This document shows positions 1-64,000 of a stretch of 64,000 nt of DNA, piece by piece (the first letter of the stretch is position 1; every line of letters starts with the position of its first letter). Location of the stretch: positions 682,001 to 746,000 of the forward strand of contig NW_026570286.1 in NCBI RefSeq assembly GCF_019649055.1, in the 5' to 3' direction. Origin of the DNA: Paramacrobiotus metropolitanus. Taxonomy: Eukaryota; Tardigrada; Eutardigrada; Parachela; Macrobiotidae. The notes below the pieces were generated by a model. It searched no databases. It was not told where the DNA came from and worked only from the letters and a program-made list of their open reading frames with translations. The position numbers and the translations under genes are program-made.

Positions 1-306
1 TACGTGTTTAGTTACTGTTTTCTGTTTCTGCTTGTCTAATGCGCTTTCAGCACAGAATTAATCTATGGTTATTGGCTACAGGTTTTCAGTTTCTTTTATA
101 ACGTCTTGTCTCATTTTTGCGCGTTATTGATAATAAAACTGGCGATATAAATTTTTATTAAACGCCGAGAAAGTTGACAGTTTAAAAGAAAAATTAAAAC
201 CAAAAATACTGCACACTTAACAGTTAACACAACCAAAACTTTGGTATTTGAAAACATCACAAAGTCACACAAAAACAGTGTTGTGCATATTCGGGAAAGT
301 GGCACC
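1..306. other. 3' flank of the CDK-like kinase gene
   Basis: AT-rich DNA beyond the stop codon of the leftward kinase gene, presumably its 3' UTR and spacer. Open frames here on both strands have no domain signature and no splice partners. I see nothing else. Confidence 0.5.
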
Positions 307-2511
307 TTATTCGTTGTTACTGGAATCCGCATCGTGCGATCGAATAATATGGTTATCGTCGGCGTCAGAACGAGGCACAAACATGTGCTTAGGGCTGAGA
401 AATTTGGGCGGAAGCGGTGGTTCGTTCGGGTCAGGAGTTCGGAGATCCAGACCGTGCTCCGTGTCGAAATACGAATGCTGCATGGCACCACGGCACGTAA
501 TGCGGTCTTGTGGATTATAAAGGAACATGCGCTAAAAACCAAAACATTTGTTGCACATAAAAAATGAAACATGAAAATGCACATGAAAATCAAATTAATT
601 TCGTTCTATGTTAGCAAATCGCATTTCATACTGGTGATGATTACAGTACACATCAAGCCGCGAAGAAACTGCGAAACTAACCAAAACACTGAACATAGCA
701 CATCTTACTGAATGTGTGCGGCTCAATGATGCAATTAAGGTCCCTAATTCATACGAGTAAAATCATAAATATGGAAACATACAGAGAACTGCAATATTTA
801 ATTCCGTAAGAGACTGAATAACGCTGATTGTAATTTACAATCAACGTTTAGTTTACAATTTGTAAACCAAACTTGCAAACTAATTAATTTATACCAAATG
901 AATACCTCATATCACAAAAATACCGTATGATCTCCGATATCCTCTTTTTCCGAACATTTTACACAAAATTTAACAGAAAAGAACACTACTTCGTACTTAC
1001 TTTCAGCAGATCAACAGCCACGTCCGGGGCGTGCTTTGCTACTTCCTTCCAACTTCTCGGTTTCCACTTCGGAAATACTTCACTGTAATGCCGGAGATGC
1101 ACGATTTCTTCCCACATCTCCTTGCTCGGCGTTCCGAATGCTTGAAATATCATGTGCAGTGCTCGGATCTCCGAGTCGGGATCAAAGGGCGGATCATTCT
1201 CGAATAATTCGATAATTATTACACCCATACTCCAAATGTCCACTACAAAAAACCCATATTGTTTATACAATTACATGCGCAATTCCACTATTCCAGCCCA
1301 ATTACCAGACGGATCATAAATATCCGCGCCCAGTAGTAATTCCGGACATCGGTACCATAGCGTAACAACCTGGAATTCAAAACTGTTTTAAATCTGCCAA
1401 ATAAGTATTTCCTTACTAATGCGATAGGTTTCTCTTTTGTGATTCCTTACTTCGTTAGTCATAATTTTCAGTGGACACGTATAATGCCGTGCCAAACCGA
1501 AATCGGCGATTTTAACGACGGAATGCTTGATGTCCACTAACACGTTCTGCGGCTTCATATCGCGATGGACAATGTGGCGCGCATGTACATAGGCCAAACC
1601 ATTCAACATTTGGTAGCTAAATCGCTACGAATTGGAAAATATATATGTAATTGTTTTCATAAGGTGCACTCGACTGGATTTTCCACTGTGATTCAGCTTA
1701 CACGAATCAGATCTGCGGGCATGCGCTTGTAGCGCGAAATCATCTTTGTCTGATAATCACGCAGGTCCATGTCGAGAAATTCGAATACCAGCAACAAGTG
1801 CTGATCCGTGGTCAGCACGTCCAGTAAATTAACGATGTTTTTATGGTGCAATTCACCCAGAAATGTGATCTCACGCAGCGCTACACTGGGCAAACCTTGT
1901 TCATCTCTGTAAACGAGCACGTCGCTAAAAATTTATCTAACAAAAACACATCTGCTTTAGAAATTATGAGCTGCAAAATGCGAATCTTTGGTATCTGCAC
2001 ATCATGCTGACATCCGTCAGATTACGAAATTCTCAGTTTAAAAAAAATATTACATTCTCTAGCAGCCGTAGCAAACTTTTAACATTTTATTAGTCAAATG
2101 GCCAAAACTGGCCGATTACAAACCAGGGTTTTCAATCCCACCAAACTCTGTTAAAAAAGGGAGATTGGAAAGAGCTACCAAATGATCTTGCAGACCACTG
2201 TAATACTGATGAGCGCCTTGCTGATTACAAACTTACTGATCAATGTTCATTTCTTTGATAGCCACTCCACGATTATTGCGGGTATCCACCGCGCGGTACA
2301 CAACTCCATACGTTCCTTCGCCAATCAATTTCAGCAGTTTATACACTTCCAGTGTCTGGATGACGCGAGATTTGCGGTTATTCTCGTGGAATTGCTGACA
2401 CTGCCGCTGTGCTTCCGACAAAGGTGCAGCGTCTGACGGACGCTCGGCTCCACGGGACGTTGACGGTTGCGGATCGTTATCAGCCAAAAATTCCTTAATG
2501 TTCTTCGACAT
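307..2511 (-). CDS. Cyclin-dependent kinase-like Ser/Thr kinase (CMGC group)
   Basis: Six exons on the minus strand: 2511-2237, 1906-1702, 1624-1451, 1369-1306, 1242-1001 and 531-307. They join in frame to 394 residues. About 55 polar residues precede the kinase domain, which is the usual CDK length. Visible motifs are the glycine loop [16 protein letters not shown] with the catalytic Lys, a PSVALRE alpha-C helix, the loop [16 protein letters not shown], and the activation segment [10 protein letters not shown], followed by VDIWSMGV. The PSxxxRE helix and the TLWYRxPE segment place it near CDK1/2/5. PSVALRE and WYRCPE differ from the usual PSTAIRE/PSSALRE and WYRAPE, so the exact CDK is unclear. 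The start is the first ATG of the 5' exon. Cyclin partner and role are inferred from the family only. Intron 5 (532-1000) is the longest. Confidence 0.88.
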
Positions 2512-3356
2512 TCTTCATCCAGTAATGGGATTTTGCAAATCACTCGCGAAGCACAATGCTAGCCAAGTGTCATGATACTGGCATCAGTAATTAAAGAGGA
2601 ACTAATCATAAGGACAAGGATGCAGGACCAAAAAATCACCGATACTTCTACACATTTTACGAGCACGTAATATTCTTCCAAGATCAGTATGCCGCCTACA
2701 ACAGGCGAGAAAGATTCTTAGCAATTTATAGATCAACTTAATGAAAATATCAATACCACAACAGTATTTTATTAATAAAAAAACAATGGAAACAAAAGAT
2801 CTTCGTTCGTGCGCTCACGCTGCAGGGTGCCAGAAAGAAACCTTGGATCTTTTATCAGCTGGAACTTTAAGGAAAATTAGAATGATAACCAAACGGCGCC
2901 CAAATAATGCACTTACTCATAGCGGGCGTGGTATGCTGGCGCCTTCATTCATAGCATTGGCTGTTTTTCTATATAGATTTAAGAATTGTGCTTCAATTGG
3001 TCGACATTTAAAATGAAAACGATTGGCTTTTGCGGTAAACGACTACCAATAGAAGCTGGCCGGGCATTCCTCCAGCTTTCTGCATCGCTGCAGGACGATT
3101 CAGTCGGACTCGGAAGACGGACTATTTAGCCGATTTTCGACGTCGAATTTACGAAATTAATTTTGCGATTAGTTACGGAATCGAACGAAACGGAAAGTCC
3201 ATAATTATTTTCCCGATTTTCTCATTTTTGTCATTCTTCACGCTGTGTGTTGAAACTTCATATTATTGAATTCATCTAAAAATCCAGAAGGACTGTGGGT
3301 CATCTGATCTCTGATTGAAACTTTAATCTGAAATCACTGTACTCTTTCCTGCCACC
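2512..3356. promoter_or_regulatory. Divergent intergenic region between kinase and helicase
   Basis: Head-to-head spacer of about 0.85 kb holding both 5' UTRs and presumably both promoters. I see no TATA box at a convincing distance and no coding signature. The helicase ATG is preceded by GCCACC, a strong initiation context. Confidence 0.5.
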
Positions 3357-5998
<2,642 letters not shown>

Positions 5999-6499
5999 CA
6001 CCAAGGAGCTGGATTATTCCTTATAGTCATAATTAATTTTTATATAATTGCGTATACCTTGTTTAATTTAAACCAACATTTATTTTTTAAGTGATTTTCA
6101 TGAAATTATGGAATATTTATTATCATTGAGTGCAAGCCTTGCTTGTTAATTACTGTTGTGAGCGGTGAGATTTACCAGGTTGTACCTGTTCAGACCTCTA
6201 GCGAAACGAACACCCGTGCTTTGTTGATAACGAAACCCAAATGAAAAAAAATTAGGAAACCGACGTATAATGAATTCTAACACTTTTGGCAATGTCGAGC
6301 AAAGTGAATAACAGAGAAAAGTACGTCGATGAAAACACAATTCACCTAACGGATGCCATAACGTGATATTTCAGGCTAAGAAACCGAAAATTCGAGAAGA
6401 TAACTAAAAAACATCAGCGCTGCGGTAAGAACTACACTGACACACAAATGCATCGATTTCCGTGGAGTGCGTAACTGTTGAACGTGCGTGCTGACAACT
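5999..6499. other. Convergent 3' spacer between helicase and TSPO
   Basis: About 0.5 kb of AT-rich DNA between two convergent stop codons. It should hold both 3' UTRs. No other structure seen. Confidence 0.5.
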
Positions 6500-7619
6500 T
6501 TACATCTTGTCAGCCTTTGGGTTGTCGCGCCAGATGCAGAAGTTCAGAGCGGTGGCCAAACTAAGCCAGGCCAGATAGGGGACCATCAGGTAGGAAGCCA
6601 CTTTGTTGATGGGATAGAAGGCGCCGATGCAGGCCGCCACGTTCAGCCACAACGCCGAGATTATGCCCAAACCCTACAGTGAATCATCCGTTAGATTGCT
6701 ATCAAGCGACGATGGTGGAAAATACTGAGCGGAGGATTCGAACGCGGTTTCTTCAACAACGCCGAAGATAACGGTGATGTGTAACTCACCCAGCCTGTTT
6801 GGTGGAGTTTGAAGAAGACGGGCGACCAAGCCCAGTTCAGCGCCAGCGATGAGCCATACAGCAGTAAGGGGACTTTAGCCACACCATTCAGCCCACCACC
6901 CTGACGCCACACCATCCAGGACGCCGCTCCCATGCCGCAGTACAATGTCGTCCACACTGTAATATTCAGCTAACTTACAAACAATTTAAATAAGTAATAT
7001 TAACTGAACAATTAGAAATAAAATAAAAAATAATTATTCATATCGAACTAGTAATTTAATATTAACTAAATTATTTAAATTTTATCTGACTTTTAAGTAC
7101 TTTGATTTTTTCAAATTTTGTAATTATTCAAATTTTAAATACGAATAATTTTCAAGTAGTCACGCTGCACAGAGAGAACACGCACCTGGACCGAAAGCCC
7201 AGTTCGGGGGTCTCCAAGACGGCTTCTTCAAACGCTAAAAAAAAACAGCATCGTAAATATAATGCTGTAAAAGCTATCGCACCACAAATTTTGAGATCAG
7301 TGATGATTTGACAGGTCTCGAAGGGAGATAAGGCATAAGCATTAAGCAGTGCTTGCGTACCTCATACCAACTGAACGCTCCTTCCACTTCGGTGCGCGTT
7401 AACAGGCCTCCTACCCATCCTCCGATGTTGGGAATGACCATACTGTAATGGATCGAATCAGTTAATACAGCCAGAGCTATGACGCAATCCAGAAAGCCCT
7501 TACGCGGGAAGAAGTTCCTGTCCGAAAACAGATGCCGTTATCGGCGGAAGAGGAAAGAGGCCGCGCACAGGCAACCTGTAGGATGGATCGATCTCGCGAG
7601 TTGCTACTACGCCCTTCAT
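6500..7619 (-). CDS. TSPO: Translocator protein TSPO, copy 1
   Basis: TSPO/MBR proteins are five-helix proteins of the outer mitochondrial membrane that bind cholesterol and porphyrins. Five exons: 7619-7504, 7442-7361, 7234-7186, 6956-6790 and 6673-6500, giving 195 residues. Family hallmarks are PNIGGW in helix 1, the loop [13 protein letters not shown] followed by [15 protein letters not shown] in helix 4, and the last helix [13 protein letters not shown] followed by FCIWRDN. The chosen ATG gives a roughly 30-residue N-terminal extension that includes FGQELLPA, matching TELLPA of the second copy at the same exon junction. Intron phases 2, 0, 1, 0 equal those of copy 2. The two genes lie on opposite strands on either side of the CRPPA gene. 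High confidence in family, moderate for the start. Confidence 0.93.
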
Positions 7620-8128
7620 TTTGGCAGTATCAGATTGCAGTAAAAGAAAATAAGTACTCTAAACAGAAGGAATTCAGGTGCACCTTTTTCCTACAAGTAA
7701 ACAAAATCGAAAAACCAAAATACTAAATAACTAAATCGATAAATCAGTTCGAATTTGAACTTTATATCGGATCGTTCGTCCGAATGGAACCAAGGATTTT
7801 CCACACGGGAAAGTCAAAACAAGTGTAACCATAGCGTAGGCCCATGAAACAGCACTTGCAGCCGGTTTCCGGTACAACGTTTTTGACGATTACGTTTACT
7901 GGCGAGATGATTGGTCGTGTTAAGCCAATGGGTTGGCCAACATTCTGCAGGATTTTGTGTTGTCCTTTTTTTGCATTTCTTCGTGTTTGAAATTACTTAT
8001 TTTTAATTTTTTTGCGTTCAAAAAGCATTTCTACTTTCTTGCCTATATCTTGAGGCGCTTGAAATTGATTGCTTGTGATTTTTTAACATTCTTGTTTCGA
8101 ACTAACATTTGCAGCTTCGGTTTTCAGT
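7620..8128. promoter_or_regulatory. Divergent spacer between TSPO copy 1 and CRPPA
   Basis: Short head-to-head region. A CAG sits one base before the CRPPA ATG (TTTTCAGTATG), so a 5' UTR intron ending there is possible. No core promoter motif is obvious. Confidence 0.4.
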
Positions 8129-9626
8129 ATGTTTGAGCCACCGGTGCGCGATGTGGTCGTTATTTTACCCGCTGCTGGGACCGGAGAACGCTTCTCCGCC
8201 AGCACGGAGAGCGAAAACTCTTCCAGCCCGAAACAGTTTGTCATTGTCGGTCCGAACAGTCTTCCGCTCTTCATTCACACTGTGAACGCCTTTAGCAGGT
8301 AGAGATTTTGAGAGCCATACAGTTTTGCCTGCATACACATTGCATTGATGGCTCTGACTGGGTTGATGTGGATGTGCAGAATTTCTTGGATCAGCAAAGT
8401 GGTCCTGCTGGTGGCTGACAACCAGCTGGAGTTTGTGCAGACCACGATTGGCAGCGCGGCCAGTGTGGAATCCGTCACCAAGACGGTCGTGGTAGCTGGC
8501 TGCAGTACACGGCATCGCACCATCCGCAGCGGAGTGAATCTTGTGGCCAAGATGGTTCCGCGACCAGAAGTGGTGATTGTGCACGATGTGGTCAGGCCGT
8601 TTGTGGAGGAGAGCGTCTGCAAGAGCGTGGCGATGGCTGCTAAATCTCACGGGGTAAGATAACTGGATAATGCATACAGAATAATTTTTCCAGCTAGCGT
8701 TCCTTTGGTGCATATATAGAGAATATGCTTGCAGCAAAGATTGGTACGTGTATTCGCTATATGTACGTGTGTATGTACTAATTTATACTGTATCTGTATA
8801 CTCTTTGATTTTAACTATAGCCGTAATTTATATCGTAGACTGATTGATTAATTAACGACAGCCGTAATTTTTGCGACGTAATATGGTGGAAGCTAATTCA
8901 TTTGGATTTTGTGAATTTGCGTGTCATGATAAGAGCCAGTTAATGCTTGATGCTTATGCACCTTGTCGTTGAATTTCAAGTTGAATTGTCAGCATCTCTT
9001 TTGTAGGCAGCTGGTGTGTATGCTCCATTGGTATCCACGGTTGTCAGTATTGACAACAAAGGCTTCTTAGCTGACGTCCTTCCGCGCTCTCAATTTTTCG
9101 CCAGCGAAATGCCACAGGGATTCCTTTTCGCCAACCTCCTACTGGCCTACACCAGCGCAACGGAGGAAGAACTGGAAACTGGAACGGAATGCTTGGCGCT
9201 GGTCAAGACTTACGCCGGCTGCCATGTGAAAATGCTTCCCATCAATCCCAATCAGTATTACAAAGTAAGTAAGAAATTACTGCAGTCTGTTAAAATTTTT
9301 TATGCTGTCGTTGTTGAGTAGAAGATGGCCAGGTTTAGAAAACATATTGCTCATAGAGCATGTTAAAGAGTTAACTTAATAACAACATCAGAACATTGTG
9401 CTGAGTTTATGATGGAGTTGGTCATTTCGTTGATGGCGAAAGTTTGTGTGTGGACATGCGCTTCTCAATGCAGGTTACATATGAACGGGATCTCTTAGCA
9501 GTGGATGCCATGTTGAAGCAAACACCGCCGGTTCTGAAATCGAGTAGTTCGTCGGATAGCTTTGTGGTGGACGCTCGCCAGGCTACAGTGTGCAATCGCT
9601 GTAATGCGGAGACAGATTACCCGTAA
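8129..9626 (+). CDS. CRPPA: IspD-family cytidylyltransferase, CRPPA (CDP-ribitol pyrophosphorylase)-like
   Basis: In animals this family makes CDP-ribitol from CTP and ribitol-5-phosphate for ribitol-phosphate addition to alpha-dystroglycan. Animals lack the MEP pathway, so the IspD role is unlikely. Exons 8129-8298, 8380-8653, 9007-9264 and 9474-9626 give 284 residues. The nucleotide-binding start reads VVVILPAAGTGERF and is followed by SPKQF, the family's conserved Gly-rich loop and Lys. VIVHDVVRPFVEES corresponds to the HDAARP motif, and PQGFLFANLLLAY is the substrate-side segment. The length is near that of bacterial IspD and shorter than human CRPPA (about 450), so the vertebrate C-terminal extension is missing. 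AATAAA lies at 9887-9892. The gene sits between the two TSPO copies. Confidence 0.88.
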
Positions 9627-10536
9627 TCCAAAGAAAACAGCTAAAAGATCATCCATTTTCTGCAGTATTCTTTTGTATTGTTAATTGTTATCATGTTTTT
9701 TGTCTTTTTATTTTTTCTTTTACAAATCTATGTTACGTTCTTTGTTGTTCTTTCAAGTGGATTTGGGTTCGTAGTACTCGTTACTCGTTGTTTCTCTTTG
9801 TGCGTTTTTGATGTTTGGCGCTGTTTTTCGAAATCAATATGACCGAGCAGAATTACGTGTTCTTATCGTTTATGAGTTTCATCTGGAATAAACAGTTGTG
9901 TACGTATTTATCTGTTTGTGGCCGTGCACCTCCGGAATTCGTGATCGCAGTGTATCTTTGAGCCATTACTGGTGGTCATCTGACGCCATTGTCCCAAGAA
10001 TGAATCGATTACTGTAGTATTTGTTTAGTAATCTGTTCTCTTGGCGAACTTCGCACCAGGTATATCTATGAAGTGTATGTGGCTGTCGTTAAACTGAAAT
10101 GGGATGTTCCTTGTGTTCTGTGCGCTCTACATCATTTGGGCAGTTTCCGAAGACATACGACACACTTTATATTGTGTACTCGTGCTGCTTATAGTAGTAA
10201 CGGCGCAAAGGTCAGTTCATTACCGGTTATCCAGTCTCGGCAAGTTGTATACTAACTCGTGTACCAATAAAAATTTGACGATAGAAAAGCTTTATTTACA
10301 CAATTCTATCACAACTCCAATTTGGCCAACATGCCCTAGTGGCTATACACAGTATTTAATAAATATATAAGCAAGCAATACATTGGGGCAGACAACAGAA
10401 AAATTTCTTCGAATACGCTCTTATTTCCGCAGTATCGCTTGCGTAGTTTCATAAAATAGTCTGCTGAAGCGTTGTATTTCCGACTCCAAGTATAGCATCG
10501 TGGATTGTAATTACGTGAGTGCATGTTTTGTTAATC
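9627..10536. other. Spacer between CRPPA and TSPO copy 2
   Basis: Holds the CRPPA 3' UTR with its AATAAA at 9887-9892, then AT-rich DNA presumably including the promoter of TSPO copy 2. Open frames at about 10.1-10.5 kb have no family signature. Nothing else seen. Confidence 0.5.
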
Positions 10537-11843
10537 ATGGGATGTGAACTTTTGTTTCAAAGTCGTCTCCTGACGGAACTCCTACCGGCGTAAGTACATA
10601 ATAATTCTACCGGCTTCGCATTTCGCTACGTGTTTTCTTGCTGCGCACAACAGGTTTTGCGTTAACTTACTTTACATTATATCTTTACAACATATGAGTA
10701 TCGTGATGACAGCTGCCTCCAATGCAAGATGCTGATAGACAATTACGCTTTTTTTAATTTTTCAGAATTGTGTTACCAAACATCGGTGGCATAATAGGAG
10801 CGATAATTACAAAGGAAGATGTTAAAATCTACGAGGCAAGTATTTTCAATTTACATACGATGGTCAGCTATAATAAGTATTGTCGCGTAAGAATTTCGTT
10901 TCCATTCATGCAAATTTTATGCAAACAACATCACAATCAGCAAGTACAGATACGTATACTTCTATACAGATGGAACATTAGAAATTACACATTCCTATAT
11001 CTATAATATACAGATATTCGTATTCTGTGCAGCTGTTACAAGTAATTGCAAATTAAGCTTACTTTTTTGTAGTGGAGTCGAATACGTGTAGCTGTCATAT
11101 TTAATTTTATAGGTTATTTACTGTTTGTAATCTCGATAAACGTAACACATGTGCAGCCATACTTCGTAGTACTTGGTTCTCAGAGTGACACCCAAAGTTG
11201 GTATAAGAAGAATGCGATCCTTTTATAAATTTCTGTGTTATCAATATGGTGTGTTTTGTTAGCGCCTGAGAAAGCCGTCGTGGAGTCCACCAAAATGGTT
11301 GTTCGGACCCAGTAAGCAATTTTATTTCACTCTTGTCGCAAAAATTGCGGCTTCCAAATGGTTGTAATTATTTTCGGGCACAAAATTACGCACTTTCTAG
11401 TGTGGACAACTCTCTACGTTTTAATGGGAGCCGCTTCCCTGATTGTGTATAAGAAAGGCAACGGCTTCACCGAGAACAGCTCTGCATGTCTTCCCTTGAT
11501 GCTGTACGGTAGCCAACTGATTCTCAACTGGGCTTGGTCACCACTTTTTTTCCGTGCTCGGAAACCCGGTTTGGTATGTTCACTAAAAAATTACTACTCG
11601 GTAGTACACGAATCTTGCGCTTCTGTTGATGGTAAGTGTTAAGTTTAACGATGTTTTGGGCGACAGGCACTGCTGGATATTGGCGTACTGTGGATTAACA
11701 TTGCGGCATGCGTCGTCACCTTTTTCAAAGTGGACACAACAGCCGGCACCCTCCTGTTACCGTATCTCGCGTGGGTCACCCTCGCTACTGCACTGAATTA
11801 CAATTTGTGGAAGGACAACTCCAACATCCAGAAACTAAAATGA
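10537..11843 (+). CDS. TSPO: Translocator protein TSPO, copy 2
   Basis: Second TSPO paralogue, 173 residues, from exons 10537-10589, 10766-10835, 11263-11311, 11401-11573 and 11667-11843. It keeps PNIGGI, KPSWSPPKWLFGP followed by MWTTLYVLMG, NWAWSPLFF and PYLAWVTLATALN followed by YNLWKDN. The third exon is 49 nt in both copies and all four introns share position and phase (2, 0, 1, 0), so they descend from one duplicated gene. The second intron begins GCAAGT instead of GT. Phase and alignment to copy 1 (IYE against WYE at the junction) make this a GC-AG intron. Reading past it gives an unrelated tail. The N-terminal extension is shorter than in copy 1. An AATAAA lies about 100 bp past the stop. 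Confidence 0.92.
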
Positions 11844-12258
11844 AAGTCCACACGTTTCTTTTATTGCAATTTTTCCATGTTCTAATTATTTTATACAGTT
11901 TACTATTTTCCGTCCGCCGTGAAAATTCCCTCAGTTTTAGCGATAAAAAAATAAACTCATGAAAAACAGGCAAATATTGCAAGCCAAAATACGGCAAGTA
12001 ACAACATCCATTCCAACGTCCGGCCGCAAACACCGTGATACAAGAAAAATCCGTAAAATATCAATCAATTCACTGTTCGTGTTACAGTGCGCCAACATGC
12101 GAGAATAACCCTGAAGTAACAAGTTAACAACATAGCCTTTTAAGGAATCATCGAACGGTCGGTGGTTCCCGCCGCGCACCGGCCGATCACAAAGAAACTT
12201 GAGAAAAGTCCAACACCCAGAGGAAGAGTGACATGGAGAGACATGTCGTCCGCTGCAA
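11844..12258. other. Convergent 3' spacer
   Basis: About 0.4 kb between the stops of TSPO copy 2 and the SAM-domain gene. It contains an AATAAA near 11950 for the former. The minus-strand open frame here lies past the stop at 12259-12261 and has no domain. Confidence 0.5.
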
Positions 12259-15179
12259 TCAGTCGGAAAAAGGACCAAACGGGCACATCACGCAAATATC
12301 CCGGTACATCTTCAACGCCTGGACAAATGGCAGGCCGAATCGCAGGACGACGTCATCGCGGGTCAGGAGAATTAATGCTGCACCATCGATGCACTAAACC
12401 AAAATGACAACAATAAATTTTTCACAGTTAATCGTAAGATAACTTTCTGTAACCAACCTGTTTTCGGATAACATCCGCGTAAATATGCGATCCCTGATCG
12501 GCAAATTTCTTTGCCACATCCTCCACCGTCCATGATTCGATCTCTTTTATCAGTTGCGGTGTCTTTTTGGGGGGTAAACTGCGCTGGAAGGCTTCGACGG
12601 CACGACGAATAACGTTCTCGCTCTCCATCTTCTCGCCGAAAATTTTGGCATCTGATTTAAACCTAGCAACAACAACTGAGTAAGCAACTCTTGCAATACT
12701 GTAAAAAAAAAGCTTCTTAATTCGTTTGCAAAAAAATACACGCGATCTGCAAGTGGAAGGCGATAACCACGCTACCGATACTGGAAACAACGTACGGAAA
12801 ATCAAGTTCTGTCCGTGTGAGTCCGTTTGGGACGGGGGATTCTGATTTCACTTCAGCTAGAAACATTTAAATAATTAAATTTAAGCCCACACAAGTTGAC
12901 AACACGTGACAATATATCGTGCCCAATTGCCCATTGATCGCGTTAACCAAACGATCGCATTCTGATGACTTTCGGGTATACTGGATGTACCTGTCATAGT
13001 CAACAGGTCGTTTTTCATAGCATCCGTGCTGGCAGCTTCCGCTGCACGCCGTAAAAGGCATTCCCCGCATGTCCACGCTGCAAACAGAAACACATGCTAC
13101 CGAAATTAACCAACCACAAATGTCGCGAACTTCTTACCATCCATCACCTCGAACGCCGAGGCCGGATCAACGGGTGGATTATGGCAGTTCATGTGATACG
13201 CGTTATCGCAGCCCACACACAGCATACACAGCTGCAACGTACTTGTACCATGGTTACGCGAAAAATGTTTATAACACCGACACAGCCTAGTGATACCGAA
13301 CAACATTTACCCCATTTTGCCCCAGCTTTCCCGTGCCACATGCCTTGCATGTTTTGCACTTTAAACAGGTGAATCGACCTTTCTGAAGATCCACAACCTC
13401 CTGCGAGTATGCTCCACATTTTGGATGTGCTATCAAACGTTAACGACTCAGTGTGACGAACCGTGCGCGAAATTCGCCTGGAAATAGGATAAAAAATAAA
13501 CAAAACCTTGCTGCTACTTACTAGCATAGTTGCAGCCTGCTGCTGTGCATTCGAGTAGTACTCCGGACTGTGCAGCGTCCATGCCAGCATCCTCATAACA
13601 TTCTCCACAGAACCTTGTCCGCTGTTTCTTTCGCAGCGCCATATCTAAAAGGCCCGACCGTGTCCCGTTCATCTTCCTCTGCAATCACCGCAACCATACA
13701 TCTCTCGTAATATTTCCGGCAATTCCATAATAAATTCATAATCCAGGAGGAGTTCGTCAATCTCAAAACCCAGCATGCAGTACAGTATGTTGGTGAATGC
13801 ACTTACTTTTGCTGGCACTTCGCAAGGTGCATCTTCTGCGTTGGCCTTCATGGAGATGCCTTCTTCCTTATTCTTCAGCAACGGCATGCAGCCTTGTCGC
13901 TTGATTTTCATGCTGTTGTCGACCCGATCGGACAATACGAAGGAATTATTCGCCAGCTGAACTAGGCGCCCACAGTCCACCTCACGCAGCGTACACTTCT
14001 CCAGTTGTTCACCGCGTAATTTGGTCTCTGGATACAGGGAAGTGATGTGTGCCTCCAGCTGCTCTAAGTAAACGGAATTGGCGCTGGTGCTGGGTGGAGA
14101 TTTATTAGGGGATGATGAATCGCTGGTTGCTCCCGATAATGTCTGCACAGCTTCCATAATACGATCGCTGGTGCTTACGGAATTGTGCAGAATACCGTAC
14201 TGGACGGCCAACGGCGATGTGTCTGAAGAAGGCAATTTCCCAGTATGCCAGATATGCGTGCATGCAAAATGCCAAAAATCAAAGAGCACGTAATAAATCT
14301 AGCTGCCGTTGCCTGAACCCACTCCACGCAGCTTTTGACAAGTCGTTAATTTTTCAATGATTCTGTCTGCAATTCCTGAAAATCGTTCTTCAAAACAAGG
14401 CATATGCAAAAGCGAATGTTAAGGAGTATGTAAAATATAGAGTAGTATGCAAATAAGTATGTAAAATTAAAAATACTGTACTCGTACAACGAAACATTTT
14501 TAGGTGTACGTGTTGTGTATTGCACACTGCACAGCCGCCGCCCCTGGTCTGGCGCCCAGACATTATGCAATTTAAAATTTAATCGCTTAAGTAAGCGGCT
14601 ACAATTTTAAAATGAAAAAGGGGCACGGCAAGGTCACGAGGAACTATATAGCGGTGTCCCGAATTTACCGTAATAACGGCTAAATTAAACAGTTTTTATT
14701 CCCGACGTCAAAACCAGTGCTACTAATGTGAGGTGTATCACTGTACGATCCACCCCTCCACCTAATATCAGGGGTACGTGTACGCCTTCCAGCCGTGAAA
14801 CTCCCGAACCGCGCGGCATCACCGGGGTGCCGCGGCTCGGAATCGTGCTCGTAGCGGTGCTTACCCGCAGAAGAAGGTGCATGCGCCCACTTCGCCATGT
14901 CCCGGTAGGAGATGGATCCCTTAAAGTCCACCTGGAAGATGGAAGACACGACGTATGAAAGCCATACTTGTACGAGCCGCGGCTCCGGCGGTTTACCTTA
15001 ACCACTGCGTCTTCGTCGACTAAACGCTCCAGATCCTGCATCACATCCGCCTGGTTGACACGAAGGCTTTTAGCAACTAGTTGAGCAATTCGCGGTCCAT
15101 CCGGTCGCGTTTTACGCTGACGGAGATGCTCAATGGCGCCGAGAATCTCCTGCCGCCATTTAGAAGGCTGGTCTGCCAT
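12259..15179 (-). CDS. Chromatin protein: SAMD1-like winged helix, double PHD finger and SAM domain
   Basis: Nine exons: 15179-14997, 14931-14865, 14222-13807, 13678-13522, 13429-13311, 13231-13138, 13077-12991, 12651-12458 and 12393-12259, giving 483 residues with every phase matching. Residues ~5-75 form a SAMD1/KAT6-type winged helix (WRQEILGAIEHLRQRKTRPD, then KVDFKGSISYRDMAKW), a fold that binds CpG-rich DNA in those families. A polar linker follows. A tandem PHD pair comes next: CGECYEDAG, ATHPKCGAY, FTCLKC, then CKTCKACGTG, CVGCDNAYHMNCHNPP, AWTCGEC, like the double PHD finger of DPF and KAT6 proteins that reads histone H3. The C-terminus is a SAM domain (ESWTVEDVAKKFADQG, IDGAALILLTRDDV, FGLPFVQALKMY). 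No acetyltransferase domain is present. Role in chromatin is inferred. An upstream in-frame start at 15230 is not ATG. Confidence 0.8.
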
Positions 15180-15756
15180 CCCGCCGGTTTTCTGGCGCCT
15201 GTGCGCGGTTCGCTTGCGGTAGACGGCCAAAAATTATCGCTGGGTTGTTTTTTAAGTTACTCACGACGAGAGTATTTCGGCAGGAAAATATATGGATATC
15301 ATGCGAAAGGATGCGATTAATTTTGATATGCAGGTTTCGGAAAGATCAGAGGCATGCTGACATAAGTCACGTAGAGTAAAGGCAGTGCGGCAGCGCCAGC
15401 GGTTACTTGCATACTCGTACAGACACTGACACACAGCACTTGTATTGCACCGTATCACGCGAAGAGGGTGGAGCCTGTTCTACTTCCGGTCCGTTTCATA
15501 TTTTGAAAAATAAATCAAAAATTCAATAAGTTTATAGCTGGTACGCACTGTTTCGATAACTTTTACTTGATTATGAATTTTACCAGTCAGCTGTGTTATA
15601 TTTATTTTTGCTCAGATTCAGACTCTCTTTAGGCCAGCATCGTCCAAAGAGTTCGGCAAATACGGAGCAGCCGAGAGGCACTTGGAATCGGGGTCTGTAG
15701 TATAGAGTGTAGATGCTTTCATTCTGGGATCGGGATCTTTCAGCCGTGCTACAATT
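15180..15756. promoter_or_regulatory. Divergent spacer between the PHD-SAM gene and MITD1
   Basis: Head-to-head intergenic region of about 0.58 kb, presumably with both promoters and 5' UTRs. No recognisable element beyond this. Confidence 0.45.
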
Positions 15757-17200
15757 ATGGATAATGCACCATCTTCCGCGACGGCAATTGATCCAAGAGC
15801 CTTAGCTGTTTTGAGGACGGCTGTGGAGGCTGAACAGAGCAAGCGTTATCTTTTTGCCGTGGATTTATACAGCGAAGGAATTAAGTTACTAATTGATAAC
15901 TGTCGGGGTAGGTACAAATTTTTAACTGTACTTCTACATATGATTAGGGATCATTAGGCACTCTTAAGAGTCTAATTATATCGTTTTATGGTTTGACGAC
16001 AAAGTGGGAACTCAGAAGTTACACAAAATGCAGAAAGCTTTCACTGAAGCGCTGTCGTATCTGTAGCTACGACCAATGAGAAAATCAAAGCGGCGCTGAA
16101 GGAAAAAATCCGTCAGTATCTGGAGCACGCTGAAGCACTGAAACGAACGGTAGAGCAGGAGAAGAAAAAGTCCCATGGCTACCACGAGCAGTTGGTTATT
16201 CAAGAGAACGGCACGGGATTCGGGCTGGAGAGGGTGTTTGGACCGTATTTGGACGGGGAGCTGACCGAAGTGGAGATCGACGATGCCTATATTCGCCACA
16301 ATCATCAGGTATGATATGTAGTGAGTCCGTAGTAAAAATTAAACACCGTCACACTATGGCAAGATCGTTCGATGCCTTTTTAGACCTGCATTAAAGTATT
16401 AGAGCCGCATGCCTGGTTTATTTTATTTTACAGATACAGCTGTTCCTGAAATTCTGTGCCCTGATAATCAAAAAGTCTCCCAATGTGAAGCATATCCGAT
16501 TAAAGACGAGCTGCGATGGGGTAAGGCACTGACAAGTCTGGCTTATCTGTCTCTGTAGTTTTCTTTTTTGGTTTGAAGGATCCGGCAAAAAAGCATATTC
16601 AAGTCACCCGGCTGGATGAGATCCGTTTGAACCTGTTACAACGCGGCATCTTTTTGCTCATTGAATACTGCGATACGCTGCATGATCGCGAAATAAGGTA
16701 TGCTTTGGCTCCGTTCTGATTTTTCTGATATGCAGTAATCCCGAAGCCTAATGAAATTGCGCCATGGTCAGCGGCATTGTTCCGGCTAGCTGTACCTTGC
16801 TTTTGCCATTATTCGCGTTTCTTGTGAATTTAAAACTGACACTGCTGTACTGTCGATACTTAAGTACTACTTCGTATACAAGTTTATGCGTTCTTGGTAA
16901 TTGTAGTGAAATCGCGTTTCTTTGCAGTTCTCATTGGTATGTATAAATCGTTATGTCTGAATTTTCAAATTTGTTTTGTCTTATCGAAGGTTCGACAACG
17001 GTTGGATTATTAAGATCGGACGAGGTCTGGACTACTTCAAGAGAGCGGAACCGAATACCGTTGAGTTTTTTGAGCTGGATTTCCGGCCTTGCATGGCCAC
17101 GACGGTGGACATGATCTACAAGCCAAAGCGAGCGCCATTCCCATCCGCTTCAGGTCCATCCACTTCTGGTTCGGGTCGTGACATGAGCTCCCGGAGATGA
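15757..17200 (+). CDS. MITD1: MIT domain-containing protein 1
   Basis: MITD1 binds ESCRT-III tails through its MIT domain and membranes through a phospholipase-D-like C-terminal domain. It acts at the midbody in cytokinesis. Exons 15757-15907, 16067-16308, 16434-16520, 16579-16697 and 16990-17200 give 269 residues (human about 250). The MIT three-helix bundle covers residues ~12-85: RALAVLRTAVEAEQSKRYLF then AVDLYSEGIKLLID, and IKAALKEKIRQYLEHAEALK. The C-terminal domain has VFGPYLDGELTEVEIDDAYI, QLFLKFCALIIKKS and the strong block DNGWIIKIGRGLDYFK with FFELDFRPC. A 25-residue Ser/Pro tail is extra. The family call is firm; the start follows the first ATG before the MIT domain. Confidence 0.93.
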
Positions 17201-17969
17201 GCGAAAAAAATTTTAAGGCATTTTGTAGCTGGTTGAAAGTGGATGCTTTGATCTGCTTACCTTTAAAACACGACCTCGCCGAAGGTACGTGGATCTCGTC
17301 GGTTTCGGTTTACGTAATTTGATGCCTTCCATTTACTGAACCCGTAACGGTTGTGCTTTCACAAGTTTTGTAAATTTTTATCCTTTCGTACCATTTAGTT
17401 TTACTAACCATCGATTATTTTATGCACCCCTGATCGTTGTATTTACTTGCAACTTTATTTTTATAACTTTTTGATAACGAAGTTAATGAAATACAGATAG
17501 AAGTATACTGAGTTACTGACGTATGCAGTACTGCGTACTAAACGTACCGGTGCGTGCACCAATTACAAAATCTCACAAACATCAGCGGCAAGAACGATCT
17601 CCGAATTCAGCTTCATTAGATTTAATTTTATTACATACCGGAACACTACTGTAATCAAATGCGGATGGCAGTCGATAAAATAAAAATAACAATGCTTGAC
17701 TGTGTCAAGGTGACTGTGTCATGCCAATGGGGGCAAATTGTACAGAATCGGCGCAATCAATAACAACACCATAGCGACTAGCATGCCAAAGTCAAAACAA
17801 AAAGGTCCAGATCTCATAATCCGAAAGAAATACAAGGATTGTCTGAATTTTCAAGGGAAAAAGGTTTCATCAACCATGTGCTTGACTGCTTGTAACAAAA
17901 AAAGATGGTTCGTATCAACCAGCATCGGTCCAGGAGAGGTAATTCAGGTAGGCAAAAAATGCACTGGCT
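17201..17969. other. Convergent spacer between MITD1 and VAP
   Basis: Two 3' UTRs with AT-rich spacer. No other feature supported. A short doubled motif TGACTGTGTCA lies near 17700-17720. Confidence 0.4.
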
Positions 17970-19458
17970 TCACAGAAAACTGCGGAAGAAATATACACCA
18001 ACGTAGACAATCACAAAGAATATCCCGGCAGCAATCAGATTCCACTGCTTCTTCAACAATGGCACCTCCTTGTCGAACTGTTGGAGAGCAATCAGACGGT
18101 CCACCTGGACATCGAAGCATTCAAAATAATTACAACAAAATCAAATTCTCGCAAACTCACTTTGGCATTAATGATTTCCAGCTTTTCCAAGACAATGGGT
18201 GGGATGCTGGAAGTGGCGTCGGTAGAGATCCTGTACTCTCCTTCAGACTGGTCAGACTTCGAGACCACGGAGCAGCGCACGCGGTGACTGTCGAGTTCCT
18301 CCGGAGAGCCATCCCGCTGCTGCATTTCATGCCAATAATCCAGCAGATCATTGGAGTCCTTGACGTAAGGAATGGGCGTGCTCATCACAAGAAACTTTTC
18401 TTTCTGCGCAGTCTTCAGAAAAGCTGTAAAATTATTGTAAAATATGTCAAGGTGACCACTCCAAATGTGCTTTTTCACTCGGTGCAAAACAATTTTGAAT
18501 TGCTTTTCATTCTGTGGACAAGCTTTTCCGGTTAATGAAACATCCATGATCTATCTGTTTCATTCCAGTTAATTCAAATAAAACGGATCCGATTGAAAAA
18601 ACCCACAGAAAATTAATTACGAAAAAACAAATACGAAATTTTCGTTGCCAAATGAACGGACGTACTGCTCTATGAATTTAGTACACATAAAATTAATCTG
18701 CATAAGGCAACTTTGTCGCTTTTGTTCATTTTTCAGTTACAGTGCGCTACCTGGGGGAATAGCGATTTCAACAGGTTTCGACTGTCCAGGCTCAATGCAT
18801 CCATAACTGGGCTTCACTTTGAACTTCTCAGGAGCGGTGGTTTTCACTTTAAACGCCACAATGCCATCGGTCACATTGGTCAGGTTGATAAAATCCGTGC
18901 TGTCGCGATCCTGGCCTTTATTTTCGAAGATGAGCTCTTCTCCTGGCCTAAGAACAGCGTGAACTATTAAACATTAATGGGAACAATGCTACAATCAATA
19001 CTGCATGCAGGATGCCTTTGACCCATCCAGCATCTGTCTATCTCAAATCTGTCAGATTGCATTGAAAAAAGTGTTACTAGTACCTGCAACGCATTAGAAG
19101 CCAGAGTAAAAAAAGGAAATTTAATCCATGGGTAAGAGTTAAGTACATCCTATACTGCACTTTGCTAGTTGCTACTTACTGAATGCTCAAAAATCGGCCA
19201 ACGAACGGAGGAGAATCCACTTCAGCAGATTCCGGAAGGCGCGCACGTGAAGTTGTAGGTTTGGAATTGAAAGTTGCTTGGATCTACGATAAACAGATCT
19301 AGATAGACAAAACATAAGCAAAATAATGTCGATCGAACCCATGTTATAGTTAAGAACTACAATGAGGTATTAAAGCGCAGAAATGAGCAACAGCAATCTC
19401 AGTAGCGTCAAAAGCCTGGATTTTGCAGTTTTCTTACCGTAGGCATGGCGTTGTTCAT
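17970..19458 (-). CDS. VAPA/B-like: VAP-family major sperm protein (MSP) domain membrane protein
   Basis: VAPs sit in the ER membrane and recruit lipid-transfer proteins carrying FFAT motifs. Exons 19458-19438, 19283-19180, 18947-18751, 18522-18161 and 18104-17970 give 272 residues. The MSP domain starts at PPFVGRFLSIQPGEELIFEN and carries the VAP signature FKVKTTAPEKFKVKPSYGCI, which lines the FFAT groove, ending at KEKFLVMSTPIPYV. A Ser/acidic linker and a short helical stretch (RLIALQQFDKEVPLLKKQW) lead to a C-terminal tail anchor (NLIAAGIFFVIVYVGVYFF) with only a few residues after it. A 21-nt first coding exon was inferred from phase and a GTAAG donor, so the first seven residues are less certain. 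Around 18435-18470 the strands between LHRV and KTAQKEK are longer than usual; an unspliced insert is possible. Confidence 0.87.
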
Positions 19459-20330
19459 CGCTTTACTAGCAGACAAGAGGAGCAGCCTTATTCATCGGAA
19501 ATCTATCACAAAGCTGGAAAGCAAGGGGATTATACGATTACAGCATACGGGCACATTGGACGTAGAGGAGAAGAATCACTGATGTTCAAAATAATAATTT
19601 GGATTTTGACTGCCGTGAGCAAAGCGCTAAAAAACCTTCGTACAGTTGCAAGTTATGGCACTGAATCTTACCATGTGTGCACTTATTCGAACCGCCTTTG
19701 ATGGCTTTCAAATTCAAAGATAAAATGCAACCATATGGAACGGCCTGAGATGGAGTGGTTTCGAAAGAGATACTTACACACAGCGATTCAAAACATGAAA
19801 ACAAACAAAATTACAGTTTACAAAAGATCTAGTCATCCAGTAAGGCTAAGCCGCTAAGGAAAGCAGTTAAAAAGGAATGCGCCCACAAAAAAGACAAACT
19901 GCACTGAAGGAGCGGTTTTTCAACTTCTTCGCTGTTTCTTGAAGTTGAAAAAGTACTGTAAGCTTCCGCTCTTCAGACCGTACACTTGGGGCGGCCGCCG
20001 GAATTTACTCAGCCGCTCCCGAGGGGCGCCCGACACCCACATAGAATGATAGACTGATAAGATAGAGCAAAGAAAATATGTAATGGAAAAAATAAACAAA
20101 AAAAAATTTAAGTAAGTACGTGAATCTTTCATTAATTAACTACAGAAATTAACCAAAGCTTCCGCTTTCGAGCACTACAGAACACTTTCTTGTCTTGCAC
20201 TTATCAAGCGGGCGAGCGAAGCGAGCCCGCGTTTCTAATTCAAGACATATTGAGGGTTCGATGCGACGGGGAGTACCCATGACCTTTGGGTCGCCGCGTG
20301 ACCTTTGGGTCGCACCAATTTTCAAGGTGA
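19459..20330. other. Gene-free DNA upstream of VAP
   Basis: About 0.9 kb with no supported gene. It includes a GC-rich patch at about 19985-20035 unlike its AT-rich surroundings. A doubled GCGAG motif in a palindrome-like setting lies at 20208-20230 (GCGGGC at one end, GCCCGC at the other). A 13-nt direct repeat TGACCTTTGGGTC lies near 20279-20312. Confidence 0.5.
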
Positions 20331-20334
20331 TTCC

Positions 20335-20720
20335 TATACAGTTTGATGTGCTGAGTCGAACTGAAGTACTCGGAGACCTCGAACCCGGGTCCCCAAGGTC
20401 GCCACCACGATATGTACTGCAAATGCACAGTTTGACTTGCTGAGGCTAACTAAAGTACTCGGAAACCTCGAACCCGGGTCCCCGAGGTCGCCACCACGAT
20501 ATGTACTGCAAATGCACACTTTGACCTGTAGAGTCTTAAGTACTCGGGGATCGCGAACCTGGGTCCCCGAGGTCGCCAAAAAAGTCTTCATTGAATATGC
20601 ATATGAAATTCGGGGACCACGTCGTTGGGGGCGCCAAAGTTCCAATGTGTTTTTTCTAAGTGCTCAGTCAAAGCGAAGTCATCGGAAAACTCGAATTCGG
20701 ATCCCCGATGTATCATTTAT
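20335..20720. repeat. Imperfect tandem repeat, unit about 85-90 bp, four copies
   Basis: The core CTCGAACCCGGGTCCCC recurs near 20377, 20466, 20550 (as TCGCGAACCTGGGTCCCC) and 20689 (as CTCGAATTCGGATCCCC). The first two copies also share a flank running through GGTCGCCACCACGATATG. Copies decay rightward. Open frames through this block only reflect the repeat. Confidence 0.8.
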
Positions 20721-20859
20721 ACTCGTATTTATGCACTTTAGAAATGCTTCGAAAACGTGGGTCCATCTTTAGCCGCTATAACCACATCTGAAGAGCAAAA
20801 TGAACTTCTCAAAATTTCTTTATATTGTTTTTTTTCAAATTTTAAAAATTTCTGAATGT

Positions 20860-21120
20860 TTTTAAATATTTCTGAACATATTTTCATTTCTAAATATTTT
20901 CATTTCAATAATATTTTCGTTTCTAATATTTCTAAATCTTTCTAAATCTTTCTGAATATTTCTAAATATTCCTCTAAATATTTCTCTAAATATTTCTAAA
21001 TATTTCTAAATATTTCTAAATATTTCTAAATGTTTCTCAATATTTCTCTAAATATTTCTAAATATTTCTAAATATTTCTCTAAATATTTCTCTAAATATT
21101 TCTGAATATTTCTAAATTTT
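20860..21120. repeat. AT-rich minisatellite, unit AAATATTTCT
   Basis: A 10-bp unit repeats head to tail with 12-bp variants (AAATATTTCTCT) and single-base changes. The most regular part is about 20960-21100. It directly follows the 85-90 bp tandem array. Confidence 0.85.
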
Positions 21121-21751
21121 TTCTGAACAGTGTTAAATATTTTTGAAGATTTTTAAATACCGATGTTTATGTATTTTTAAAATTTCTGAATTTTTTTCTA
21201 AATATTTCTTATATCGCTTGATATTTTTGATCATTTTAAAACATATCTAAATTTTAAATGTGTAAAAACATTCATATTAATTTAACTAACCGAAAATCTA
21301 CACATTCAACCAACCGGATACGTAAGGTGCAAAAGCTTTTACTGCGTTGTTAAAGGTCTAAAAAGTCGTGCAAAAACACTAACGTAATAGTTTGTTTTTA
21401 GATTTGTTTTCCTATTATTTTTTCCAATAAGTCGATCAGCACTGAATTAAAAGCCCGAAGATGCAAAATTAGGTTCTAGCAAATTTTTTTCCCGGTAAAA
21501 AATGCCAAACGCAAAATGAAACGAATAAATTCATAACAAGTCCCCGTTATTTATTTATTTATTTGTTCTTAATTAAAATGCCAAATTATAAAATGGTTTA
21601 TGAATTTCAAAGTGAATATTAAACTCGTGTTCCCATCCTTTTAATTAATACGAGAATCATTTCTCAAATTCAAGGCTCACTGAAAAACAACTCACATTTT
21701 CTAAAATTTTTTGAGGTTTAACTTTTTAAAAATTTTCTTACTCAATTTGAA

Positions 21752-22332
21752 TTTGTTGAATATGCATTCAGTTTCAAATCAAAAGCGGATTATATTTCTG
21801 ATTTTAAGTTGTGGATCTAGTATCAGTTTCCCACGTTTCTAATCCAAAGTTAATGTCATGTTTTTTAGTATAATTGTCGAGACGTGGTTTTGGTTTCGAA
21901 TCAGTTTTCAAACTGATAATTTTCTAATCTATCAAATATCTTTTTTTTCATAAATTTTTAAAATTTTTTAATCCATTTGTTAAATATGCATTCAGTTTCT
22001 AATCAAAACCGGATTATATTTCTGATTTTCAGCTGGTGGTTTTGGTTTAAATTTCACCCACTTCCAAATAGTAGAATATACTAATTTTTCGACTTAATGC
22101 TGGTTTGGTAAATTCTGGAACCACCAAGACAGTTCTTTTAGATGGTTACTGCAAGTTTTTGGTCATCTAAAAGCCATATTAGCCTGCCTCGACGTGCTCC
22201 TCAAATGTGTTCTGTAAATTAAAGTCCCGGATATTCTGTAAAAGCGAAACTACCAAACTTGCAGCGCCGAATTTTACAGGAAGCGATATCACAAAACTCT
22301 AAATTTCACCAACTTCCAAACAGTAGAATATA
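21752..22332. repeat. Diverged direct repeats in AT-rich DNA
   Basis: One segment of about 53 bp at 21752-21805 recurs at 21977-22029 (shared core ATATGCATTCAGTTTC). A second of about 32 bp at 22049-22080 recurs at 22301-22332 (ATTTCACC.ACTTCCAAA core). Spacing is about 225 and 250 bp, which suggests two rounds of local duplication or two copies of a degraded element. No coding signal. Confidence 0.7.
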
Positions 22333-23089
22333 ATAATTTTTCTGTTGTATAGAGTGTATAAAGCGGTCGCAATAGACAACACCCGGTTAGTGGCCGATCG
22401 CGATCGTAACGGTTATTTGCGATCAGCGCGATAATCGTTACTGGTTGTACAGAGTAGTGAACCCGAGAAATTTAGGTAATCCTGTTTTTAATTCACGACT
22501 ATCGAATTGCTCGTTCCGCTGTAATTTTGCTTTTTGCCACTGATGGTTTTTTTGCTGTATAAAAAAATTAATTACAACAACGTAGGGAAATTTTACATCC
22601 GGTTGGAGTGATTTTAGACAGAAGTGACGGAATTACTGTTATGGTATTTTTTCCAAGTTTTAAAATATATTTTATAATTTCTGAAATCTGTTTCAAAATT
22701 GAGAAAAACTGCTTAGAGCCGTTGTTCGGTATACACACAGAGTACAATAACACATACTTTGTGGACTAAATACTTATGTGCAATTACATACAAGAATTGA
22801 GCAAGTTGGTCGATAATGAGATTTTTTCTGTATGTTACTGAGGAGTGAGGACTGTAAAAAAGTTTTTGGGATGGCGCAAAAGCGAAAGTTTGCACGGATT
22901 TAGCAACATGCACGCGGCAGTTCCTTTGAAACTAAATGTTAACTACCAAGGCCAATTTGCAGCTTTCGTGTTTACATGTTAGTGAATGCTTGCCGCTTGG
23001 CACATTTGCTGCCTTATACATTTAAATTAAAGACCGCCGCCCGCTTGCCCTAAGGGCGTATGAGACCTTATACTAGTTATTTTACCATT

Positions 23090-23592
23090 TACCGTAATTA
23101 TCGAATTTGTGGCTCCCCCCGCAATAAGAGCCCCCCCTGTAATAAGCCCCCCTCCCCGACCCTGTTTGAAAAATAAGGCACCCCCCGAAATTACGCCCCG
23201 GGGGGCCGTTAATAATTGTCAACTGTCAAGCGCTGCAAAATGATAGTTGTACCGCAAATGTTTTTTTAAGAATTGTTGTGATTGTGAGCAAACATTAAAC
23301 GGACATCAACATAATGCGGTATTCGTTGGCAAAAAGGTGTATGGGGACCTAAGTATATGCTCGAAAATGTTGATGGGAAGGTTGCGCTGTTGCGTATACC
23401 GGTAGCTACTGCGCTCAATTTCACTAGAACTGGATGCGCAGTTGTTTGAAATATAATGCCCCTTCCCAAAAAATACCGTTCGAAAAATAATGCCACCCCC
23501 CGAAATTGCGCCCCCTCCCCGAAATGATCCCCCCTCCGTCATAGCCTTCGAACTATTTGTACCCCAGGGCCACAAATTCGATAATTACGGTA
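23090..23592. mobile_element. Small TIR element (MITE-like), TA-flanked
   Basis: Perfect 24-bp inverted repeats end the element: TACCGTAATTATCGAATTTG followed by TGGC at the left, and the exact reverse complement at the right (23569-23592). If the outer TA is the target duplication, this resembles Tc1/mariner-type non-autonomous elements. The inside is unusual: runs of C on one strand and two direct copies of a module like GAAAAATAAGGCACCCCCC then GAAATT and CGCCCC (about 23168 and 23480). It has no ORF of note. Confidence 0.75.
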
Positions 23593-24321
23593 TGTCCTTA
23601 TACAGGCTTTGGCTTATGCGTGTTTCATGCGGCAATAGCCAGTACCCACTACCCACACAAATACGCCTGCGCGGATTTAAATCAATTAAAATGATCGTTT
23701 ACGATTAAAATGATCAGTGCACATGATTTACACACTCCGATACTCGGGCCTGAAAAAAACGTTTGCGCGCGCAACACCCGGTTATGGGCTTTACGGCCAA
23801 TGAAAACGAACAGAAGTTTTAAAAAACACACGGTAGTGAAATACATTTTCAGCTTATTTTCAAAACTTCTTGAAGCTTTGCACTACAAGGCACATGCTGC
23901 GCCGAGGTAGTTACATAGATACTACCCGTAGTAAGTGGAATCCGAATTAAATCAAGCTCACGATCAACAAAAACATCCGAACACTTTAAGACGACTCTCA
24001 CTGCATCTTTAAATCTTTACCTAACAAAGCACTGACATCTTCGTTTTCACTGTTTCGTCCGGCATCGATATACAGTAAACCGACTAACACATAAAAAACA
24101 CGATGAGCCGGAAGTAGGAATTATGAAGTGCATGCAAAGGGCAATCGTAACGAATTCTTGCACCGTAACGTAACAACTGTATCTCCCTGTATCATAACAA
24201 CTGCACAGGAATAAAGCCCCGGCAAATTATGCGAAAAACAGGAAACTCTCCGAACTTAAAAAACTAGCGTATCCCCATCTGTGCCTCTTAAGTCTCAACG
24301 CAGCTACGATCTACAACGCTC
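23593..24321. other. Spacer between the TIR element and the XRCC4 gene
   Basis: About 0.7 kb that includes the 3' flank of the leftward XRCC4-like gene. No gene or repeat supported. Confidence 0.4.
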
Positions 24322-25742
24322 CTAAGATCTACTAGAAGTTGCTTTCAGTGCATCCCCATCGGCTTTCTGTCGTTTGCGTTTCCGCTCAACACCAGCGGAT
24401 GTACCGGCAACCGTTTCAGCCATTTCATCCTCTGAAATGCAAAACATACGGTGTTCAATGCTACTCCAGCACACTGCATTTAGATTACGTACGCTTTTCA
24501 GGGTTTTCCGCCAATTTGGAACCGAATGCCACTTTAGAATCGTAGAGCATTTTTGCCTAAGCACAAAAAAGCGGCAGATACTTGTATTAAGTAACAGTAA
24601 TACTATTTAGAACGAGGGTGAAGCAATCTATTGGAAGTGACAGGAAGTCATAAAAACAAGCAGTATACTGTGCAGAGCAGTATCATATTTAACTATGACT
24701 GGGCATCAGCTAAGATTGAATAATTAAATATGAAAAGCGATTCAAGCAGAGTAATTTGAGATTTAAAAACAAATACCACAAACGAAGAAGACAACAACAG
24801 CCAACAGGCAACAGGTACTGTAATAAGTACTAACAACTTTCTTTTTAAGACGTGTATTACACGTACCATTATCAAACGTTTGTTGATGTTCTCCAGTTTA
24901 TCTTCGAACTCTTCCTTTTCTTTCGCTCTACTAGTTTGGACGCTCTCCGTACGAGCCTTTAAATTTCGTTCGGTCAATTCTTTCTTGGCTTTACTGGAGT
25001 GGACTTTACTGAACGCCAAAGTGATCGCTTTCATGACAATCTCGGCTGGGTTATCCGCTTTCTGGAGCGTCACAGATTTCCACGATTCTTTCGATCTCCG
25101 CCACGAAAGCTCCATGGACTGCCGCGAGGCAGATTTGGCATTAAATTCCCATTGGTCGTACTCATCCGTGGGACTGTATGTTAAGGCAGAACACAGTTCG
25201 GCAGTCAAATCATCCCAAGTCGTGGAGAACTGGTCAAGTAATCCAGTGATGCCAGTGTCTTCCACTGCAAAAATATTCGTGAGCTAAATGATGTCGTTAC
25301 TGGACTAAAGCGGGATGATTAGTCAACTCACGTGACAGAATCCAAGCATCGCCACCGTTATTCAGTTCAAAAGTGATACGGGATGTATCTGAAGGGGCGA
25401 AGGAAACAAGAAGAGCGTAGTTGTGCGTGATTTGGCGCTTGCGTTCAGCAGATGATACAGAAAAAGTTCGAATATAGGATTCTAACATTTTCAGGCCCTG
25501 CCACATGCAAAATACAATATTATCAGCAAATTATGGCACCCTGGATGTGCCTGTCTAGAATGAAAATCAACTGTAAACAGTAAATACTGAAAAGTGAAAA
25601 CCAAGATTCTTCAAATCAAAAGTAAAAACAAAGCTAAAAAGTAAAAACCTTCGAACTGAACAACTTTGAAAGCTTTGCATGTCTCCAGACTCTCCACCAG
25701 CGGGTAGCGACCATCTACAGTACGCAACTCAGCCAAGGCGCT
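24322..25742 (-). CDS. XRCC4: XRCC4-like DNA end-joining protein (5' end unresolved)
   Basis: XRCC4 dimers scaffold DNA ligase IV in non-homologous end joining in the nucleus. Exons 25742-25649, 25388-25332, 25264-24867, 24556-24493 and 24431-24322 join in frame. The N-terminal head contains KVVQFEDTSRITFELNNGGD then AWILS, matching the family's early beta strands, and ends at the head-stalk junction NPAEIVMKAITLAFSKV. A long coiled coil follows (KELTERNLKARTESVQTSRA through KLENINKRLIM), then a short tail with a basic nuclear signal RKRKRQK and the stop. The C-terminal tail is much shorter than in vertebrates. The first coding exon with the ATG was not found; a CAG precedes the 25742 exon, so about 10 residues lie in an upstream exon. 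PAXX or XLF are alternatives within the superfamily, but the NPAE junction favours XRCC4. Confidence 0.75.
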
Positions 25743-27026
25743 CTGGTTTTGTCATTTTGTGCACAATGCACATCCTGATGGTTATAAAATCCTACTTCAT
25801 TCTGTTTCGGATCCCGTAAAAACTTCGGTAACGAATTTGTTGCTCCATTTCTCCTTGAAAGTCAAAGTCCACAAATCTCATGAAAATTCAATTTTGAGTT
25901 TTACAGTGTATCCAGAGTTAACACTGTTGCACCGTGCCATGCCTCACAATCAGTTAGTGATATAATATACTCATACAAACTTTAATAGGTACATACGTAT
26001 AATATTATTAGCCATCAAAATTTAAAAATGCAAGCACGCCGACACACACTACTTTACAATAAAATTAAGTTTTACCATAAAAAACAACCAGAAGCTTCTA
26101 AACAACATTCCGCGGATCAAAACGTAAGCTTAGTATAAGCTGCGTATATGTTTTGGCTAATAGAACTGATATTAACTATGTAATTGCGACGTGACATACA
26201 GTACAGTTACGTATAATGTAACTTATTGTGATTCGCTTAATCCGGCTTTTTTTAAAGGCGTACGTTGAGCACTTTGAATTTTGGTTTGAGATATTGCAAA
26301 TGTGTTGAATCTAAAAAAACAATCAAACCGGAAAATTAGTACATAGATTACTATGTAGATTGGTATAACAACTATTTGCATACATCGAAACGGATTTACA
26401 CCGCATGCAAATAAGACAAAATCATGCTGCTCATACTGTAACTATGAAAAATTTATGAATAAGGGGGTAATTAAAAGCATCCACTGAGAACTGCCGGTAC
26501 GACAACAAAATGAGTATTGAGCAGAGACTGTGTTGAAATAATTATGAAATTCGAAGAGCACCAGTATTGCTCACATTGGTAAATTGCAAGAGTTGTAAAA
26601 GAACATATAAAGTATAGCGTCCTTACAATAATTAAATAATAAACAGTACTTTTTTACGCTTTCGGCATGTTTACTCTAGATTTGTGTACTGTTTATTTCT
26701 CATACTCAGTACTCAGTAGTCCTACTTATTTATCATAATCATACTTTCCTCGACTTATTCTTCGTGCAACCAATTGTTCCAAAGGAAATCATTTGTTATT
26801 AATTAACTTCAAGATTATTAATTTTAGAGTAAAGTCGGGTTTAGGCGGCATATCAGTGAAACAGTAAATACTCAAAATAAGCTATAATTTTAGTTTTGAG
26901 TGAAGAGAGCAACAATTTTTCAAAAAATCCATGCCATGAGCCTTCAACGGAACTCCCAACAATCGCAATTGCAGATAGCGCCATTGGCGATACCTCACTG
27001 TTCACATTTCTGCTTCTGTACAATGT
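25743..27026. other. Gene-free AT-rich DNA
   Basis: Should include the missing 5' exon of the XRCC4-like gene near its left end. No other gene, RNA gene or repeat is supported. Confidence 0.4.
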
Positions 27027-27691
27027 GTACGAGGCAAGTGTCCCTTAAATTAATAGACGCGTTTTGCCTTACCATAAATTGACAACCTAAACCGCAATGT
27101 GCGAACCTGTCAGCCACCATGGGCTGGCAGCGTATAATACAAACGGTTGACTGCATTGCTGCCATTGACTTTATTAACATTAAAGTACGTAACATCCACA
27201 CTCGCATAAATCTCAACCGAGCCTACGAACTTACGTTCCAAATGATGGAAAAAAAATCTAGGAATTTTTTGGTACCTAGCAAGTAAGTTTTCATGGCAAG
27301 CAAGGAAAGTTATGAACGTTTGTGGTTCCTCGTAGACATAGCATAAGGTTCGTGCGAGGAGCCGTTGAAGAGGATCCTATGCTATGTCTACGAGAAAACA
27401 TAAACGCTCATAACTTTCTTTATTTGCCATGAAAACTTACTTGCTAGGTACCAAAAAATTCCCAGATTTTTTCTCCATCATTTGGAATGTTAATTTGTAG
27501 TTGTGACTGAAGTTAAAATGAGTTAAAATGTCGAATCAGTTAACGTCGAAGTCAATGGGAGCAATGCAGTCGCCATTTGTATTACCCGCTGCCAACCCAC
27601 GGTGGCTGCCAGGTTCGCACAATGAGTCTAGGTTGTCAATTTATGGTAAGGCAGAACGCGTCTATTAATTTAAGGGACACTTGCCTCGTAC
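27027..27691. mobile_element. Foldback element: 665-bp near-palindrome
   Basis: The left arm (27027 to about 27352) is the imperfect reverse complement of the right arm (about 27370-27691). Both ends read GTACGAGGCAAGTGTCCCTT in the outward-to-inward direction. Matching inner blocks include TTGACAACCTA, CCAAATGATGG, GGTACCTAGCAAGTAAG and CGTAGACATAGCAT. Arms differ by scattered changes and indels in the middle third. Fewer than 25 bp separate the arms. No ORF above background. A transcript would fold into a long hairpin. Confidence 0.85.
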
Positions 27692-30396
27692 TGAAATTTC
27701 ATCTCATTCTAGCGGACATAATCTTCCGCTCCCAATTGATGATTGAGAGGCCTTTCGTATCATGTGTTACGGTTTACTTTTCGACTAGGCAAAATCTCAC
27801 ATGGATCGATGACCATTGGTCGCAGTTTAACTCCACCTTCTTAGCCTCAGCTCAGATACGATGGATTAATATTCTGGATCAAATGTCTGTTTAGGGATCA
27901 CAGATGGTCACAACATCCTTTGCATGTCGATATGGCGCGGTCTGATGCCGCTGCACTGCAGAGCACACTTTACGACTGCACAGATACGATGCGCAGCGTC
28001 CATCCTTGGAGATGATGGCACTCTGTCGCAATAAAGTTCATTTGCTCTTATCCCTCCTTGGTATCGACTTGAAGTACATCCCAATGAGTCTCGTATCGAT
28101 GTAGAAGGCTCTATCAAGATCCATAGAGCGAATTTGCATGATTACAGCTACAGATTACTAAATATCCCTCTTTGCGCCAATTCTCTGGAGCGCCTTAATA
28201 CGGAGCAGCTGTATGAAAGAAAATCTCCCGCCGTTATCGTGACATTGGTCAGGTCGGATTGTGCGGTAATTATCTCAGCGTTCGGTCGGTGCGAAGTGGC
28301 AGGTGATGGACGGCTTGACAGGTAATTTACGGCCGGCTGCTTTTGTACCGGTTATAAATACATAACTATATTTAATTTTTCATCGTTTATGAACATATTT
28401 TGCAAAAAATCAATTCTCTCTGTTATGCGGTTGACGGCTTTCATAGCGGTTCTTGGGTTACAGTATGCACCGGCATTATAGCAGCAAGTAAACATGCTGG
28501 TTTTATTGACGCGCGTATACATAACTGAAAAATTTGAATAATTTTTTCTAATTGATTTCGGACTGGTATTTCTGTCAGCGTACTTACTTGTCAGCGTTTA
28601 GCTGACATATCTGCCGCCACATTAGTTATGATGACAAAAATTTGGCAGCTAACTATAAAATATCGGATAATAGCCATGACTAACAATGCGCTATCACCGG
28701 TTGAAATAGGACTTTGTACATTACTTGACATTAATATTAATATTTGAAGCATTTGCAAGTAGTTATTACAAATGAAAACACTAATAATATATCTAATTCC
28801 CTTTCGAACCGGCAGCTCGTTTACCTGTAATTTGGCTGTAAATACTGAGTATGATTTATGCTATGGTTATTTACAGTGCCACCAAAATAGCTTTGTTTAA
28901 TATTCTTAATATATATCCAACATCCAGTTATGTACATTGTACCATATAAAGAACTCGGATAGTTTAAAGAACTCTGTTGTGCCGCTGCCAATTGCAGGGT
29001 TAGCTTGTCAAAAGGCGGTGTTTTTTGTGATTAGGATACCATTAATAGTCGCTTTGTCCGCGGCCGGTGTGTTCTGTTTGTTCAAGTACAACTTAATCCG
29101 TTAACCTAATTTACATGTGTGACAGTTTTTGAACTCCATCATCCTGTAAATTAAACAGAAAGCTTCTGGAAGCGTAATTCAATATTAATGCTACATACTT
29201 GGGAGCACTGTAAATCTTTAATGGCAGCAACATCTCACTGCCGTTTGGTGCTTAGGAATGAACGATAATAAGTATTAACAACGGTACCGATAGCACGGTA
29301 GTTTGTTTTTGGGAACACAAGTAACGTTTCGGCATCTCGTACTTAAAAATTCACTAGTACGTAAAAAGGTAGTTGTGTTTTATACTGCAAGAGCAGATTA
29401 TTTCGCTTGCATTAACACAAGCAGTTACTATCATAGATGATAGTACTCTAGGTTTGGGCTGCGAATATTTAATATTTAACTTTTAATTTCTTACTTTGCC
29501 GGAGGTACCTCCTAAACCAATGCTGAATAAGACTGCAAAGGTTTTGTTAACATGATTATATACTATATAATGGTACGCGTATAACGTGGATCCATCCATA
29601 GATTTTATCGGGTAATCTTAACTTGCAAGCACGATAATATAATTCTATTATTGTAAACTGATCAACAGAAATTTGTGCTCAGGTATTTTCGGGAAGCATC
29701 GCCACATTCAATGCTTGGTGGTCAAATAAAAACAGCGGATTTGCCAGTCGATTGATGGCTTAAAGACTGATAGGCTATCAACAGTACTGCGCTCCAGCTG
29801 ATCCATACAAAACATCCCTCTCGCATCCTGCCTACAATTGTAAAAGCCTGTGCTGCCGTATTTATCCGATAAACCGCAGCTGTATCCTCTTCATCTTCAT
29901 CACTGTCCTAACCACACACTCTGTACGCATTGCTACAGCGGTCGACTCTCACTTGCGCGCACGGTCCGCCTGGCTCCGGTCTCTAACTTCCCTTTCCGTT
30001 TCCGCTGAACGGAGCAACACTGCAGTCAGCAGTATGTAATTAGATTCCAGCCAGTCAAGCGGGCATGCGCCATACACTGGCTGCTTCATCGACCGGCCAG
30101 CTTATCACAATATATTGGCTCTCTTTATCATATCGCTGGTCACTGGTCAATTGCCGCTGAATGCAGCACAGACGACCGGGCATGCAGTGCATCCGGTGCG
30201 GACTATGGTATTCACATGATTAATACGCCAATACTTATCTCGATGTATCTCTCGAGATCTTAATGATCAGTCGTTTGTTATACTATCGCGCGATTTATTA
30301 GACGGGATATATTCCAGTACGTAATGTAAAAGCCATTTCTTTCTCGTCCGTACATTATTCCTGCTTACATATATACACAGTCATCATTCTTCCTCG
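27692..30396. other. Gene-free DNA upstream of the SH2 adaptor gene
   Basis: About 2.7 kb. Short open frames at 27.9-28.3 kb carry no domain. GC rises near 29.8-30.2 kb, which may mark promoter or 5' UTR of the SH2 gene. No repeat or RNA gene recognised. Confidence 0.4.
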
Positions 30397-33602
<3,206 letters not shown>

Positions 33603-36223
33603 AATTGGCTTATGAACGGATACACCATGGTAGTCGCGCTTTGCTGACACTCTTTTACTGCTTTTCCAGAATGTTGTTGGTCTTTGTTTGTAGCACGGTT
33701 TTAGATAATTAGCAAAAGGTTAGAATAACAAATGTTTATCTTTTTGCGCCCATCGTCAAATTACTATAAAATATAATAATACGTATTGTGCGGCTGTTTG
33801 CTTGCATTTTTCTCCGTGATAGTGACATAAATGCTGTATATATGCCATGTGTTGCAATTGGTTTTTGTGCAAATAATGCATTTCACTTCAATTTATACGC
33901 TCGCTCGCTCGTACACTAAAGCTTTCTTATATAAGTGCTTTATGCATTATAATTATAAAAGTAAGTGTTTTTATGTAAAGCCTTTTTATCAAGAGAGTTT
34001 GACAGCTAACACTAGCATTATTTTTTGCCGGCTAATGTTGCACTTGTAAGTTTGAATTAATATATATTTATCGAGCAGATAAAAAAACACTTTATGTGGG
34101 CTAAAGTTCTTGTAAGTAATGTATAAAACAAAAGTAGATACAAGTTTGCTCGAAAAGCTGGAACTGAAGGAGCCAACAGAAAAATGGTAAAGCGCTGCAT
34201 GAATCCGTAAGTTTGCGAGATAATTCCAGACGACGCATATATAAGCAAGTTTGGGTGAAGCAGGCTTGCGGAAGTCTGCACTTGTGATTTCTCAGTGGGA
34301 AAAGTGATGCAATAGTGCTTGTAAATGAGCTTGTTAATAGTGATGTAGACATGTGGCCCGTTCAAGACACTCTTTCGATCATTTCCCCCCTTTCAGGAAG
34401 GAATGGGCTGCATACAGTACTAGTAGGACACTATACGCAGTCGGCGATAGAGAAGACTAAATTTATTGATTCTTAGCCGAGGGTTGTTTTGCAACTCATC
34501 AAGAATGCACGGCATCTCTCTTGGACAAATTTAATGCCTTGTTTAAAAAAGTACATTTGGGAACGAAGGATGGCATGGCATAAAATGGCTCATACACCAC
34601 CGGAAGTGCTGGTCCGCTGATAATGGGTTGACCTTTGGGCTACATCAGTTTCGAGGAACCGATACTCATCAAATCAATCTTTTCAGCGCTCATGCAGAAA
34701 TACTGATAATTTTTGTTTTTACCTGTTCCCAAAAGACAGTTTCTGTTAATATACTGCACTAAAAACCCGACTTTTTAGGTACATTTTTCCCCTTACATCC
34801 CTCTTTGTCGTATAGAATGTTCGCTTTCAGTTTTGAATTTGCGTAGTTTGTTTGCAAATTAATAACCGAGACCTTGTATTTCAAAGCAAAATTTATTGGG
34901 AAAATACATCCCTGCAGCGAAATATTGCGTAAAGCAGTAGAGTAACAAAATTTAAGGGTTATATGGTTAACAAACTGGAGGAGCGCTAGCAAAGTATACT
35001 TGTACTAATTCTGTGCTACAAATGTGCAATATTCTGTGCTATTGATAATAGCGTTGCTATTAATCCACTTCGCGCATGCCGACTTCCGTCCGTGTCATGA
35101 TCAACATGCAGAGCGCAATCCGTCTCCATATCACATATGCATGGGCAATAATATGTGTCCCCGTGACGGAAGGATGAAAGAGATCAGCACAACAGCTCAC
35201 ACGCCCTAAGATTATGATTTATGCTGATCAATAGCTGTACGGCTTCCCATCACACCGATTAGTCATGCACGAAATGCCCGGGAAATGAGTGCTGAAAAGG
35301 CCCAAGCGGAACCAAGATGGTGTTAACATTAACTGTCCTGCAATGTCCGAACAAATCTCACATTTTGTAGTGCTCACTCATCAATAAAGACAAGATGTCC
35401 CTTTGATCTAGTGCTCGATGAATCCAGATGGTCCTTCATCTGATGCAGAAAATATACAGATTGGACCAATTCTTCTTTTCGGCTCAAAAATCTATCAAAA
35501 CATTGCATAAGTCGTTTCAACCTGAAAACGATAATCGCCCATAATGAAGCACATCGTTCGCTTACATTATTTTAGGATTTTCCGATGTCTGCCGGTATAA
35601 GTGATTGCACAATTAGAAATTTTATAGTGTTGTGATGCATTGGCGATCCAAACTTTTACACACGGTGGATATTTTTTATCTAAACGTTTTGAACTTAATT
35701 CTCACCTTGCATAAAAGCTTTCGCATTTAAGTTTTGTGCGATATCGGCTTCTTTAGTTTTGAATTTACCGGACGCAGAACAGAAAGTTTGCCTCCAGTTG
35801 GCTGTTTAGCGTAGAAATTGGTAGAATGATCAATGATGACATAAATATATCAGGATTTGTGAGCGCACGCATTGTACGGGATGCCCATTGCGATTCAATG
35901 CAAGCATCTATAAAAAAAATTTGGAGAAACAAAATTTTGGAGAATTGAGAAAAGTGTTCACCATACATATGAAGTTTGTATTTGATGAAAACATAATAAT
36001 AATTATGTAGGACTCACATGTAAACTCATATACAAAGTAAATAATGCGTTTATGTCGACGTTATAACAAAGTCGCGCACACGCGTCCCTACAGTGAACTG
36101 AAAGTTTAATACAATCCAAAAAAAGGAATGAAAGCTGACCGGCCGACCTTCAATAAAGGTATTATAAAGCCAAGTAATGTTATTATGACCTCAGCATGAC
36201 TACTTGTATCTAACAATGATGAG
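33603..36223. other. Spacer between SH2 adaptor and receptor gene
   Basis: Convergent 3' flanks and about 2.6 kb of DNA. One frame at 35009-35209 looks like a secreted peptide but has no ATG (see findings). Nothing else supported. Confidence 0.45.
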
Positions 36224-38155
36224 CTAATTTCCTTGTTGTATACTGGAACTTCTGATGGCAAACTGCCTACTTAACGCTCGCCGGTACCGTCGACTGCACA
36301 GCACAATCACTACCGGCACCATGAACACCACACTGTCCAGCAGCCACACACTTAGCTCCAGGACGCTCTCCCAATGGCTGATTTTGTATGTGAAATCTTC
36401 ATTGAGCACATAGCCTTCCAGGGCATTGATGGCGTAGTACGGTCCCGGAAAGACGACAGCCACCAGTAACATGCCGATTACTGTGGACAGTGGCTGCTTC
36501 CCTTCCGACAGAAAATCCACAAGACTGGGCCTCGGTGCGGAGACACTTCGGGTGTAGAGGGGCAGGTGTTCGTTTGGAGCACTCGCCCGGTGGACAATGG
36601 TCAACGAGGTAGTTGACGTGGAGGACTTGCTGCGTGAAAGATTGACCACAGGGACGGTGCTGTCAGAACGCTCCCGCGGAGCGACTGCTTGTTCTACGAG
36701 ACAAGATGCATCTGAACGATACAATTAGATATTTTGTGATATCAAAGCACTACAGTAACTCGTATGCGCTAAAACCTGTTATTTTGACATACGAGTTTTG
36801 TTTCGGCTGAGTCGGGTGTCGCAATCCAGTAATATACAATATACTAATATATATAATATATATATATAGTAATATATATTTGTACAATATATACGAGTAT
36901 AAATGTGTATTATTGCATAGCTATTGTATGTAAGTACATACCTGGATTGGCACATGGTGCGGCTGCATCTATACATGGCGTCATTTCGGTCAGCGACTGG
37001 ATTATTAAATCTCCAAATTTTTTTTGAGAGGTGCGGTTTTCATACCATTCCCAGACGGATACAAGAGCCAGAACCACGAATGTGAGGGCGATGGGAACGA
37101 AATAGTTCCTTTTGATCATAAAAGCCGGCATTAGTGGGACTGTAACGCTCATCATTACCAAGTTACAGTACATTTGTAGAACGAGTTGTGCACTGAGATG
37201 CGCAAATCGATTTACATAAAATGATAATAAATAATGCGAAATGGATAATAAAATCAAGTGCAAAACACAATTTTTTTAAATTTTTAAAGTACATGTAATA
37301 ATCTATTGTTCGTTCTTTCGCTCATAAACCGTGGTCATACGTTAGGGAGATGTTATAAGCATCAAAGACGAAGTACTGAATAAAGGGTTAACCAAAACGT
37401 GTAGCTTCACCTTGCTAAAATGAGCACAAGGTAATTCATTAAAACTGTTGTAATGATACAATCACAACGCAAGACACCTCCATCCATTCAGTTTTACGTA
37501 CCGAAGCGCCACGAACATACACCAATGGTAGAAGTCGTCAGCGATAATGTGCATCTCACACTGATTTTCCCCGATATTAATCTGTCGGTCCAGAAACCAA
37601 CGCGGCGCTGTGAATAATCCAACGACCCATGGGAAGATCACCAGAAGAATCTTTATCACTTCACGTTGTTTGCATCCCACCCAGAAGGCGATGCGGGCAT
37701 GATTTAGTGCCAATCCGAGCAGATTCATACAAAAGACACCCGACATGACCTCTTCCGCAAACAACCTACAATGCCCCATGAAGAATTTCAAAAATGCTTG
37801 AGAATATCACAGAATCTTGAATAACTCACGAGAAGAGGCACCAGCTGGGACTGAAATACCAGATCCGCGTAACACGAAAACTAACCATCCACGGAATGAT
37901 AATCAGCGACTGTACGAGTAATATGACACAATTATTAGCAATGAGGATATCTTGTGTCGTCTGCAGTTTGTGGCTTTTGCAGATGACCCACAGCAGGAGC
38001 GTGTTCACCAGTAATCCGATGAAGATGCCAAACGCCAGCAAAATCAACGGTGCGCCATGTTTTAACCACCACTCACTGGACCCGATGTGGAGTTCATCCA
38101 AGAAACTGTCCTCCAGAATGTGCACCGAGGCATTACCGGATGCTACAGAATCCAT
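36224..38155 (-). CDS. Divergent seven-transmembrane receptor (rhodopsin-like GPCR)
   Basis: Exons 38155-37830, 37765-37502, 37192-36942 and 36711-36224 give 442 residues. An N-terminal segment with an N-glycosylation site (NAS) precedes helix 1 (APLILLAFGIFIGLLVNTLL). Helix 2 is DILIANNCVILLVQSLIIIP. A WC at the top of helix 3 and a Cys in loop 2 (NQCEMH) can form the usual disulphide. Helices 4 and 5 (ILLVIFPWVVGLF; VPIALTFVVLALVSV) are followed by a long Ser-rich third loop, then helix 6 (VIGMLLVAVVFPGPYYAI) and helix 7 (WLLDSVVFMVPVVIVLC), and a short basic tail. The DRY box is replaced by NHARIAF and NPxxY by DSVVFMVPVV. Ligand unknown; a peptide or amine receptor lineage cannot be chosen. 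Confidence 0.7.
36839..36915. repeat. TA-rich simple repeat inside a receptor intron
   Basis: A run of alternating TA and TATAA steps in the last intron of the receptor gene, flanked by the GTATGT donor at about 36936-36941. Confidence 0.6.
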
Positions 38156-38912
38156 GTTATCTGCATTTCAAACGTTTTCTAGCGTACCAGGGTTCAAAAT
38201 TGTTTGGTTTTTAACTGAAATATCATGATGAAGAGTGTTTTTAACGAGGCGTTCGCCAGCAATAAAAACGTCGTCATAGTTCATCGTAAACAGGCGATTT
38301 GCTGTTTGTCGGGACCGTTCACAGTGAATCTGCTACATAATTGACGTGAATATTATTCCCGATCGGCACAGAGGTTAAAAATATCCGCATTCTACAGCAG
38401 TGTAAAACATTACTTGTCGCCAAAATCTCGCTTTAACGTGTTCAGTTCTCCAGTTCGGCAACGAATGCTCTCGCTGCATCGTTTCGCAGCTAAATTTAAC
38501 GCATCAGTCAGCGTTTAGCGGGATGAAGTAATTAGTCTAGCGACATTAGCCAGAAGACATTGAATGTTTTTCCAAAGACGTAAACAGACAATCAAAAACC
38601 GGCAACGACTCTTTGTAACCTAAATTTTTGAGCGTCTTTGCGCAAGCTAATAAATTACCCATGAAAGGGTGGTGGCGGGCAATTATGTACCCGTATTATT
38701 ACAAGGCCTATGTGTACTGTACATGCAAGGGCGACCTCGTTTACGACGTCCACATCAACGATGAAAAACTCGAATCACGGCGTCGCCGTAGAGGAGCGTT
38801 AACATTACTAACCATGTAGCCACAGCAAAGTCCAACAACACAGCATAAAAACTATAATGTAAACCGAATATTTTGAAATCACTTAAATATTATTGAAGAC
38901 ATATGTTTGTCA
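38156..38912. other. Spacer between receptor and BTB gene
   Basis: Holds the receptor promoter and the 3' flank of the BTB gene, both transcribed leftward. A short open frame near 38.66-38.82 kb has no family match. Confidence 0.4.
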
Positions 38913-41900
38913 TTAAATTGGACTGAAAATTAGTAGAGGCAATTGGCCGTCTTGAACCGAGGTGCCATTTTCGCTGAAAGGTGACTCCGTAAAAGAGAAT
39001 TCGTATTGTGACTGCGACGGTGTTGACGACATTGTATGGAATTTTTCCACTTTCACCGCCACCTTCTTTGCTCCTTTTGCACCGCGGAACGACGATGGAC
39101 CCTAATGAAATGCACAGCAATATTACATTCAACGGTAAAACCTTCTCTGGACTAAAAACTGCCTTGTTGTGTAAGTGCATACTTCGATGCGGGCGGTGAC
39201 AATATGCGGGACGCCGCTTTTAACAATAATAGGTTCAGTTAATGGGATGCGATAAGGCGATCGCGACCCGTCGGACACAATAACAGTTTCTTGTTCGCGC
39301 AAGACTTTCTTGTCATCTGCTTTGAGAACCTTCAAATTAATCACGTGCCGACCTGGGCCGTCGCTAGTGCCATATATGCCGCAACCTTGCAGTCTTACAT
39401 CATGATCGGAGACAAATCTTCAAAATAAATTTCTTAGGGTTTTTGTCAAGATAACAATCAAAGCAATTCAAGTCAGCGAATACTTCTGCAGAAAACGGTT
39501 AAATTTTAATTACTGAATTGAATCAGCTCCGCCTCCGTAACCCCACGATCCGCCGGCTTCCGCAAATCTTTCCACCGTATACGGACCGCTTTTATTAGCC
39601 GGAAGCCGGGGTACAGCGGAGAAGGCGATTTCCGGTTTGTCTTCGGCGAACAAGTAGAGAAAGATATCTTTGACTTCCTCCGGCCGAAGAATTCCACTCT
39701 TCGATGAAATAAATATATGAAATGGTCAAATGCGATTTAGTGGTCAAATCGTTGAGTGCGGAAAATTGAAAGGGTCGCTATGGAACAGAGGTTTTATGCG
39801 TACTTGTACCGGCCCATTTGCTAGCTCTTCAACGCTCATCAATGGGAAGCGAATTTCGTAGATGGCTTTACCGATTATGCGGCGTTTATTGGGCGTTTCT
39901 ACCGGAAATCCGCGCCGGTTACATTCGTTGGTAGCCCATCTTAGACAAATTAACGGTAATTATTTGAATCTAAACGAGTGAACTTCCTAGAGTTTACAGC
40001 ACTCGGCCTTGCGGCCGAGTGCAATACCGGCAGTGTTTGAGAAGCTAGCTGTAACAGAATACATGCATAGTAAAGTATGTTATATCGAAAATTTTATCGA
40101 GCACCAAATCTTGGTCACCGCTATCGCAGACAGGCAGAAAAGTTATGGGAAAAGCAGTTCTGAAGCAGCAGTATATTTTGTAGTCCAACGCACGGTTATG
40201 CTCGTAAATGCATTCGCCTGATCTAATGTTGGACTGTTACCAGTATTCTTGAGGATTTAGCATATGGGCTGAGCGCGTAAACGGTGTCGATATAGGCAAT
40301 TTGCACGTAGTACTTTATTACATTTACGGCAGTTACAGTAAAGGGAGCGCCTCTTACCTGTCCAGTGCATTGAACAAATCGATCTCCTTTATGGCCAGAG
40401 TACTTCTCTCAAAAATCAGTAGAAGGGTTTCAAAGTTGATGTCCAGAAATTCATTCGAGTTCGCTATAGCTAATGCTTCATGGTCAATTAGTTCCAGACA
40501 CTGCGCAATGAGGTCTGTCTCTTCCGTTGACTGAGCCTATGTTTCAGAAAAGCTATTCTATAAACATAAGAACACTACAGTACTTCATTACTTTTATTTC
40601 CAAAAATTTCGATCACACAATGTTTACAGTCTAAATTAGAATTAACAGAAAATATAGATAGCTTGAAGTTGTGTACTTGATGACTTTACTGGTATTATCT
40701 CTTTCTTTCTCATAAAATAATGACATGCGTCGTGTAACGTATATTTACGGGTAATTTTGTTTTGATATACCTGCACTGCTCCCATAATAAATTATAAGGC
40801 TCTTACTAATATCAGTTTATAAAAGCGGTATTTCTACTTTACCTGTTCTAACACAGCAAACACATTATCGCAGCGAATGTTCTGCTTCATAAACTGCAAG
40901 CATGCATTTTTCAGTTGTGGCACATCGTATTTTTTTGCAGCATGTAGCGTGGAGAGAACGGTATCCTCGTTAATCCCGGTGACATCGTCCGTGTAAAGAT
41001 ACCTGCAACGGTAGCATGAATAACTTTTTCATTAGACACATCGATGCCAAGGTTAGCTAAAATAGAACACGCTCGGCTAGACCATGCAAGCGTTATTTGC
41101 TAAATTTACCGTAAAAGGTTACGAAACGAGTCTGGTTCGATGTCAGGTATGCGAAGGTCAGATCCGTCGGCGGCTAGTTGCCGAATGGGTCCGTAGAAAA
41201 GCGTTTCGAAGACTGGACTTCCCATGGCCAAAATAAATCTATGGGAAAAAACTAGGCATTACGGGCTTTATTTTGCTGCTTACATGTAGTTAGTTCTTTA
41301 CAGAGACTATAGAAGTAGTAATTAGGGTACGTGTAATATACTTATGAAATGCCACCGATACATGCCGCACAATAACAGAATATGTCAATAATCAGAATAA
41401 CAGAGTACAATACTTAACGTTAATATAATGCAATCATAGGATAAGGCAACGATAATATATTATGTCGGTACGTATTTTTTACAATTGGTAGATATTGTAC
41501 GCATTAATTAAACGGCGCTTAATTTACGCTTAATTTAAGCCAAAGACAATTTTAAATACACACCTAATACAATGTGTATTCGATTAATTGGTGAAGGGTC
41601 ACCAGTCATCTTACCACAATATGCATAATTATAACGGTACGAGATAATTATTTATTACGAGATAAAAACCTACTCGTATAGGCAAGAGTAGGTTTTTCCC
41701 GTTAGGTTGGGCTGGTTAAGGGTCACACTCTAACTTGTCACTTCTCAGCACAGATAACGGTGAAAGGATTTTATGCTTTTTCAGTTTTTTGTGTCTGACA
41801 GCTTTTTCCGACATGAACTGACCGTAGTGGTTCTTGTTAGCCACGGAAGTAATTGTGTTCGGTCATGAAGCATGCGTCTATCAGGTAATTCCGTTTTATG

Positions 41901-42163
41901 GAGTATGACAGTAGGTTTCCAAGATGCTATTGTGGAACTCACTTGTGCGCTGGAATCTCCTGCTTGATGACCCCTTTTCCCACAACAAAGACCACATCGC
42001 TAAGCACCTCATTCTCCATTAGGAATCTGCCACGATCTAAGAAGCCGGCTTGATGTCGTTGCCAGCCGGGTGGTTCGGGCGACGCCAGTGGAAGCTGTGT
42101 TTGGTCGTCATCCTGTAGGTAATCCATAGATTCGTCATCCGCTACAGCCCCCATTATGCCCAT
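38913..42163 (-). CDS. BTB-BACK-PHR protein (BTBD1/2/3/6 family)
   Basis: These proteins are substrate adaptors for CUL3 ubiquitin ligases. Exons 42163-41943, 41238-41110, 41002-40843, 40536-40358, 39939-39804, 39698-39514, 39417-39183 and 39101-38913 give 477 residues, the normal length. The BTB domain runs from LMENEVLSDVVFVVG through IPAHKFILAMGSPVFETLFY to FRNLLRYLYTDDV. The BACK region includes AKKYDVPQLKNACLQFM and WATNECNRRGF. The C-terminal PHR domain spans ERFAEAGGSWGYGGGADSIQ then FVSDHDVRLQGCGIYGTSDG, to ENGTSVQDGQLPLLIFSPI. Every junction matches the phase of the next exon. The first intron (about 0.7 kb) is the longest. The short acidic N-terminus is not conserved; the start is the first ATG. 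Which of BTBD1/2 or BTBD3/6 it represents is not settled. Confidence 0.92.
41664..41697. repeat. Short hairpin, 12-bp perfect stem, in a BTB gene intron
   Basis: AAAAACCTACTC and GAGTAGGTTTTT are exact reverse complements around a 10-nt loop, inside the first intron of the BTB gene. It ends in a run of T on the plus strand but has no known role in an animal intron. Confidence 0.6.
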
Positions 42164-44235
42164 TAGCTGTGCAGAGTATACTGTATAGCGGTGCTAAATG
42201 GGAGGATATTAACTATTATGTTTCATTGGGGACCAGATATTGTAATATAATGCGTATGGCGTACGTGCCGGTAATTACGCAAAATGCATAACGTGACTAA
42301 ATGCAATGTGAAACCGAACACACAAAGCAGCTGATGCATTATGGACTCTTTAGCAAATCAGTTAAGCTTAGTAGCTTACCAATCACTTTTGACACCTTAA
42401 TTTAAATGCTATTAATAGAACGGAAATAGAGTCGGTACCAGGTAAACGCGTTCTGACAGTCTAAAGGAGCCGGATACGAGATTAAAAATGTCTACGTCAC
42501 TGCTCTTTTTTTACGCCAACGCTGCCGTGTATCATTTTGTTACGGTTAATGTTTTTCGACAACAAGATCAAGCACTCATGCACGTTCAAACACTTTGTTA
42601 TTGAAAGGACAACGGAGGACGGGGGTGCACTTAGACATGCAGGCATAATTTGAAATTTTCCTGTAAATTTATGATCCATCATAATCTTACTGGGCATGAA
42701 AGCATTTGAAATATTCTAAGTACGTTTACTTCTGTGAAACTTAAATTTGAATGTGTGCATCGTACATAGCTTGTAGGAATGTAGGTAATGTTAATTAATC
42801 GCTAACAGCAAGGTAAAAGGCATTCTTTGTTCCATATTTCGGCACGCCTAACATTTCGGCACGCCTACACATAACTGATAAAGTAAGTTTTCTGTCGTTG
42901 GCACATAAGTAAGGAAAAGGAAATTAATCAAGCAATAATTTAACTTGAACAAAACTGGGCAAAATTACCATGAATGCGGTGAGTTTACTTTCCATGAGCT
43001 ACTCTTATATGTATGTACTGTATGAAAAAAAACTAGCAAATGCCTACCGGTTGTGTTGTTTCTTGGCTATTGTGGGGAACCAAAACATGCCGGTATAGCT
43101 GCAAAATCGTGTAATTATGCCGATCGCGCAAATTAGCTAAACCACCTCTTTGCGAGTTGTACAAGTAGTGCGTAGTATGTACTGCGCAGTCGGCTAACTG
43201 GAAACCTGTTTCAGCATGGATTTTTCCGTGGTGTGGTATTCCACTTGCAGGGTGCTTAGAAAAGGATTTATTTCCGGTGAATATCGCCCGTCAACCGGAT
43301 CGGTCGAGTGTATGCGCTTGGTCATTGCTGGTGTAGGCGGAATAAATCACAACTGACACCGTTACGATAAGGGTCCAGGAAAAACCGTTATCGTATGTAT
43401 CCATTTGTAAAAAATATATTCTTAAACGCTTATCTGTAAGGCTTTTATTCAATAGATTACAGGTTATTTCAGTATCATAAAGCCATTAATGAAAAGGCCG
43501 CTAATTCATTTCATTATTAAGCGCATAATGCACTGTGGAGATATTGTACGTTAAGTGTTTTTCGCACCAAATGGAACTACGTATAGATTTGCTACGGTTA
43601 CTGATCACGCCTCCATTTTTACATAGTGCCTATCCAGCATCGATTTGGCAAACCCGTTTTTTCCAGGTGCAATAGTATAGGTTTGTTCAGCACAGCAAAA
43701 TATTTTCATGAAAACCATGGTCATGTCGGTCGATTTAAATCCAATCGATGGGACGCCACGTCTTATAGAAAAATATATTTATCTGAAGTTCTGTGTCTGT
43801 TGAAAATATTGGAAGCATGATAACGCAGTCTGCGGTATTTTTTTCCAGTTTCACGACGTTTGTACTCAGTACCCCATTGGCTACTGCCTGTTGGTACGTC
43901 AATATAAAATATTATAAGCAATCTTGCAAACACACAACAAGCCCGCCGCTATTGATTGACGCAACTCTCCCCCATTGAGTTTATACGTGCGCTGGCATTT
44001 TTTGTTTCCGTGCACTGACATAAGGATTCGTTAAATTCTGACATTTAGTGGCTGTCTGTTTGATGAATTGTGTCTACCGCAATCGATGACAATCAGAAGC
44101 ATTCATAAATGTTCACAGACTGAACTAACTAATCTGTGATATTTGACTTGATGTATTGAAGGAATTTTATCTACACCGCTTGACGCTGGATGCAAACGAC
44201 GATTAATATTAGCTGGCCAATTTTCCCAGCCAAAG
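42164..44235. other. Divergent intergenic region
   Basis: About 2 kb between the BTB gene and the next rightward gene. It has a 15-bp direct repeat (ATTTCGGCACGCCTA) at about 42837-42868. Open frames have no domains or splice context. Otherwise nothing seen. Confidence 0.45.
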
Positions 44236-46418
44236 ATGCCAGTTACCGAGCGGCGAAATTCACCATGTTTTTCTTTAACGCTAATTCAGTCCGACAGTGC
44301 GTATGCGAGTGGAGAATCCTTACTTCAGTCCCGTTCTGTATCGAAAAGCGTTGACATTTTATCGCCCGATGTTTCCACGTATTTCAACGGTGCCCTTCGC
44401 GGTTATGGCGAATTCTCTCTTCCCCAGAAAACTCCCAGCCCCGAGCCGGAAATACCAGAATGGGTGCGTAATGAATCGCGCCGCAGGAGTTTGGCCTTTC
44501 TTGATGAGACACGTGTCCAGCGCAAACGCGCCAATAGTGCCGGGGAGAAGCTGTTGCATTTCTTTCATCTAAGCGGAGAGGCCCGGCGGACCAGTCTGAA
44601 TGCGGAGAGGAAGAAGAGGGCCGCGGTGGATGTATGGATGCAGCTAGATGCGGCGGAATTGCTTGGGGGCAAGCGGAACGGTAATGATAATGGTAATGGC
44701 TTTAGAAAGAGAGCAGCTACGACCGGAAGTGCCGGAAAGGATGTGCTTAATGCGATATTGAGGTTCCGAAGTCCCAGTCGGGAAAGAAAGAAAGATAGTA
44801 TCCCGGAAATAAGCGAAGTGACAAATACGGTATGTCTGCTTTACAGACACAAGGGAGTGCATACGACACTTTTCTGTTAAGTATTTATAATAGTACGCGC
44901 AGTTTCTACATTTTTTATATGAGTAATTCTTATAAAATGCTTTCTGCACAACATTATAAAAATTTGTTTTTCAATAGCAAACGTAAACTGATAAACTTTT
45001 ATTAGTCTGTAATATGGTGCACCGCGTATTTCATTACTTACTTAATAGTTAGTGGTATACATAATATTTTTATTATTTACTACCTGAAATTCGAGAACGG
45101 TAGTTTTTGTTTTGCGCTATAAAATACGTAAGTACAATAAGGTTTTGCTGTTGTCTTTATAAAGTTTCGTGATACAAATTTTGATATGATACATTTATTT
45201 CGCTAATCTTGCCGTAAACTTTTTGCCGATGAACAAAACTTCGTATGTCGCAGTAAGGTTAAAGTTAAACCAATCAGCATTTCAAAGTGGTGCAGTTAGC
45301 TGACAACGGCTGCTTTGATGCTGCAGGACACGGTTTTGGACGAATACTGTAGTGCGAATTGGTCTTTGTAAGAGTATGTTAAAATTTTAAATATTCTCAC
45401 GATTTTAAATGTTACATAACAGTGTAAAAGATCATTTTTTAAGAGGTTGAAGTATGACATAAGTTGTTTACTTCTTATCTTGAACAACCAAAGGCAGTGC
45501 ACAGTATCGAATTTGAGCCGTTCGACACTGGCAACAGTAAAAGCTTTACTACCCTAGTAAAGAAAATCATATTAGCATCGATTTATTGTTAATAAGTCGA
45601 CCGTATACGCTACGTGCGTGGGACCGCTTGCTGTCAATTAATTCAATCTGTGCAATGGGCTGATATTGCAGAGTAAAGTGACTTTAGTGCCGGCATCCAA
45701 GAGCGAGCCCCTAGTGCGCTTGTGCCCCGAAGAAACCCAGCGGCAGCCGGCATCCCGGCCCCGCACACCGACCATCTGGGATCAAACGCTGCAGGACGCC
45801 TGTGCAGCACCGGCGCCGAATACGAGCAGCACATCGGCCAGCAAGCAAGATATCTGGATATGCCACACACCGCGCCCCCCTCCGCAGTACCACAATCAGC
45901 GTAATGAGGCTGGATTAGGGATGACGGTGCCGGTGCCGGAAGGGGAAAAGAGCGATGTGTATAAACATAACGATTCCGATCGGCCTGCCAAGCCGACTTA
46001 CTATAAACTGTGTGATAATGTAATAATTGCGGGCGGGGAATTTTTTATGCCACTAACGGATACTCTCAAGCAGAGCAATATGGTCGCCGGTGTGAGCAAA
46101 GGTGGACACAGAGTGAGCAGCGAAAAGAAATGTGAAATAATTGAGCAAGAGGTTGTTATGGCGGATATTCGTGTAATTGGCCCGGATAGGGTGGATTTCG
46201 TGGATAATCCCCGGCCGCTTATTGAGTGCTTGCGAATTGCTGCGTTAACAGTTTACAGCCGATTCACGACTATCGCCGCATTGTATGGCATTCCTGCGGA
46301 TCACGGATTACGTAAATTTGCTCAATTAGTGCGTTTGTTGCTTGCTGGAGCGCAGCGGCAAGTCAATATGACGGAAAAAAACACGCCGCTTAAATTACCA
46401 ATCAAAGAAAGCCGGTGA
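44236..46418 (+). CDS. Unrecognised two-exon protein, largely disordered
   Basis: I do not recognise a family. Exons 44236-44829 and 45672-46418 join in frame (donor GTATGT, acceptor TTGCAG) into 446 residues. The N-terminal part is Ser- and Arg-rich with basic patches (ESRRRS, QRKRANS, AERKKRA, RSPSRERKK), which suggests phosphorylation-dependent or RNA/nuclear function only by composition. The middle is Pro/Ala/Thr-rich. The last ~100 residues are more ordered (VVMADIRVIGPDRVDF; then CLRIAALTVYSRFTTIAALY), and may form a small helical domain. The ATG has a purine at -3. An AATAAA lies at 46678-46683, about 260 bp past the stop. Long open exons in GC-richer DNA than the flanks argue for a real gene. 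Confidence 0.55.
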
Positions 46419-47631
46419 AAGAAAATTCCCGGTTCCAGTTGACTGGGATTCTGTAATACGAGCTGTTGGTGTAGTAAGCTTGATTGTAAACACTGGGATA
46501 TTAGAGCGGCTTCTTATATCCCCAGAATACTTTTGCGCGCGCATAGTTTTGTTGTAACAACATATTGTGTAATTACAGACTCTAATCTTGTGTACAACCA
46601 AGTTGTCACTGTAGCTTCCGGATATTTCTCCCGAAGTAAAATTTTTGGAGCTTGCTTGTAACGCCTTTGTAACTGTAAATAAACATATTATTTTTCTGTT
46701 ATTGATCTCAAAAAGAATTAACCATGTGACTGGCCAATGCCGCTACTAAACAATGGCACCTAAACTTTACAACCTAACGATACTGTATGTGTTGTGCTCA
46801 ATAATGCTCAAGTACTGTACTTAATTTAAAAAATTAAGCGTAAGAATAAGGTTTAGTTTTTCTTTTCTTTGATGTTCTGGTTAAAAAGACTGGACTTGTT
46901 AAACGTAAAACAGCGATTCTACCAGTACATACCAGCTGGTACCAGCTAGTACATACCAATGTACTGTACTTGTACATACAGATACTTGGTTTTCGTGCAA
47001 TTTGCATGCATGGATTTATTTCCTCCAGTGTCGTGCAGTGAAACGGTTTTTCGTTCGTCTCGCCGACGAAAACAAAATTTATTGAACGCACAACACTACC
47101 AGAACTTGAAAGTTAAGAAATTTTAGAATTGTACTACGTTTTTGTGCCGAAAGTGCTGAGACGAGCTGTTGAAAATCTAAGAAGGATTCTACGCTACATC
47201 TCATAATTTAATTTAACATTAATAAATTGTGTAAGTAAGTGATTTTGCTCAGCTGTCAGTAAGTACAATATTTTTTCGCAGTTCGATCCTTCCCTTTAAG
47301 GCTGTTTAAGGTAAAAAATTAAGTTTGTTTGAGTCTGTGCAATATAATATCTATATATCAATAAGCAAGTAATTACTTAGGTACTTATTGTTAGTTTTTG
47401 TTGAAATTTAGCTGCGTCTGACGCTCGAGTACCCGAAATTATGGATGCCTTATGGAAACGATACGTCTCCCGGCAACTATACAAACGACACCATCAAAAT
47501 GTAATTCAGCAAGCGAATTCATTCAAATGAGACAGCGTATCGTGACTACCTACTTGTAATTCGCCTTTCTCTCTCGACGCTCCCACGCGTACTGTAACGC
47601 CAGCAGCGCCCCACGACGGCAATTGATTATC
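46419..47631. other. Spacer upstream of the RRM gene
   Basis: Contains the 3' UTR and AATAAA (46678-46683) of the gene to the left, then AT-rich DNA with a short cluster of GTACAT/ACCAGCTGGT palindromes near 46920-46980, then the presumed promoter and 5' UTR of the RRM gene. Confidence 0.45.
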
Positions 47632-49084
47632 ATGCGCCTGTACGTCGGCAGTCTGCCCAACGGCTACCGTCTCTCGGAGCTGCTGCAGCTTTTCGAGCAG
47701 TATGGATGTGTATCACGTGTGACGGCCATACGCGATTTTGCCTTCCTGGCCATGTACGACAACGAGGCGGCACAGGCCGCCGTCAACGCCCTGAACAGCA
47801 GCTCCTTCATGAACCAGGAGATCATTGTAGAGAGGGCGCGTTTCCCACGGGGCCGCTTCCAGAATAACCGCCGATACCGTGCTGCAGGAGTGCAGGAAGG
47901 AGAGGGCGAGGATGCAACGTCTGTGCAAGGTCAGCATTATGATGGGGCTTATCAGCAGCAGACTGGACGGCAGTATGCGCCGAATGGACAGGCCGTGTAC
48001 CAGCAGGGCACCGTGGTCTACTCGCAGGACAACGCCGGTTACCAGGGAGATGCAGCTGCGAACGGCGCGAACAATAACGGTAAATCGATGGTTTTATACT
48101 GTGTGGTAATCTTGGATTCTTTTGTGATGACTGTTTTGCTACGAGATCCGTACTTGGCTTTTGTGCTGAAAGGTCATCAAAAAGAATTTTTTACTTTTAC
48201 AATAACTTTTAAAGTAACTGTGGATAACTTTACACGAGCATGCTTACTTGCTAACGTTTAGACGATGTCCTTACTTGAGTTTACGAAATTTTAAGATTAA
48301 GCACTCACCCTGTTGATAGTTGCATGTAATTATTTATAATAACAAAAATTCATTTGATTACTTTTGAATATTAATGAGTCTATTATTAGCCAATAATCCT
48401 GTTATTCCTGTATACAGTAAACTGCCACACATACATATACAATATATATTTGCTGGCGGTCTGCTCGTATAGAAATTAAAAATTTTGCGATGCACTAGAT
48501 CCTAATATTCTTGACTATCATAAGAATTTCCAGATTGGGAGACCAGCGGACAGAATTACCAGATGTCCAGTACAGCCACGTCTAGTCGCGGACGGCGTGG
48601 CCGACGAGGCGGCCGCGGCGGAAACCAGCAATATCGCAACAGCGCGGACAACCAAGACTATCAGGCACAAGTGAATTACCAAAACCAGTCATACAGTCTG
48701 AACGACACTGCTAACCAGCAGTACCCAGCTAACCACCAAATGCAGTCTAACATGAACAGTTATCCAACGCGCGGTTTACGTGGGGGACGCCGCGGCCGCG
48801 GTCGTCGTGGTGGCGGTCGGGGCGGAATGCTACGTGGGTCATCCAGTGCGCTGCAGGCCAGTGAGCTGGACACGTCCGCAACGGCAGCCGTCAATGTGGC
48901 CGGCGGCAATGGAGCGGCAATGGAGAAAGTGGGTGTAACCAGTTTAGACGGGGGCGATCGGATAAAAATGTCCCCGGGTGCAGTTCCGCCGGCAGGTGGT
49001 CAGCAGTTTATGAGAATGCAACCGGCCGCGGTTGTTGGCGGCGCGGAGGCGGGGAAAATGGGGCGCGGTGCGGGTGATATGTGA
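47632..49084 (+). CDS. RRM and RGG-box RNA-binding protein
   Basis: Exons 47632-48079 and 48534-49084 give 332 residues. Residues 1-70 form one RNA-recognition motif: RNP2 is LYVGSLP, the alpha-1 segment LSELLQLFEQYGCV follows, and RNP1 is DFAFLAMYD, with VNALNSSSFMNQEIIVERA closing the fold. This layout, with the RNP2 at the extreme N-terminus, resembles the LARK/RBM4 and Sxl-like single-RRM groups. The remainder is Gln/Tyr/Asn-rich with two RGG clusters (SRGRRGRRGGRGG and RGLRGGRRGRGRRGGGRGG), typical of proteins that form RNP granules. An upstream open frame at 47623 has no ATG, so the methionine at 47632 is chosen. No second RRM is seen. Target RNAs unknown. Confidence 0.85.
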
Positions 49085-50039
49085 TTGTTTTGTAATTTCT
49101 CCTTCGTATGTATGAATATGTATGGCACAGGAATAATTTCAGGAATAGTTATGTTTTCTTCTGCTTCGGTGTTTCAGTTTCCATTGCAAATGCTCTCTTG
49201 CAGGTTTTTCATTGGCATAACACATTTCTCATTTTTTCTAGAATGTCTTTGTTAAATATCTCTTCTCAAATCTTTAAGAAATGGAAGCACAACATTTACC
49301 GAACTTACTACGTTGTATAATATACACAACTTGTGTACTGGTGTAACAAAAGTACAATTAGTAACATAAGCTACATAACTTACCAGTTCGCTTTCTTGCT
49401 CTTAATAAATTCACAGCCATTTGCCAGCAAACAAAAAACTGATTTCTTTTGCATTTTTATTTCGAAGACTTCTTTCTGCACAAATTTATGGTGGATAAAA
49501 AATCATACGATCATAACTCGTAAGATTAACCATTAAAGACATCCAGCGTACATATGCAGACATTCCTCCAAGGGTGGCTAGTGCTACTACCCCGGGACGA
49601 GGAATGCTGACTGAAAGTCTGAAACAGACTGGCTGTGTTTCAATGCTTGAACCAAAATTTTGTGTAGATTCTAGAATTCTTACATTGTACATTGACAGCT
49701 TTTTTATGTTTTTCATTGACGAAAATGTTCTCATATTTACTAAAAAAAGGCTTATTGTAGAGCTGCGTTATACGTCTTTTGCGTTTTGAACACCTAGTGT
49801 GTCACCTGCACACTGTGCATATGTGTACAGACTGTACTACAGTTTGGAATCTGGATCAGCTGGGCGCGAACAACTGCTGCGATTCATGCAAGTGTGCCCG
49901 GTGGATATCTTATTGAATTTCGGAAGGAAGTCGGGAATTTGTAGAATGTGAAGTTGGAGGGCATTGCATCTCGAGCGTCGACGTGACGCTACTCGTGCGA
50001 GTACATTGACTGTAATTGCTCGAACAGTTTTTGTAAGTT
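49085..50039. other. Spacer between RRM gene and DNAJC30
   Basis: AT-rich 3' flank of the RRM gene followed by the presumed DNAJC30 promoter. Open frames on both strands have no domain. Nothing else supported. Confidence 0.45.
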
Positions 50040-51338
50040 ATGGATCTGGTTCGGATGCCATACAGGCACATCTTCTGTTGGCCCTTCCACAGCACATCTT
50101 TGAAATTGGCTGGAGGTTTTGTTCATAAAGTTCGTTTTATCACCAGCACGGACATAATACCAGCCAGGCATTTTACGAGTTGCTCACGATTCCCCACGCA
50201 GCCCCGTGCATCGCTGTGTGGCGTGATTTTCATACAACCGCGACGCTTCGTGTCCAGATCGCCAGGAGCCAGGAATTTCTACGATGTCCTGGAGATCAAT
50301 CAGCAGGCCAGTCCGGCGGATATTAAAGCCGCCTATTACAAACTGTCTAAACAGTATCATCCCGATATCAATCAGGCGGGCGATGCCGTCAAGAAATTCC
50401 GCGAGATTACCGAAGCCTACGAAATACTGGGCAACACGAAATCTCGCGAGACCTACGATACGAATTTGCGGGGTGGACACACCACGACAGATACCTCCTA
50501 TCAGTCGGGATCAGCCGCCAGACAGCGCAATCGGTACACGGAGACGGACTTCAACGATTTTGAAGAACGCTATCGGCAGTTCCGGGCGCAGGCGTTCGGG
50601 AGAAGGAAAGGCGCGGCACCGCCCACGGGCAAGACGGAATATTACGATTACGACGAATTTTATCGACAACATTACCAGGTAGGACAATCTCGATCTGCTG
50701 TGTACTGTAATGGGTAGATGTAACTGTTCCATTCTCGAAATGTAGGCGTTTCGAGGGGACAATCAGGAAATGCTCGAAGATACTGATTGGGTGTAAATAA
50801 AATGCCAAAAGTAAGAATTTCTTTAAAAAACTTGTGGGCAGATCTCTGTAAATATTTGCAATTGCGTTTTTTCTTATATTTAAATTTTAAGTTTTCTTAG
50901 CGCCGATTGTTCTTAACTGTACATGACATTCTTTCTAGTAAAAAGTGCACTTTGCAGGATACAAGGGCGCGAGCGTATAACGAACAGCGCTGGCGCGAAA
51001 TGAACGAGTATTTACGATACCAGCAGTTCTCCGAAACACTGAGGACGTCGAATGTTCGGTGGCGGCTTTTAATCATGGCGATGTTGTTCATGTCCATGAT
51101 GATTGTAATGTTCGATGCAACGATCAACGAGATGCTCACGCCGGACGACCGGGTCCGCATTCGTCTGGAAAGGGAGCGTTGGGAAAGGGAACATATGGGG
51201 CGAATGCGGTTGATGCGCGAGGAGGTGATCCAGCGACATCACGGGAACACTAATAACTCTTCCAGAGTAGTTATTCAGGAGCAGAACGATGATGGACAGC
51301 GGAACAACACACAGGAAACCGCTGTACCAAATCCTTGA
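50040..51338 (+). CDS. DNAJC30: Mitochondrial J-domain protein DNAJC30
   Basis: DNAJC30 is a mitochondrial inner-membrane J protein linked to ATP synthase and complex I turnover in mammals. Exons 50040-50678 and 50958-51338 give 339 residues. The first ~75 residues are basic and hydroxylated with no acid cluster, consistent with a mitochondrial presequence. The J domain follows: NFYDVLEINQQASPADIKAA, then YYKLSKQYHPDIN with the HPD triad, KFREITEAYEILGN. Next is the DNAJC30-specific YYDYDEFYRQHYQ, a charged helix (AYNEQRWREMNEYLRY), and one membrane span (LLIMAMLFMSMMIVMF). Unlike human DNAJC30 (about 226 residues), an Arg/Glu-rich tail of ~80 residues follows the span. AATAAA lies at 51417-51422. 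Its neighbours are VPS37 and BUD23. Confidence 0.9.
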
Positions 51339-52023
51339 TTAAGGACCGGCTCTGTGATGTCTGTATTTTTCGGTGATAGGGATGCTTGAAGCATGATGGC
51401 ATCTGATCAGAATAACAATAAATGCGGTACATGGGAATTTGATGCATTTTAAATATGCAGTGTTGTGCAAAGACTAACGAATAAAAATGAATTCAAAGGT
51501 AACAAAGTAAAGTTGTGAAACTTGCTCCGTGATCACAAAGTGGTGGTTTTTGTTTATTCATGTTGTTGATAAGAGTTCTCAGATATCTAGTGTCAAAAAC
51601 ACTTCGTACGAATGTAAGAAAATATCCTGGATTTCGTTACTAGTTTACCACTTAGTATGAGTTTCGCAGATAATTGTGTATCATACTGAGAATTGGAAAG
51701 TAAACTTGTGAACTGACTTCTAAAAACGACGACAATCTCTTAGACTCTCCATACATACTTCTAATTCATAATACTGATCTTTATCCGGGGAATTTGACGA
51801 AATAGTAATCACCTCATAATGCCTGCACAACGCATGATACTTCTACATCAAAACAAAAGAAATCAGAACTATTGCATAGAAGGAAGTTTTGAAAAGTAAA
51901 AACACATCAAAAATGGAAAAATCATGGAGCTGCTTATGCCATGTATGTAAAACTTGTGACCAACATATCGACAAAGAAAACGCAAAAAGAAGTCATCAGA
52001 ATCATGTGTATTTATAATTGTCA
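51339..52023. other. Convergent spacer between DNAJC30 and VPS37
   Basis: Two 3' UTRs; the DNAJC30 AATAAA is at 51417-51422. No other feature. Confidence 0.5.
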
Positions 52024-53183
52024 TTAATAAAACGTCTGTTGACTGTTTGCAGATCCACCGCGGAGATACCGGTTAAACTTTTCGACTTTTATCGTTCGGA
52101 CATGGACTTCCGTTCGTTTCGGGATGTATTCCAACAGAAATGCGTCAATGGTTTTTTCTCCATCCACAAATTCTTGAGCCATTCTCTGTCAAAAAAGTAT
52201 ACTCGTGACAGTCGTGAGAAAGGTGGAACAGTTTCAAACATTTTTTTTCGCCGAAAACTTTAAACTAACATGCACTAAGATTAAGTTTGAGTACTGTACC
52301 AAGTTGAAACAAAACAAGCAATACGAGTACTGAAGTATAGTAAATTAGTAATCCAAACTTCACTTCATGCAAATAATTACGTGCAAGACAGCAAATGCAA
52401 AACTGCGCAAAGTGTGTAATCCTAAATCTATACGATATGGATTATGGACATATACACAGTAATGCAGGCCACAAGACGACTAACTTCAGAATCACTATCG
52501 GCATTCGCTGCCAGAATCCGCAAATTATCCAAAAGCAGATCAGGGCTTGACGGACCTCCCACGACAGCATCTGTAAATTTCAATATCTAAATTAAAATAT
52601 CAACGAAATGTTTGTTATTGTACACCGTACACGAACTCGCAACACACAGCATTTAGTGTGATATCGACGCATGTATTGGAATGCTTTATTAAGAACTAAG
52701 CATTTGTTTATGAAAAGTTGAAGAAGTCGATGAAAATTAAAGTTGATGAAAAATAAAAAATTTAATCGAGTATAAATCGAGATGAAAATTAAATCAAGTA
52801 TAAACTTAGGCTGTCTGTTTTACTGGTTACCGTTCCCTTGTGCACTTACCGTGTTGGCGTTTGGTTTGCTCGTATTCCTGTTGTTTATCACCGAGAACAA
52901 GATGAGAGCGATACAGGCGTTCCCGTGCCTCCTGCAATTCCCTTTCGCGTGCGAGATTATACTCCGCCATGCTCAGGTTTTCCGCTATTATCTCCTGTTT
53001 TTGGTCGGATAGTCGTATCAAATCCGCAGAGTCCAGTACGAGGGAATGCACGCGTTCCTCATTATCCACAAGCTGACGCAGTTCCTCGTTGGACAGATGT
53101 TTCAGGGTGTCGTAGCAGTCCAGCTGTTTAGCCATGTCCGCATATGATCTCGGCGGAGATGTGACCGTACGATTTGTTCCCAT
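52024..53183 (-). CDS. VPS37: ESCRT-I subunit VPS37
   Basis: VPS37 binds VPS23/TSG101 and VPS28 in ESCRT-I for cargo sorting at endosomes. Exons 53183-52850, 52570-52485 and 52185-52024 give 193 residues. The Mod(r) domain fills the protein: YDTLKHLSNEELRQLVDNEE, a long coiled-coil hairpin (IIAENLSMAEYNLARERELQ then EARERLYRSHLVLGDKQQEY), LLLDNLRILAANADSDSE, and the hallmark segment MAQEFVDGEKTIDAFLLEYI followed by PKRTEVHVRTIKVEK. The protein stops soon after, so the Pro-rich tail of vertebrate VPS37B/C is absent. The donor of exon 2 is the weak GTTAGT, chosen because it restores phase and alignment. It is head-to-head with BUD23, and their start codons are about 0.9 kb apart. Confidence 0.9.
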
Positions 53184-54084
53184 TTCAAGAATTCACGAAT
53201 TTCAGCAACGAACAAACCCGGGATTTACTGAGCAAAGCCAGAATCGTTCACAAATACTCGGTCAGATACTGCTGTGTGTCGTCAACAAGAAACTAGGACG
53301 AGATGGATAAAACTAAAATAAACACTTAACCGGATTAGTGACTGTTGTCTATTTGCGGTTCAATCAATCGTTATGCCGTCGGTTCATAAAGTGGTCGAAT
53401 AATCTTGCCATACTATGCTTAATTAAATATGGAACTATGCTCAACAATAAAAACAAACTCAATCTTAATAAACTTCAAAAAAGCAGTATAATATATGAAT
53501 GAAAGTATTCTGACACTGAAATCAGAAACATTCCAAAATTTTCCTAAGCATTCAAATTTCAAAGGCTACTCGAATTCTATAGCTTGCAGTGAATTCCATT
53601 TCCACAGGACCACCACAATGGTATGATGGTTGAATGGAGCCGGAAGTTGAGACAGCGACACACAGCTGGTCTTCGCTCAGAAGCCAAAATTGGATTCATT
53701 TGCGATTTCTGAAAATTGCATTATTCTCGATCTATTTAAAAGTCAAATACTGACGTCTTTGATACTTTTTAATAAAAGAGTTTTCAAGTACGGCAGCCGA
53801 ACATTGTCTATGAGTGTAAGTAACTTATCCAGTGCGTGATGCGGACAGTCAACAGCGGACAGACCTGGCCAGTGTAGCTTGTATTTTGTGGATTTTCGAT
53901 TTCGTTCACTACGGCGAGTTTCGCGGTGTCAGCTCGACTTACCTTGTGTATTTCGCGTCGATTTCCGATACTGAGCGCATTATCATCCTTATATTCTGGA
54001 TCCTTATGCGCAGGAGAAACGAAGAGTCCTGCAGCAAACAGATCGCCGTTGTTTTTCGTTAACAGTCGGAAATTGTCCTTCGAG
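53184..54084. promoter_or_regulatory. Shared divergent region of VPS37 and BUD23
   Basis: About 0.9 kb head-to-head spacer, presumably with both promoters. No core motif is clear. Open frames near 53.8-54.06 kb lie in the likely BUD23 5' UTR and carry no domain. Confidence 0.45.
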
Positions 54085-56201
54085 ATGGCTGGACGCGGAC
54101 GGCCAGAGTATCAGGCCCCGCCAGAAATCGTAAGGCTCCACACTCTTCTTTTTCCGCGCAGCCAAGCTGATCAGTTTATCCCAAGTTGCGACAGTATTGT
54201 GCGTGGTTTGAGCGAACTCATAGTTTATATTGGTGTGCTTTTTACAGTTTTACAATGACGACGAAGCCAGAAAGTATACTTCCAAGTAAGTCACTTGGTT
54301 TGCAGTTCGCCACCTGGGGGGAACGAAAATGGCGTGTGCATTGAAATTTCTCATTGGTGTCTAGCTCGCGTATTATGGGAATTCAGGTGGAACTAGCGGA
54401 ACGCGCTCTTGAATTGCTCAGTTTGCCGGAAGGCAATCCGTGTTATCTGCTGGATTTGGGGTATATTCACCGTTTACGAAACATAAATTTAATTCGGTAT
54501 ATGTACGAGCATATTCAGTAATATTAATTCAGTTCAGCATAAAATTAATTCACTACAATTTTGAGAGCCACTGAATTAAGCCTTAATGTTCAGTGCTGAA
54601 TTCTCCGGATGATACTTAAATTTGGGGAATTTCACTTCATCCGACCTTGTCCGGCATAACACAACAAAAAATAGATTGATGTAAATTATTGTTGCATTTA
54701 TTTCTTAGGTAAGGAAGTGGTATCCGTCGATATGGGAATAATCCGTGAAAATGTACTATTTTGTGTCCTGATTATTTAGCTGTGGATCTGGTCTGAGCGG
54801 AGAAACCATAACGAATGCGGGCCATTTTTGGGTTGGCATGGATATCAGTTCCAGCATGTTGGGTATGCCTTTAACTTGTCTTTTGTATTTCCTTGGCTTG
54901 CGGTTTTTTATACTTTTTTCGGTTTAAACACCGTTCCCATAAAAGCGTTGTTTTTTGGAAAACAAATGTATCCAGTATTTGCGGAGCAGGGTATCATGAT
55001 TGATTGTTGGTTAGTTGAGTGTCTGAGTAATGTGATCGGGAACGGATTATGTTGTCAATTGCCGATTAAAGTGTACTCACTGGCGGCAGTGTTAATTTGT
55101 CTCGCACTGATTTTACTTTTCTCGGTAGATGTTGCCAGAGAACGAGAAGTGGACGGAGATCTAATTCTCAGTGATCTCGGCGAAGGTCTTCCTTTCCGTC
55201 CTGGGAGTTTTGATGGGGCGATAAGGTGTGGATGGAGGCCATACGTGAATCACTGACGCTTTACGTAATTTTTTTGGATTGTATTTCCAGCATTTCGGCG
55301 TTACAGTGGCTGTGCAATGCCGACAAAAAAGAGCACATCCCTTCGAAACGGTTATTCGCCTTTTTCTCATCGTTATACGCATGCTTGGTGAGATTTTGCG
55401 TTGTTTACAGACTTAAAGTGCATGCCAGTTTCAAACTTACGCTTTTTATCTTGTTGGTAGAGCCGTGGATCAAAAGCAGTCTTTCAGTTCTATCCCGAAA
55501 ATAGCGCCCAGGTAAACCGTAACATGCCAATAATTTTCATAACAAGCTTTACTGAAGTTTGAAACTTTGAACATTATGGTTTTGATTTTTGCAACTTATA
55601 CGACGTGTTTATCTGAATTTATTCGACAGGTTGAATTAATAACGCAACAGTCCATGCGAGCTGGTTTTACTGGAGGCTTGGTTGTGGATTATCCGAACAG
55701 TGCTCGAGCCAAAAAGTTAGAAAAATACTTTCTGCACAAATTAAATTTGCCCTGTGCAGTGTTGAACTATTGCATGACCTGGATTTTGTACTTGTAGAAT
55801 GTATTTAGTCCTATTTACCGGTGGTGTCAATCCCACTCTTCCGAAGGGCTTGGATGGAGCCGGTGAAAAGCCCGTTAGTAACAGGTACAAGCGCAATGGT
55901 CTTGCCACGGGAAACATTGTTTAATGCCTGAGTTAACGGAATAATACTGTATTGTCTTGTAGATCTGGACACGGAGATTCACGACCGTCCAAGCCACAGA
56001 AAAATACACGAGAATGGATTTTAGCCAAGAAAGACCGGAGACGAAGACAAGGACGGTAAGTTGTTTTTCATTCTGGTTCAGGTTTTATTTTTGAACTTAT
56101 GAAATAAGATAGCATTCTTAATGGATTCTGTTCGTTTCATTTGCAGAGATGTCAGACCTGACACGAAGTATACCGGCAGACATCGCCAGGGACACTTTTA
56201 A
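54085..56201 (+). CDS. BUD23: 18S rRNA (guanine-N7) methyltransferase BUD23
   Basis: BUD23 (WBSCR22), with partner TRMT112, methylates a guanine of 18S rRNA and supports small-subunit maturation in the nucleus. Eleven exons fit in 2.1 kb: 54085-54129, 54248-54285, 54365-54460, 54780-54862, 55129-55225, 55291-55387, 55461-55511, 55630-55715, 55798-55884, 55963-56055 and 56147-56201. They give 275 residues (human 281) with all phases consistent. Visible are [20 protein letters not shown] at the start, [17 protein letters not shown], the AdoMet motif [41 protein letters not shown] then QWLCNA, the post-domain block [15 protein letters not shown], and the basic tail [26 protein letters not shown] lies at 56274-56279. 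Introns are mostly 65-120 bp. Confidence 0.96.
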
Positions 56202-56556
56202 GCTTTTAGCTACTCTTTTCCAAGTCGTTGTCTGCTCTCTTTTATTTTAATGAACTTGAACCCGACTGAATGAAATAAAGCGCTGTGGTCTCCATGAACC
56301 ATGATTCGCAAAAAGCATCAAAGCCGAACATATTAAATTTTGGTTTCCATAATAACTTAGGCGCAAGAGACTAATGTCGAACCATTCGTAAAGAGCTGAA
56401 TACTTTCGACTCCGGTACAAAATTAGAATAATCGAGAAAAAGAAAAACAAACGCAGGAGGAATCAAAAACAAAAGCGTTCCTCAAAAGTCAGCGGCAACC
56501 GTAAGTATTGAAAATGGGATGGTTAACGCCCTCCACGATGTCAATAAATGCCAGAT
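56202..56556. other. Convergent spacer between BUD23 and RAN
   Basis: Two 3' UTRs; the BUD23 polyadenylation signal AATAAA is at 56274-56279. Nothing else. Confidence 0.5.
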
Positions 56557-58026
<1,470 letters not shown>

Positions 58027-59341
58027 CTTTTATCAAGTGATCGCCAGTAATCCACACGAAAAGCGATGGTAAAAAATATGTACCAGAAGTTTCGCGCCTA
58101 ATATGAATAGCACGTTCAACTTCAGATAGATAAAAAGGCTGCGAACAACTGGAAAGCCAAAAACGAAAAATGCGAAAATTCCTATTTTTCACAGACGGAA
58201 CAAGCGCAACTACGGCAGTGGCGCCTCCAAAATGAGTCAACGAATTAATCGACAATACGTCGAAGCGGCGCACACTCAACTCCGCCCTTTACTGCATTGA
58301 ACCATTGCGGTAACGCTGATTCAAAACACAAATGTGTTATTGGCCACTTTGAGAAAAGTACGTATAAAGTACTAATACAGGGACTGCAACTGGCAGTCTG
58401 GCAGTCTCCAAGTACGACTGTTGACTGTTACTACTAGTTTGGCCATTAGCCACTGTCCCTCCGCGTCACTGAGGTCAAATTTTAAAAAAAACATTGTGAT
58501 TGTAAATCACATTGTGATGTAATTGTTTTATGTGGTGCTGCTATTTTTACCGTGATAAATAAATAACATTGTTATTTTTATAAAGTGCTGTACATACTAG
58601 TATACTACATAGTACATACTAAATGCAACACAATTACGGTTAGTGAAAGCTTAAAAAATTAATATTAATTTCAGTATAATTTCACACTAACCAGTAAAAG
58701 TCGTAACACATGGTACGTAGTTTTAATTAACATGTGATAGTCTTGTTACCGGTTTGTAACTACGTATTGACCTTTTTCTGCGAACATAGGAGAAAATTCC
58801 CGCTTTCAAGAACTATATCTATATATCTATATTCGAGATGATATCATAATGCTACCGGTGCGGAAACCGTTTTAATACAGTATACTGTATTTACGTTAAT
58901 ACAGTATACTGTACCTAGATCGAGTGTACTAGGTACAGAAGTGAGTACTACTTACTTCTGTACCTAGTACACTCGATCTAGGTAGCACCGTCACATGCAC
59001 GGTATTAAAGTGTATACTGAAGAAAAAAATAAGTATGGTCCTGTATGGACTATGGACAGGATCGTATTTTTATGATCCTTATTTATTTCAAATGCCTTAT
59101 AACAACAATAATAACATAATATTCAAGTTTTTATGCATGGTATGTACTGTTGTATGTCAGCCAAGCGAGACAACAAAGGTGTGCCATTATCGCACCTCAC
59201 ACAAGGGGGCTTAACTGGCGTATCAAGCACCCCTCCTCTTTCGTTTTATCCCAAAATAGTACTGTTATGACGTCAACATGACGCATGCGAACACAACAGG
59301 ACATTGTACCGTTTGTAGACGATTCGAATGAGTCACTGCTC
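58027..59341. other. Upstream region of RAN and gene-free DNA
   Basis: Presumably contains the RAN promoter near 58.03-58.3 kb. The rest is AT-rich without a supported gene, apart from the hairpin at 58913-58983 and the paired palindromes just left of it. Confidence 0.45.
58913..58983. repeat. Perfect 30-bp inverted repeat (hairpin)
   Basis: Arms 58913-58942 and 58954-58983 are exact reverse complements (ACCTAGATCGAGTGTACTAG and so on) around an 11-nt loop. Immediately left, the 14-bp palindrome TACAGTATACTGTA occurs twice, about 22 bp apart (near 58877 and 58899). A transcript would form a near-perfect stem. Confidence 0.85.
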
Positions 59342-62300
59342 CGTATGCGCACGCGTGCCTGTGCTCTGATCCAATCCTGCTGGAGGGTTGGGATCTGAGT
59401 TATTCACTTAATTCGGTTCATTTTACGCACTTTGCGTCTCGCGCTCAGTAGCAGTGTTTACAGCTGTACACGTCTCGACATCCATTGGAATTTGTGGTTT
59501 CTTGGTGTGTGTTGCATTCGGTTTTCGCAATCAGGTAATCAATGTTTTAAAAAAGTCATCCAAGTTATCACAATGTTCTTTTTTTGATAAAATTTATGTT
59601 TACATCCACTGATATCCGAAAGGTTCCAATTTACCACGGAAAACTAAAATATAATATGAAATACTGGCACCTGCAGCAATATCGTAAAAACAAGTTCCTT
59701 ATGAAAATTCAGCGACATGGAAACAGTAGCTTGTGGATCTTGAGCCACAAGGTTTCGTAGTTTTGTATTTCTTTGCTGAAAACTACATAAGGAATATTGT
59801 TGGACATATTGCTGGAAAGGCTCATTATGATGCTCCCCAGTCCTACAACAGCGGTAGTGAAATCAAGATGATAAAGCACACCTCATTCCATTTGTAATAT
59901 GCTTCGGCTTGCCAGGACACGTTTGCAAATAGCTAAAATTTTAAGCATAAAACACTGTTAAAAAACATATTTTTTTGTCAGCAGAAACTTTTGACAGAAC
60001 TAAGATGAACACTCGGGTTAAGACTACGCTTAAAACTAAGATCAGTAATTCTGATAATACTCTGATAAAACTAATATTTATACTCAGGTTTTCAAACCTC
60101 AGATAGCTTAGTGTTTGCGAACTCTGGTTATTTCTCCCAAAAACTCAAAAATTCCTCCGTCCACAAAATGTTTTAAACCTAATTGAATTTATTATTATGT
60201 TCACCAGTGAAGTTTATTCAGCCAGAAATACACTATAACAGAAGTTAGGCACTATAACAGAACTTCAAATTTAAAAAATTCAAAGAAAATTTAATGGTAT
60301 TATACATTTTATTTTGTAATATCTGTTTTTTGGCAAACCAAAGGAATACTAGAAACTGAAAATGACGAAATGACGTAATTGCAAAAAAATATACGACATT
60401 ACTAATGACGAGGATTTAAAGCCTGAGTTTTGAATTGTTTGCACATTTAATTTTGCGCCGTCATTTTTCACAACAATTTTTCATCCTGCACGTTTGCTAA
60501 ATCTGTTGTCTTGAAACACTAAATATGCGTTGACCAAACAGTTATATTTCAATTGAGAAAGATTATTAGAGAAAAAAAGCAGAAAATAAAAAGTTATCTT
60601 AGCATACCATTTTTCTGGTTAAATATTTCGAAAAAAAATGTATATTTTTTTGTTTTTAGCTGATGTTGGAAATAAAAGAGGCTAGCGCTACGCTACTATA
60701 TACTTCCACTGCCGAGTAGCAGAGCGTTTCAAATGTAATGGAAATTGTTGCAAAATTGTTTTAGAACGCATTATAGGTATTATATGCAATTATTCCGTTG
60801 GTCTGAAACTTTTGCCAACACTACTATGAGCACTCGGGTTAAGACCATGCTTTGAACTAGTATCACCACTCAAGTTTATACGTTGATCAAAACTAGCATT
60901 AGTACTCGGGTTAACACTCTCGTTAAAGCTAACACGAACATCTTTATTTGTACACCAAATATCATTCAATAATTCAGGAATCGTAACTGTTTCGCTACAC
61001 ATAATTATTTTTTGCAAAATGCTTATGAAAAACAATTTTTCGCGGACGCTTTGGCATGAGAAAAATTTGGTACAAAAACATTTTGCTGAATCGCTACACA
61101 GACATTCGGCATGCTACTGTCTTTTTTGTTTACGCTCTAATCTATAATCTCATTAGAATGTTTTCCTAAGTTTTTTTATATTTTACTTGTTTTTGTTAGC
61201 TTTTCTTGTGTTTTCTGAATATATTTTCGTGGTGTTCATAAGATTATTAGCTTTTTTGGCTGGCTTTAGTTTTTTTTTAATCCAGTATGTTTTTTAACTT
61301 TTCAAGCTTTGTTAAAATTGTTTTTTAAGCCAAATTGTGCTATGCTAAAATTGGTATATGCGGAAGAGTTTTATGCCCTTATGTTCTTATTCCGAAATGT
61401 ACGTATATCATGCGCCTTCCCCTGCGTAGATGTTACTAAAAGCATTTTCAACGAAAAGGTTGATTTCAGTATTCTTAATGAAAAAAAAACGAAGATAAAA
61501 AGAAATGAAGACATTTTCAATGCGAAAGTTTATTTGAGTTATAGTTCCGAAGAAGATTTGCAGAAAAGATCGAGAGTCAGTTTGTCGAAAGGGGTTAAGC
61601 TAAAGCCGAACAAAACAGTTGATTCGTCTGTTGACCGTATTTTTAACCAGAGTCTTAACCAGAGTGCTGTTTTTAGTTTATAACCGAGTATAAACCTTAG
61701 TAATCTTGTTAGTCCAGATCAAAGTCTTAACCCGAGTGCACATTAGTATCGTCAAAAGTTTTACTTGACTGGAGGTTGTAAGTTAGATTTGGGTTTTCAA
61801 GCTCATTTTGGAATTTCTGACTTTTATTTTGTGCGGGCGCGATTTGCAATGTCCGTTTAATTGGTTTGGAAAAGAACCGTCAGGGATAAATTTTGATTGC
61901 GTAGCATAACTTTTATAAATACTGTGCGTTAATGTATAAATATAATGGTTGCCTTGTATAAATTGTTTACTCGTGAAATATTATAGCACAGTAATGGTAA
62001 AATAAACATTCAATAAACATTTATATGAAGTAGTGCAACAGTGTATGCAAATTTGTGGATCAGTGTATAAGTTTCGCTGTACACATGAAGGTTCCTCACA
62101 CTTAAATAAGAACTAATCTGAAAATGCGCATTTACAATTATAATTCAAAAATTTGATTAAGCAGTCGGCGATGATATTATTTGTTGAGATCCGAAATAAA
62201 AAACTTTGATTTTACCTTGTTGCATCACTAACATAGACGCGGCACAGCTACAATTTCCAATGGATTTCATGCGAGAGTGGAATTGTAATTGCTGTACTGA

Positions 62301-62402
62301 GCACGAGACGTTAAGTGCACAGAATGAACCGAATTAGGTGAATAACTCAGATCCCAACCCTCCAGCAGGATTGGATCAGAGCACAGACACGCGTCGTATA
62401 CG
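59342..62402. mobile_element. 3.06-kb element with ~155-bp terminal inverted repeats
   Basis: The left end (59342 to about 59500) and right end (about 62246-62402) are reverse complements with roughly 80% identity by eye. The best block is CTGTGCTCTGATCCAATCCT continuing through GCTGGAGGGTTGGGATCTGA and GTTATTCAC. Inside, a second inverted pair (59985-60040 and 61715-61760; core CACTCGGGTTAAGACT) lies away from the ends, with an extra direct copy at 60826-60861. No transposase is seen. Open frames at 60790-61035 (-) and 61309-61683 (+) include translated repeat units and have no domain. Best read as a non-autonomous DNA transposon or a decayed larger one. Confidence 0.7.
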
Positions 62403-64000
62403 CAAAACTGTCTGGGATTTCATGTGGCGGCTGGATCTTAAATTATTCTTAATCCTGCATGAGCTCATGGGCTCTCTGTAGTAGTAAATGTAATCAACAG
62501 CCTGAATACAAGGCAAAAACTAAGCACAACAGCATTTTATAGCTCTTATCATAATGACATATGATTGTGTTTCCCTGTAGTCCACTCTAAAGGGCTACAG
62601 CACAGTACAGGACAGTTTCAGCAACATTCGCATTGTTGGAATAATAATATCGAACGGCGCAGCCCTTGCCTTGTTGATGAAATGGGATAAAATCGTTGTC
62701 CCCTCTCTTCTCTCTCGATCTCTCTCTGGCTTGTTACATCGTTCCCTCCTTGGATCATCTAGTCAGTCAGTTTCCCTTGCGTTTCCGTCTGGGAACAGTA
62801 GTTTGGTGTGTGCTGCTCCTGTGGATTTGTCAGACTCTGGTTCGCAGTTGGCAAGAAAGACCAAAAAGAAACTTTCATCATATCATGGGGCTTACGTGCC
62901 CTTTACATAAACTGCCAGAAAGAAAGCGTGGCAGAAAGTGGTGCATTGCATCTTGAGTTTTGTATTGGAATTCGCTGACTCGTGACGGAATTCGTCTCAT
63001 TATGCAAGTGCCGTGACCGATGCTGATACGTTTTTCTCCCTACGGAACGGGAACAAACTGATCATTTGTGTTTCATTGCGGATTAAACCTGGGATCTTTC
63101 ATATCTGCTGTTGACTGTTGTATGATCTTGCTACTATTTCCAGCGGGAAAATGACTAAAGACCGGTTGACAGCCCTAAAAGCGGTAGGTGCTTGAGAAAA
63201 CGTTGACTCTGATTGCAGAACCGAAGAGTTTGAAAAATTTAGCAGGACGTTTTGATTTTTGCTCTTCTTATGTACGCCGCGTGCGTAGTTATGATTCTCT
63301 CTTCCTACTTCTGTGCGTTTAGGTCCTTTTTGTTTTCTAAAACGGTTGCTATTTGTTTTGAAATTATCATAAATATCTCCGAAAATAGCACTGCTTTTAA
63401 GTTGTTCGTTGTTTAATTGATGACCATTTCAGTACGCTCATGGTCATGTTATCGCTGGACATCCGTGCTGCCGTTGTGACGGTGTTGAGTGTGAGTTGCT
63501 GTACGACTTATAATGCAGTTTGGCGGAAAATAAAATATTCAGGAAAATAGAAAATTCATTATATTTTATACAAATAATAATAAGTTTCTGTATTTCAGTT
63601 CCATTTTCTGTGTAGTGTTCACGGTAGCAGATGCAGAGCTTTTATACGAAGTTTTAAATCGTAGCGTACGTATATAAAACATTATTTTTTAATACTTTTC
63701 AGTATTGTCAGGTACGATGCTTTGGTATATATTAATTTTTACATTATAAGGTGTGCAATAAAAACTTCAGCACCATATTATTGATTCGGTATTTGTATTA
63801 AACCCTCTAATCGAAAAAGGATTGCCAATTATGCCGTATTCAATGACTGGGTTGATTTAACGTTGATAGTTTGTAATTCCGACAACGAGGTTTTCTTTGT
63901 CAAAAACGGGAATTTTTTCGTTTTGAATTCTTATGGTTGAAAGGCAGCTATATCTGTACTCGTAGTCTTTAGTTCGAAGACGTAGGGACTGAGGAAAATC
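62403..64000. other. Gene-poor DNA at the window end
   Basis: No confident gene. A tentative exon at 63599-63665 is listed separately. Frames at 62.67-62.96 kb on the plus strand are unsupported. Confidence 0.4.
63599..63665 (+). CDS. Tentative exon, possible start of a Cys-loop ligand-gated channel
   Basis: Between a TTTCAG acceptor and a GTACGT donor, one frame reads SIFCVVFTVADAELLYEVLN then RS. A hydrophobic end of a signal peptide followed by ADAELLYEVL resembles the N-terminus of Cys-loop receptor subunits. A possible signal-peptide exon (from 63441, ending at a GTGAGT) does not match phase with it, and the rest of the gene would lie beyond the window. Very tentative. Confidence 0.2.

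What the first reader, a model, noticed from the sequence alone, without database searches (positions are those of the whole stretch)
50040..56201. DNAJC30-VPS37-BUD23 block matches the human Williams-Beuren neighbourhood
Seen: three adjacent genes, each identified from several family motifs, are DNAJC30 (+), VPS37 (-) and BUD23 (+) with nothing between. Known: in human 7q11.23, VPS37D, DNAJC30 and BUD23 are consecutive genes. Inference: this is an ancient bilaterian microsynteny block with one local inversion or order change. The three genes have unrelated functions (ESCRT-I, mitochondrial J protein, rRNA methylation), so shared regulation or constraint by overlapping promoters may have held them together. 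Here VPS37 and BUD23 are head to head, whereas in human DNAJC30 and BUD23 are.
Basis: partly seen in the sequence, partly recalled or inferred. Interest (0 to 1): 0.8.

Follow-up and report, generated by a model that had tools for sequence, protein, structure and literature searches.

The report
Ancient five-gene neighbourhood in an invertebrate
Five unrelated genes that sit side by side in this small animal genome (probably a tardigrade) are also neighbours in vertebrates, four of them as consecutive genes of the human Williams syndrome region, so they have probably stayed together since the common ancestor of both lineages.

Summary
The three genes are real: DNAJC30-like (+, 50040-51338), VPS37 (-, 52024-53183), BUD23 (+, 54085-56201). 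BUD23 is certain. VPS37 is not VPS37A, which lies on another contig with its UEV domain. DNAJC30 is likely but its J domain alone does not prove it. The block is longer than reported: next come RAN (-, 56557-58026) and STX1 (+, from 63151, past the window end). Human 7q11.23 reads VPS37D-DNAJC30-BUD23-STX1A (PMC10502022), and Stx2 and Ran are named together beside Piwil1 in gnathostomes (PMC8574217). So one run here holds the content of two vertebrate segments. With recalled human strands, two inversions of two genes each interconvert the orders. Random gene order makes the match very unlikely. Shared promoters around BUD23 are not supported: its head-to-head partner differs in human. Other human neighbours found (BCL7, Frizzled) lie on other contigs. 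No other animal genome could be searched, so depth, ancestral order and the reason for retention are inference.

The parts
50040..51338 (+). DNAJC30-like J-protein gene; exons 50040-50678 and 50958-51338, 339 aa
   Evidence: spliced model; DnaJ domain residues 79-140, E 8.7e-22; no other match in the genome search covered its C-terminal part
52024..53183 (-). VPS37 (non-A type) ESCRT-I subunit gene; exons 53183-52850, 52570-52485, 52185-52024, 193 aa
   Evidence: models; Mod_r E 1.9e-31; VPS37B 6vme_C E 4.8e-8
53184..54084 (.). 901-bp head-to-head interval between the VPS37 and BUD23 start codons
54085..56201 (+). BUD23 (WBSCR22) 18S rRNA m7G methyltransferase gene; 11 exons, 275 aa
   Evidence: model; human BUD23 6g4w_q E 5.9e-106; WBS_methylT
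56202..56556 (.). 355-bp tail-to-tail interval between BUD23 and RAN stop codons, with poly(A)-signal-like motifs for both strands
56557..58026 (-). RAN GTPase gene; coding exons 58026-57994, ~57912-57700, ~57449-57264, ~57111-56941, 56601-56557
   Evidence: Ran in PDB E 3.8e-122; exon positions; the other 15 of 18 matches in the genome are at 39% identity or less
63151..64000 (+). STX1 (syntaxin 1) gene: first coding exon 63151-63183; the other exons lie beyond the window, C66:746722-752729
   Evidence: Syntaxin-1A in PDB E 3.1e-89; Syntaxin and SNARE Pfam domains
51538..56638 (.). segment duplicated in inverted orientation at C66:668374-676802 (outside the window): decayed VPS37 and BUD23 copies and the stretch with the last exon of RAN

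Best explanation
The window holds a remnant of an ancestral gene neighbourhood, DNAJC30 - VPS37 - BUD23 - RAN - STX1, inherited from the common ancestor of this animal and vertebrates. Order and strands here: DNAJC30> <VPS37 BUD23> <RAN STX1>. In human, one paralogous segment keeps VPS37D> <DNAJC30 BUD23> <STX1A (7q11.23) and another keeps <STX2 RAN> (12q24); strands recalled. Inverting the DNAJC30/VPS37 pair and the RAN/STX1 pair turns the order here into one that contains both human segments. So the pairs, tail-to-tail DNAJC30/VPS37 and head-to-head RAN/STX, would have moved as units around BUD23. Shown: gene identities and positions here, and the published human and gnathostome neighbours. 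Inferred: common descent, the two inversions, and which lineage made them. Proposed reason for retention (inference, about 40%): compact pairs whose breakage would damage shared 3' ends or the shared RAN-STX1 upstream region, with STX1 as the tissue-restricted gene among housekeeping bystanders. Plain inertia is about as likely.
For: Identities: BUD23, RAN, STX1A, VPS37 Mod_r and VPS37B, VPS37A separate. No further gene is evident between the five: in the RAN-STX1 gap one stretch passed a codon-usage score of 5, against seven in the equally scanned BUD23 region (a weak filter). Human order MLXIPL; VPS37D; DNAJC30; BUD23; STX1A printed in a table of PMC10502022 (passages). [quoted passage not shown] STX1 was found by a family search made because STX1A is BUD23's human neighbour: of the 2 places that search found, 1 lies 13 kb from BUD23. 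Chance estimates. RAN has no close second copy.
Against: Only two lineages are compared and the species is inferred. 4 of 5 further family tests gave no linkage: BCL7 lies on C2, Frizzled on C28, C140, C11, C8 and C2, and WAC_Acf1 and HIP1 gave no match, which does not show absence. DNAJC30 orthology is not proven by sequence, and VPS37 lacks the proline-rich tail of human B-D. A second STX1-like gene lies on C80 (63-73% identical in two exons), so the STX1 label rests on similarity, not on a tree. STX1 shows about three one-base departures from an open frame, either assembly errors or damage.
Confidence: 0.8

Rival explanations
1. Slow-rearrangement inertia: the block is inherited, but no constraint holds it together. 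It survived because few breaks fell in a compact 21-kb stretch.
For: The five genes have no obvious shared function (recalled functions). Three of the four gaps are short (685, 901 and 355 bp). The head-to-head partner of BUD23 changed between lineages, so that promoter pairing is not kept.
Against: Two other human neighbours that could be found are on other contigs, so the wider region was rearranged while this core stayed. The RAN/STX head-to-head pair appears in both lineages although its gap here is 5.1 kb (human strands recalled).
Confidence: 0.4
2. Regulatory-block constraint: control elements of STX1 lie in or around RAN, BUD23 and VPS37, so separation is selected against.
For: One tissue-restricted gene among housekeeping genes is a known pattern of conserved metazoan microsynteny (recalled). 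RAN next to an STX1/2/3-type syntaxin is seen here and in gnathostomes.
Against: No conserved non-coding element was tested across species. In human 7q11.23 STX1A is not next to RAN.
Confidence: 0.35
3. Chance or secondary re-assembly of unrelated positions.
For: The three-gene comparison was post hoc, and only one invertebrate genome is seen.
Against: Random-order expectation about 2e-4 for any human triple and about 1.2e-7 (2.3e-7 with two STX1 copies) for four in five. STX1 was a prediction tested afterwards and met, one of three families tried in that turn.
Confidence: 0.03

Closest known systems
Human 7q11.23 (Williams-Beuren region) segment VPS37D-DNAJC30-BUD23-STX1A
   Same: The same four genes in one short run; tail-to-tail VPS37/DNAJC30 (human strands recalled)
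   Different: Here RAN lies between BUD23 and STX1; the DNAJC30/VPS37 pair is inverted relative to BUD23; BCL7 and Frizzled relatives are on other contigs; MLXIPL and TBL2 relatives were not sought
Gnathostome Stx2-Ran neighbourhood (human 12q24.33, band recalled)
   Same: RAN beside an STX1/2/3-type syntaxin
   Different: Of the other vertebrate neighbours only Frizzled was sought, and it is elsewhere; RIMBP2 and PIWIL1 were not sought
Conserved metazoan microsynteny blocks (kind of feature; recalled)
   Same: Unrelated genes kept adjacent over long times
   Different: Depth judged here from two lineages only

Membership tests
BUD23 / WBSCR22 | Methyltransferase core plus WBS_methylT C-terminal domain, full-length match to human BUD23 | tested here: met
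VPS37 B/C/D type | Mod_r domain without N-terminal UEV domain | tested here: met
   VPS37A with UEV is a different locus; definition from PMC4007767 passages
VPS37 B/C/D type | C-terminal proline-rich region | tested here: not met
   The model ends 20 residues after Mod_r with no proline-rich tail; a missed exon is not excluded. I therefore call it a non-A VPS37 and do not file it under B, C or D
DNAJC30 | J domain with HPD motif | tested here: met
   HPD in the sequence
DNAJC30 | Basic N-terminus and one hydrophobic C-terminal segment (defining layout recalled) | tested here: met
   9 R, 2 K, 4 H against 2 D, 0 E in 75 residues; segment 251-269, mean hydropathy 2.15
DNAJC30 | J domain closer to DNAJC30 than to other J proteins | tested here: not met
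   2yua ranks 28th of 55 PDB matches. J domains discriminate poorly, but on this test it is 'DNAJC30-like', not a proven member. The C-terminal FYxxHY stretch like human DNAJC30 is recalled
RAN | Ran GTPase, near full-length match | tested here: met
   (residues 9-200); acidic DEDL end in the last exon
STX1 | Syntaxin N-terminal domain, SNARE motif and C-terminal anchor, best match syntaxin-1A | tested here: met
   one exon left as X in the query; no tree against STX2/3/4
Ancient bilaterian microsynteny block | Same genes adjacent in a protostome and a deuterostome | tested here: inconclusive
   Adjacent here and in human or gnathostomes, but that this genome is a protostome is inferred from its size, not shown
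Ancient bilaterian microsynteny block | Adjacency in further phyla | not testable with these tools
   No animal genome collection on hand

The most novel reading that the evidence does not exclude
This genome keeps a near-intact ancestral bilaterian five-gene block, DNAJC30-VPS37-BUD23-RAN-STX1, that vertebrate whole-genome duplication split between 7q11.23 and 12q24. STX1's regulatory landscape, spread over RAN and BUD23, is what held it together, so part of the Williams region's layout predates vertebrates and is functional.
Probability: 0.25. Interest if true: 0.65.

Novelty: new member of a known kind. Interest (0 to 1): 0.5.

Why it matters
It gives the Williams-Beuren core a pre-vertebrate history and joins two human paralogous segments (7q11.23 and 12q24) in one invertebrate locus. 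That makes testable whether STX1 regulation keeps housekeeping neighbours in place. The nearby decayed inverted duplicate of VPS37-BUD23 shows one way in which pair inversions inside such blocks could arise.

Tried and rejected
Promoter sharing between VPS37 and BUD23 as the binding force: rejected as the main reason, because the partner differs in human and the interval is not unusually conserved between the two copies.

VPS37 as VPS37A: rejected.

A wider conserved neighbourhood: BCL7, Frizzled, WAC_Acf1 and HIP1 gave no linkage (the two without any match do not show absence). In the listing of higher-scoring ORFs to the contig end at 804308 I recognised no further 7q11.23 gene by eye. That filter (45 aa or more, score 9 or more) also missed the exons of BUD23, so it is no proof of absence.

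Literature: ten searches. Eight concern the block or synteny; concern the species and VPS37. By titles and abstract starts no listed paper describes this block outside vertebrates. PMC5663559 and PMC7954600 were opened for passages and gave nothing used here.

Cross-species check by search: no animal genome collection was on hand. The viral, phage, plasmid and prokaryote collections were not searched. Structure prediction was not used.

The copy as an assembly haplotype: thought unlikely. Synonymous sites differ by about 16% and both copies sit on one contig.

Full report
What was checked. The window is G000:C66:682001-746000 of a 169.8-Mb, 533-contig genome. The size fits the reported 170-Mbp genome of the tardigrade Paramacrobiotus metropolitanus (PMC11191345, passages), which is inference only. 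I built spliced models for the three genes (ends checked) and searched them in Pfam and PDB. BUD23 is certain. VPS37 is a Mod_r protein. The DNAJC30-like gene is a J protein with a basic N-terminus and one C-terminal hydrophobic segment. Its DNAJC30 name rests on that layout, on position, and on a recalled C-terminal motif, because its J domain is closer to many other J proteins in PDB than to 2yua (28th of 55). In a search of the genome with this protein, 2 of 6 matches are the gene itself and the other 4 cover only the J-domain part (19 candidates scored).

VPS37 type. The Mod_r search found 4 matches, 3 above cut-off: the window gene, its decayed copy, and one on C34. The C34 gene has an N-terminal domain that matches human VPS37A UEV (8e22_X, E 7.9e-22; Pfam UEV E 3.1e-5, below its cut-off). 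Its Mod_r part matches VPS37B weakly (E 0.016), against 4.8e-8 for the window gene. PMC4007767 (passages) gives UEV as the mark of VPS37A and proline-rich tails as the mark of B-D. The window gene has neither. The fourth match, on C13, is below cut-off and was not followed.

The block is longer. The next gene is RAN (Ran in PDB, E 3.8e-122; the other 15 of 18 matches in the genome are at 39% identity or less). Because STX1A follows BUD23 in human, I searched syntaxin, together with two other families of the human region. Of the 2 places found, 1 lies at C66:751009. Its gene matches syntaxin-1A (E 3.1e-89), its first exon is at window 63151, and its last exon ends at C66:752729. A protein search found related syntaxins also on C80, C42 and C128. 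Gaps: DNAJC30-VPS37 685 bp stop to stop, VPS37-BUD23 901 bp start to start, BUD23-RAN 355 bp stop to stop, RAN-STX1 5,124 bp start to start. In the RAN-STX1 gap a codon-usage scan gave one stretch at score 5 or more, against seven in the BUD23 region scanned alike. The filter is weak, so a small-exon gene there is not excluded.

Human comparison. PMC10502022 lists MLXIPL; VPS37D; DNAJC30; BUD23; STX1A in order (passages). PMC8574217 states that Rimbp2, Stx2 and Ran flank Piwil1 in all gnathostomes (section 12 read; figures not held). Human strands, and VPS37B on 12q24.31 and VPS37C/STX3 on 11q12, are recalled. With those strands, inverting DNAJC30/VPS37 and RAN/STX1 here gives VPS37> <DNAJC30 BUD23> <STX RAN>, which contains both human runs. 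They assume about 25,500 genes (30 per 200 kb) and 20,000 human runs, and do not count RAN.

Limits of the neighbourhood. Of five further families tested, one (syntaxin) is linked. BCL7 is on C2, Frizzled on five other contigs, and WAC_Acf1 and HIP1 gave no match, which does not show absence.

Inverted duplicate. Window 51538-56638 matches C66:668374-676802 in inverted orientation in three pieces of 82.9, 80.0 and 75.0% identity, the last two parted by a 3.4-kb insertion with a reverse-transcriptase ORF. Edge to edge the copies are 57 kb apart. Exons are 88.2-100% identical, introns 74.3-91.1%, the VPS37-BUD23 interval 81.0%. The VPS37 copy has an in-frame stop and a 5-base gap. The BUD23 copy has a changed donor site after exon 6, insertions or gaps in exons 10 and 11, and two stops in the window's frame. 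In that comparison the last 3 of 193 VPS37 codons were left out and 2 and 3 codons were set aside for gaps. Together pS is 0.160 and pN 0.015. If the copy had been neutral from the start and the window copy fully constrained, about 85 non-synonymous differences would be expected; 19 were seen, stops included (a simple count). So the copy was probably constrained for most of its life and decayed recently. DNAJC30 is outside the duplicate, and of RAN only the stretch with its last exon is inside.

Mechanism. Descent from a shared block is well supported. Retention is open. The BUD23 head-to-head partner changed between lineages, so shared BUD23 promoters do not explain it. RAN/STX head-to-head and DNAJC30/VPS37 tail-to-tail are the pairs that both lineages keep (human strands recalled). 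Poly(A)-signal-like motifs on both strands between BUD23 and RAN suggest overlapping 3' ends. Regulatory constraint by STX1 and plain inertia are about equally likely. Inverted duplication followed by loss, caught half-way next door, is a plausible route for the pair inversions.

Noticed in passing
C66:668374-676802 (L001), against window 51538-56638: Inverted, recently decayed duplicate of the VPS37-BUD23 pair with a reverse-transcriptase element inserted beside the VPS37 copy.
   Followed up: yes
window 56205-56640: The stretch after BUD23, with the last RAN exon, is about 95% identical between the two copies although synonymous sites differ by about 16%; gene conversion or hidden constraint.
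   Followed up: partly
L005 about 4595-4860 and 6640-6660: STX1 shows about three one-base departures from an open frame, near short runs; assembly errors or damage.
   Followed up: no
C66:658626-661211 against 681221-683321: Direct repeat 96-98% identical, a recent duplication reaching into the window start.
   Followed up: no
window 27027-27691: Imperfect 665-bp palindrome, 80% identical to its own reverse complement.
   Followed up: no
window 8312-9318: IspD-like ORFs on +, perhaps the CDP-ribitol enzyme CRPPA (name recalled).
   Followed up: no
window 14688-18973: SAMD1-type winged-helix ORF, MIT/MIT_C ORF (MITD1-like, name recalled) and major sperm protein domain ORF.
   Followed up: no
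G000 C34, about 1184800-1187000 (L002): VPS37A gene with divergent UEV domain.
   Followed up: yes
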